From positions 186,001-250,000 of the forward strand of contig JAZDSV010000011.1 in the NCBI GenBank assembly GCA_036784855.1: DNA of 64,000 nucleotides. Direction: 5' to 3'. The translations under genes were made by a program, and so were the position numbers. Source of the stretch: Aphelidium insulamus (Eukaryota > Aphelidiomycota > Aphelidea > Aphelidiaceae). The notes beneath the pieces are model-generated. The model was given only the letters and a program-made list of their open reading frames with translations. It did no database searches and was not told the DNA's origin. Shown one piece after another: positions 1 through 64,000 of the stretch (its first letter is position 1; each line of letters opens with the position of its first letter).

Positions 1-65
1 GACGAGCAATGCTTTATTATCCGGCTGCATATTGCTTATATTTCCCAAGAGAAATACACACGGGC

Positions 66-222
66 CTATCCAATAAAGTTGATGACGAAAAAGTGCAGCA
101 GTAGACTGCAAAAGACAAAGTCTGCAAACGCCCTCTCCTCCGACAGCCCGTGGAACACTGCGCCCTTGGTCGATGCTTCACTCGATTGCATTCTCAAGTT
201 GACTGCGCACATTATATGTTTT

Positions 223-253
<31 letters not shown>

Positions 254-603
254 GTGTACCGGCCAGGACAAATGAACCGACGCATGAGCAGAAACCAGCC
301 AGGAAGGCATTGTAGGGGAATGAGGTGAGCAGCACGCAGTTGGCAAACTGAGCCACAGCGCTCATCACAATAAATGCCAGGTACACGTCAATTAGGCGCT
401 GGCGGTGTGTTGCAGCTGCACAAGCCACCACATCAGTGGGAATTACTAAAGTGCCAGTAAGTAATGCACTCACTCTTGCAGTACGACTGCCACAGCTCGC
501 CAACCACGGCCAAGGATGCCACACTGGAGCGTCGCTGAGATACAACAATAGGCGGCCGGCGCACTCCAGGAGCCGACACCTGTGCCGCTGACGGGGCGAC
601 CAT
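66..603 (-). CDS. DAD1: DAD1/OST2, oligosaccharyltransferase small subunit
   Basis: Small membrane subunit of the ER oligosaccharyltransferase complex, which transfers N-glycans onto nascent proteins. Exons on the minus strand are 603-474, 415-260 and 202-66, giving 140 residues. The C-terminal part carries the family signature GLSEERAFADFVF and ends in NFIG, and the middle matches the conserved QRLIDVYL and FPYNAFLAGF stretches and three hydrophobic segments. The N-terminus is longer than in animal DAD1 (113 residues) and closer to yeast Ost2. The last intron is mostly an AT dinucleotide tract. The start is the first Met that keeps the conserved LWQSYCK block in frame. The assignment is secure; the exact N-terminus is inferred. 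Confidence 0.93.
227..252. repeat. AT microsatellite inside DAD1 intron
   Basis: Run of alternating A and T lying wholly within the second DAD1 intron (203-259). Confidence 0.9.
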
Positions 604-681
604 TGAGGGATTTAATATGTGAAGAGCAAATCCACTTGTGTGCCAACCCATTCACTCTTTGCATTCAATCAATCAATTGGC

Positions 682-1141
682 ATGTCGGCATCACCGTGGA
701 GAAGCGCCGGGTTGAGGTGAGTGCTGGGTGGGCGCTTGTAGTGCGTGCGTGCGTGTCTCTCTGCTCACAGCATTGTGCCACTCTGCTACACTTGTCTCTC
801 TCACTCTATCTATCTAACCACACACCCGGGCAGCTACCTGAAGTACGCCGAGGCCGCCGCGCACGCCCTCCGCCTGGGGCTGAAGGATGAATTGCGCGTG
901 CAGGCGCTGCGCCGCTCCGAGAACGTTGTCCGCTACGCCAACTGGGAGGCTGGCAAGGCCTCGGAGAGCAGTATGTGCTGTGTGCAATAGTTACTTATTG
1001 TGCTGTAGTACTTATCTGAATTCCTCGATGTTAATGCCCGTACCTATGCTATTGTGGATACACACACTATACATGACGTATCATGGATTCTAATTGCGCA
1101 CTCATGTAGAGTTCGCCGCGCCGCAAAAGCAAGTGGTGTAA
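682..1141 (+). CDS. ATP5F1E: Mitochondrial ATP synthase F1 subunit epsilon
   Basis: The smallest subunit of the F1 central stalk, which couples rotation to ATP synthesis in the mitochondrial matrix. Exons 682-716, 834-970 and 1110-1141 encode 67 residues. The N-terminus reads SPWRSAGLSYLKYAEAA, the hallmark WRxAGLSYLxY start of this family, followed by the basic helix LRLGLKDELR. Human epsilon has 51 residues and yeast Atp15 has 62, so the length fits. There is no cleavable presequence, which is normal for this subunit. The start lies about 80 bases from the divergent DAD1 start, so the two genes probably share a promoter region. A poly(A)-type hexamer follows near 1181. Confidence 0.9.
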
Positions 1142-1308
1142 CGAGAGCGACTTGCGACTACATAGTAGCAGCACAGCATCAATAAAGTGCCGTCACCTAA
1201 TTATTATCTAATATGCTCCCATTTGCATGCATAAATATTATTTGTACATATGCGCACATATAGGCAGAGTGCCGTATTTAACACGTTCCATAATCAGCGT
1301 CCACGTGA

Positions 1309-2252
<944 letters not shown>

Positions 2253-2381
2253 CCACTTTACATCTACACCTATAGCAACAATTATAATTCCTCTTGCATG
2301 CACACATCGTCGTCACAATAAACAAAAAGGTGCCTTGACCGTAATAATACTTGTTGAAAGTGTATTCATTCAGTGGCCACT

Positions 2382-3012
2382 TTAGTGATGGTGGCGGTGC
2401 TCCTGTTGAAACCGCAGTCCGCAGTAGCCGCACGCCTGGGCGCCATCACGGTCCAGATTAACATATACCTTGGGGTGACCAAGTGCGCCTCCGCCTGTAG
2501 TTATGTGTTACTTGCTATTATACGACATTCAACGAATATACAGCAGCATTTATAAGACGCCATGAGATGGAATGTATGTACGTACCGCCATCACAGCAGG
2601 CTACGCGGCCCTTGACGCTGATCACGGGCTGACTGCCAATCATCTCCATGGCACTGCGCGGCCGTGGTTGGGCAGCCAGATCCGTCTGCTCGAACCGTGG
2701 ACCGGTCATGGCGTCGCTGCGTGGCTGCTGAGATCGTGACCATGGAGTCACGCGGTTCGGTGCCTGCTGCATGAGCTGCAGCTTCTGTAGCAGCTCGGTG
2801 CTGCCCGATTGCTCTAGTGAATCTGCCATTGAATGAGCTTTAGCCAGGTTCAGCATCGTTGGTGCGGCTAGCGCACCTGCAGCCTGTGAAGAAGTGAGCG
2901 CTGATGGAGACTTGCTGCTGTTGCTAGTGGCTGTCGATGACGGCTTGGTGCTGCTGTGGCGTGCGAGAACGCCGGCGATCCCCGGCAACCTCCGCGCTGC
3001 AAGCTGATTCAT
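2382..3012 (-). CDS. NDUFS6: Complex I 13 kDa zinc subunit NDUFS6
   Basis: Zinc-binding accessory subunit of mitochondrial NADH:ubiquinone oxidoreductase. Exons 3012-2586 and 2494-2382 give 179 residues. The C-terminus, split by the intron, carries the zinc ligands: a CCDG cysteine, the histidine in [10 protein letters not shown], and CGYCG, ending in a short His-rich tail. The N-terminus [21 protein letters not shown] looks like a mitochondrial presequence, which is why I chose this Met over one 17 codons upstream. The middle 90 residues are Ser/Ala/Gln rich and not conserved. The protein is longer than human NDUFS6 (124) because of that segment. Confidence 0.88.
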
Positions 3013-3063
3013 GGTATTTAGCGAAGAGTTAATTAATTGTCCTTGCTGGCTGACTTTCTGCAC

Positions 3064-3752
3064 CCGTACAAAAGAGTGAAAGGAAGACCTGGTAGACTCG
3101 ATATATGAAGTAATTAGCCTGGAAATTTACACAGTCACAAATCATATGTATATATGGATGACATATACATATGGATGTCAACGGTTGAAGTGTTGACTAC
3201 ACTCCTACCTGCGGCTGCCGACAAGATTCTTGTGGATATATGTACAAGACACACTTGGCATCTTGGCATGGTCTATTTGATCAGTCGCACAAGAACTAGC
3301 CAACATTATTCATTTTTCACAAGCTTCATCAAATCAAACATTACTTGGCGGCTCCTTGCGCCACAAAATTTGGATGTATGTGTAGACGTTGGGCGAATAT
3401 CTCTGAAAGTGCACATCAAGAATTCATGCCTTGATTATTTCTCGGCTCGGCTTAAACTAATTGTTGAAGTTGACAATTGATGGACTACACATGTTGATTG
3501 GTTCAACGGTAGCCAATCAACGAAACGCAAAGTTGCCATGACTTGATGCCGTTTCAAGGTATATGTACTTCTTGTATTGGGAGCGAATAACTGCCCATAG
3601 CGTTCTAGATTGATAGAGGTTTTCCAACTCTCTGTTCTATAACTTTATGCAGATCAAGTATATATTCTCGCACCGGCTGAGTTTCAAACTCTCAGACAAT
3701 CACCCTGCGACCAATCGCCGCCACAATACTAAATTGAGGCGTCATTCGCGGG
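3064..3752. other. Intergenic region upstream of actin
   Basis: About 690 bases between the divergent NDUFS6 and actin genes. I see no gene. A 108-codon open frame on the plus strand (3154-3480) has no recognisable motif and no family-like composition. The right end holds the actin core promoter. Confidence 0.6.
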
Positions 3753-3759
3753 TATAAAA
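3753..3759 (+). promoter_or_regulatory. Actin TATA box
   Basis: TATAAAA lies 94 bases upstream of the actin ATG and just before a pyrimidine (CT) tract, the expected layout of a strong core promoter. Confidence 0.7.
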
Positions 3760-3773
3760 CGGTCGGTCGACGC

Positions 3774-3775
<2 letters not shown>

Positions 3776-3807
<32 letters not shown>
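3776..3807. repeat. CT microsatellite in actin leader
   Basis: About 16 CT units between the TATA box and the actin ATG, probably within or at the start of the 5' untranslated region. Confidence 0.9.
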
Positions 3808-3810
<3 letters not shown>

Positions 3811-3846
3811 GGATTATCTCGCTTATAATCTTTCTCATACACTCAA

Positions 3847-5081
<1,235 letters not shown>

Positions 5082-5151
5082 ACATCTCGTCGCCCTTATC
5101 ACTTCATAAACATTCATTTTTCTCTTAAAATGTAGTCAACTGGAATCAAAT

Positions 5152-8100
5152 TTATTGCGCGCTGGGTGCCGATGATTCCGGCTGCGCTGGTATCACCGGC
5201 AGCGTCTTGACCGCAGGAATTTCCGGCTGCACGGGAGCACTTTTTGGTATGGCCGATGATGAAGCTGGTACAGTTGCCGTAGTACTTGTTGTGCTGGACG
5301 AGGCAACATATGTTGCGGCAGGCACTTGTTCTCCAGGTGTAGCACCAGTGGGCTTTGCAGCCATTGGTGCAGCGTTTGATGTCGCTGGCACTGGCGCAGA
5401 TGGAGGCGGCGCCTGTGTTGCGGCGGCCTGCTTGGTGGCGAAGGATGGCAGTTCAGTCTTGGACATCATTCTGCCAAAGTTTCCAAATGCACTCGAGGAG
5501 AAGGACGGCACGGAAAATCCAGAAGCTTTCTTCGGCTGCTCTGCCGCCGGAGGTGCAGCTGCGGCCGTTGCTCCCGGAGAAGGCTTGGCGGGACTCGGAG
5601 TGGCAGATGGCGCCTTGGTTGCAGAAGTCGGAGGAGCCACGGGAGCTGGAGCGGCAACCTTTTCTTTCTTGTCTTTGATCCTGATATTATTGACAATCAC
5701 TTCGAGCTGGTTTCCTGGACCGCTCACCCACTCCAGCGACGACAAGACCTTGATGTAGTATTGTGCATCAAACAAAAGCCTGCAAATCAGTTATTGTATA
5801 ATATCAGGGTGACAGGGTGATAATACCGGCTTTTCCCGGCAGCGCTAAATATGTCCAACGTGTTCAGCTCGGCTTCAATCTTTTTCTCATACATTGGAAA
5901 TACGTTTCCAAATATTTTCTGGCCAATATATCAGAATGACAAATCATTCCTTTCATTGTATAGCGCACCTTTACAGTGTCGGGAAACAAGTGTTTCCGAA
6001 GTATTCGATGAAGCTTCACAGTATCTTTGATCAGAAGCTTCATATATGTGTGTGGTTCAATATCGCTTCCCTCCGGACGGTCCCAGTCAATTTTCTGCAT
6101 GTGTTGGCGCTACTTAACGGAATATCTAGTGTACATACTTTGACCTCGGCGAGATGCATAGACAACCGCTCCTCCATGATACCCACAATGCGTTCAAACA
6201 CTTGATCTTGATTATTGACATAGTCCTTCAGACGGATCAGTTGTGTACAGCGCCATCGAAACAAAGAACGACTAACCTGTTTCACCTTGTCAAAGTCATC
6301 CGCCATCAGCTGCTGCTTGGCAGGAAGGTTCGACACGATGGACTGCTTGACGTATGGGATGAGGGTGACAACAAATCCCAGCGACTGTCCGGCCAGAGCC
6401 AAGTGCTTGGCATTTATGCTCTTGAGCGCTCCGCTCTGCACTGCGGCCCCACCGACAATCGCTCCGCACACGCGAGAGTTAAAAAACTAACGGTGTTAGT
6501 ATATAACCCCTTTCGAATAACGGTAGACAAGTGGCCAACCTTGAATAGCTCAATGAGCCGGTTCAGAACTTCGGGTGTCAATGACACAGCTTGCTCCATG
6601 ATTGAGATGTACTCATCAGTCATCTTGAGGAAGAGCAGTGCCGACGTGACAACCACAAACGAATTGTCGTCCATTGAAAGTCCTTGCTGCATGTTGCTGT
6701 GAGCTGCTGGTGTTCCTGCCGCAGTATCGTCATCATCCTTTGAATCGGCAAGCGTCGCGGTGATATCGGCGTCGGCTGATATGCTCGGCGACACGGCGGA
6801 CTTGGATGCAGGTGCCACAAATTCCTTCTTTGTAACCCGGTTGAGCATCTGCTGAAAGTCCACGGCAATTTCAGCCTGGATCCACTGCTCATGATCGATC
6901 AGCATCGCCAACTGTTTCATCCTTTCCATGTGAAAGTAGTTCAGAAATCCCTTGGCCTGCAGCGCTATTAGGCACAGTGATAGATTGTGGATAGCATAGA
7001 TAGTTATTGTACCTGAGCCATCAACACGCCACGCAACCCGATGCACGTCCGCTGACAAAGCAACTCGCCAGAAACAATAAACCGCCACGTCATCTGGAAT
7101 AGCTTGAAAAAATCTTTGATGTTGAGCTGTGAGTTCTGATCCGCACGCAAGTTCAGCAACTTTCCACATCGCACATGCGCCAGATCAGATGTCGACGACA
7201 TTATTTCGGCAAAGTCTGAAAACAACTGACTGTACTTTGTGACCTGGGGACTGGAGAGGGCTGCAGTTGGCGCAGGCGGCGCATCGGCGGTCTTGTCTTC
7301 CGAATCCGCGGACTTGGCGGTCAATTCCAATTCGGTCAACACTTTTGCGGCATCGTCTGAAATGCCACGTTTCTGTGCGTCCTTGACAACGGTTGTGAAA
7401 ATGCTGTTGTACAAGGCGATTCGGCGCTGCAGCTGCAACAGCGAGGTGAATACCGCTGTCAGCATTCTGAGAAACGAGTCAAGGTTCATAACTTTGAAGC
7501 GGCGTGCGAGCGAGCTGCAGATTGTGTCAGACTATAGTAGGAGAGCCGCAGCGCCATACGAACCTATCAGCCGCATCCCCAGTATCGGCGCTTTCTCCGG
7601 GCAGTGGTGGTGGCAAGTACTAGAAAATTTAGCTGAAGGATACAGATAATTAGTGTCAATGAACCAACCTGTTTGGTGATTTGCTTAATCGCCTTCATAA
7701 CCCGCTCACGATACGCCTGCATGGACGCTGCTAGCCGATCTGTTCTCAGCAATCCCAATATAAACGGTGTCAAACTGTGCCGCAATGATTCGTTCGCCTT
7801 CCAGTCCTCTTCCATTAGCACCGTATTATCTTTGCCTGTAGGCACTGGTTCCGCCGTGTCTAGAGCCTTTTTGGCCCAAGCAGCCCAGCCATCGGCGGTG
7901 TCCTGACTAGGGGTCATGTACTGATTGATATCGGTCATCAGGGCGCTGATAAAGTCCGTCTCCATCAACGTGGCAATCATCTTGGACATTTCAGCCAGCT
8001 GGCCGCCCAAGTGCACCAGACCGCGCACACCATTCAAATGAATATGTCTAGACGGTGTGGCGACGGATTTTACGGCCACGCGCACAGGAGAGGCGCTACC

Positions 8101-9375
8101 GCCATCGCGCTGCTGTTGCCGCAAATCCGAACTCTCAGAGTCGCGCAGCACCCGATTCGTCTCGGCAATCAGGTCCAATGCTCCGACATAGTCGCCCTGA
8201 TTGAGAAGCACTTGTATCGTCGGTTGGGTCTTCTTGACGTCCTTGATGGTCTTTACGGCGTTGAAAAGTACATTGAGGTTGTTGCGGCGCTTCATTCGCC
8301 GCACCACGTCCAGCCCCTTACGCGCCTGATTCTCGGAGACGTGCGAGAGGGCGGTGCGCACCAGACGCACATGGTTCAGGCACTGAAGCGTCTCCTGGTG
8401 CAGTGTCTGAATGTTGGACAGGGCGGCAAAGAATTCCAGGGAGCGCAGCGAGATCTCGGCCACCAGATGCACCTCAACGGTGTCGAGGTAGTGCGAGAGT
8501 TTCTCTTGCAGCACACTGTTGGTTGTGGCGCCGGCCTTGTCGCCAATGGACGGCACTGAGCTGGACACATTGGCAAACTCTGTCACGGCGTCGAATATCT
8601 GCGGATTCTCCAGGTTGAAATCAGCCTCAAAGAACACGGCCGGTATGCTGGATATGGGATCGGCCTTGACGGGTTTGCGAGCCTGTTGCGGTTTTGGAAC
8701 CGGCGCTGAGACACCCTCGCCCTTCATCAGACTGGAGGCACGGGCAGCCATGGCAGCCTCGCGGTCGAACAGAATCGGGTCACCCGACAGCGCCATATTC
8801 TTGGTGTCCACGTAGCCCGAGTAGAGCGGCCCAACCTCTTTCAGGTAGCGGTCAAAGTCCTTGGTGCGCACGGCCTTGATCTGGGTGCGCGGGATGGCGG
8901 ACAGCGCCTGCTTCGACACCTCGATCTTTTGCGACAGCGCCGACGTCGGGTCATTCAGCAGCGAGCCGATGCTGTTCTGCCCAATGTCCTGCGCCGTCCA
9001 GGGCCGGTTGTCGATGGCCGCCGAGCTGTTGGACTTAAGAATGGGCACCATGCGTTGACTGGGCGAGGTGGCCGATGCTGGACTCTTGGGGGACGTGACC
9101 ATAGATGTTGTAGTTGTAGTAGCAGTGGGTATCGGCGCGCGGGTCACGGGGACGCCTGTGGGTGCCAGGCTATTGCTCCGCTGCGGGACCGGCACCGACC
9201 CATCTGTGGTGGCCGCGGTGGACGGGGGATGAGCGCCGGGAATGACTTGTGTGACCAGCTGCGCGGACGCCTGCTTCCCCTTGCTCCACATTGTCTGCCC
9301 CAGCTTGAGTGCTTGGTGCATTAGCCGGTCGGCGCCGCCTTCCCCGCCGCTGCCAGCACCGCTGTTATCCGACAT
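5152..9375 (-). CDS. VPS54: VPS54, GARP/EARP tethering complex subunit
   Basis: Subunit of the GARP complex, which tethers endosome-derived vesicles at the trans-Golgi. Nine exons (9375-7669, 7619-7564, 7514-7013, 6956-6540, 6486-6277, 6225-6139, 6094-5969, 5918-5827, 5779-5152) join in frame to 1274 residues. The N-terminal coiled-coil region (about residues 250-430) and the C-terminal Vps54 domain, with the block LINAKHLALAGQSLG-like SINAKHLALAGQSLG, match the family. One intron (6226-6276) ends in AAG rather than the usual CAG or TAG. The protein is longer than human VPS54 (977) because of a Ser/Thr/Pro-rich N-terminus and an Ala/Pro-rich C-terminal tail of about 190 residues. The stop codon overlaps a likely poly(A) signal on this strand. 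Confidence 0.93.
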
Positions 9376-10182
9376 GGCGCCGTCTGTTGTGTCTGTTTCA
9401 ACTGTGGATAATCACTCAGTTTAGTCAAGCCTTAAATATTTAACTGCCTTGCACCTGCAAATATGCTTGCAATGTAAATATACATATGCTTGTGATGAGT
9501 CCGTTGCATGCTGCCGTCCTTCTTGATATCTCTTTGGGGTGATTTGACTGACTGAAGCCATTAAGTATTTTATCTTCAATGGCATTGGTAGCTTTGTAGG
9601 AAGTTTTACCTTTGCAGTTATTGAGACGGTGCCGGACCAACGATGGACCTGGCCTGGCTGTATCCAGTAGCATAGCAGAGATGGTCAAGAACATTGATAA
9701 GAACCGTGCAGAGTAACGTCTGATCTGCTCTGGCACTTGAATAGAACCCCAACCTATGGTAACTATGTACATCTCGGAAGGGTGAAGAGCGTCGAGGGAT
9801 GCAGAGCATACTCAGTGCTGGGGCAACTATGGAGAACAAATGGATTTGTTGCTACATTATTTCTTGTTCCAAATAACTATCCCGTAACTTACATGACTGA
9901 ACTCGATGTAGCCTTCTGTTAATGGACACACACTGGAAGGCTGCTTGAACGACTCGGAGAAGAGCAGAACAGCAATTAATTGCCAGTTTCGGCTTATCGA
10001 GTCACGCGTGCGCGCACGTTCCCACACACACACACACCCACACACACACCCACACACACACAATCATAACCTGCCACTGTTTAATCTCCGCCAGCCACCA
10101 CCAATTATAGCTGGTACAATCGATAGCAATGACGGCCGAGACAGGTGCGCACGTGTCTTGCACTCATCAGTGCTTATACAAC
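9376..10182. other. Divergent intergenic region between VPS54 and the 10.2 kb gene
   Basis: About 800 bases separating two divergent start codons. No convincing gene is visible: a 110-codon minus frame (9440-9772) has no motif or family resemblance. The right part contains an interrupted CA repeat (10023-10061). It probably holds two promoters, but I see no clear TATA box. Confidence 0.5.
10023..10061. repeat. Interrupted CA microsatellite
   Basis: CA run with CCC interruptions in the leader region of the 10.2 kb gene. Confidence 0.85.
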
Positions 10183-12311
10183 ATGTCTACGGCAGAGAGT
10201 AGTATCAGCAATAGTAGCAGCACCGCCAAGTTGCAGAGCGGCGATTCTGTGGACAGCCTGAAAGTGATGCCAGTGCCTGTCCACGCCGACGGCAAATGGG
10301 TGCAGAGTGGCGACTTTGAGTCGGACGCGCACTTTTACCCGCGGTAGGTGCGGTGTGTATCCGTGGGTGCTCACATTCACACCGATAGGGTGCTGAATGC
10401 GCAGATCCACCCGCTGGTGTCCAGTTTCTTCTCGCTGGGCAATGAGCGAATCATAGCCCGCTACACACATCTGAACCCGCGGGTGGACGAGGATGCCCTG
10501 CGGCGCATACTCTCGTACAAGCCGCAGTACTTTGCCTGGGCCGGTGAGCAGCTATCATTGTTGCTGCAGTGCATTAACCACTAATACACCCAAATGGCAG
10601 GCTGTGACCTGTTCAACGTGACCGACTTCAATGGACATCGCAGCATGATTGTCATTGAGACTAATTCGTGCCCGAGCGGGCAGAAGAGCATGCCGCTCGT
10701 GGTGGACAGCGATGAGTATGGCGGATACAGTGCGTGCATGTGTGCCCGTGCTTGATCTTGTTGTCTCTCATTCGCACTCTTTGGGTAGGAACTGTGATGG
10801 ACCATACATTCCGGTGCCTGCTAGAGAAAACTGACCCGCATCTGGGTGGCCTGGCAGTCGTTTATGACAAGGTAACACTGTCTCGTTCGATATTTTTCGT
10901 CACTCGATCTTCACACTGTAGAACCCTATGGAGGCGTCGGGCTATGCCGCCGTGATGGCAGATCTGATGAATGAGCGTGTATTCCTCGTGGAGTACCGCA
11001 TAAACGAAAAAGATCCCGCAGTAAAGTGGCAGAATCAGATAATGTACATTAGAGACAGGTCGTCTGGCAACGAGGGTGAGGCTACACACTACGTATATGT
11101 GCCGTGGTACATACTTATCGTTACAGAATGGCTTCCTATCCGCGCCTGTTTTCGATATGTCACTCAGAAGCCGTGGAATAGGTTTCCATTGTACTCGCGC
11201 ACACTAGTGCTCAACAGTGTACGTATGCCGATGTTCACTCCACGATGATTTCAATGCCAGATCATTTCGTGCCTGGCTGGAGGGCGTAACAAGATGATGG
11301 CTGACAGGGCGTACGACTTTTACAACGCTGAAGCATGTGGCATTTAAATATTAATGCATCATGTTTACTGACATTCCGTTCACAGCTGGAGAGCGAAAAC
11401 ACTGGACTGTCCATACGGGCCCCAGAAACGCGACGCAACGTGGACAAGAACGAGATACCCATGCTTGTCGGAGCGATGGGTGGCCACGCTGTCATCAAAG
11501 TCCCATACTCGAACGCCGGTCAGGGCGTGTACACAATCACCAACAAGGAAGAACTGGAGGCATTCATGGCCATCCCTCACCACTACAACAAGTTCATTGT
11601 GCAGTCACTCGTCGGCAATGCGTCGTGGTCGTCAATTACACGCAGCGGCAAATACTATCACGTTGGAACAGGTAAAATTGTTACCATCGGCTTAATACAT
11701 ACATCTCATGGAGCCTCACAGTGCCGAATCGGCGGAATCAAACCTTTGTCTCTGATCTGCGCATGATGGTGGCCGGAAATGCCAGCGGACTTGGGTTCCA
11801 GCCTGTGGCAATCTATGCGCGCCGTGCACGGAAGCCACTCATTAACCGGCTGGAGAATGACCCTGCCACGACCAGCTGGGAAATGTTGGGCACGAATCTG
11901 AGTGTCAAAGTGGGCGAAGACGTCAATGGGGCGCCAAAGTTCACCACGGAGACGCAGCGGCTGGTGCTGATGGACCGAAAAGACTTTAACGCACTCGGCC
12001 TCGGAATCGACGACCTTATCGACGGCTACGTGCAAACGGTGCTCAGTGTTATCGCCATTGACAAGATGTGCCGCAAGCTGATGCCGGAGGAGACACTTGT
12101 GGTGGAGCGCCCCATCACCGCCGAGCCGCCCGAACTCACCAAGCAGCCAGTGGCAGTGTACGGGGAGGCCGCCGTTGCGCCTTTGGTTGAGCACATTGGC
12201 GGTCTGGCCTCCAAACAGGAGCGGGTAACCACGAAGCAGCACCGCTTCGATCTGGAACTGTTTCGAGCACTGAACCCGGATGAGGCCCTGCTGGAGGAAA
12301 TCGCCATCTAG
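10183..12311 (+). CDS. Unrecognised protein with ATP-grasp-like motifs
   Basis: I do not recognise this family. Nine exons (10183-10343, 10389-10543, 10601-10729, 10789-10871, 10922-11075, 11127-11218, 11261-11332, 11386-11671, 11722-12311) join in frame to 573 residues. There is no signal peptide or membrane segment. Several stretches recall ATP-grasp enzymes: [15 protein letters not shown] (an acidic-Asn pair near a glycine turn), [18 protein letters not shown] (lysine then a glycine-rich loop) and [12 protein letters not shown]. This is an inference from motif shape only. The seventh intron (11333-11385) begins with GC, not GT: only that join keeps the flanking frames open. The start could also be an in-frame Met at 10129. 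Confidence 0.75.
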
Positions 12312-12402
12312 ACCAAACTTTCGTACTCTCACCTATAAATACAAAGTAAATGCGCTGATGATGTTATTATTTTACTTCGACAAGTATGACTTTGCGTGGG
12401 TA

Positions 12403-13279
12403 TTACAGCTTGCTGCTGCCACCAAGCATCTTCATCACCCCGCCCAGCGAAGCAATCAGCTCTGGGCGGGACAGCGCCTGCCACGCCAGCCGTGCTTCCT
12501 CCTCGCCAAACTTTTCCCATTCGCGCGAGAAATCATCGCGGATAATCGCCTTGGTCATTTGTCGGCCGGCGTCGGGGACAGCAAGCAACTGTTGCATGCG
12601 CTGTTCCGCGGTCTGCAGCAAGGCCGCCGCGTCATCCACTACCTCGTCCACGATGCCCAGTTTGAGTGCTTCCTCCGGCGACGCCATCTTGCCAAACATG
12701 AGCATCTTCTCCACGCGACCATCGCTGCCGGCCGTTTGGCGCAACAACTTGCCCCAATACTTGGGCACCAGGATACCGATCGCCGCCTCATTCAACCCGA
12801 TTGCCGCCTTGGGTGTCGCCTTTGTCGACGTAATTACCCGGTAGTCGCAACAAAGTGCAATTCCACACCCGCCTATAGCAGCGGTCAGGTATTGAATCCT
12901 TGACGTGGTATGTATTGCGCGTACCAGCAGGTGCATGTCCTCTGATGGCGGCCACAGTGAGCAGCGGCGAGCGGTAGAGCCGGGACAGGAAGGTCGTCTG
13001 CCGCAGCCAGAACTCGCGGAACTTTTCCTCGCTGGTCATTGGCGCGTACAATTCTCGCAGGTCATTGCCCGCGGTGAACAGGTGCTTCTGCAGACCCGAC
13101 TGGATCACCAGGCCGCGCACCGACTTGTCCGCTTCCATCTGCGTCAGAGCCGCGAGAAGGTCGCGCCACACGGCGCTGGACAGAGCGTTCACGGGGTCAT
13201 TGCGCAGCGTCAGCACGGCATACTGGCCGCCCCCGGCTGAGGTGCACGGTCGCAGTGCAACTTGAACGTATTTGGACAT
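12403..13279 (-). CDS. ECI1: Enoyl-CoA delta isomerase (ECI1-like), peroxisomal type
   Basis: Crotonase-fold enzyme that moves double bonds (cis-3/trans-3 to trans-2 enoyl-CoA) during beta-oxidation of unsaturated fatty acids. Exons 13279-12925 and 12872-12403 give 274 residues. The oxyanion-hole stretch is AAIRGHAPAGGCGIALCCDYR, split by the intron, followed by IGLNEAAIGILVPKYW, close to ECI1. The C-terminal tripeptide is SKL, a canonical PTS1 signal, and there is no obvious mitochondrial presequence, so a peroxisomal location is more likely than the mitochondrial one of animal ECI1. The gene is convergent with the 10.2 kb gene, with 91 bases between stops. Confidence 0.88.
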
Positions 13280-13678
13280 GTTGGCGACTGTGTTTCACTG
13301 AATCTGCCTCAGTCACTCTCGCTGCTTCACGCTGTACTGTCACTGCCCTTCTGTGAGTTATGTGTCTGCTGAATGGGCTCTGTTGGCGACTAGGTTGTTC
13401 CGGTATACATACATACATAGCAGTCAGAATTGGACTTTTGAACTCTACTTCCACGCTCTAAACTCGGAGAGACCTAGAAGTGACCGCTGTTGTCACGCAG
13501 TGTGACATTGCTAGTATAACAGTTCTTGTCGCTGCCTTCACGCGCTCTTACAGGGAATGTCAGGGAGAACGTGGGAGCGCCGCCAATCACGTGCTGTCAT
13601 ACTGTATCGGTTTCACTACCGCGGATGAGTAAGCAGCACGTGCGAATGTTACGTCACAGGCAAAATGACTGCAGCCGG
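13280..13678. other. Intergenic region upstream of lipocalin gene
   Basis: About 400 bases between divergent genes, with no coding signal. It contains two CACGTG-type E-boxes (near 13588 and 13635) and a half CRE (near 13651) leading into the full CRE and TATA box listed separately. Confidence 0.5.
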
Positions 13679-13686
13679 TGACGTCA
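13679..13686. promoter_or_regulatory. Palindromic cAMP-response-type element
   Basis: Perfect TGACGTCA eleven bases upstream of the lipocalin TATA box, with a TTACGTCA-like half site about 30 bases further upstream. This is the known binding site of CREB/ATF bZIP factors; use here is inferred. Confidence 0.5.
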
Positions 13687-13697
13687 GCTGTCGGAGG

Positions 13698-13704
13698 TAT
13701 AAAA
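13698..13704 (+). promoter_or_regulatory. Lipocalin TATA box
   Basis: TATAAAA, 122 bases upstream of the chosen lipocalin ATG. Confidence 0.6.
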
Positions 13705-13819
13705 TGCTGTGCGCTCCCTGAGTTTCTTGACTTCAAGTAGCTCACTTGCCTGCAGCGCCAAATATCAATACTGCTCCTTCACACTACATACTCTCAAACA
13801 CACATACTCGGCAACTAAG

Positions 13820-14701
13820 ATGTCTCTTCGAGCCTTGTGCTACGCAGCTGCTGCACTGCAAGTGTGTGCCACTGTAACTGGAGCAGCGACCGTCAAGTCC
13901 TGCCCACCGCCCGATCTTGAGACTGTGTCGGACCTGAATCTGACCGAGTACATCAAGGAGCCTTGGTATGTGCAAGAGCAGATGGAGGTCAGCTACCTGC
14001 CCAAGAAGAACAATTACTGCGTCCGCGCCATCTACAACTTTGCCGAGACCAATGGCACCAGACCCGGCAAGTGGTGGTATAACAACTGGTTTTTCGGCCC
14101 AATGATTCGCTGGTTCCGCTCGTCGCCCGACCAAATTCTGAGTCAGTGTGTATAGTGCCTGCATGATGCATGCACTCATCTTATCTTGTGCAGTTGACGT
14201 CTACAACTATTCCAATGAGGACAGAGTGAATGGAGAGGTTCAGTCCGGCAACATGTCGGCCATTGTCTTAGACCCGAAGAAATATCCAGGTCAATTGCTG
14301 GTTGGGCCCGGTTGGGTGCCACGCCTATTTTGGGGCCCTTACTGGGTGGTGGCAGTTGGCGAGAGCAGTGGTCAGTTAGCAGTGGAGAGGCTTTGCAGCT
14401 TGATATTTAATTACGCTAGGCGAGTATGACTGGGCGATTGTTAGCGGTGGACCACCGTACAAGACTACCGACAATGGACTTTGCGAAACCGATGACGGTA
14501 TGCTATGCATATGATTTTTTGTACATTCTTTTCTTATTCCTTGCAGGTACCAACGATTCTGGTCTGTGGTTGTTGACTCGTGACCGCTCACCGTCATCGT
14601 CTGTGGTGGAGAAGATGCGCAACAAGGCCACTGATCTTGGCTACGATGTGTCGGTGCTGAACCCTGTGGAGCAGGCCAACTGCACCTACCACACCGACTA
14701 A
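13820..14701 (+). CDS. Secreted lipocalin-family protein
   Basis: Likely secreted carrier of small hydrophobic ligands. Exons 13820-14141, 14194-14370, 14420-14497 and 14547-14701 give 243 residues. The first 22 residues (MSLRALCYAAAALQVCATVTGA) form a signal peptide. The lipocalin pattern follows: a short-chain WYVQEQMEVSYLP block, NYCVRAIYNF, the barrel stretch GEYDWAIVSGGPPYK, and the late GLWLLTRD strand, as in apolipoprotein D and related protist proteins. Cysteines in the mature part could form disulfides. An in-frame Met exists at 13709, but the one used here directly precedes the signal peptide. The donor of the second intron could also lie three bases earlier. Confidence 0.8.
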
Positions 14702-15051
14702 CTCACCTATTTTGATGCCGCCCTATTGTACTTGTTTTATAAAGAGAAATGCTCCATTAGTCATTATTATTTTAATTTATCAAAGTTTAATTCGAGCCCT
14801 ACATAGTAGACGTTGACAACCTCGCGGCTTCCGTCAGCATTCAGCGAGTGTGGCAGTGACTCTCATTTATTGTAGGCACATAAGGCGGCGTATGGCACTA
14901 GCTACGGCTGCGAGGCAGTAATTTGTGATATCAGGCAAGCACTCACGGTTGACTTAGTGTACGCTACCTGTAGTAATAACATTGGACTATGCTATGTCAC
15001 ATAGGCTTCGAATCAATTATTAATGCATATACGACTAGTTCAATTTAGCGC
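14702..15051. other. Intergenic region after lipocalin gene
   Basis: About 350 bases, AT rich, with no coding or structural signal that I can support. Confidence 0.5.
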
Positions 15052-15771
15052 ATCCAAAACTACTTGAAATCCCTGGTCAGTGGACGGTTTCGAACGGCCA
15101 AAACGCCGGAAGGATACTTCATTGTCACTGAAGCCAGTGCATCTACGATGAAGCGCGTGGTGCAATACTACCGTGATGAACTGAATCACTACATTACTTT
15201 CCCGACCGATCCGCAGCGAAGCGTCCTCATTCGACGCCGAGTGGGATAAACTCAACATGTCGGCATTCAAGTACAGTTCCTTCGAAGAAGCTACTACGGC
15301 GTCGCGAGATTGATGCCGTAATTGGCTATTTATCCACTGGTTCCAAGTCTGACTGGGGAGCAGACCAACAGCATAGCACTGTTTACGTGGCGCGCACAAA
15401 AATGGTCTCAAGCGCTGCAGATTATGCTTTTGACGGGGCTTGAAGTGCTAGACCGCCAGGAATGCACCTATGATATGCTTAAAGGGGCTTTTGAAGAAAG
15501 AAATGAAGGAAAATTCAAATTTTACGCATACCTTCTCAAGGATAAGGTGCTCTCGGACACGCTGCAAGATGACGAGAACGATGACGAGAGCAGCGTGTCA
15601 ATGTTCGAGGCGCTGCTTGACCTAGATTTTATAGATATTTACGATGAAAAGAGCGTGATTATAGAAGAAGATGGTATGCGGACCAATTGCATGTTTATCG
15701 GCTTGAATGTCAAACTCGAATATTTCAAAAAGGCTGCAGACAATAGTGCTCAATCAAACAACATTTTAACG
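15052..15771 (+). pseudogene. Decayed coding stretch upstream of striatin
   Basis: A run of protein-like reading frames that read on from one another only if one base is skipped at about three places (near 15210, 15305 and 15395). Segments include TPEGYFIVTEASASTMKRVV, SFDAEWDKLNMSAF, EIDAVIGYLSTGSK and, after the last shift, an open acidic frame of about 125 codons with ECTYDMLKGAFEERNEGKF. The last frame has no stop before the striatin ATG and is in phase with it. I do not recognise the family. It could be a degraded gene, a mobile-element remnant, or a real gene with insertion errors in the sequence. Confidence 0.45.
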
Positions 15772-18653
15772 ATGGACGACGAGGCCCCGCCGCCGCTGGG
15801 CGATTCGCCGCCGCTGCTGTCTGCTGCCGCAGCTGCCCGACCAGCCACTGGCAGCACAGCCGGCGCCCTGCTCACATTCCCCGGCGTGCTCAACTACCTG
15901 CACAATGAGTGGCGCCGTTTTGAGCGGGAGAGCTCCGAGTGGGACCTGGAGCGGGCTGATATGCAGGTAGGCTACTGCTACTATGTATCTTCTTTGGCTG
16001 ACTTCTGAATCGACACTGGCTGCTGTATTATGCTGTGTCTAACCACTACTGACTGTGGTGGTACAGGCACGCATTGCCTTCCTGGAGGGCGAGAAGCGCG
16101 GCTTCGAGATTCTTAAGTCGGACCTGTTGCGACGCATAAAAATGCTCGAATATGCACTCAAGATGGAGAGGTTGTATATCTGTATGCACTCACTGATGCG
16201 ACATGCTTACACTGTGCAGGGCCAAGCATCTCAGGGAGAGGGCAGCGGCAGGTAACACTGGCGGTGATAAAGATGGCGCCACAGCAACCAACACCGCGAC
16301 CGACAATATCTCCACTGCCCAAGGTATATACGCAACTGTTAACAGCTTATCCATATAAAATATGAATATATCTCTGCAGATGCCGAGAGAGCTGGTCAGG
16401 CAGCTTCTTCAGGTTCTGCTGCAGCCGGCTCCAAGTTTGTCTCATATCCGTCCGAGTCGATCGGCAAGTCTCTGACACTGAACAAGGGCCGGTTGAGCAG
16501 TTACAAGACACGCGACATTCTGCGCCAGTACCTGCAAGAGGTGGGCTACACGGACGATGACTCGCTGGCCAGTCCGTACGGCTCCGCATATGGCTCGACA
16601 TGGAGTGGCCGCAAGTATGACACCTACAGCGGGTTCAGCGAGCGCAAGGACCCGCCACTCACTGTGAGTGGACGCGCGTCGGCCACTGGAAGTTTGCGCT
16701 TGCTCAAGGACTTGAATGGTGGTGGTGTGGCGCGCACTTTGGACTCTGGCAATGCCGGCGGCGCTAATGCTGTGGTAGATGAAAAGACTCCCAAGCGCAT
16801 TCTGGCCAACCCGGCCGTGTCGCCGTTGCGCAGCCCCACAGAGGAAGGATTTGCCCCAGTCAGCACCAGTAGCGATTTAGCGCCAGCTGCTGCTGTCGTT
16901 GCGCGCAAGAGCAACTCTGCTGCGCGGAGAAAGAAGCGACAACAAGTCACCGAGTCCGTGGTGTATGAAATGAATGACGGAGAGCTGCCCGATGATTTGC
17001 GGGTAAGCGTCGCTGTGGACATATGCAAATAACACTCTTTTTAAGGCTCTCGAAATGGAACTGTCGGCCGCGGCGTCTGGCAACATTGTCGCCAATTCAG
17101 CGCCAAAAACAGAAGCTGGCCGCAAAGCCCCCGAATGGTCTAATATATTTGCACGCGGTGGAGAAAATACGGTTTCACAGCGGCCGTCTGGAGATTTCAA
17201 TTCTTCGCCCTCCTCCAACACCCAGTCGACATCGTCGCCCTCGGCAGTCAACGTCGCCAGCATGGACAGCGAGCTTGCAGACCTCAAGATCGGTAGTGAT
17301 GAAGAGTTGCAGCGCGCGGCAACAGACTTGTGGGCCGATAGCACCGCCGGTGCCAAAGGTGCCGCAGCCGAGACTAAATTGTGGCGGCCACGATACACAC
17401 TGCGCAGCCATTTTGATTCTGTCCGCGCCGTCGCATTCCATCCGAATGATCTGTGTGTGCTGACTGCATCGGAAGACTGCACCGTAAAGTTTTGGAATAT
17501 GGAGAATGTGGTGTCGCTGAAAAAGTAAGCGTTTGAATTCAAAAGTGCTAATATTTACTCCCAGACCTCCACCGGACATTGAGCCGACATTTACGTTTCG
17601 CGGACACACTGGCGCCGTTACATCGCTGGCAATCGGTACCATGATCCCGCCGTCGGCAGATGAATCCCTTGAGGGTCGGATGCAGCACGGCGCCCTCTAC
17701 TCTGCCGGGTTTGACGGCACTATTCGCGCTTGGTGTCTCCCAGACAAGACAATGCCGCTCTATTCCACTTACGGTATGTTTGAAGTACTGTATGTTCTTG
17801 CTGAGACTATTTGCTGACTATCTGTTCCTTGCAGATTATCGGAAGCGAACTATTGCCAGTTTGGTGGGACACAACGACGCCATATGGGATCTGAAACTAC
17901 ATCCCCTACGGCCACTCTTGCTATCGTGCAGCGCGGACGGAGCAGTCCGCTACTGGGACCTGGATGTTATGGTGGCCGGTAGTGGCGAGCTGTGCCCACG
18001 GATAATTGATTGCGCGGCTGCGTGCAATGGCGCCGTCCCTACCGCGATGGACGTGGTGCACACAGATCTGACAAAGATTGTGGTGTCGTACAGCAACAGC
18101 CAGTTGCAACTGCTGGACATTGAGACGGGCACTTCGGTAGTATCCTCGTTCGACGGCGCCGCCGAAACATACGATGGCTCTGTGCGCACGCAAATCAATC
18201 GGGTTATTGCCCACCAGACCATACCCATGGCTGTCACCGCGCACGAAGATCGACATATTCGCTATTTTGACACGAGGGCAGGTACACGCACACACACGAT
18301 GGTTGCTCACCTGGATGCCGTGTCCTCGTTGGACATTAGCCCCAACGGCCTTGTTCTCGTTAGCGGAGGTATGTGACCATACATATGCATGTATATCTGT
18401 GTCCAATATTTACTCTGCGCCCCCAGGTCACGATGCATCCGTGCGACTGTGGGACCTGGCGACAAATGCCTGTCTGCAAGAGTTTTCATCGCACAGGAAA
18501 AAGTTTGACGAAGCAATTCACTGTGTCCAGTTCCACCCGCGAGCCAACACAGCACCTGGAAGCAGCGGTGATACGAGCGGTGCACATGGTGCCAGTGCTT
18601 GGCTGGCCACTGGCGGTGCAGACTCGTGCGTCAAGATGTACAATGTCGCGTGA
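15772..18653 (+). CDS. STRN: Striatin, STRIPAK complex scaffold
   Basis: Regulatory B-type subunit of PP2A and core of the STRIPAK signalling complex. Eight exons (15772-15966, 16067-16170, 16220-16323, 16380-17002, 17046-17524, 17565-17773, 17835-18368, 18427-18653) join to 824 residues. Near residue 38 the striatin signature begins (FPGVLNYLHNEWRRFERESSEW), followed by the coiled coil ARIAFLEGEKRGFEILK and LLRRIKMLEYALKMER. A Ser/Ala-rich linker leads to WD40 repeats from about residue 440 (YTLRSHFDSVRAVAFHPND to the end), with the diagnostic INRVIAHQTIPMAVTAHEDRHIRYFDTRAG. The upstream stretch is open in the same frame, but the family start fits this Met. Confidence 0.95.
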
Positions 18654-18942
18654 CGTTTTGCAGTTTGTTAAGTATAGTTGATGTCAACGTTTTTGCCACA
18701 TGCATTATTGGTGTTTTGTCTCTAGTACAGTACTGTTGTATGACCAGAATTGCTACAATGCGCGTTTTCATCTGGAAAGTTATGCACATAAGTTCTCCTA
18801 TGTAATGCAGTCGAGACATGATCGCCACCAAGTACCGAGAATTTGTAGTCCACACATCGGTTGCACAACCCGATTATTCTTGCCTCGGACCAGTCTCAAT
18901 GCTGGTGTCCAAAAGCATGAACGTCCCTTACACGATAATGTT

Positions 18943-18979
18943 TATTGTATATTGTGTGTGACACACACAATATACAATA
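18943..18979. repeat. Palindrome 1, 18-bp arms
   Basis: Inverted repeat with arms at 18943-18960 and 18962-18979 and a single-base centre. The left arm begins TATTGTATATTGTG. It can form a cruciform or, if transcribed, a hairpin with a minimal loop. Confidence 0.85.
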
Positions 18980-18981
18980 CA

Positions 18982-19008
18982 CAATATACACACACTGTGT
19001 GTATATTG
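18982..19008. repeat. Palindrome 2, 13-bp arms
   Basis: Second inverted repeat two bases after the first. The arms are 18982-18994 (CAATATACACACA) and 18996-19008, with a one-base centre. It shares its sequence with the first palindrome. Confidence 0.85.
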
Positions 19009-19069
19009 CCGGTGCACTTGAAGTTTAAACAGATAGACAGTCAAGTAAACAGCCAAACACTGCGCCACA

Positions 19070-21611
19070 ATGACCTCGACGCAGACAGTGTTCGTGGGCG
19101 ACTGCGACCTGCCGCTGCAGCGCACCATATCACGGCTGCTGTCTCAAGTACCATCCAAGTCATTGGCGGATGCTTCCCCCGCCGCCGATGATCTGCCCAC
19201 CGTCACAGAGCCGCAGTTCGAGGTGCTGGGCAGTAGGTCACAACAGTGCACTCGCCGCACACCCACACAGACCCGCATGCCGGCTGCCAGTACCGCAAAC
19301 GGCGTTGCTGATGTATACTCTGGTCCAAATCCGCCGTGTCCGTGGCTGAAGCTTTCTGTTGACGGCGCCGACAAGGAAGCTTTGGCAGCTGCGGTGTCTC
19401 GCGCGGACATTCTCATATTCGATGTCATTACGGACTGGGAGCAGGCGCAGTGGGCTCTAGAGCGTACGTGCATATCGTACACATATGCGTAGGCACGTGT
19501 TAATTACCACAGTGGTGCAAAAGCAAGTACAGCCAGACCGCCCGAAAACCTTTATCCTCCTCTCCAATGTACTAACCTGGGCCAAGACCACAATTGCGCC
19601 AAGTGTGAGTGCACACCGTTGGCTTGACATCTTTGACGTAAATGTATATAGGAGGAAGGTGCAGAAGTTCCGCTGACGGAGGAAGATTTCCGCAAGAGAA
19701 AGCCCCACCCAAAGTACAAGAACCAGCTACAGGTGGAGAAACTAGTTATGAAGGCGGGCGCTGCGAAGGACGACGGCGCCGAGTCACCAATAAGGACATT
19801 TGTCATCAACTCTGGATTGGTCTACCATGCCGACGATGGCCTTGTTCACACCTATCTGCGAGTATGTACTCTATGTAACTACGTACGCTCAATGCTGCGT
19901 TAGGACGCTTGGACCGGTTGTGCGGAACTTGTCTGTTATGGCAACGGAGAGAATACTTTGCCCACCATACACATCACGGATCTGGCGCGAATTGTAGTTG
20001 AAGTCTGCATGACGCCGCCGGACAAAAAGTACATTCTGGCGCTGGATGACGGCAAATACTCGGTTATGCAGATGCTAAAGGTAAATAACCGGCTGTCTGA
20101 AAGAGGCACGCCTGATGCATTGATGTTAGGCAATCAGCGAAAATCTTGGAACCGGCTCCGTCATTTCCGTGCCGAGTGAAGAGATCTTGTTAAAGTCCGA
20201 GTGGAGCCAACACGAAGCCGACATGTGCCTCATTAATGTGAAAATGGAACCCGGAATCACAAAGAATATGGCTATTGAGTGGAAATACGAGGTTTGTGAC
20301 AAGATTGATATACGTCCTTAAGTTTTTCTGAATTTTAGACTGGCATAGTGGAAAACATGGCTCAGTTTGCGTCGGAATACAAGAGCTATCGAGATCTGAA
20401 GCCGTTGAACGTTTACATTACTGGCCCGCCCATGTCTGGAAAGACAACCCTGGCTAAATCATTGGCTGCCAAATATGAAATTCCCTATATTGACGTGGAC
20501 AGGATTACAGCCAGCGCCATTGACACCATGGTACGCATTATGTCACGTAAAAGCTTTCACCGTCTCAGCGCTGCAGGAGAAAAAGACGATCCATTTGCAA
20601 GATGAACTCGATGCCGAAATTGAAGCTATCAAAAAGCTTCTGAGCGACTTGAAAGCATACGCGACAGCAAATGAGGGCCGCTATCCCACTGAGCAGGTGA
20701 TTGGGTTCGTGCGAGACTATTTGCGCTCTATGCCGTGTCGTAATCACGGCTACGTGCTGGATGGTTTCGGCGCACAGGCCAGCGACTTGCAAGCCTTGTT
20801 TGGTAGTTCAGGCGAAGAAGACGAGGAAAAAACCGTTGATTCAGCACTTGTGCCTGGATTCGTCATATCGCTAGAATGTTCTGAAGATGCATCAAAGGAA
20901 CGATACGCGCTATTACCCAGCTCTGCATTAGTTGGCAATAATACGGAAGAAGGTTTGTATGGTTAACTTGAGCTGGGTCTAACGCGCCTAGCGTTTCTAA
21001 AGCGGCTCGAGCTACATCACCGCGAGGGTCAAGAGGAAACACAGTTGATGAACTTTTTTGACGACAACGATATCGTTCCACTGGTACTTTCAACGCAAAC
21101 AACTACCGCTGTAGACTGTCTGAAGGCAGCGGAGGCGCACATTGGTTCTCCGAGAAACTACGGTCCGTCGCACGATGAATTGAACCGCCAGAAGGAGCGC
21201 GAGGCCATCGAGGCGGCGAAAGTGGCGGAACAGGGTAAAGCGGAGCAAGTCAAACGTGAACACCAGGAACAAGAACGCGTGGCCCGCTTACAAGCTGAGA
21301 CGGCAGGCGCGTAATATTCTCCAAGATTATGTTGACATGCTGTACGTAGAAATTGAAAATGGAAGAGGTCAAGAAGCAAGAGCTGGCCGCACTTGAAGTG
21401 CAATCTGCTCCCATGCGACAATATCTGGTACAGAATATTATGCCGTCACTCACCAGCGGTCTGATTGAACTTTGCAAAGTTCGTCCCGCAGATCCAATTG
21501 ACTTTCTGGCAAGTGCTTGCGATAAGATACACGTGATACTAAAGTTGTGTCTAGGCCGAGTATCTATTTCGCGAGAGTGAAAAATATGCGGTCAAGGATA
21601 GCGGGGTGTAA
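19070..21611 (+). CDS. AK7: Adenylate kinase 7 (ciliary)
   Basis: Adenylate kinase associated with motile cilia and flagella, with an N-terminal dehydrogenase-like domain, a central kinase and a C-terminal Dpy-30-type helix. Exons 19070-19463, 19513-19604, 19652-19861, 19904-20080, 20130-20291, 20339-20530, 20577-20952, 20992-21308, 21350-21508 and 21555-21611 give about 711 residues (human 723). Landmarks: FILLSNVLTWAKT, LPTIHITDLARIVVE, P-loop ITGPPMSGKTT, LRSMPCRNHGYVLDGFG, and the tail VRPADPIDFLAEYLF. The last intron starts with a perfect GCAAGT donor. The preceding junction (about 21279-21366) is not settled: three donor and acceptor pairs keep the frame, and none is a standard GT with a good consensus. 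Confidence 0.92.
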
Positions 21612-21677
21612 TGAGACCGGGTACAATAAACGGTTGTTCGATATGCCTCTATGATATATGATATGTAACGATCGGCG

Positions 21678-24600
21678 CTACCACAACGAGTCCATCGTGA
21701 CTGTAATCTTTGATGGCTCTGACGCATTAGTGTTGATAGCTTCCATTGGCTGGACCTCATCATCATCCGGGGCCGAACCGTTCTTGAATGCCAGCTTTGA
21801 CCGGCTATCCAGCAAGAACCGAAGAGTGTGCATGTTGCTGTCACACATTTTAGCCAAGTCGTCTCGCAGCATTGTGATATTCTTCTTAAGCTCGCGCAGC
21901 TGAACCGCCGTCGTGGCATTTGGCACCCCGGCACTGGCAGACAACTGTGCTCGCAACCGCGCTGAACTACTATGCTCCTTTAAGAAGCGACCCTGCGCCA
22001 GCATTAGACTTGTCAAGAAGTTCAAGTGGAATTCCAAGTGTGGAGAGCGTTGCAGAGCGGCCACCGACTCCAGGGTATCCGCGCTCTTGCCTATCGGAAT
22101 TGACATGTCGAGCAGGGTGGCCACAATACCTATCATACGGTGCACGTACACGGACGGAAGGTCGCGAGCAACCAGTTTCAGATCACCAGTCGGTATGCTC
22201 TCGTACACGAATTGTATCAGGGCCGGTTCATTCAGCCGCAAGGACATGATAAGCGCCTTCAGCCAGCCGCCGTCCGGGTCGCCATTTCGGGTCATTGCAA
22301 CTACCGTGCGCACAGATTCAGGCGTAAGCTCCATGTCCAGGTCGAACGGATCGAAAACAAGCGACTCGTCCATCGAGTAGATTATGAGGCCCTCCGTGGT
22401 GGCGGCAGCCCAGCTCCGACCAGTAGGATTGAATCGTACAGCCTTGCTCAGAATGGCCGGCTTGACCCGGCGAACACTCAAATCCCCCTTCTGCACGCCA
22501 GGCAGAGTACTTTGCGCGGCAACACGATCCTCGACGTCACTGGCATCTGCTCCGGCATCGATAAGGTCCATGGGCCCGGCTTCGGTCATGTTTTTCGAAT
22601 TCAGCTTCTCTTCCAGCCCGTCGAAGCACTTGTTGCGGCATATTTGAAACTTGCGCAGTAGCACGCTGGACGGGATATCGTACAGGCAGACCCACTTGGA
22701 GTTTCCACCGGCCAGCACGGCATTACCATCAGCGGTGTAGCACACAGACGTAAAGTGCTTGTCCGACGAAGTGTTCCTCGCCGTGCGTGCATCCGTCTGC
22801 TTGCGCCCGCCGGCAATATCACGGCGGCCCTCCAGTTCAGTGATGCGTGACGGATGACCGCCATTGTAGGGGTCCCAAAACGTTAGCATACCGTCCATTG
22901 TCGCAGCGCACACCTCCTTGCCGTCCGGACGGAATGCCACGGCAAGCACATCCGCGCGGTGCTGGAACGTCTCCATGCACTTGCTGCCCTGGCCGCGCGA
23001 GTACAAGTCCCAGACGCGCACGGTCTTATCCCAGGAGCCGGACACTAGCAGAATCGGCGAGTCGGTAGAGTTGGAGGCGCCAACGCCACCCTCGGGCGAG
23101 AAGGCCAAGGACATCACTGGCCCCTCGTGACCGGCCAGGACATCCAGCAGGCGGCCCGTCTGCACGCTCCACACAAACACTTCGAACGTGTCCAGCGAGC
23201 CGGCGCACACCAGCTCTCCCGACGGATCGACAGCCAGACACGAGAACTGGCACGGGTGCGGCGAGGTGAATGTTCGGAAGCAGCGGTACCGAATCAGATC
23301 GAACGCGCGCACCGTGCCATCCAGACTGGCCGAGAACACGACGCCCTGCTTGCCACCCTGCTTACCAATGAAATCCAGTGCCGTGATGCCGGCCGAGTGG
23401 TCCACGAATGTGACGTAGCAGAAGCCGGACACGGTGTTCCACAGCTTGAGCTTGCCGTCATCGGACCCTGTGGCAATGCTCTGTCCGTCCGACGAGTACG
23501 CCATGCATGCCAGTGACTGCTGATGGCCCTGCTGCTTCAATATGTAAGTCTCGGACTGCCACTCCCACACCAGCAGCTGGCCCAATTTTGCCGATGCAAA
23601 CGCAAGCCAGTCTCCCGACGGGGAAATTACCAACGAGTCGATCTTTTTCTGCGATATACTGCACGCCCATTAGTTCTGCTCTAAACGAACACATACACAC
23701 ACACACACACATACACACACACACTAAATATATGCACTTGCCTTAGGCTGTGAATGTTGTTAAAGTCGGGCATGTCGTATAGGGAAAAGACACCAGTGGA
23801 GAATCCAACAACCAGCAAACCGGTGGCCGGGAAGTAAGAGGCCGACTTTACGCGCGCCGGTCCATTCGGCCCCTTTTGCTTGAAATAGTTGCGTTCTTCT
23901 AGATAGTAGGCGCACACATTGCCGTCGCCATTATTATCGTCACTGGCATGAAGGTGGTCATCCTTCTTGAGCCACGCAAAACATGAACCATCATGGCCGA
24001 CGGTGTAGATGGTGTCGACGTACTTGCCAAACCAGGCACCCACCACCACGTCCCGGTGCGCGGACAAGGTAATGGGCTTGAATCCGGCAAGCGGTTCCCT
24101 GGTGTACAGCCGCGCCGTCATGTCACGGCTGGCCGTGAGGAACCACTGACCGTCCGGTGACCAGTCAATGTGTGTGACCAGATCGTGGTGACCAGTGTAG
24201 GTGCGGTGCAGCACGAACGGGTTGAACTCGCGCACGACAGCTGAGGACGCGTCCACACTGCCGCCCCCTGGCGGCGAATCAATCATTGCACCGAGACCAT
24301 ATGACGGCGTGCGCCACATCTGAATGGCATTCTTGTGCTCCAGTGCCACCGCGATAAAGCGGCCGCACGGGGAGAATGATGCCACGCCCACCCGTGATTT
24401 GAACGATATGTGGCTCAGCACGCGTCGCCGCTGCACATCACTCAGCAGCGCGCGACCATCTGCACGCGATTATCATCACAGTACACAAGTACAACACGAG
24501 CATACGTACCCTGATCAATGGAGAGCAAGAGCCTGCCGCCGGGATGCACGGCAATGCACGCGATATTCTTCTGGTGGTGGAATGGCAGCACCCACGACTG

Positions 24601-24788
24601 GTTGCTAATCAACGCGTCAGTACTGGGAGCGAGAATGCGACAAGATTACAGAGCAAGACCTACTTCTTCAGGTCAAACACAGACACACAACAGCCGATGG
24701 GAGAGTAGAGCGAGTTTCCGTCCGGCGTGAAGGCAATATTGCCCTGCGCGTACACGGAGCCGAGCACCTGCGAGAATTCGTAGTTCAT
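21678..24788 (-). CDS. PWP2: PWP2/UTP1, small-subunit processome WD40 protein
   Basis: UTP-B subunit of the nucleolar 90S pre-ribosome, needed for 18S rRNA processing. Exons 24788-24664, 24604-24510, 24459-23742 and 23658-21678 give 972 residues. The N-terminus MNYEFSQVLGSVYAQGNIAF and LLLSIDQDGRALLSDVQRRRV match yeast Pwp2. Two WD40 propellers fill residues 1 to about 620, and the C-terminal UTP-B helical domain follows (LPSVYVHRMIGIVATLLD). The third intron (23659-23741) begins AG/GCAAGT, a GC-AG intron. Its CA microsatellite is listed separately. The GC join restores HSLSISQKKIDSL, exactly the family sequence. The gene is convergent with AK7, with 66 bases between stops. Confidence 0.95.
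23695..23723. repeat. CA microsatellite in PWP2 intron
   Basis: Run of CA units with two interruptions, inside the GC-AG intron of PWP2. Confidence 0.85.
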
Positions 24789-25235
24789 TTTTTTCTTGAA
24801 AGTCTGATAGGCGTGAATGCACATGAAGAGGCCTTAATTAAGAAAGACTAAATACCAAAAACATTAACTGCGATTGTATGTACTTGAATGATGATCATCA
24901 TTTCGTGCGTGATGCTACCAGTTAGCAGCACAGAGAACCATGTGTTATCAACACAGCCATCAAATATAGACGTGAGGTGGCGCGCTTGAAGTGTTAACAA
25001 GATTACAACAAAGAAGCCGCATATATGTAATGTCTGCATGTATGTATGTCATAGTAAAATGTGAATATCATGAATATCATGTAAGGTACTATGATATAAA
25101 TTTACTAACAAGATGCAGATCAATAAGTATAGGAAATGAGTTAACCAATCACCGCGCGTGTCAGGGGGGAATACGGTTTGCACTCGCACACAAATACAAC
25201 GCGCGTAGTCTGCAGCTCAAGAAGAAAAATTTTAA
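24789..25235. other. Divergent intergenic region between PWP2 and secreted ankyrin gene
   Basis: About 450 bases, AT rich on average, with short direct repeats of GTGAATATCATGAATATC type near 25060-25085. No gene is seen. Confidence 0.5.
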
Positions 25236-26087
25236 ATGTTCTACACGTGCATTATCTGCGTGCTGGTGATGACATTGTGTCGCGCAACGCCAGTGTACTC
25301 GGCTAATGCGCCATATTTCACTGAGGACAAACGGGAATCTTCCATAGCGCGACCGACGTCCCCGGTTGCCACGAACGACAGGGCTGCAGTGCCGGATGTA
25401 GTGCGACCAAAGGTGATCCCAGCATCAGAATTGCTCCAGATTGCAAGTTATCATGAGAAGACGGCGTGGGCTGAGCAACTACTGAAATTGGGTGCCGATG
25501 TAGATTTCGCCAACGGCAATGCCCTAAGAATAGCCAAGAGACACAACAAGCATGATATGGAAAATTTACTACTCAGATACGGCGCAGACCCGATGCCAAG
25601 TACACTTTCTAGTTCTACGGTGCCTAGCGGATGGCTGCGCCGGCTGATTAGATTACTTGGACGGCGCAAGGAACCAGCAGCCGACATCAATGCTCGTGAC
25701 AAAATGGGTCGAACACAACTGCATAGAGCGGCGCTGTCAAATGATTTGCGCGCAGTAGAAGAATTACTGGCAAGGAAAGGAATCGATTCGCAGCTCAAGG
25801 ACAATCGTGGCAAGTCTGCGCACGATTACGCCGTGTGGAACAGCTTGTCCACCAAGAACCGCAATGATCGAGCTGATGCTCAGAATATTGCCCGCTTACT
25901 GGTACAACATGCGGCTTACACTAGTAACCACCTGGAAGCACGTGGATTGCAGTTTGACGTCCGATTTGCTTCTTATATACCGCAGAATCGTCTCATTGAA
26001 GAACTGAACCGATATCATCAGCACGTTGCAGCTCCTAGCCAGTCCATGCTGCTCAATGCAAATCTTCCCGACGACACTATTGCATGA
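25236..26087 (+). CDS. Secreted ankyrin-repeat protein
   Basis: Single-exon gene of 283 residues. The first 23 residues (MFYTCIICVLVMTLCRATPVYSA) are a strong signal peptide. The mature part holds canonical ankyrin repeats: QLLKLGADVDFANGNALRIA with ENLLLRYGADP around residues 80-120, and GRTQLHRAALSNDLRAVEELL with DNRGKSAHDYA around 155-205. No other domain is visible and no membrane segment follows. Function is unknown; it is probably exported or in the secretory lumen, as nothing retains it in the ER by sequence. A broken relative lies at 27.9-29.0 kb. Confidence 0.82.
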   Translation: MFYTCIICVLVMTLCRATPVYSANAPYFTEDKRESSIARPTSPVATNDRAAVPDVVRPKVIPASELLQIASYHEKTAWAEQLLKLGADVDFANGNALRIAKRHNKHDMENLLLRYGADPMPSTLSSSTVPSGWLRRLIRLLGRRKEPAADINARDKMGRTQLHRAALSNDLRAVEELLARKGIDSQLKDNRGKSAHDYAVWNSLSTKNRNDRADAQNIARLLVQHAAYTSNHLEARGLQFDVRFASYIPQNRLIEELNRYHQHVAAPSQSMLLNANLPDDTIA

Positions 26088-26148
26088 ACTTTCAAATACT
26101 TCGAGTACAATAAACAACTCTAACCTCACGTGTATCTCTAGTACTCTA

Positions 26149-27635
26149 CTAAACGGTGTCAAGTGCACTGTGAACTGAATGCTGCCGCCTCCGCCACCAC
26201 CAGACGGCAACCATGGCCGCGTAGAACAGCGACTCCATTGCCAGCCAGAACATTATGGCATTCACCAGCGCTAGCGCCAGACCCACGTAGCGCACTCGGA
26301 CATAGTCGGCTCGGCACTGCGGACCGCTCCCAGACTGGAATGAGGTCATGCCGCGCGTAGTGTCCACCGCCAAGTCCATCAGCGCCTGTCCCGCCAGCTG
26401 CCACCCGGACCAGTACTGATAGGCCGGGTTCTCGGGCACGGGCGGTATCTCGTGCCACCTGCGCCGGATCCACCAGCGACATGGAGCCGGCCGCGTTAAA
26501 TATGAAACGGGTTCGACGGGCGCGCAGTTCTGCCATCAGTGCGTCCGCAGAGCTGTTGGCCGCGCTGAGCAGCGTCCACGACATGGCGCCAGTGAGCAGC
26601 GGCAGGTGCATGTCCGAGCCGGTCAGCGCTCCCATGGGTCGGGGCGCGCTCGAGTTATTTATGACTGCGCGGTGCTGCTGCTCAATGAACTGCAGCGACA
26701 CCGCGTCCACGGTGTCCCCGTTGACCACCTCCAGATAGTCGGCACCCCAGTCGGCCCACTGTTGTCGCGTGGGAGACTTTGACAATGTTCCGGCAGCCTG
26801 CTGGTACGTGGTGCCGGGGATGGCGGCCGGTAGTCGCTCCGACCACGGCCTGATGGTTCACGGACACTACGCCGCCCAGCGCGTGCACCGTGTCAATTAC
26901 CGCACGCAGGTCCCCGTCGCTTGGCCACGCGTTGTCACCCTGCACCAGTGCCGCCAGCTTGGCGCGTGCGGCGGCCATGTCGGGGCTGTCTGTCATTCTG
27001 CCGGCCACTGCTTTCGCTGTGAGCCACACGCCGATGAGGTTCAGGTGGACGCGGCAGTTGCTGTACTCGACGCCCGGCAGCACAGTCACACCGCCAAACT
27101 GGCTGGGATCGGCGACCGCCTCTGCAATGGCCTTCACGGCAGCTTTATCGCTATTGTGGTCGGTGATTACGACAGCCGTGTTGCCCATTGCCACGGCCCA
27201 CTGGAGCGCCTGGCGCGGTGTCAGCACGCCATCCGTGTAGCGTGTGTGCACATGCGGTTCCAGCACAACGGCAACGCTACCAGTGGCATTGTCGATGGCA
27301 TTGTCGGTGCCGCCGAATGCGGGCCATGGCTGCAGCACATCTCCGTGCTCGGCGAGACGGAATTGGGGCCACTCTGCGAGCGAATACTGCGACCACAGGT
27401 ACTGCGAGCGGGCGGGCAGCAGTAGGGCCACGGTAATGCCGGTGGAACACAGTGCAGCCAGCACCGCGACAATAGCTGGCAGGTGATGGGTGCATGCACG
27501 GCACGCCCAACCCCGTGCGGAGGGGAACAATGCATGATGTTGATGTTGCTGCTTGGCCGAAGCGGATATCGTCGGCGGTGGTGACACTGGCAGCAGTGAG
27601 ACGTCGCTTCTTTGGTCGCCGCTCATTGTTGACAT
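26149..27635 (-). CDS. PHP-domain membrane protein, reading frame interrupted twice
   Basis: Metal-dependent phosphoesterase fold (PHP) between hydrophobic segments. An N-terminal TM follows about residue 45 (LPAIVAVLAALCSTGITVALLL), then the PHP motifs EPHVHTRYTDG, VVITDHNSD, LPGVEYSNC and VVSVNH, and a C-terminal hydrophobic segment (VGLALALVNAIMFWLAM). The frame changes at about 26850, right after VSVNH, where PWSERLP-type sequence continues only if one base is skipped. It changes again at about 26460-26475 before EIPPVPENPAYQYW. With both shifts the product is about 494 residues and resembles uncharacterised fungal and protist PHP proteins. Neither break can be an intron, because conserved residues lie only a few bases apart. 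The gene is either decayed or carries insertion errors. Confidence 0.7.
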
Positions 27636-27886
27636 ATTTGTGGCGCAGTTTGACAGCTGTCAATCAGGGGGCAAGGGTTATGTACTGATAACCGGGTGAG
27701 TGCATCATGGTCTGATCAGCATCGCGATTGAATCGTGGCTAATGGACTGGTCGATTGCGTGCCTAATTGCAATCGCAATCATTGATAACGCGGTTATCCA
27801 CGCGATATTCAACAAAGGGGCCAGGGTGGCTGCGAGGAGGTTTCATCAGGTTAGCAAATGGCTTCCACTCATTCTCCCGTAGATAG

Positions 27887-28959
27887 CTAGAGTGCTGAGG
27901 TTATCACCCGAAATTCGTTGCACGATGAAGCAGAGATTCGATATATCAGTTTGACTGTCATGAAAACAGCGGCCAATATCCCTATAAAGAAAAGTGGGGG
28001 CGCAGCAGCAATTAGCGCAATAGCAGTGTTGCTAACTCTACGTTCAATTGGCGTGTTGGCACGCAGGAACTGATATAGTGGAGAATCAGAGGGTGCCAAA
28101 TCTACAGGAAATCTGCTCTGGGTAATCACACACGCAGGCATCTGTGCCCATTTCCACCCAAGTATCTTGCCATATCAAAGTACCCAGATTCCGCAGCAAT
28201 ATGAAGTGGAGAAGTGCTCAATGAGGTCAACTCATGCCAAACCAAATCGCGATCAATTTCCAACAGAACTTTGGCGACATCTATGCTGTTATACCGGGCT
28301 GCACGGGTCAGATGTTCGCTTGTAAATTTCACAAGAGTGGAGTTTCGGCACAATTACATTGGATAGCTGTATTCAGGACACAAAGCAAGTCATCCTGTTT
28401 CCGTTGTTGCAACGCCCCATAGCCAAGTAAAGCAACCAATACTTCTCGGTGATTGTGACTAGTTTCTTCGGGAGTAAGATCTTGAAGAGCTTTAACAGCC
28501 TTGATGTGATGGCTTACATCATCTACTTCAGCCAGTAATGCCCGCACAACAGCAAGCTGCCCCGACAAAGCTGCCAGTGCAAGCGGAGTCCTCGCACTCC
28601 TCCAACCGGCATAGGGATTGGCATTAAAACAACAGCAGCAATTCAACCAATTCAATCTTGTTGACCAATTCGTCGGATGATATGCAACGTTCACATGCAC
28701 GATACAGTGCAGTCTTCCCATCGGTATCCACTTGATTCACATCATAACCACAAAACAGATAATCCAGAACCACATCAGTCTTCCCCAAAAATGCTGCTTG
28801 ATGAAATGAGACTTCATCTGGGGCAACTGGACGACGTTTCCGCCTCGGCTCGGCTGCTTGTCGGAGCTCCAGTGGAGGATGAGCAGATTGATCGCGGCCC
28901 TAAGAGTAACTGCTGCATAAGAGTAAAACCAGAATCACCGCGACGCGCTCAAGCAGCAT
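27887..28959 (-). pseudogene. Broken secreted ankyrin-repeat gene with C-terminal TM
   Basis: Remains of a relative of the 25.2 kb gene. A signal peptide (MLLERVAVILVLLLCSSYS, from 28959) is followed at once by an in-frame TAG. Coding sequence then resumes with ankyrin repeats (VDTDGKTALYRACERC; RTPLALAALSGQLAVVRALL; TSPLHIAAESGYFDMARYL), and a hydrophobic segment (LIAAAPPLFFIGILAAVFMT) lies near the end. Besides the stop, at least three frame changes are needed, near 28634, 28340 and 28135. I call it a pseudogene. Tiny introns cannot explain all the breaks. Confidence 0.7.
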
Positions 28960-29652
28960 GACGATATACCCATATGACGCTTACCCATATGACGAAAGTC
29001 ATATGGGTAAGCGCGCCAGGGGTTGATAATCAAGCCGCAATCAACCGCCCAATCAAATCGCAATCTCATGGCGTTGCATCTGAATCGCCTAGAGTGACTG
29101 CCGCTTCCCCATCTTGATAGCACTATGGTAAAGTGTGCGTTGCATGCCTGACAAAATCTTGTTATTGCTCTTGATAATTCTTGAGGAGATTGAGATGCTT
29201 ACTGTGTTAACGATCATGTGTTTTACATGTTCTCTCTCGATTACAGGGTACGTACTGAACCAAATTTTTTTACCAGGCAAGACAATCATATGGACACAAG
29301 ACAGCAGCATATTTGCTGCTTCCTCTCCTCGGTAAGTGAAGAATCAGCTGCGGCCAAATGTATGATCGTTATCCATTGCACAGGCATCTGCACCCATTTA
29401 TTGCCATATCATAATACCGGAATTTCATTGAAGAGGGGTTTCGGCACTGCCGACGAAGCGGCACGCAATGAATGTATTTATTTGTGTGGGATAACCGCCA
29501 TCTCGATGCATCGCCACCTGCGCTTCATTTGCACGTCGTCGCGCGTACAAACCGCCGCTTCCGCTGACATCCCTTCATCTGCCGCCTCTGCCGCCGTCAA
29601 CGCTTCTCGTACTCCCTCCACCCGCCACCGCACACGAAGACCACCTAGCAAT
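28960..29652. other. Intergenic region with hairpin and ankyrin-gene fragment
   Basis: About 690 bases. At 28978-29013 there is a perfect hairpin, listed separately. Around 29380-29440 the minus strand resembles part of the neighbouring broken ankyrin gene (matching the ATGGCA and GGGTGCAGATGCCTG blocks near 28140-28190), so it looks like a duplicated remnant. No intact gene is seen. Confidence 0.5.
28978..29013. repeat. Perfect 16-bp inverted repeat with GAAA loop
   Basis: Arms 28978-28993 (CGCTTACCCATATGAC) and 28998-29013, with the loop GAAA. A further partial copy of the left arm (TACCCATATGACG) directly precedes it at 28967-28979. Confidence 0.9.
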
Positions 29653-31281
29653 ATGTCCACGTTGCCAGCCGGTCTGTCGGACTCTGCCGGCTCTCTGCGC
29701 AACGCCGACTACATGGCCAGCATGGCGGACAACACGATCCCCGATGACGCGCAGCAGTCCATGAGCAGCGCTGATGCGGCTGATATCGCTGCTGCTGCCA
29801 CTGCTCCTGGAATTTCTGGTCCCGCCACCAGCCCTGCTACGGGAGATGTGGCGTCAGATGCTCTTCCCGCTGACGGTGAGTCTAAATAACCATTCAAGTT
29901 TATACTCATCTAATCTGCTATGTGTAGCCGGCGCCGCCGATAGCACTTCCAGCTGACCACGTGGGTTGGCTCGGTGCATCGCTCACTGACCAAGATGTTG
30001 AGCAGCACGGCGACCACCACCACTTCGGCCGTCTCCTCAGTGTACGGCCGTCTGTCCTCGTGTCACGATGCCGGCATTCGCAAGGCTATGGAGGCCGAGC
30101 ACCGCCTGCTGGCCAAGCTCCCCTTCTTTCACCGCGATGGAGGCGACAACTTCGACAATGACGATTCAACTGTACCCACTCAAAGGTGCATCGGAGAACG
30201 CTGACACAACAACCGCCACGACTGGTCCATACGCCATCACGCGGCTGGTGGCCATTGATGACGAGTCGGCCAAGCCGCGGCGCTACATCAACACCTTCAT
30301 GATGGACAATGATGGCGATCGGGACTTTGACGCCTCGCCCGGCGGCCGTGCGGTTGTCATCGGCCACGGGTTCGGCGCCGGTCTGGGCTTCTGGTATCGC
30401 AACTATCAGGCATTGAGTGCACTGGCTGGCTGGCGCGTCTACTCCATCGACTGGCTGGGCATGGGGCGGTCGAGTCGGACGCCGCTTCCACCGCGCCGCA
30501 AAGACATTAGCGAGGACGAGGACATTGCCAATGTGGAGGCGTACTTTGTCGACAGTTTGGAAGAGTGGCGCCGGGTGTGCAAGATTGAAAAGATGGTTCT
30601 TGTTGGGCACTCGCTTGGCGGCTACCTGAGGCACCAAATATGCTCTGCGCTACCCGGACCGCGTCGAAAAGTTGATTCTCGCTTCTCCTGGTGGGTATTA
30701 TTATACATGCATATGTATTTACTTGTGTTATTGTACTAAACTTATGTGCAGCTGGGGTGCCCGCATTCCGGGGAGTCGATCCGCTGGGGGCACAGATCGC
30801 CAACAGATCGTTCATGGCCAAGAAGACGTACCAGCTGTTCCGCAGTCTGTGGCAGATGGATTTTTCGCCGCAGGGCCTGGTGCGGTATGCCGGCCCGCTG
30901 GGACACCGGTTCATTCGCGGTTACGCTACGGCACGGCTGAACAGTGGCGATGCCGAGGACCTCGACAACATCGTGGCATACTTGCACGGCATCACGGTGC
31001 TGGCTGGGAGCGGCGAGTACGCTCTGAACCGGCTACTTGCACCGGGTGCATGGGCACGCCGGCCACTGGAATCGGTGCTACCTCAGCTCAAGGTGCCGGT
31101 GGTGTTCATGTACGGCGAGTATGACTGGATGGATCCGACGGTGCCGATGCAAATGTTGCGCGCGGGGAAACTCCCGCCCGGCTCCAAAGTACTGTTTGTG
31201 CCGGACGCTGGCCACCAACTCTTCCTGGACAATGTGTCGGCGTTCAACGAGATGCTCTCGGCCGAACTCACTGCCGACTAG
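29653..31281 (+). CDS. Alpha/beta hydrolase of the ABHD4/5-CLD1/ICT1 family, interrupted
   Basis: Family of lysophospholipid acyltransferases and phospholipases on lipid droplets and mitochondria. Motifs: AEHRLLAKLPFF, oxyanion stretch GHGFGAGLGFWYRN, SIDWLGMGRSSR, nucleophile elbow GHSLGGYL, VVFMYGEYDWMD, and the acyltransferase-type HxxxxD in GHQLFLDN. The frame must advance one base just after GHSLGGYL (about 30630) to reach KYALRYPDRVEKLILASP. That is a true break, since only a few residues separate the conserved blocks. A second change lies between about 30140 and 30280 and could be an intron. A standard intron (about 30691-30751) follows. The first exon and its Met at 29653 are uncertain, because two splice patterns from the donor near 29876 use different frames. 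Confidence 0.75.
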
Positions 31282-31408
31282 ACGATGTCCAATTTTCATG
31301 ATATCATTATATAAGACGTGTGTGCTTTATTATTGCATTACGAGAATATGGTTATGAACAGTGTGTGTTGAAGAGTTTAGCGTACATATGTACAGACAAT
31401 GTCGGTGA

Positions 31409-32674
31409 TTACTCGGCGGCCACCGCGCCCAGCAAGCCCACAGTGATCGATGCACCGGCAGCAAGCGGCTGTGCAGATGTGACACGGTACCGATTATTAT
31501 TACCTGTAGTCTTGTCGAGAGTAGCACCAAATGCCTTTGTGAGACGGTAGCCTGGCTGCAGAGCCAGCACAACTTGCCACGACTTTTCGGGACTTCCGGC
31601 AATGTCCTCGCCATTCGCCACAGTCAGCATGGCGCCGAATGTACGCGAAGTTAAATCCACAAACGTGACATTGTACCGCGCGACAATGGCGTTAAAGCTG
31701 GCCGCAGTGGCATTGGCACTACTATCAGTGGCGTTGCTGGAAGAGGAAGCATTCCCCGAGGAAGCACTATTACTGGCCACAGTTGTTCCATTCACCGATG
31801 AATTGCCATTAGCAGCTGCAACAGCAGCAGTGCCATTCCCAGAGAGCGCATTGTCACTGGCCACCGCTGTTCCATTGCCGGCAGACGGAGGCGCAGTCCC
31901 AGTAGTGCTATTGCTGGTGCTATTTACAGTGGAATTGGACACACCGAATGGCACGCCATCATGTTCACCGGGCAGCGCGCCCGCTGTACACGGCTCCGTG
32001 ACACACACGTGCAGCCTGTCCGTGTTGAAGAACTTGCACTTGTTGGTGCCGCGGTTGTGCACGTCACCGCCCGCATACTCCACGGCAGCCAGCGTGGCAT
32101 TGTCACCAGTGGCGGCGGCACTGTCACCGCCTTGCACCGCATAGTCCACACAGGAGTAGTAGTCACCCAGGGCGTACGCCCCGCCAAACCACGCCCACTG
32201 CAGTGTCCAGTTGCCGTCCGTTAGCTGTGCCGGCACCGCCAGACTATCGGTACACTTGCCGGGCGCCTGGCCATCCGTGTCGGCGCCCAGCGGATCGGCG
32301 GCAATGCTGCTGGACTGACACGTCATCTCGTGGCAGGTGAAGCGCTGCACACGCTTGTCGAACTCGGCGTGCGTGTCCGACAAGGCTGTGGGTGCCCAGG
32401 CCACGCGGATGAAACCACCCGCGTGATTGTTTCGTGGCCAGCGCAGATGCACCGTGTCGCCGCGCCGCACCAACAGTGGCGCGGCCGTGGCGGCACTGAG
32501 TGGTTTGTCACACGGACCCAAACAGGCGGGGCCACGGCACCCAGTCTGTGTCTGTGCCTGGTTGCCGCGACTAACGGGCTCAGTGAGGTAGGAGTGGCCG
32601 ACTGTGCCAGTGGTCAGCAGGGCTACCACTAAGGCTAGCATTGCCGTGGCACCGACAGATACTCGTTGATGCAT
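31409..32674 (-). CDS. Secreted LPMO-like protein with C-terminal cellulose-binding-like domain
   Basis: Single exon, 421 residues. A signal peptide (residues 1-26) ends before His27, which begins HSYLTEPVSRG. A processed N-terminal His is the copper ligand of lytic polysaccharide monooxygenases. Next come QTQTGCRGPACLGPCD and many cysteines, as in uncharacterised protist and fungal LPMO-like proteins. Residues about 255-330 form a Ser/Asn/Thr linker full of N-glycosylation sequons. The last 90 residues (YNVTFVDLTSRTFGAMLTVAN to the end) recall a CBM2-type module with an exposed Trp and a YRVT strand. Inferred role: oxidative attack on an insoluble polysaccharide outside the cell. An upstream in-frame Met (32836) exists, but the sequence before 32674 looks untranslated. 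Confidence 0.72.
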   Translation of the reverse strand: MHQRVSVGATAMLALVVALLTTGTVGHSYLTEPVSRGNQAQTQTGCRGPACLGPCDKPLSAATAAPLLVRRGDTVHLRWPRNNHAGGFIRVAWAPTALSDTHAEFDKRVQRFTCHEMTCQSSSIAADPLGADTDGQAPGKCTDSLAVPAQLTDGNWTLQWAWFGGAYALGDYYSCVDYAVQGGDSAAATGDNATLAAVEYAGGDVHNRGTNKCKFFNTDRLHVCVTEPCTAGALPGEHDGVPFGVSNSTVNSTSNSTTGTAPPSAGNGTAVASDNALSGNGTAAVAAANGNSSVNGTTVASNSASSGNASSSSNATDSSANATAASFNAIVARYNVTFVDLTSRTFGAMLTVANGEDIAGSPEKSWQVVLALQPGYRLTKAFGATLDKTTGNNNRYRVTSAQPLAAGASITVGLLGAVAAE

Positions 32675-34169
32675 GCGTTGATACGCGTTGGTGGTACACA
32701 GATGCAGTGGTTGATACAACAGAGAGACTGACAGAGTGAGCAGCAGGAAGGGAAACACACTGCTGCGCGGTGAACAGAGCGAGAGAACAGCAAAAGTGCA
32801 GAGAGCGAGAGAGAGAGCGACGAGAAGTTGAAGCACGCATTTTGCTGACTGGCGGTGGTGGTGGCAGTGCGCCTGATTGAAGCAGCCGTTATTGCGCTGT
32901 CTCTAATTGGCTGCGCTTGCGATTTCTGCTGCATTGACGGCCACTCTTGGCTGATACCAAATACTATATAGACAGCTAATATGAATGCCTTTTCTACTTA
33001 TGTATGCATTGTAAATAGAGTGCAGTAGTCAAAATAGAGTCGGAATTAACTGGTATGTAAACTGTAGTTCGGGGCACTCTGGAAAAAGGTGTAAACTTAA
33101 GGTTTCGGCTGATCGGCATACATAAGAGGTGTAAACTATAGTTCCTAGAGTGTAAACTTAATACACTGCCAGCGTTGCAGAGCATTGTGGAGCGTAGTAG
33201 GAATACGGTGAAGGCAGCACTACGCACTAGTTGCACACGCAGTAGTGCAAAAAGCAGCGGAGTAACGCACAGGGAAGTAGTATGACAATGACGGTAACAG
33301 GATAGTGGTACGCGGACATCCCCTTCATATACCTGAGCTGTCGCGCGTCGCGTATGATGCACCTTGGCAAAACCTTGGCAAACATTTGTCGCGACATGAC
33401 GCGTCGCGTTGAGTTCCGTATGCAACATGCACGTCAGTGATAGTAGGTGTGTCAGTGCAGGGAGTTGTGTAAGTGCTGATCTTAATTAACAGTGAGTGGC
33501 TCGCGGGGGGTTACATAATGTTGTATGTGCGATACACAGAAATGGCCCTACTACTATGAGTTAATCATAGCCAGAAGTTATATGTAAAGCGCGCAAAATA
33601 CAGGAATGCACCGTCTACGGATGGCACCTTGCACTCTGCTCGTTGTAAGACCAACCACAAATATGAAGCAGCAATTGATCGCTATTGATCCATCATTTAT
33701 AACTATGAACTGTGCTGTAAAGTATTAAATGCATCGTCTATATCGTCATCTACACGAAGCAGTGTTGGTTGGTCCTGCCGCCTCAGTTAGCTACAGATGA
33801 TTTGGAACAATCTGAACGCCAAAATGGCGCTGAAATGCACGTAGATGCAGCTCTAGGTGTGCCTGCTATAGAGCGCGGCATTTTATCATGCATCGGCATG
33901 AACGGTGGCACTTAGCCGCTGACACACGATGAAACATTGTTTGTTGCGGGTGCCATAGCGGTGCCATCGGTTAAGGTCATCTGAGTAACCTTAGCGGGTG
34001 CCATGGGGAGGCCAAAGTGACCCGAGCTATCAATCACCTACCAATTAACTGGATGCAGACTGAATGGAACGTATTTGCGGTGTATTTCAATACTTCTTTA
34101 CGTCACGGCGCCCAAGAACACTCGCAGTTCACACAGCGCGGTATAGCATACGCTTAGACACCCCCTTTG

Positions 34170-34208
<39 letters not shown>

Positions 34209-34240
34209 ACACCAGACAACACATCAACCGACAATAAAGC
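32675..34240. other. Large intergenic region, 32.7-34.2 kb
   Basis: About 1.57 kb between two divergent genes. No gene is supported: the longest frame (32994-33428, minus) shows no motif. A TATA-like ACTATATAG lies near 32964. Around 33050-33165 several short GTGTAAACT-type direct repeats occur, around 33950-34010 two GCGGGTGCCAT copies, and the right end is a long CA microsatellite. Confidence 0.5.
34171..34207. repeat. CA microsatellite
   Basis: About 18 CA units, 34 bases upstream of the sterol desaturase ATG. Confidence 0.9.
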
Positions 34241-34754
34241 ATGATGACGGGCGGCAGGCTGACCATGGTGGAGCGCTGGTGGTCCCAGGTGTACACGGCA
34301 CAGCTGGTACCGGCGGGCTGGCAGCACGCCGAGTGGCTGAACGCGGTCCTCATCACCACGCTGCTCTCATTCACGCTGCACTCGGTGGTGTACTATGCGC
34401 GCTTCCTGCCCTACCTACTCTGCGACCACATTCCCGCCCTCAAGAGCCAGTTCAAGGTCCAGTCTCAGGTGCGTGTGTTAGATCGGCCTATGTGCAGTCT
34501 GCATGTATGTAAGTATGTATGGGTAATTCGTTTGCCGCAGAAGGATACCACACCGGCCATGCTGAAAAAGTGTATGCGCACACTGCTGTTCTCGCAGTTT
34601 TGCGTGCAGCTCCCACTGCAACTTGCCTTTCATCCGCTGGCCGAGATATTTGGCATGCAGATCACCACTGTGCCATTCCCGCCTCTGTCCACCATGCTCA
34701 CCCAGGTTCTCATCTTTGCCATCTTTGAGGTGGGTTACAAGTTATATATATATG

Positions 34755-34790
<36 letters not shown>

Positions 34791-35142
34791 TCTTACAATT
34801 AGGACACGTATCACTATTGGGCACACAGAGCCCTGCACTACGGACCGCTGTACAAACACATCCACAAGGTGCACCACGAGTTCCAGGCGCCGTTCGGTAT
34901 CACCGCCGAGTACGCACACCCGCTAGAGACAATGATTCTGGGTGTGGGCACCATCGGTGGGCCCCTGTTGTACGTGGCACTCACCGGCCACCTGCATCTG
35001 GCCACGGTGTTTCTGTGGCTGGTGGTGCGTCTGCTGCAAACTGTGGACGCGCACTCGGGCTATGACTTTCCGTGGTCACTGCGGCGCTACCTACCGTTCT
35101 GGGCCGGTTAGTAGTTGTATTGTTGTGCATTGCATTTTGTAT

Positions 35143-35177
<35 letters not shown>

Positions 35178-35371
35178 TGACACTGAATGTAGGAGCCGAT
35201 TTCCACGACCACCACCACATGGTGTTCCTGGGCAACTATTCCAGCACATTCAGGTGGTGGGACTGGGCGTGTGGTACCGACAGCCGGTACAATGCGTGGA
35301 AAGCCAAACAGGCGGCCATCAGCAGCGATCGGGATGCCGCTGATGTGGACATGCTGGTCAAGGAAGAGTGA
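34241..35371 (+). CDS. MSMO1: Sterol C4-methyl monooxygenase (ERG25/MSMO1)
   Basis: Di-iron ER membrane enzyme that oxidises the C4 methyl groups of 4,4-dimethylsterols. Exons 34241-34468, 34541-34729, 34803-35106 and 35193-35371 give 299 residues. The histidine boxes are [19 protein letters not shown] with [11 protein letters not shown], and [13 protein letters not shown], followed by [17 protein letters not shown] as in MSMO1. Several hydrophobic segments span the membrane. Two of the three introns consist largely of AT dinucleotide runs. A second Met follows directly at codon 2. Its presence implies a sterol pathway. Confidence 0.94.
34759..34788. repeat. AT microsatellite in MSMO1 intron 2
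   Basis: Run of AT units wholly within the second intron (34730-34802). Confidence 0.9.
35147..35175. repeat. AT microsatellite in MSMO1 intron 3
   Basis: Run of TA units wholly within the third intron (35107-35192). Confidence 0.9.
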
Positions 35372-35452
35372 GCCGGGCACCCACAGTTAAATGAAATGCT
35401 ATTATCGGTCTATATGCTTTCTCTACATACACCGTACGGTGTGATGGCACCA

Positions 35453-36585
35453 CTAGCGGGCACAGTGGGCGGAGAGTGCGCGCTGCCACTTGGCATCCAC
35501 TCGACTCAGCATCAGCGTGCAGCCGGCATGCAGACCGCCTTGCTGCATGGCGGGCAGGCTCACAGCGCCAATGTAGTTGTGTGGCAGGTGTCCTGCATCG
35601 TGTCCACCCAGCAGCGCTTGAACATGGTCGATTACCGCGTCCGACGCCGAAGATATCAGCGGCACCACATCGGCCGTACTGCTATCACCCATGCCCATGT
35701 TCCAGCTGCCATCATCAGCATCAGTATCATCTTCCGCAGACTGTTGTGAGTTGACGGCACCAAGCAGGCGCACCTATGCATACAGTCAATGGATGGGACA
35801 CATGTCAAATGTCCACCAACCAGCGGCAAGTAGTTGACCAAGCGGTCGGAAGGCGCCGAGTACGGCAACAGCACCTGGCCAAACACCGAGGACAGCACAA
35901 GCCACAGAACAAGCGCTCCCAGAATAACCATGCTGACCACAATGTCCGTGGCGGTGGAGTGCCCCGGTGTCGCGCCACCGCCACCATTACCATTACCGCC
36001 CATAATGGCGGTGCCGTCACCGTCACCATCTCCGCCAGAGCTCGACAGAGGCCGCGTGAGCATGGACATGCGCCACTGCTGCCACCATAGCGACAGTGAC
36101 ACCGCGCGCATGGCACCGACAAACTCCATCATGCGCCCAGAGAGCACCAGCAGCAGCACGTACAGCGCCAGCAGTGTGGTCGTGCTGAGCATGGCGGCCT
36201 TGAGTATGATGGCGGTGTCGCTGGTGGCGGTGCGGCCGTTGCTGCGGCTGGACGTGCGCACGGTGGCGCCACTGTCACCATCATGCTCGGCCTGGTTGGG
36301 CATTGCTGTGCTGCTGGTGGAGTGGTGCAGCTGGGAGTAGCGCTGCACTGCCGGCGACGGCGCCCTCTTACCGGCCACACCGTCGACATCCAAGTCACCA
36401 ACTAGTGGTGGCGGTGGCGCCGCACACTTGTCGCCTGGACTGTGTGCGGCAATGGGCGGCCGTGCACAGCCGAGGTGTAGCGTGTCGCAACTGGACGAGG
36501 CAGCGGATGCGCAGATGCCACCACCAGATGATGAGGCCAACGTGGACGCAGAGCTGGATGCCGTCAACTGTGTGGTATCGCCCAT
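35453..36585 (-). CDS. Unrecognised protein with two predicted membrane segments
   Basis: Exons 36585-35821 and 35773-35453 give 361 residues. The first 120 residues are Ser/Ala/Pro-rich and probably disordered. Two hydrophobic segments follow (AAMLSTTTLLALYVLLLVL near 130-150 and VVSMVILGALVLWLVLSSVFG near 220-240), separated by a Gly/Asp-rich loop. The tail is acidic, then Gly/His-rich. I know no matching family. The clean 47-base intron at a phase-0 junction and the absence of stops support a real gene. It is convergent with MSMO1, with 81 bases between stops. Confidence 0.6.
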
Positions 36586-37100
36586 ATCTGTCTACGTATG
36601 TACGTATGTATGTACCGGGGGCTCTGAATGGCAAAGCTCTGAGCTGGACACGTCAACAGTGATGCATCATGATGCTTCCGGCGCGTCAGTGATTGTGCTG
36701 GTCACCGCGCTTGTGGTCTGTCAGTTGCGGCAACTGCCAGCAAGTGCAGATACATATGGCAAGAATACATAATATGGGAGAATTATTGCTTGTGTGCGAT
36801 GTGCCATCTGCAGCATGTGTGACCTGCTACCAACTGCATTGTCAGTAGCTTTTCCAATAGCCAACCATGGCACTTAGTGCACTCCAATTTGGTTCATTGC
36901 TTTAAAACTATAGTTTTTCCAGTCCGGACAATCTTGCTGAGACCTTGTTGTTGAAGATTTGTAATCAAGCGAGACCGAAGAGAACCGAGTTATGAATGTG
37001 CACTTCTCGATGTACATGGCGGAAGGTCACATTGTATGATATACAAACGCTAGTGACTCTATAGCATTCCATGGAATTTCTTTTCCTGTAAATCCGACGC

Positions 37101-37141
<41 letters not shown>

Positions 37142-37448
37142 GGCAGATAGTATACGTATATCGTCAAATCATGCCATGTCAAATATTGTGGTAAGAACAA
37201 GCATATATCTGTACTGTTGTAGACAGTGACGTTTAATTTGTGTCACGTATTAGCATATTCAAGCCAGGATGCATATCAGTGGATCCACCTCAATTAATGC
37301 CTGACTACTTATAAGCAGCCAAGAGCAACTGCAGAGTATAATTCAGAGCTTCTTGTGCAGTATTTAACGAGAAATTGATTATGATTATATTGTGAGCCCT
37401 ATATTGATTGTGAGCAACGCAAGGCAATCAATCAAACAGCGTTGTAAA
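36586..37448. other. Divergent intergenic region upstream of Rpn8
   Basis: About 860 bases, AT rich, with no gene found. It contains an ATT trinucleotide repeat (37101-37141) and a TATA-like CTTATAAG near 37310. Confidence 0.5.
37101..37141. repeat. ATT trinucleotide microsatellite
   Basis: About 13 TTA units in intergenic DNA. Confidence 0.9.
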
Positions 37449-38770
37449 ATGCCCACCGCCATCCAGCTGCCCGAGACCGTCATTGTGCACCCGCTGGTGC
37501 TGCTGTCCGTCGTGGACCACTACAACAGAGTGGCGCTCAACACACGCAAGCGGGTTGTCGGCGTGCTGCTCGGTCAGAACAACGGCCGCGTGGTCAATGT
37601 GGCCAACAGCTTTGCCGGTATGGGGTGATGTATATACACTCCATTGTACCTGTATGCGTGTGTGTCTGTGTGTGTGTGCTGTGGTGCGCTTTTGTATACT
37701 CGTCTATGTTGCATCTGTACTCACAACGCTGCTGCAGTTCCGTTTGAAGAGGACGAGAAGGACCCGTCCATCTGGTTCCTGGACCACAACTACCTCGAGT
37801 CCATGTTTGTGATGTTCAAAAAGGTCAACGGTATGTGCCCGGCTATATGTATTGCGATTACTTCTTACACTCCCGTCCATGCAGCCAGCGAAAAAATTGT
37901 CGGTTGGTATCACTCGGGGCCGAAACTACGCTCTTCCGACCTGCAGATCAACGAGCTCATCAAGCGGTACTCGCCAAATCCAACGCTGGTAACACAGCCA
38001 TCACATTATGCATTGTCACATTGTATTAACATACAATGCCACGGCGCAGGTTGTAATCAACCCCCTGCCGCGAGACATTGGACTGCCCACCGATGCATAC
38101 ATGTCCGTGCAGGAGATTCACGATGTGAGTGATCGGGTTCAGCTGACACTACGCTCTCGGCGTTGACACCGTTTTTGTAGGATGGAACCGCGACCACGAC
38201 CACATTCAACCACATCAACTCTGAAATACAGGCGGAGGAGGCGGAAGAAATTGGCGTGGAGCACATGCTCCGTAACGTCAAGGACATTGCGGTCGGCACA
38301 CTGTCCACTCAGGTGACCACGCAGCTGGCCGCCGTCAAGGGCCTACAACAGCGCATCGATGAGATACACTCTTACTTGGGCAAAGTGGTTGCCGGTAGGT
38401 AGAGTCTGCTCACAGCCATATGTCCAGCTGTGTCATTAACCGTTCAGGCGAACTTCCCATCAACCACCCCATCATATACAATCTGCAGTCGATATTCAAT
38501 TTGCTGCCCAACCTGCAGCTGGACAAGGTTATAAGCGCGTTCAGTGTAAAGACCAACGATCAGCTGCTGGTTGTGTACGTCTCGAGTTTGATCCGTTCCA
38601 TTGTCGCATTGCACAATCTGATCGACAACAAGTTGGAAAACAAGCAGGCGGAGGCGGTAGAGGCTGACAAGGAGAACGCTGCCAAGACGGCAACGGTCAA
38701 GGCCGATTCAAAGACAGTTGACTCCGCCGCCACCAAAGCGTCGACCGACTCGGCGGCCACCAAGAAGTGA
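37449..38770 (+). CDS. PSMD7: 26S proteasome lid subunit Rpn8 (PSMD7)
   Basis: MPN-domain partner of the deubiquitinase Rpn11 in the proteasome lid. Exons 37449-37617, 37738-37830, 37885-37988, 38050-38124, 38181-38394 and 38448-38770 give 325 residues. The MPN start [17 protein letters not shown] and [15 protein letters not shown] match the family. It lacks the catalytic JAMM histidines, as Rpn8 always does ([12 protein letters not shown] in place). The C-terminal half ([20 protein letters not shown]-like [30 protein letters not shown]) is full length and ends in a Lys/Ala/Asp-rich tail. Confidence 0.96.
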
Positions 38771-38898
38771 TCTCACTGCAAATAGGGTCGCTGCGTTGTC
38801 AACGAGTAAAAGTCATTCACCGTTGCATGTGTGCTTTGCGTTGCCATGCAATCTATGTATTCTTGTGTTGTACATTGCTGCTCTTCTTTGTGCCTCCG

Positions 38899-41800
38899 AT
38901 GCCACACTCCACGGCCACTGTTACGCTACCGCCGTCACAGCGGCCTGGGTCCGCCATGCTTGTCCACCAGATGACTTTCGCTACGCTGCTGGCGGATACT
39001 GCTTTGGCGCGGGATAGTCCAAATATCAATTTCGATGACGCCGCATCATTCCGTCGCGAGTGGATGACGCCCGAAGTCTGGTTCAAGCTGTGCAAGAAGG
39101 TGGCGCAATTAACGCGTGTGATCCACACCCTGCACACTCAAGCATCCACCGCGGAGAATGCACTGCATCAGTTATCATTAGAGCATAGCCGCGCAGACAC
39201 ACTGGTACCTATCTGAGATTCCAAATGTCATAACTGACGATTTTTTTGCCAGGCAGAGCAAGGATTTCAGTCTACCGTGTCACAGATCCTCCGTGAAATG
39301 GCTGCAGTCAAGGCTGGCCAAGTTCGGGTGGATGAGGTGCACAGCAATACTTTGCGCGTAGTGCCGTTCATATATCTCAAGTTTTTGATAGACAGTTCGC
39401 AAATCGCTTTCGGGCCTGGATATGCCACGCGGGATGGAAAAGTTGCAGCAGCAAGTGACCGACTACAACGGTACCTTAATTGATCGCATGGAATATCTGC
39501 ACCGGCAAGTGCATCTGTACTGCCGACAACAGCTAATTTCTGCAGGAACGTTGCCGCTTGGAAAGCAAAGCACGATAAGGAACGCCGTGATCTTGGTTTC
39601 TACATTGCAGCGAGCCCAGCAACTATACTCGGTGGCAATGCAAAAAGTGGCGGAAACAACTGCGCAAAACCTTAACATTTCGGCAAAACTTCAGCACAGC
39701 GCTGCACAAAATATTTCACTCTCAGCCGATTTGGATAGTGAGCGAATGCAGCGGATACAAAACTTGGCGACATTTCACGATCGGGAACAGCAAGTGATCA
39801 GTATTCTGAAGAGAGGGGTAGCTCCAACAGTCTCTGGTGATGTCCATCAAAGTGGATCAATGCGAATATCTTATCAACAGCAATTCGATCTTGTGCGAAT
39901 AGCGTGCCGGGAAAGGCAAGAAAATCTGTTCAACGCATTTGCTATGGTTCCAGTCATTTTGACTGGTGTTAATGATACCAAAAGTGAACTTGTCCAAATC
40001 ATCAAAAGCTTTCGTTATTGCCGACTGCAGCTCGAGGAATTTCAGCATCAACACATCGCAATAACGGAAAGATTGAGACATGCTCTGGGCTCGGCTATTC
40101 AGGTGCGAGACCTGGTTCGATCGAAATTGACCGGGATGCAGGACAACATTGATGCTGCTGGCAGCAAATATGCGGCCATGCAAAGTGAGGTTGAAAAGCT
40201 TAACGTCAAGCTGCGCGACCAAGCTAAACTCAACAATGACCTAAAGCGGGCAAATGCAACCCAATCGCTTGAGCTACAGGTATGTTCATCATGGACAGCG
40301 ATATCGTTTAATGTATAGAATTTATCGACACAATGTAACGAGCTAAAAACAGAAAATTGCAAGGCTGCAGATGAAAATCAAACCTTGAGGCAACAAGCAA
40401 CAGATGCCAAGTCTTTAGCCGCTACGGAAATTCAACTGGCGACCAAAGAGATCAACATCCGATTACACGATGAGCAGATAGCGCATGCCCAAACCAGAGA
40501 TATGTTGGACGACATGAAGTTTGAAAATGGAAAACTGAAATCATCACTTGAAAATTGCGCGGTCCAAGTGAACGATTTGAAGGCGCAGCTCCAGAGCCAG
40601 CTCAGTTCCCATGAAGAAATGCAACGCAATCTTGAAAGCAAATTGGAGCAAAAGGATATCGACTACCAGTCTTTGAAACGTAGCTTTACTTTGGAAGTCA
40701 CCGAATTACAAAGTAGAGCCGAATGCCGAGACAAAACTACTAACGACCTCGAATTTCAACTAGCGGTGGAAAAGAAGCACATATCCGAACTGGAAGCCCA
40801 AACTGCCCTACTTGCGGATACGATTAAAAGTCGCGATAAGGAAATCAATCTGATGCAACGACAATTTGATCAACGAATGCATAGCGCTGCATCGGAACTA
40901 GCACAGACAAGGCTACAACTCCAGAATGATATCGTGAAAATCAACGCGGCCAGCGATGCCGAAATAACGAAATTAAAGGACGAGCTGACAGCCAAGGAAT
41001 TTTTAATCAAGAAGATGTCAGCGGATTACCAAGCCGAGACCCTTGTGCAACAGCAATGTTTGGCAACAGCCCTGGCTAGCAAGGACTCAGACCTGTTGGA
41101 CAAATTAAGAGCTCAGCAGCAAGAGTTCAATGAGCGGCTGCAAATGATGCAACGCGAACACGCCGAGCGCATCTTATCGCACAAGCACGACAGTCAGCGT
41201 GAGGCAGCGGAGATGCGGCGGAGTAATGAGCAGCAAATGAACGATCTACTACAAAAGAAAAACGATGAAGCAACCTACCTCGCGGCTAGCGTGAAGGAGC
41301 AGCTGGACGAGGCGCATAAAATTGAAGTAGAGAAGCTCGGACAACAATTGCTGGCAATTGACAACGAGCGGATGCAGCTGGGTCAAAGGGTAGCCGAGCT
41401 CAGCGCTGCACTTGAAAAGCAAGAATGCTCTTCACGTCAAACTTGCGACAGCTTGAGTGCCGAAAACGAAAAATTGCTCCGCCTGCTAGAAAATCAGCTC
41501 ACATCATCGCGCTGTGAACTCGAGAAGGTGCATTTAGGACATCAACGAGAAATTTCAGCATTAAACAAGTCGCTGTTGACAAAGAATGAAGCGGCTCTTG
41601 AAGCACAATCGATAAAGCACAATGCAGAATTGAAGCAGCTGACGGCAAAGATGGAAATGGTCAACAAGCAACTGTCGGAGAAAATAGCAGATCTGGCCAA
41701 CCAGTAAGGAGCAGTGGTTGAATGCACATCGCAATATTAATGTATAGACTTGCGGCTGCGGAAACGCGGTACCAAGCACGCGAACCCCGCCCAGAAGATG

Positions 41801-42057
41801 TGGCCGAGATCAGTCGACAGCGCGACCGGATAAACTCACTGATACAGACGGCCGATAGATACAAGGTGCGTGGAGCATATAACATTTTACACTAAGCCGT
41901 GTAGAAGCAAGCGCAGCACCTCGGACTGCAAGTACTGGACAGTGAAAAGAGTTTGAACCGGCTATTCGGATCGGAGCCAATTATATCATCGCCCGCCAAA
42001 CCGCGACCAGCATCCAGGCGCGATTCACTGCCGCGCCTCACGCCGACGTCCAAATAA
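38899..42057 (+). CDS. FAM184A: FAM184-type coiled-coil protein
   Basis: Long coiled-coil protein. Exons 38899-39204, 39253-39336, 39392-40279, 40319-41703, 41748-41865 and 41905-42057 join to 977 residues. Near the N-terminus WFKLCKKVAQLTRVIHTLHTQ matches the conserved FAM184 block (LKMCKKIAQLTKVIYALNTK). The C-terminal REPRPEDVAEISRQRDRINSL matches the family's second conserved block. Almost everything between is heptad-rich. FAM184 proteins are poorly understood; their phylogenetic spread suggests a role in ciliated or motile cells, which is inference. The third intron is only 39 bases. The start is one of several in-frame Mets (38899 or 38956). The stop lies 130 bases after nothing but Rpn8's own end, so both genes are head to tail. 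Confidence 0.82.
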
Positions 42058-42059
42058 AT

Positions 42060-42876
42060 ATGTCGCAGCTATCTTGCTCGCGAGTGCGCCTCAACAACCA
42101 TGAATACTTGCTGTGCTGCGACATGAGTAGCGATTCCTTACTGGCCTTGACCGCCACAATCGACGCGGAACTAGAGGATGATCGGCCCGTGGATGGCGTC
42201 GAGCTTGTCGACGATTCTCAGATGAAAATTGAGGTTGACACACCGATGGAGCGGGCGCGCGCCCTATTGATGTGCAGCAATGCGTACATGGGTAAGCACG
42301 TAAGATGAAATCCTTAATGCAACTAATCGGTAGCGACAAATGCAATGCAGGCACTGGTCCCGTGCATACATCTGCATCCCGACTGCACCGTGTTGCATAG
42401 CTACTCTAAAAGTACGAAACATATATATTCATCAGCTACTTGCGCTAAGATGTGCAGGCACGATATCGCAACTTCGACGGACGGAAGTTGTGGGAATAGC
42501 CGCGAGTGTGATTAGCTTGTGGTGCGTGCGCAAGTTCGAAACCTGCTCTCCGTGGATACCACTGTGGTATACGTCGATCGGCAGCGCATGGATATCAACA
42601 GTATGCGCTTTGCGACACTTATGGCTGGCTGCAAAGTATCGTTGGCACATCAACATGATCGACTATGATCCAGTGGTTACTGCAGATGATGATGGCGACC
42701 ATCGGCATTGTCTACTACTGCTGCGGCATAGGAGTCGACGGAAACCAAAAGTTCAGTATCCACTCCGACAGAGCCTGCTGCACCACTCAATGTACACATT
42801 TGCCACTCTGGCGCTGGTCACGACGATTTCCACCGGCTTCCGCACCATTCGTTGGTCAGTCAATAAAGTTGCCATA
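42060..42876 (+). CDS. Unrecognised small gene, exon structure unsettled
   Basis: An open frame from 42060 (or Met 42123) encodes an acidic 77-codon exon with VDGVELVDDSQMKIEVDTP and ERARALLMCSNAYM, ending at a good GTAAGC donor (42292). Two acceptors follow. The one at about 42334 continues as ATNAMQALVPCIHLHPDC and then a GTACGA donor. Downstream, several frames stay open to an AATAAA-like signal near 42862, including RNLLSVDTTVVYVDRQRMDIN in one frame, and I could not choose between them. I recognise no family. The stated end is the last plausible stop and is only a guess. A coding exon 1 seems real; the rest is uncertain. Confidence 0.4.
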
Positions 42877-42956
42877 TAGCAATTGTTGCAGTCACAGCCG
42901 CAGTCGCCAGCACAGCGCGATAACGAACTGAAATAGTCGCGAAACAGTCGCGCGGC

Positions 42957-42964
42957 TTCTCGAA
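42957..42964. promoter_or_regulatory. Heat-shock-element-like dyad of Hsp70
   Basis: TTCTCGAA is a perfect tail-to-tail TTCnnGAA unit. Two further GAA units spaced 5 bases apart lie near 42925-42932. This agrees with a heat-shock-factor site upstream of an Hsp70 gene; binding is inferred. Confidence 0.5.
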
Positions 42965-42982
42965 CAGTCTACGACGACGCTG

Positions 42983-42995
42983 ATTGGCTGATTGG
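42983..42995 (-). promoter_or_regulatory. Paired inverted CCAAT boxes
   Basis: Two ATTGG pentamers (42983-42987 and 42991-42995), that is two CCAAT boxes in reverse, 50 to 60 bases before the Hsp70 TATA-like box. Confidence 0.5.
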
Positions 42996-43044
42996 CGGTG
43001 GCGCATCCGATTTATTCCGCCCGCTTCCACAGGGGTCGCCGGCG

Positions 43045-43052
43045 CATAAAAA
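43045..43052 (+). promoter_or_regulatory. Hsp70 TATA-like box
   Basis: CATAAAAA, 74 bases before the Hsp70 ATG, downstream of the CCAAT pair. Confidence 0.55.
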
Positions 43053-43125
43053 GCGCCGACCGAAGCGCCTTTCACGCACTGCGCGAAAATATTTTATTTA
43101 CCCGCACTCTACACTCTACAGAAAT

Positions 43126-45136
43126 ATGTCTGCAAAATCTTACGCTGTCGGTATCGACTTGGGCACCACCTACTCTTGCGTGGGTGTGTGGCAGAATGAC
43201 CGCGTGGAAATCATTGCCAACGACCAGGGTATGTGGACTGGGTGCCATCTGTGCATCACGCGGTACTAACCAGCGTTCGCGTGCAGGTAACCGCACCACC
43301 CCGTCGTACGTGGGTTTCACCGACTCTGAGCGTCTAATTGGTGACGCCGCCAAGAATCAGGTGGCGATGAACCCGTACAACACCGTGTTCGACGCCAAGC
43401 GTCTGATCGGCCGTCGCTACTCTGACGACGTGGTCCAGTCCGACATGAAGCACTGGCCATTCAAGATTGTTGACCAGGCCGGCAAGCCCGTCATTGAGGT
43501 CGAGTACAAGAAGGAGGTGAAGCGCTTCTCTGCCGAGGAAATCTCATCCATGGTGCTGGTGAAGATGAAGGAGACTGCCGAGGCCTACCTGGGCAGCAAA
43601 GTGGAGAACGCCGTCATCACCGTGCCGGCCTACTTCAACGACTCGCAGCGTCAGGCCACCAAGGACGCCGGTGCGATCTCGGGCATGAACGTGATGCGCA
43701 TTATCAACGAGCCCACGGCCGCCGCCATCGCGTACGGTCTCGACAAGAAGACCGAGGGCGAGAAGAACGTGCTCATCTTTGACTTGGGTGGCGGTACTTT
43801 TGATGTGTCGCTGCTGACCATCGAGGAGGGCATTTTCGAGGTGAAGGCCACTGCCGGTGACACTCACTTGGGCGGTGAGGACTTTGACAACCGCCTGGTG
43901 AACCACTTTGCCGCCGAGTTCAAGCGCAAGTACAAGAAGGACCTGGCCGGTAATGCCCGCGCCCTGCGTCGTCTGCGCACTGCCTGCGAGCGTGCCAAGC
44001 GCACCCTGTCGTCCGCCACCCAGACCAGCATCGAGATTGACTCGCTGTTTGACGGTATCGACTTTTACACCAGCATCACCCGTGCCCGTTTCGAGGAGCT
44101 TTGCGGTGACCTGTTCCGCTCCACCCTGGACCCCGTGGAGAAGGTGCTGCGCGACTCCAAGATCGACAAGGCCAACGTGGACGAGATTGTACTCGTGGGC
44201 GGTTCCACCCGTATCCCCAAGGTGCAGAAGCTGGTGTCGGACTTTTTCAACGGCAAGGAGCCCAACAAGTCCATCAACCCCGACGAGGCCGTGGCGTACG
44301 GTGCCGCCGTCCAGGCCGCCATTCTGTCTGGAGACACCTCGGAGAAGACCCAGGACCTGTTGCTGCTGGACGTGTCGCCCCTGTCGCTCGGTATCGAGAC
44401 TGCCGGCGGTGTCATGACCGCGCTGATCAAGCGCAACACCACCATCCCCACCAAGAAGTCGGAGGTGTTCTCCACGTATGCCGACAACCAGCCCGGTGTG
44501 CTCATCCAGGTCTACGAGGGTGAGCGTGCGCGCACCAAGGACAACCACATGCTGGGCAAGTTTGAGCTGTCTGGCATTCCGCCGGCGCCCCGCGGTGTGC
44601 CCCAGGTCGAGGTCACATTCGACATTGACGCCAACGGTATTCTGAACGTGTCTGCCGTGGACAAGACGACCGGCCGCAGCAACAAGATCACCATCACCAA
44701 CGACAAGGGCCGCCTGTCCAAGGAGGACATTGAGCGCATGGTCAGCGACGCCGAGAAGTACAAGAAGCAGGATGAGGAGGCCGCCGAGCGCATCCAGGCC
44801 AAGAACGGTCTGGAGAGCTATGCGTACAACCTGCGCAACACGCTCAACGACGACAACCTTAAGGACAAGCTGGTCGGCGAGGACCGCGAGAAGCTGGACA
44901 AGGCCATCCAGGACACCATCTCATGGCTGGACACCAACTTGGAGGCGGAGAAGTCGGCCTTTGAGAGCAAGCAGAAGGAGCTGGAGTCCGTGGCCAACCC
45001 CATCATGACCAAGATGTACGGCGCGGCTGGTGGCATGCCCGGTGGAATGCCCGGCGGTGCTCCTGGTGGCTTCCCCGGTGGCGCACCCCCGCCCGCATCT
45101 AGCGAGTCTGGCCCGACCATCGAGGAGGTGGACTAG
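43126..45136 (+). CDS. HSP70: Cytosolic Hsp70 chaperone
   Basis: ATP-dependent chaperone of the cytosol and nucleus. Exons 43126-43228 and 43287-45136 give 650 residues. Signatures: [14 protein letters not shown] at residues 9-22, [14 protein letters not shown] near 200, [16 protein letters not shown] near 340, the GGMPGG-rich linker, and the C-terminal PTIEEVD that binds TPR co-chaperones and marks the cytosolic form. Codon use is strongly biased, like actin. An AATAAA follows the stop at about 45169. The single intron falls after codon 34. Confidence 0.98.
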
Positions 45137-45234
45137 ATTAAGGCGACGCTCACCTTGCAGCATTAAGGCAATAAATCAGCATACGTGTGTATATTTGTGT
45201 CTATGTGTAGTCTCCTTGTTAATTAACTGTACAT

Positions 45235-46389
45235 ATGCGCGTCCTGCTTCTTACTGCGATATGGACTGCTATTTGTGCCGCGCCGCCCGGGAAACGGCCC
45301 TGCGTGGATGTGTGTGAGCATCACGATGGCACTGCCCTTTTTTCCACACTGCCGCAGCCGGTTCTCTGCTCGATATTGGGCTACGGCGGGCCGAGAAACG
45401 CGCTCTACACGTGTCTGGTGTCGAGGTCCATGCTGTCGGCACACCGCGCAGAATATCACGACTGCAAATTACTGACGAGATATTCTGCAGCGGCGGGCAG
45501 TACAAGCACCATCGACTTTGCACTGGCCACTGGAGCACCACTGACGAAGCTGGCCGTGGCTGCTTGCGAACAGGGATCTAGCATCGCCGTTCTGGCGCAC
45601 ATCAACGCGCGTCAAAAGGGAATATTCGAAACCTCTACGCGGTACAGTCATGCAGCGGCATCTGCAGGCAGTGTGGCGGTGCTGGAGTGGCTCAAACGTG
45701 CTGGTGCTCCATGGGATGCCAAAACATGTGCCAATGCAGCCGGAAAGGGGCACCTGTCAACTCTGCAATGGCTGCGGCACAATGGCTGCCACTGGGACAG
45801 GCGCACTTGCGACGAGGCGGCCTTCGGCGGACACGTGAACATTATAAAGTGGGCACGTAGCCAGTCGTGCCCGTGCACCTACCGTACGTGGACAAAAGCC
45901 GCAGCTGGTGGCCACGTTGCAGTGCTACAATATGCTCACAGCCGGTCGGAACATCTCAGCGCGGAGGCCTGCGCCGCTGCTGCTTGCTATGGACAAATCG
46001 ACGCGTTGCGGTATCTCATACACACTGTCGGATGCCGATGGCATGAAGATATTTGCACAGCTGCCGCGCGAGGCAACCAGTTGGATGTTTTGAGGTGGGC
46101 ACACGACCAGGGCTGTCCGTGGGATGGAGAGGCATGCAATCACGCGGCACTGAATGGCAACCTGCAAACACTGCAGTGGCTTCATGCGAATGGGTGTCCG
46201 TGTGGTGAAGACACTTGCGAGTCTGCAGCTAGAGGCGGTCACCTGGCCGTACTGCAATGGTTGCGCAGTGTTGGCTGTGAGTGGGATGATTTGACATGCG
46301 CGGCCGCAGTTCAAACCGGTCACTGGGAGGTGTTCAGATGGGCGCAGGAGAATGGCTGTCCATGGTGGGATTGTGTCGATTTGGATTGA
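45235..46389 (+). CDS. CPWD ankyrin-like repeat protein with signal peptide
   Basis: Single exon, 384 residues. Residues 1-15 (MRVLLLTAIWTAICA) look like a signal peptide. Residues about 36-80 (FSTLPQPVLCSILGYGGPRNALYTCL) resemble an F-box-like helical region. From about 130 to the end run some nine repeats of about 27 residues with the pattern AAxxGHLxxLQWLRxxGCPWDxxTC. This repeat type is known from large expansions in several protists, chytrids and giant viruses, and is usually annotated as ankyrin. The close relatives at 46,991 and 49,959 show a local family. Function unknown. Confidence 0.82.
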   Translation: MRVLLLTAIWTAICAAPPGKRPCVDVCEHHDGTALFSTLPQPVLCSILGYGGPRNALYTCLVSRSMLSAHRAEYHDCKLLTRYSAAAGSTSTIDFALATGAPLTKLAVAACEQGSSIAVLAHINARQKGIFETSTRYSHAAASAGSVAVLEWLKRAGAPWDAKTCANAAGKGHLSTLQWLRHNGCHWDRRTCDEAAFGGHVNIIKWARSQSCPCTYRTWTKAAAGGHVAVLQYAHSRSEHLSAEACAAAACYGQIDALRYLIHTVGCRWHEDICTAAARGNQLDVLRWAHDQGCPWDGEACNHAALNGNLQTLQWLHANGCPCGEDTCESAARGGHLAVLQWLRSVGCEWDDLTCAAAVQTGHWEVFRWAQENGCPWWDCVDLD

Positions 46390-46525
46390 CAGAGTTGTTG
46401 TTGTGCATTGACTTGAGTCTCTTCAGGTGCTTGAAGTGGATATATGGCGACCCGCGCTTGCATATATGGAGCGTTGCCAGGCCACCGCCTGACTACTTAG
46501 GACAGCTCGGCAACCAAGTACCGTC

Positions 46526-46765
46526 GTGTTAGATTCTACTAGCTGTGGGTGTCTGCGTCCTGTTGGTCTTGACACTACTAAAGAATCCACGCGACAGGTA
46601 AATATAAGGTGTTAGATTCTACTAGCTGTGTGTGTCTGCGTCCTGTTGGTCTTGACACTACTAAAGAATCCACGCGACAGGTAAATATAAGGTGTTAGAT
46701 TCTAGTAGCTGTGTGTGTCTGCGTCCTGTTGGTCTTGACACTACTAAAGAATCCACGCGACAGGT
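46526..46765. repeat. 83-bp tandem repeat, 2.9 copies
   Basis: Units start at 46526, 46609 and 46692 with GTGTTAGATTCTA and are nearly identical (one or two substitutions each); the third is cut short. It lies between two CPWD-repeat genes. Confidence 0.92.
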
Positions 46766-47344
46766 TTCGCGGGCACCGCAGCGTTTAACAGAGCCAGTGT
46801 CGAGGTTGTTTGCACCCAACCCTCACTGTTGGTAAAAACTTTTAATATACAAACAACAATGAATTAAATCGGTTAAGGCGATTGCGGTTAAGGTCTTTCA
46901 ACCACGTCAACCAATCAGTAAGAGTATTATTACGCTGATTGGATAGCTCTCTGCTGATTTCCGCGATTAATTTATTGATTGGGAAATCGTATGATTTTCC
47001 GGTTGGCGGTGATTGCGGCCTGGTTGGCACTAACTTGCAGGGCAACGGCCATACGGGAACCGGGCAAGGAAGCGCACTCAAATGCCAACAATGAAATGCC
47101 GCTAGCCAGACGCGCCGTGGATGCGCTGCCCGTCCATGCCAGCGATGGCAGTAAAGTGGCCCGTAAAGATACCTTGTCATTTCAGTCGATACCAGAGTAC
47201 GTGACCTGCACAATATTAGGCTACTGCGGTCCGGAAAGCGCGATATTCACGTGTCTTGCATCGAGGTCCATGCTACTGGCATATCGCACCGAGTATCGTG
47301 GCCGCATTCTGCACACTCGATACTCAGCTGCAGTGTGCAGCACA

Positions 47345-47349
47345 AGGAC
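47345..47349. repeat. Target site duplication, left copy
   Basis: AGGAC immediately before the LTR; its partner is at 47970-47974. Confidence 0.85.
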
Positions 47350-47969
47350 TGTAACAAGGGCCAGGGGCTCCTTGTGCCGTTGGTACCCGGTACAGAGTAG
47401 AGGCGAGCAGAGTGAGATCACGAACCTTGTGCCGTTGGTACGCACGGCAGTATGAGAGCGAGCAGAGTGAGATCACGAACCTGTGACGTGTCAGATGGAC
47501 ACAGTCTGACCGTCACGGCGGACCTTGTGCCGTTGGTACCCGGTACAGAGAGTAGGCGAGCAGAGTGAGATCACAAACCTATAGGCTCAGCAGTTGATAA
47601 TGAACGTATTTATTATATACCTGTGACGTGTCAGATGGACACAGTCTGACCGTCACGGCGGACCTTGTGCCGTTGGTACCCGGTACAGAGTAGAGGCGAG
47701 CAGAGTGAGATCACGAACCTATAGGCTCAGCAGTTGATAATGAACGTAGATCAACTGCTGGGCTTTCCGACTCCAATGCCGTATTTATAGCCGATATGGC
47801 GTCCGACGCCTCCCCAGGGTTGGTGTCCAACGCCTCCTCTCGCTGAGCGCTTTCCGGTTGCCAATCCGCGGTTACCGGCGCGACGAAAGATTCCCGAACT
47901 GTCGGTACCGGATGAGTCATAATGACGTCATCGGCGCTAAGCTGACACGGAGTACAGCTCCGTGTTACA
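47350..47969. mobile_element. Solo LTR of an LTR retrotransposon
   Basis: The element starts TGTAACA and ends TGTTACA, a 7-bp terminal inverted repeat with TG...CA ends, and is flanked by 5-bp direct repeats AGGAC (47345-47349 and 47970-47974). No coding sequence for protease, reverse transcriptase or integrase lies inside, so it is a solo LTR. Internally, a motif of about 53 bp beginning GTGCCGTTGGTAC is repeated four times. A dyad (GTGACG...CGTCAC) occurs twice, and near the right end are an AP-1-like TGAGTCA (47914) and a CRE TGACGTCA (47923). The family (gypsy or copia) cannot be told from an LTR alone. Confidence 0.87.
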
Positions 47970-47974
47970 AGGAC
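47970..47974. repeat. Target site duplication, right copy
   Basis: AGGAC immediately after the LTR, identical to 47345-47349. Confidence 0.85.
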
Positions 47975-48746
47975 TATCGACTTTGCATTGTCCACTGGAG
48001 CACCACTGACGCAGCTGGCCGTGGCTGCGTGCGAACAGGGATCTAGCGTGGAAATTCTGGAGCACATAAACTCGAGGTTGAGGGGAATATTCGAGACATC
48101 TTTGCAATACAGTCACGCCGCCGCATCCGCAGGTAGAATAGCAGTGCTAAAGTGGCTCAAAAGTGCCAACGCACCCTGGGATGCGGAAACGAGTGCCAGT
48201 GCAGCCAGAAACGGGCACCTGTCCGCCCTGCAATGGCTGAGGTCTGCAGACTGCCCGTGGGACACCGGCACCTGCAGCAAGGCGGCGCGCAATGGTCATT
48301 TGGAGTGCTTGGAGTGGGCTCATACCAATGGCTGTCCATGTAATCACGAGACTTGTGCTCATGCCGCCTCTAATGGGCACCTGGCAGTGCTGCAGTGGCT
48401 CCGCCGTCAGGGCTGTCCGTGGGACGACGCTACATGTCATGAAGCGGCACGAAACGGTCAACTGGATGTGCTCCAATGGGCAAAGGCCGCCGGTTGTCCG
48501 TGGAGTGCAGTCACTTGTGCAAATGCTGCACGCGGCGGCCACTTGTATATTCTACAGTGGCTGCATGCCAATGGCTGTCCCTGGAATGCATGTACTTGTT
48601 CAGCGGCCGCAAGTGGTGGCCACATGGCCGTGCTGCAGTGGCTAAGAGCGCACGGTTGCCCATGGGACAGTCACACTCGCATCAAGGCTCAAGCGCGCGG
48701 CCACTTGCACGTGGTTCAATGGGCGTGGGCCAATGGATGTCAGTAG

Positions 48747-49254
48747 AGTGGCGCGTTAATGGTTATTCAAAGACGATGATGATGATATTGAATGGTACAA
48801 GGTGAGGGTACATTAGCAAATATAAGCACAAAATGTATATATATATGCCGATATGTGTATGATGTCATCAAATGCGTTAAGGAGACAATTTATTTACCTT
48901 TGCGAGTATGTATGTACTAGTATTTAGTAGTACATTAGTATGTGTACAGATGGGTACGGGTGTTAGTCAATCTTATGTATCAATGTAAATACTCTGCAAA
49001 CAGCATGTAAATAGTAGTAGTACATTGGCTGACCATTTTCGCACACATAAATACATAATACAGCAGTGAATATTATCACAATGCAGCAAATTGCTCAGGC
49101 CATTGTTGATCGAACTCGCCAGCTGGGACGTTCTGGTCTGCCAATATAATTGTAAATAAAACGAATTTGTGGGAAAAAAAGCAGTGAACGAAACAACGGC
49201 AAACAGTGAACAGCCACCGTTTCACCCGCTGTACAGACACAGACAACACATATT
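48747..49254. other. Intergenic region, 48.7-49.3 kb
   Basis: About 500 bases, AT rich, with many short TAGTA/TATGTA direct repeats. No gene is seen. Confidence 0.5.
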
Positions 49255-49794
49255 ATGGCATTGGTGCAGCACACATTCACCTACTCGGCACCGCAGTCGC
49301 AGTTCCCGGAGGCGCCACGGTCTGTGCGCCTGGCTGGCAGTTTTGAACAGCCCACGGCGTGGAAGGCGTCGTACGAGATGCAGCGCCAGCCGGCCACGCC
49401 CGCACAACTGGCCGCAGACGGCATTAGCGGTCGGTACAGCGTGACGGTGCTGCTGCGCCCCGGCCAGACGCATCTCTACAAGTTTGTCGTGAATGACAGT
49501 GTGTGGGCGCTGGATCCCACGAAGGCCGTGCACCGTGAGCCGGACACGGGCTACGAGAACCACGTGCTGGAGCTGCCAGAGTCGGCGGCAGACAGTGCGC
49601 ACAATGTCGTGGGGGTGGCGGCGCCGGCCTCACTGAAGAACAGCTCACGCGGCAGTCTGACCACCATTGACGGGGCTACGGGCAAGGCGACGGCGCAGGA
49701 CGTCAATGCCACCGCGGACTCGCCGCGTCGGGGTGGCAAAATGGCTTCACTGCGGCGCCGGGCAAAGGCGGCCGTCGAGTGTGTCGTCATGTGA
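49255..49794 (+). CDS. CBM48/AMPK-beta-like glycogen-binding protein with CaaX box
   Basis: Single exon, 179 residues. Residues 5-100 fit the CBM48 domain of AMPK beta subunits and yeast Crp1/Mdg1: HTFTYSAPQ, RSVRLAGSFEQPTAW, then YSVTVLLRPGQTHLYKFVVNDSVWALDP and GYENHVLELP. The remainder is Ser/Ala-rich and ends in a basic stretch and CVVM, a CaaX box of the farnesylated type. No kinase-interacting AMPK C-terminal domain is present, so it is not a full AMPK beta. Inferred role: a glucan-binding protein attached to membranes by a prenyl group. Confidence 0.8.
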   Translation: MALVQHTFTYSAPQSQFPEAPRSVRLAGSFEQPTAWKASYEMQRQPATPAQLAADGISGRYSVTVLLRPGQTHLYKFVVNDSVWALDPTKAVHREPDTGYENHVLELPESAADSAHNVVGVAAPASLKNSSRGSLTTIDGATGKATAQDVNATADSPRRGGKMASLRRRAKAAVECVVM

Positions 49795-49958
49795 CTGTTT
49801 GGCCTGCATTACGCGTTCACTGCAATAGTTTAGTATTTATCATGATGCCTGTTGGGTTGCAGTTATAGTTCTTGTTGTACTAAATGGATACAGTTGATAC
49901 ATACTTACTTATCTACATATCTTCGTGACAACCACCGCCACGATCAGTCAGCACTGCC

Positions 49959-50984
49959 ATGGAGAGTCTGGATGACGCCAGGATGGCCGACATACTGCCC
50001 ATCACATTCTCATATCTCCCCGGACGCGGCGCGTACATCCGCGCAGTGTCACGCCTGTTCCGCGCCGTGTATGAACAGACGCACCCGACTACGTGGCGTA
50101 GGAATCACTTGGCCTCCATTGGGCAGACAGTGGAGGCAGTGCAGCACGCTCTCCAGTGTGGTGCCAACAAGGACGCGGTTATAAAATACGCCATGTCCTG
50201 TGGTGATACGGAGCTGGCCGAGTCCGTGATGTGTACCGGTGCACAGCTGACAGATGCCAAGCTGTACTACGCAGCTGCTCGCAATGGACATCTGGCTGCC
50301 GTTCAGTGGGTCCACGACAAGGGGCTGCCGTGGGACGAGTGGCTGTGCTCCAAGGCAGCGGAAGGCAGACACTGGGACATTGTTAGATGGGCGCGCCAGA
50401 ATGGGTGTCCGTGGAACTCGTGGACGTGTCGCGGTGCTGCCATCAGCGGTGACTTTGTCGAGCTGCAGTGGCTCAGGCAGCAGGGGTGTCCGTGGGACTG
50501 GGACACGTGTGCCGGTGCTGCTGGTGGCGGGCACTTGCACATTCTGCAGTGGTTGCGCGACAATGGGTGCCAGTGGAACAAGTGGACGTGCACATGCGCC
50601 GCCGAGAATGGCCACCTGGATATGCTGCGGTGGGCACGTGACAATGACTGTCCGTGGGATGAGTGGACGTGTGCGTACGCGGCGCAGAACGGACACCTGG
50701 CCGTGTTGCAGTGGGCGCGCAGCCGCGGTTGTCCCTGCGATGAAGAGACGTGTGTCAGGGCTGCACTCAACGGGCACCTGGATGTGCTGCAGTGGGCTCA
50801 CGGTAATGGATGCGCGTGGGACAGTAGGACATGCAGCAGTGCGGCATTAAATGGCCACCTGCAAGTGCTGCAGTGGGCGCGAGCTCACGGGTGTCCATGG
50901 GACCGAGAGACCACCGCGAAGGCCGCCACGAACGGGCACTTAGTGCTGCTAAAGTGGGCCCGCGAGAATGGTTGTCCAGAATAG
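49959..50984 (+). CDS. Cytosolic CPWD ankyrin-like repeat protein
   Basis: Single exon, 341 residues. It is the third local member of the CPWD family but has no signal peptide. Residues 1-40 (DILPITFSYLPGRGAYIRAVS) form an F-box-like helical start. From about residue 105 eight or nine 27-residue repeats follow, for example NGHLAVLQWARSRGCPCDEETC. It may recruit partners through the N-terminal motif, as F-box ankyrin proteins do, but this is inference. Confidence 0.85.
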   Translation: MESLDDARMADILPITFSYLPGRGAYIRAVSRLFRAVYEQTHPTTWRRNHLASIGQTVEAVQHALQCGANKDAVIKYAMSCGDTELAESVMCTGAQLTDAKLYYAAARNGHLAAVQWVHDKGLPWDEWLCSKAAEGRHWDIVRWARQNGCPWNSWTCRGAAISGDFVELQWLRQQGCPWDWDTCAGAAGGGHLHILQWLRDNGCQWNKWTCTCAAENGHLDMLRWARDNDCPWDEWTCAYAAQNGHLAVLQWARSRGCPCDEETCVRAALNGHLDVLQWAHGNGCAWDSRTCSSAALNGHLQVLQWARAHGCPWDRETTAKAATNGHLVLLKWARENGCPE

Positions 50985-51181
50985 TGCTTTTCTTTTTCTT
51001 CGTTTTTCTTCTTTCTGCAGTGTTCTGCTCGTTCCTTCCTTCTTATTTTCGTTCACTTGCTGTTCGCTTTTCTCTTTCTTCTTTTGCCGCCTCTCACGGT
51101 CCAGACTGCTTCTTGCCTTTCCATTTATCAGCTATGCACGCATTGCGCCCTTCAAACATGATTATTCAAACAACTTAATGA

Positions 51182-52408
51182 TCAAGTAATCTTTTTCCTG
51201 TACAGCCGCCAAAAGTATCTCATATTATGGAGTGGCAGTGGAGTGGCGGCCACCATCTGCTCCGTGTGCCGGAACCACTGGGCATTGCTGCTCTCTATCA
51301 GCTCCAATTGCCGTATACCGTCCAGCAGCCGGTGAACCATGACAGAGGTGCCAGAGGTGTTGCTGTTGTCCTCCGAGACACCAGCTGAAGTGTCAGATCG
51401 TACTGCCAGCTCTGAGAATGAGCCGGCACTCTCCACGCAGAGCAGCAGACACCCGGCCGGCATCAACTGCACCATCGACACCAGCATGGCCACGGTGGCG
51501 CGCTTCGACGAGGCAAATAGTTCGTTCAGTACAAACATGCAAGTGATGAGCTGGGAGCGCCGGAACTCGTCGCGGTATGGTGACTGGCAGCCATTGGCAT
51601 TACTGCTATTTAACTCTCCATCGCTGAACTCTGCCAGGATATCCGCTGCCAGCCACTCGACTGTGAGGTCGGGCGATGGACAGCGCGGCGGCATGTACTG
51701 CATGATTGCCGCCTGAGTGTCACGCCACTCTGCCGCCAGGTCAGACACGGTAATGTGCACGGCCGTGCCGGGAACCACACCCACCAACTCCCTGGCCTCA
51801 AACTCTGTCCAGGTCTCTTCGCGTGTACTGGAACTGTCTGTGTGGCTCGCTGGCCTCGCAACTGCCGCCTCATCACGCAAAAGCTGTCCCAGTGCCAACA
51901 GTTCGCTGCCGGGCCCCGCGCCCAGGCATAGTACACGTACCATCCGAGATGTAATGGATACAGAGTCCCCGTCCGCGGCGCCACTCTGCCCAAGTCGCCG
52001 CCGTCGCCGCCGGTCAAGTTCGGCAGTGCGCACGGCATGCCGCCCCGTAATCAAGTCACGCACCGCGTCAATGCCACCCAGCAGCTCCCGGTAGCACAGG
52101 GCACGCGTGGGCACGTAGTTGCAAAAGTACGCGCGCAGCAGAGACGCGTCGCGGAACACGGCCAGGTAGTCGCGGTCGGCAAAGTGTCGCTTCATGCGGC
52201 GCAGCGATGCCTTGAACGCGTCGGCGGCAATGTAGTCCGGCAACGTGTCGGCGGTACCGTCATTGTCCACATCGCCGTTGCCGGCACACAGCCGGCGTGC
52301 AACCGCGGTGACAGTGTCCAGAATGGCCGCCTCATGGCCACGGAGCTCAACCGCGGCCGCAGCAGCGAGGCGGCGCTTCAATGGCGGCGTCGTTGTCTTT
52401 GGCGCCAT
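51182..52408 (-). CDS. BMT6: BMT6-like 25S rRNA (uridine-N3) methyltransferase
   Basis: SAM-dependent methyltransferase for a uridine of the large-subunit rRNA, acting in the nucleolus. Single exon, 408 residues. The family block RAYFCNYVPTRALCYRELL (about 90-110) precedes the SAM motif RVLCLGAGPGSELLALG (about 160). A later acidic strand (VHITVSDLAAEW) and LITCMFVLNELFASSK complete the Rossmann fold. The N-terminus is basic and Ala-rich. The start codon is only 27 bases from the divergent FAN start. Confidence 0.82.
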   Translation of the reverse strand: MAPKTTTPPLKRRLAAAAAVELRGHEAAILDTVTAVARRLCAGNGDVDNDGTADTLPDYIAADAFKASLRRMKRHFADRDYLAVFRDASLLRAYFCNYVPTRALCYRELLGGIDAVRDLITGRHAVRTAELDRRRRRRLGQSGAADGDSVSITSRMVRVLCLGAGPGSELLALGQLLRDEAAVARPASHTDSSSTREETWTEFEARELVGVVPGTAVHITVSDLAAEWRDTQAAIMQYMPPRCPSPDLTVEWLAADILAEFSDGELNSSNANGCQSPYRDEFRRSQLITCMFVLNELFASSKRATVAMLVSMVQLMPAGCLLLCVESAGSFSELAVRSDTSAGVSEDNSNTSGTSVMVHRLLDGIRQLELIESSNAQWFRHTEQMVAATPLPLHNMRYFWRLYRKKIT

Positions 52409-52435
52409 TTGCTACTAGCAGAGTTTGCAGCCGCG

Positions 52436-56029
<3,594 letters not shown>

Positions 56030-56081
56030 AGTATTGAAGATTTTGCATCAACCAACTCTCAGTTTCTATTGTCCACAGCGA

Positions 56082-56549
56082 TCAGGCCGCGTCCGGCAAA
56101 TTCTCCTCTATGAACTTGAGCACACGTTGCTGCAACTCGCTCTTGATCTCGGCGGGTACGGTGGCTGCACGGCAGTTGAAAAGTTTGTGCAGGTGGCGTG
56201 CAGCGATACATACATCGTGCCATGGGAGTGATCTCTGCTACCAGCTCTTCCACGGTCATCTGCGCCGCCTGTCTGCCCTTCAGCACCTCTGCATCGTATC
56301 GTGAGCTATAGTGAGCCAGTGCTGACCCATGCGCACCGTTAATGTGCCGCTGTAGCTGGTCCCGCCAGCCACACTCGATCAGCTGTGCCCGCAATTGCTC
56401 CTTCATACTATGCACCACGAGACGGATCGTGAGCACGGATACCAACTGGAGGAACCGAGTATCACCCACCTCTCCTTCTGACCAGTCTCGAGCATCTTTT
56501 GGTTAATGGCCGACAGCATGGCCAGCTCCTGGTCGTCGTTGGCGCCCAT
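56082..56549 (-). CDS. ENY2: ENY2/Sus1, SAGA and TREX-2 subunit
   Basis: Small helical protein that couples transcription to mRNA export and belongs to the SAGA deubiquitinase module. It has three exons, with introns at about 56412-56473 and 56173-56220. The sequence runs INQKMLETGQKE, then KEQLRAQLIECGWRDQL, then MTVEELVAEITPMAR, then VPAEIKSELQQRVLKFIEE, the four helices of ENY2 in order. About 20 extra residues (GSALAHYSSRYDAEVLKG) sit between the second and third helices, where animal ENY2 has a short loop. The gene is convergent with FAN, with 52 bases between stops. Confidence 0.9.
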
Positions 56550-56659
56550 TTAATAATGTTGAATGCGCTTGATTAGAATTCACTCAACATAATTGCCAAC
56601 AATGCTGGCTATGGAGACAGCTCACCGTAAATTACATTGCACAAAAGTATTTTATGTGC

Positions 56660-57124
56660 CTAAAAGAGAAAAGTACGGCTGGAACGGGGCAAAACGTCTC
56701 CCTCATCAATGATCTGCGGCTTGCCCGATATGTCGTTGACAATTGCAAGGTACACTACAGATGCCGTGGCGTGATGGTCGGCCCACCTTGTACCTCTATC
56801 CAGAGCTTGCCTCTTGACTACATTCCGTCGATAATTTCTCTGTTTACATGCGGTCTTTCCCTGCTTTGTGTAGTTCAGCCACTTTGTCTCCACGACATAG
56901 AATGTGCATCCGTCCTCATCAGCGAAAACGATATCAAAATCTCCGGCAACACTGCCATCCAGCCGGTAGAATGCGCTATTGTATGCCACGGGTACCGGCA
57001 GCACAGTGGGACAGATCAGTTTGCGTGACATGGCAAGCACTTGTTCCTGCAGCAACAGCTCTCGCACCGCATCAGGATTCTTGTGTGTACCGCTGCTAAA
57101 GTGCCGAAATCTCAGCGTGTGCAT
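56660..57124 (-). CDS. Unrecognised protein with PD-(D/E)XK-nuclease-like motif
   Basis: Single exon, 154 residues. GDFDIVFADEDGCTFYVVETKW (about 60-80) has the spacing D...ExK of the PD-(D/E)XK nuclease fold, with a hydrophobic strand before E-T-K. After it come basic residues and a QALDRGTRW helix, which could be the Q motif seen in many such nucleases. There is no signal peptide or membrane segment, and I do not know the family. It could equally be a structural relative without activity. It lies between ENY2 and a repeat-rich stretch before COX15. Confidence 0.6.
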   Translation of the reverse strand: MHTLRFRHFSSGTHKNPDAVRELLLQEQVLAMSRKLICPTVLPVPVAYNSAFYRLDGSVAGDFDIVFADEDGCTFYVVETKWLNYTKQGKTACKQRNYRRNVVKRQALDRGTRWADHHATASVVYLAIVNDISGKPQIIDEGDVLPRSSRTFLF

Positions 57125-57533
57125 GACTTGTTTAGTGTTATAGTGTTATGGGGGTGTTATGGGCGCTTGCAACCGGAGGCACTTTTGCAGCCATGCGATT
57201 GGCCACAGGGAAATGAGCGTTTAGCAATGTATTGGACCACAACTGCGTCATGCAATCCAACCGCAAAGCTTGATGACCTTCGGTCTGGCGTCAATGACGT
57301 ACTTTCAATGTCTCCATCTACGTTAATATGGTGTAACTGTATCGCTCTATGAAGTCTCGCTATATTAAAATCTCGCTGTATTAAGTGTCGCTGTATTAAT
57401 TGTCGCTGTATTATTTGGGAATCGCCCTGTAATGCAGTATTCAGTGTATTAAGTGTCGCTGTGTTAAACAACGCTGTAATCAGGCTTGACGTCACGCGTT
57501 TGGCCACAGTATAATATTGTGCACTACGCGGCC
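57125..57533. other. Divergent intergenic region before COX15
   Basis: About 410 bases with no gene. It contains short degenerate direct repeats (listed separately) and likely promoters for two divergent genes. Confidence 0.5.
57353..57480. repeat. Degenerate short tandem repeat (GTCGCTGTATTAA type)
   Basis: Seven or eight imperfect copies of a 15-18 bp unit based on TCGCTGTATTAA, with spacing that varies, in intergenic DNA. Confidence 0.7.
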
Positions 57534-59227
57534 ATGCTTGCCACCACATCGCGCAAGATGCTGTGCTCGGCACTCACCCGAAGAGTCAGCGCTGTCGGTG
57601 TAGTCAATCTTAGCTCTTGGAATCGCGCTGCAACATATGCACCCATGCCACCGTTCGCTGGTCGCCCTGGTCGCGTTGGGGTCGCGGCACCCGGTCTCCG
57701 GCACACCTCACCTACTGCGCCCATATCGCCTCTACGCAGGAGCTTCTTCTCTGTGTATGGCACTGCTGCCCGCCAGATTAAAAATATCCCTCAAGCTGGC
57801 AACATTTCTACCTCTGCCGCTGCATCAGGTACTACTTCAACAACAGCAACAGCCGCCATAACCACTCATCGCGCCGTTGGCTGGTGGTTCCTCGGGACCG
57901 GGGCGCTGGTGTTTGGTATCGTTATCGTGGGCGGGTTGACGCGCCTCACAGAGAGCGGCTTATCCATGGTGGACTGGAGTCTGCTAGGTTCGCGGCCGCC
58001 TTCCACGCAAGAAGAGTGGCAGGCGTACTTTAAGAAATATCAGCAGTTCCCCGAGTATCAAATGTACGTGCATTCATTGCAATGTTGTATATATACACCT
58101 GCATATATCTACACTAGTGGCCACTTAGCTGTGCAATTCAGTCTTACAATGATAGAAATAACCGCGGGATGACGTTGGAAGAGTTCAAGAGCATTTTCTG
58201 GTTCGAATATATTCACCGCATGCTGGGCCGCTTCATTGGGGCCTTCTTTGTGGTTCCTGGCGTGTACTTTATATCACGCGGCATGGTTACACCCGCGATA
58301 CGCAACAGGATTGTGATTATTTCCACGCTCATTGGATGCCAGGTACAGTTGCTCGTTCATTTTATTACTCTAACGCCTCTGCAGGGCCTGCTTGGCTGGT
58401 ACATGGTCAAGTCGGGCTTGGATTCAAAGATTATCGAAAATAATGATGTGCCACGGGTTAGCCAGTACCGTCTGGCTGCCCACCTGGGATCCGCGTTCCT
58501 CATCTACATTGGTACCGTCATCACAGGTCTTGGAATATTGGCATCTACATCGGCACGCATGCCCTCAGTGGCCACTGCCAAGGTATTGCATTGTAAATAT
58601 TAATCATTTGGTCATTGACACCATTGTACAGGCTCTGGCCGCCCTGGGACAGAGCGCAGGATTTAAATCTTTCAAGTCGCTGACACACTCAACAACCGCG
58701 CTCGTCTTTACCACCGCCATATCAGGCAAGTGCTTAGTTGTAGAATACGATCGCGCCATTACATATACTGATGGTTCAGGCGCCTTCGTTGCCGGTTTGG
58801 ATGCCGGTCTGATCTACAACAGCTTTCCCAAAATGGCCGACAGGTGGATTCCGTCAGACCTACTGGCAATTCATCCACTTTGGCTCAACATATTTGAAAA
58901 TCCTACCACTGTGCAGTTTAACCACCGCCTACTGGTACGTAATATAAACCTGGTTGCAGATTAATAGATGTACTGAAATAGGCTATGACTACGTACGCCG
59001 CCGTGGTGGCATTGTGGATAAAGTCGCGCCGTCTGCCGCTACCGCCAAACATTCGTATGGCCACCACTGCTCTGCTGACTGTGGCCAGTTTGCAAGTGAC
59101 GCTCGGCATATCGACGCTGCTGTGGCTGGTCCCTGTCCCGCTGGCCGCTGCACACCAAGGCGGCTCACTAACACTGCTCACTGTGGCGCTGTGGCTGATG
59201 GACCTATTGAAGCGCGTTCCAAAGTAG
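57534..59227 (+). CDS. COX15: COX15, heme A synthase
   Basis: Mitochondrial inner-membrane enzyme that oxidises heme O to heme A for cytochrome c oxidase. Exons 57534-58063, 58156-58342, 58385-58582, 58632-58725, 58780-58934 and 58982-59227 give 469 residues. A long basic, Ser-rich presequence precedes [16 protein letters not shown]. Conserved heme histidines lie in [28 protein letters not shown] and QFNHRLL. It ends like animal COX15 ([12 protein letters not shown]). The fourth intron (58726-58779) is GC-AG with a perfect GCAAGT donor; this join restores [20 protein letters not shown]. Confidence 0.96.
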
Positions 59228-59346
59228 TTGTAAAATGGATACCCTAGCATTCATAGATACTAGCGCTATCCATTATTCGCTGAACACTACGAACATACTA
59301 TCGTAAACCACCCACTCTATTCCGCCGTCATATATGATGTAGCATC

Positions 59347-60409
59347 TCATGCGCAGTACGCTGCATACTCGTACTCGATGCCGAGCGCACTTAGTTTGCG
59401 CTTCAACTTGGCGTCCCGTCGCTGTAGGTTTTTTCGGTTGGCCGCCAGTTCCTCGTCCGTCTTGACCCGGTTGAACTTTGCGCGATAGAGCTTCTTCCAC
59501 GGCACCGCACGGAACTCCCGGTTGGCACCGACCCACAGCTTGGGGTGCACCTCGTCGGGCGTCAAAACCTTGCACTTGAGCATGTGGCCGAACAGCAGGT
59601 AGTTGTCCATGGTGTCGGCCACGATGCGGGCCACGTCGGCATCGGCGAATTCCAGGAACGCGTAGTGCTTGGAGTTGCCGGTCTTTTTGTTGCGCGACAG
59701 CCGCAGGCGAGTAACGTCGCCAAACTGCGAAAAGTAGTTGCGCATTTGCTCTTCGTAGAATCCGTGCGGTATGCGGCCCAGATATACCACGCCGTGCTTG
59801 TCTGCAGATGTTGCCGCCTCTGCCTTTTCCCCGCGCGGTGCCAGCAGTGAGGTCTTGGCCTTGATGGCTTTTTCCGTCGCGTCGTCCAGCTTGAGATCGA
59901 CGCGTTTTTTATCGCCATCGTGGCCATCATTATTGTCGTCGTCGCCGTACAGCTCGTCCTTGAACTTGAGAAGCTCCTGGTCGCCCTCGGCGTCAAACTC
60001 TTCATCGGAGCTGTTCTCGCCACCGTCGTCTGAGCTGTCCACAATGGCACTCGACGCGCCGTCACCGCTGCTTGTATTCACCGCGCATGGCTCTTCCTCA
60101 AATGGATCGGTTAGAGTGGTTGATGGCTGCATATCATTTAAAGCCACTACATCGTCCACCGCGGGCACATCCGGCTCAGCGGTAGCAGTGTCGCGTGCAG
60201 TAGGCGTTTGTCGGCGCTGCTTTCGCGGTGATGGATCTGCCTGCTTCTTCTGGCCCGCAGACGTGGTCATCTTTTGCGCGGCGGTACCTACATGCACATC
60301 ATTAGATATATTTGATGCATGGATATATGCATGTGTGTGTGTATGCACATATGACATGCTTGTACGCACGCTTCAAGGATGCTTTTGCGCGCGGCTTTGC
60401 GCTCGCCAT
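59347..60409 (-). CDS. NIFK: NIFK/Nop15-type nucleolar RRM protein
   Basis: RNA-binding ribosome-biogenesis factor of the nucleolus. Exons 60409-60370 and 60287-59347 give 326 residues. The first exon encodes only a basic start (MASAKPRAKASLKR); the second Met at 60270 would be the alternative. The N-terminal half is acidic and Ser-rich. One RRM lies at about 180-260 with GVVYLGRIPHGFYEEQMRNYFSQFG and KHYAFLEFADADVA. The family-specific tail follows (FRAVPWKKLYRAKFN, then a Lys/Arg coil). The Ki-67-interacting segment of animal NIFK is not evident. Confidence 0.9.
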
Positions 60410-60651
60410 TTTGCGCGTTTGATTATTTTTCTGAGGTCTCTTTCTGCAACCTTTCACTGCAACCTTTCACTGCCACAGTTTCTGCACTTATCTCTCACAC
60501 ACACACATACACACATTATATGTATGGTCCTTGACACACAATTGGATGCTTGTTTACAATAATTTTAAGAGACTCTTAGTTCAAGAGGGAATAAGGCAAG
60601 TTAGTTGATGATACACAGTCATTATATTACCGACAGACTGATAATTTGCGC

Positions 60652-62610
60652 TCATCGGCCTTGTACCTGCAAATATTCCAGGTCAGCAGAAATCGGCAAT
60701 CATGCATATTCTTACAATGTCATCAATCTTCAGGAGCATGCGCACGCAGTCTGATGCCAGTTCTATCGCGCTGGTGCACACCAGCAGCGGCTGGATAACA
60801 TTTTCTTCCAGAATGTTGGTGATGGTGCCCTGCATACAATTAAACTACATACGTATATACATAAAGGTAATCACGTGCCTTGCGGACGTTGATTCCAGCA
60901 GTGACTTCACCCTTGACGTGGCGGTTGCGCAACTCGGTTACAATGGCGATCGGGTTCAGTCCAGCATTCTCAGCAAGGGTGATAGGAATGACCTCCAGCG
61001 CCTCGGCGAATGCGTGGAAACAGTACGCTTCCATGCCCTTGATAGTCTTGGCATACTCCATCAGCCGGTGCGACACTTCAATTTCTGGTGCACCGCCTCC
61101 GGCAATCAGCGCCTTCTTCTTCACCAGGCAGCGGATAACACAGAGAGCGTCGTGGATGGATCGCTCAGCCTCTTCCAGCACAAGCTGGTTGGCGCCGTGC
61201 ACCAAAATAGACATGGTTTTCGATGCGCTCTTCACGCCAACAACCTTGACAACCTTGGCACCGCACGACGTCACCTCTTCGACAAGGTCGGCCTGGCCCA
61301 GCTTGTCCTCGGTGAAGCTCTCAATGTCTGCAATGGGCTTGCATCCCAAAGACTATTGTGTAAATGTTAGCCAATGTCAGTTAGCTATACTGGCAAGCAC
61401 TTGGTACCTTGCACACAAATTCGATCTCCTCGCGCTCAATGTCCTTGATGGCCATAATCTTTAGCTTGGACAAAAAGTGCAGCGACAAGTCATTGACGGC
61501 GTCGCGAAGAATCGATTTCTGAATGAGCAACACATTGCAGCCAGTCTTCTTGATCTTTTTGCATAGATTAAGCAGGTACTGTCGCTCCTCCTTTAGAATC
61601 TTGTCCATCTGCCGGTAATCGTTGACAACAATTTGGTTGTCCATCTAGCAACACGTAATTAAAGCGGAGCTTGACCGCAATACTCAACACTCACATCAGG
61701 CTTTGGCGGCGAGAGCTGAAATTGGATCAGACCAATTTTGGCCTTCTCCATGCGGGTGGGACCGCCAGCAGAGTTGATGACATTCTGCGTGAACAGCATT
61801 CCCTGCACCAACTGTGTGTCGTCAATGGTGCCGCCAACCTTTTGCACGGTGCGAATATCTTTCAGGTCCACATTGGTGGCCACCGCCGGGTCAATGACAC
61901 CCAGCACGGCATCAACGGCAATCGGGGCCAGCAGCCCAGAGTTCTGCGACACGATCTTGGAGTTGAGCGAAGTGATGGCGCTCTTCAACAGCGACTCGCG
62001 GTCAGACAAATTCAGCTTGGTGGACATGCCGCTCAGCACGTCAACAGCCTTCTCCGACGCCTTTTGAAAGGACTCGGCGATCGTGGTTGGATGGATGCCC
62101 TTGTTGAGCAGCTTCTCTGCGGCCTGCAACAAACTGCCAGCTAGTACCACTACGGACGTGGTTCCGTCACCGGCCTCCACGTCTTGTGCCGCAGACAGGT
62201 CAACCAGCTATAGAACATGCATTAGCATAAAACTTAAAACTATGATGCTGCCTACCATCTTTGCGGCCGGGTGCATTACCGACATGTGCTTCAGGATGGT
62301 GGCGCCGTCATTGGAGATTACAACCTGGCCAGAGCCCGTTTGGATCTGCGATGCGCGTTATGAGCAAAAAACTCGACGACACTTGCGCACAAACCGCCTA
62401 CCATTTTATCCATGCCTTTCGGGCCGAGACTAGTACGCACGGCATCGGCCACAGCTACAAACGGTACCGCATGAGCCGAATTTCCGTGCGCGGAACCGCG
62501 TCACACGCACCTTTGCCAGCGACAATGTTGCTGAGACGCACTTCCCGCGGTTTCTCCTTGTCCTTGAATGCACCCTGTTTGGTAGGCGCGGCTGCAACTT
62601 CGACGGCCAT
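60652..62610 (-). CDS. CCT4: Chaperonin CCT subunit delta (CCT4)
   Basis: Subunit of the cytosolic TRiC/CCT chaperonin, which folds actin and tubulin. Eight exons (62610-62511, 62454-62402, 62345-62256, 62207-61695, 61644-61408, 61352-60879, 60829-60716, 60666-60652) give 531 residues. Markers: [65 protein letters not shown] and [12 protein letters not shown], all closest to the delta subunit. The intron at 60830-60878 begins GCACGT, a GC-AG intron; using it gives [12 protein letters not shown] as in other species. The last exon has only four codons and the stop. Confidence 0.97.
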
Positions 62611-62679
62611 GTTGTGCGAGCTGATTGAACTGAACTGCGCTTCCCGATAGCCGTGTGCAATTGCCTGTAAACGCCACCC

Positions 62680-62708
62680 GCAGCCCAACCCTGACCTTAA
62701 CCCTAACT
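62680..62708. repeat. Short telomere-like sequence
   Basis: CCCAACCCTGACCTTAACCCTAAC contains degenerate CCCTAA units about 80 bases upstream of the CCT4 ATG. It is too short and degenerate to be a chromosome end; it is perhaps an interstitial remnant or a telo-box-like promoter element. Confidence 0.4.
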
Positions 62709-62837
62709 TCTATTAATATGTGAACGCAAATAGCAAATCAGCGAAGACAGTCGACAACAATACAACAGCGATCACTCACTCGGAAAAATATAGTCGGATG
62801 CTTCATGAGTGTGTATTTAATCATCATTGTCAACAGT

Positions 62838-64000
62838 TCATCTCCGCCTCCTAGCTCCGCGTGCGGGTGCAATTTTCCTTCCTTGCGGTGGCCCGCTGGG
62901 TGTTGCCCCGACATTAAATAAACTGTTTCCAGGCGGGGCAGCGGCAGGTGCACCACTATCTGCTCCGAACGAGAATGACGGCGTGGACACGGTAGGCTGA
63001 CTGGCGCCACCACCACCAAATGTGAATGCCGCAGTAGCAGGCTGCTGTCCAAAGGAGAAAGATGACTGTTGTGCAGGAGGCGGTGCTGTATTCTGCTGCT
63101 GTCCGAACGCAAATGATGGCGTCGCCGATGGTTGCGGCTGAAATGGCGTCTGACCAAATGTGAATGGTGCAGCAGGTGCCGACGCGGCAGTGGTATTGGA
63201 AGTTTCCATTCCACCCATCTCCTCCATATCGTTCTGACTATTTCCACTGGCTGTCCCAAATGCAATTGACGCTGGTTGACCGCCGCCGCCGAATGCAGAT
63301 GATATGCCTCCAAATGATGGAGCGGGCGCCATAGGAGTAGCCGCCCCGCCAAAAGGCGACGCAGTAGTTGCCTGCTGAGTTGAGGCACCAAATGCAAATG
63401 GAGTTGGGGCCGGGGCGGAGAAAGTACCTGCAGCTCCGAATGAAAATGGTGATGCCGTAGATGCCCCATCTCCAAATGGCAAAGCTGTAGCACCAGGTAG
63501 GGGAGCCGGAGTGGTTGCAGATGCACCATTTCCACTACCGAACGTGAATGGGGCGGTACTGCCGGTTGTGGTCGCAGTACCCACGGCAGGTTTACCAAAT
63601 GAGAATTCCGGAGGGCGCAGCAGTAGCCGCAACAGCAGATCCTCCGAAGCTAAACGTGGTCGCAGGCTTGGCAGTGGTGTCGGTTGTTGAAACACTTCCC
63701 CCGCCAAATGAGAATGCAGGCTGTGTCGTGGTAGAAGCTGCTGCAGACTGATTGCCGCCCCCAAATGTGAACGGCGCAGACTCTGGCGTGCTACCATCTG
63801 CTTTTCCAAACGAAAACGCTGGCTTTGCATTAGCATCTGCCGATGGGGCGGTGGACGCTGGCTTTGTGGGCTTCCCGACAGCAGATGGAGCATCGAATGA
63901 AACGGCCGTTTTGTTGGGCTCAGTGGCAGGAGTTGCTGCTTTGCCAAACACAAACCCTGTTGATGGGGTTTCCGCCGGGCTTGCAATGGCGGTTGCTGGA
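62838..64000 (-). CDS. FG-repeat nucleoporin, 5' end beyond the window
   Basis: Partial gene: the start lies past 64000. The sequence is a low-complexity series of FG units (AFSFGK, APFTFGGG, SFAFGQQQ, SFSFGQQP, FTFGGGG, SLFNVGA) separated by Ser/Thr/Ala/Pro spacers, typical of the nuclear pore permeability barrier. It ends in a basic tail (GRKIAPARGARRRR), which recalls the C-termini of Nup1/Nup153/Pom121-like proteins, but exact identity is open. The reading frame changes at about 63608: PEFSFGKPAVG continues only if one base is skipped. A 37-base intron there (about 63553-63589) would be an alternative, but it would remove an FG unit. Confidence 0.82.
   Translation of the reverse strand, partial: QQPPLQARRKPHQQGLCLAKQQLLPLSPTKRPFHSMLHLLSGSPQSQRPPPHRQMLMQSQRFRLEKQMVARQSLRRSHLGAAISLQQLLPRHSLHSHLAGEVFQQPTPLPSLRPRLASEDLLLRLLLRPPEFSFGKPAVGTATTTGSTAPFTFGSGNGASATTPAPLPGATALPFGDGASTASPFSFGAAGTFSAPAPTPFAFGASTQQATTASPFGGAATPMAPAPSFGGISSAFGGGGQPASIAFGTASGNSQNDMEEMGGMETSNTTAASAPAAPFTFGQTPFQPQPSATPSFAFGQQQNTAPPPAQQSSFSFGQQPATAAFTFGGGGASQPTVSTPSFSFGADSGAPAAAPPGNSLFNVGATPSGPPQGRKIAPARGARRRR

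Follow-up and report, generated by a model that had tools for sequence, protein, structure and literature searches.

The window analysed here is a 64,000-nucleotide stretch of the genome of the aphelid Aphelidium insulamus (G000:C12:186001-250000), and it contains a cluster of ankyrin-repeat genes, one of which is interrupted. An intact member at 45235-46389 on the plus strand encodes a 384-residue protein with ankyrin repeats. The interrupted gene, a paralogue of this neighbour, lies on the same strand in two halves. The first half (46991-47349) has a signal-peptide-like start by eye and comprises 119 whole codons and 2 bases, and the second half (47976-48746) encodes 256 residues of ankyrin repeats followed by a stop. 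The repeats of both genes, called "CPWD" repeats in an earlier note on this DNA, are ankyrin repeats by Pfam (PF13637, Ank_4; 5e-19 for the second half and 5.8e-17 for the neighbour), and at E 0.001 no Pfam family matches the first half by itself. A third ankyrin-repeat gene of 341 residues, with no signal sequence by eye, belongs to the same cluster at 49959-50984.

Just upstream of the broken gene lies a second dispersed repeat (46443-46843) that includes three 83-bp tandem units (46526-46774). This repeat has 57 matching stretches in the genome, each with one to several units. The match stops no more than 5 bases from position 46843 in 13 of the 14 loci compared, several of which overlap, and other copies extend further left; the repeat may be a truncated non-LTR-like element. 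The segment directly after it, 46844-46932, has matches elsewhere in the genome too, including on C18 and C2, so the broken gene is preceded by a patchwork of repeats.

Between the two gene halves is a 620-base insert that occupies 47350-47969 exactly. It starts with TGTAACA (47350-47356) and ends with TGTTACA (47963-47969), which form a 7-bp terminal inverted repeat, and AGGAC flanks it on the left (47345-47349) and on the right (47970-47974). A 5-base flank match of this kind has chance odds of about 1 in 1024 per site. The earlier note had described these TG...CA ends and flanks, and all of them are exact. It had also claimed that removing the insert and one AGGAC copy returns the gene to a single frame. 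This holds by counting, with the halves not actually joined: division by three leaves 2 of the 359 coding bases in the first half and 1 of the 625 bases in the insert plus one duplication, and the two halves therefore share a phase. The proposed match of the junction to the intact neighbour was borne out as well, since in separate alignments to the neighbour the first half reaches residue 90 and the second half picks up at residue 93.

In its present state the gene yields at most a truncated product. The frame that opens at the ATG at 46991 continues into the insert and stops at 47455, giving 154 residues. The ankyrin half is in frame from 47976 to the TAG stop at 48746, and it has no nearby in-frame ATG, the earliest being at 48624. 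We infer a loss of gene function. The earlier note suggested that the insertion may be polymorphic; a search of the assembly with both halves found no second allele of either. Between the paralogues, dN and dS are 0.27 and 0.75 over 141 codons and 0.30 and 1.34 over 54 codons; dN is below dS in both halves, so the gene family was under constraint. With the neighbour as the query, 206 stretches of the genome match, a number that includes the neighbour's own and often counts one gene several times. The loss of one gene from so large a family is probably of little consequence.

We searched the genome (17.95 Mb in 169 contigs) with the insert as the query and obtained 41 matching stretches, including its own, so the further copies that the earlier note had proposed to search for are present. 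We then scanned 19 of 20 fetched loci, that of the window included, for both LTR ends placed 200-900 bases apart, and found them in 13 of the 19. Four of these 13 have element interior on one side: C143, C152, and C2 on the side of the primer site described below, and C154 on the other side, which is the same flank as that of C2's far LTR. The other nine stand alone. Six of them have exact 5-bp flank duplications (C12, which is the window copy, C99, C107, C22, C87, and C160); the flanks of C93 match at 4 of 5 bases, and those of C10 and C109 do not match. A longer copy on C105 has ends 1.83 kb apart, three mismatches in the end motif, and CCCAC on both sides. A preference for genes as targets was considered and rejected. 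Among seven stand-alone copies (the six with exact duplications and the 4-of-5 copy), only that of the window interrupts one gene when border frames of at least 70 residues on both sides and on one strand, making one gene, are sought; the border frames of L003 and L014 lie on other strands or on one side only.

The interior next to the LTR-like copies identifies the parent element. In C152, the LTR is followed by three successive open frames with matches to gag/capsid and protease, to reverse transcriptase (RT), and to RNase H and the integrase zinc-binding domain, and this is the Ty3/gypsy order of protease, RT, RNase H, and integrase. The integrase zinc-binding domain scores 68.6 bits, and the core domain scores 31.1 bits, just below the Pfam cut-off of 32.6. 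For C2, where the scan was restricted to the frames of four domains, the matches are gag/capsid, protease, RT, and a chromodomain (PF00385, 2.2e-17). C2 has the chromodomain at the end of integrase that characterizes chromoviruses; the three C152 frames scanned have none, so it is present in one of the two copies. The parent element also has a match to a Tf2-1-like SH3 domain (PF24626). A 2.3-kb RT-to-integrase DNA query from C152 finds 31 stretches in the genome; compared with this query, C2 is 99% alike, C142 is 73% alike, and C154 is broken. In a tree of 13 RT-integrase rows, which includes neither Tf1 nor sushi and has weak deep branches, the element groups with three environmental sequences. 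The complete element with two such LTRs that the earlier note proposed to look for was found in part. Long copies with interior exist, and their second LTRs are incomplete, that of C152 being a 196-base fragment and that of C2 being cut by the contig end.

At the window locus, the target site is duplicated and element interior is present on neither side, while a like sequence borders element interior elsewhere (C152 and C2). LTRs of this kind border a Ty3/gypsy interior that in one copy includes a chromodomain, so the insert is a solo LTR of a chromovirus. The ends, the genomic copies, the flanks, and the frame arithmetic agree on what the earlier note had read from one sequence, namely a solo LTR with a target duplication that disrupts a gene. 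A point absent from that note is the orientation: the LTR query reads against the direction of the parent element, which puts the window LTR on the minus strand and makes it antisense to the interrupted gene.

Read on the minus strand, the LTR contains a predicted promoter and a predicted self-primer. The putative TATA box TATAAATA is at 47782-47789 (element positions 181-188), and the candidate primer AGTTGATCTA is at 47747-47756 (element positions 214-223), starting 33 nt after the start of the TATA box. These positions would place U3 at 47757-47969 and R-U5, which contains tandem repeats and an AATAAA at 47609-47614 (minus strand), at 47350-47756. With both the TATA box and the primer preserved, the LTR could act as a promoter for antisense transcripts that run into the gene's first half. 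In C152, C2, and C143, the LTR is directly followed by TAGATCAACTCACAAA and then ATGG. Directly after the LTR stands the presumed primer site TAGATCAACT, 10 nt long and complementary to AGTTGATCTA inside the LTR; by sequence, the primer site thus pairs with the predicted 5' end of the element's own RNA, as in the Tf1/sushi group, with C2 lacking part of the arrangement.

Several observations bear on whether this complementarity is meaningful. A genome pattern search for such primer sites found five (C2, C105, C142, C143, and C152) against one match in the reversed control, and when the LTR was resampled 5000 times (first order), 6 of the resamples contained a 10-nt match to the first 18 nt after it. 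The relative on C142, 73% alike in pol DNA, has TAGATAGACT with AGTCTATCTA: two changes on each side, with all ten pairs kept and the primer likewise 33 nt from the TATA box. A scan of seven pieces for the whole arrangement recovered primer and site in C142, C152, and C143 and printed nothing for C2, C22, and C87. The absence of C2 is explained by its 5' LTR, which aligns only to LTR positions 1-402 and 465-620, so that the gap covers the TATA box and part of the primer. For C105, the six rows returned by the scan are other repeats, yet primer and site are both readable there. In the pieces fetched from the divergent relatives C22 and C87, no LTR or primer site was recognised. A multi-duplex structure at the 5' end of the RNA is a mark of the Tf1/sushi group, and of the two leader folds computed here, one supports self-priming and the other does not. 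The predicted fold of the C152 leader RNA is closed by the primer pair (z -3.39).

It is quite unlikely, in our estimation, that the complementarity is a coincidence and that the element is primed instead by an internal tRNA fragment. Half-tRNA primers are known from other LTR elements, although the accessible text of PMC6317226 describes them for Ty1/copia alone. In its minimum-energy fold, the C142 leader lacks the primer pair (z 0.81), which counts against self-priming, and C142 has a second 10-nt match without a TATA box, so a length of 10 nt is not decisive by itself. Against coincidence, two element families agree in the position of the site directly after the LTR, in its 10-nt length, in the 33-nt TATA spacing, and in two compensating changes. 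Moreover, a primer site for a tRNA 3' end is expected to start with TGG, and the site here does not. The complementarity and the compensating changes point most likely to Tf1/sushi-like self-priming of the parent element. In the C142 piece L078 (G000:C142:1-1300), the related LTR also has tandem repeats in its predicted R-U5, among them a repeat of the bases that come directly after the predicted RNA start, here preceded by AATAAATA; by eye, the layout resembles that of the window LTR.

The tandem repeats of the window LTR are four 58-bp units at 47370-47427, 47425-47482, 47523-47580, and 47663-47720, and each unit carries one variable stretch of about 20 bases. Within these stretches, a comparison of the window LTR with other copies gives 15 differences in 78 positions for C143, 21 in 80 for C99, and 28 in 80 for C152. 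Among those three copies themselves, 17 of 78 variable-stretch positions vary, compared with 0 of 540 elsewhere (p about 1e-16, a value that is too favourable because the cassette borders were set after looking). If one unit is counted a single time, the comparison of C99 with C152 gives 3 differences in 20 positions, compared with none in 540. Ten copies have at least two recognised units: in four all units are uniform (C99, C154, C152, and the C2 5' LTR), three have one deviating unit (C107, C22, and C87), and the window copy, C143, and C93 are mixed. The unit 2 variant of the window, searched as a 30-base pattern, has no other genome match within 3 mismatches. One cassette variant can occur in copies that differ in U3: between C87 and C152 there is 1 difference in 40 cassette positions, and there are 11 in the 215 positions of U3. 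Reassortment between R-U5 and U3 during reverse transcription would explain part of this pattern, but not the near-constancy of the rest of R-U5. A more far-reaching reading, which we regard as unlikely, is that the R-U5 cassettes change much faster than the surrounding LTR, often with one change repeated in several or all units of a copy. This would be a locally focused diversification of the retrotransposon leader; template switching among co-packaged RNAs and escape from host small RNAs are two ways in which it could arise.

The earlier note judged the insertion recent because neither gene half carries another lesion. That argument is weak, since only about 0.46 stop codons are expected per 1% of neutral divergence; the conclusion is supported instead by the near-identity of the LTR to other copies. 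Over all positions, the window LTR differs from C143 at 16 of 618, and 15 of these differences are inside the four variable stretches. Outside them, it differs from each of C143, C99, and C152 at 1 of 540 positions and has no private base among 12 aligned copies. Few differences together with no private bases support a recent insertion. Twelve apparently private bases of the window LTR were also considered as a measure of age; ten are in unit 2 and two in unit 3, and because they sit in repeat units, they were not used for dating. A tally of unmatched bases across all repeat units was set aside because it mixes units.

An older insertion, into a gene that had already become a pseudogene, has a low probability by our reckoning. 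In its favour are the low number of expected stop codons, which makes zero extra lesions a weak sign of youth, and the chance that short-read polishing homogenised the repeat copies and inflated their near-identity, if the assembly is the hybrid Nanopore-Illumina one reported in the accessible text of PMC10608142. It is opposed by the 0 of 540 private bases and by the open frames of both gene halves. Private bases are present in C22 (32 of 537) and C160 (14 of 421), so divergence between copies has not been erased in general.

Taken together, these data make it very probable that an ankyrin-repeat gene received a minus-strand insertion of a Ty3/gypsy chromovirus, which LTR recombination then reduced, the parent most likely being self-primed. 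The insertion would have duplicated AGGAC, and recombination between the two LTRs would then have removed the interior and left one 620-bp LTR; the parent element would use the 5' end of its own transcript to prime reverse transcription, as Tf1/sushi elements do. That the 620-bp segment is instead an intron, possibly LTR-derived, of a working gene whose protein is still made is highly improbable: GT and AG do lie at the LTR borders (the start is TGTAAC, and AG follows the last base), but the GT-AG pair 47351-47971, the only one examined, removes 621 bases (remainder 0) where the frame needs remainder 1, and copies of this sequence between duplicated flanks occur at other loci, so an intron is not needed to account for it.

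The insertion of a chromovirus and its reduction to a solo LTR have familiar counterparts. Solo LTRs consisting of a single LTR with a 5-bp duplication in an interrupted gene occur in fungi and plants, and the window case differs from them in nothing essential; the gene disruption is ordinary, and the parent element is likely an additional member of a known, self-primed kind of chromovirus. The searched literature on aphelid retrotransposons and Amoeboaphelidium transposable elements, a coverage that leaves out most subscription papers, contains no description of such an element. What began as a guess from a single read of the sequence is now a traced element, with its parent family, orientation, and predicted promoter and priming site located.

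Ty3 of budding yeast is alike in the sequence of RT, RNase H, and integrase, and its Gag-Pol (7q5b) is the best solved relative by sequence (1.3e-88). Ty3 is tRNA-primed and targets tRNA genes. For the element described here, a run of ARAGORN on 13 LTR loci of 2.4-3.6 kb detected no tRNA gene, and tRNA-gene targeting was rejected on that basis.

The chromoviruses of the Tf1/sushi group (Tf1, Tf2, and Tj1) share more with it: the Ty3/gypsy domain order, the chromodomain after integrase (in one copy here), the Tf2-1-like SH3 match, and a primer site after the 5' LTR that pairs with the start of the element's own RNA, which is a prediction here. The comparison differs in that self-priming is deduced from sequence in our case. 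Aphelids are parasitoids of algae and a sister group of fungi (PMC10608142, accessible text). The Hsp70 of this genome fits an aphelid host: among the 120 matches listed, out of 7991 candidates scored, a transcriptome protein reaches the highest identity (91%) and Amoeboaphelidium occidentale the highest of the named ones (89%), and longer chains with 70-84% identity, mostly from animals and plants, score higher than both. A self-primed chromovirus in an aphelid, if true, would mean that priming of the Tf1/sushi type reaches down to the base of the fungal branch and would bear on whether this mode is ancestral or spread sideways. According to the accessible text of PMC6317226, self-priming is predicted for the majority of Tcn1-clade elements in mosses and club mosses and not for other plant chromoviruses. 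In the accessible parts of PMC10085805 and PMC4600332, it is common to the Tf1/sushi group, whose hosts are given there as fungi, vertebrates, and mosses; the host here is an aphelid.
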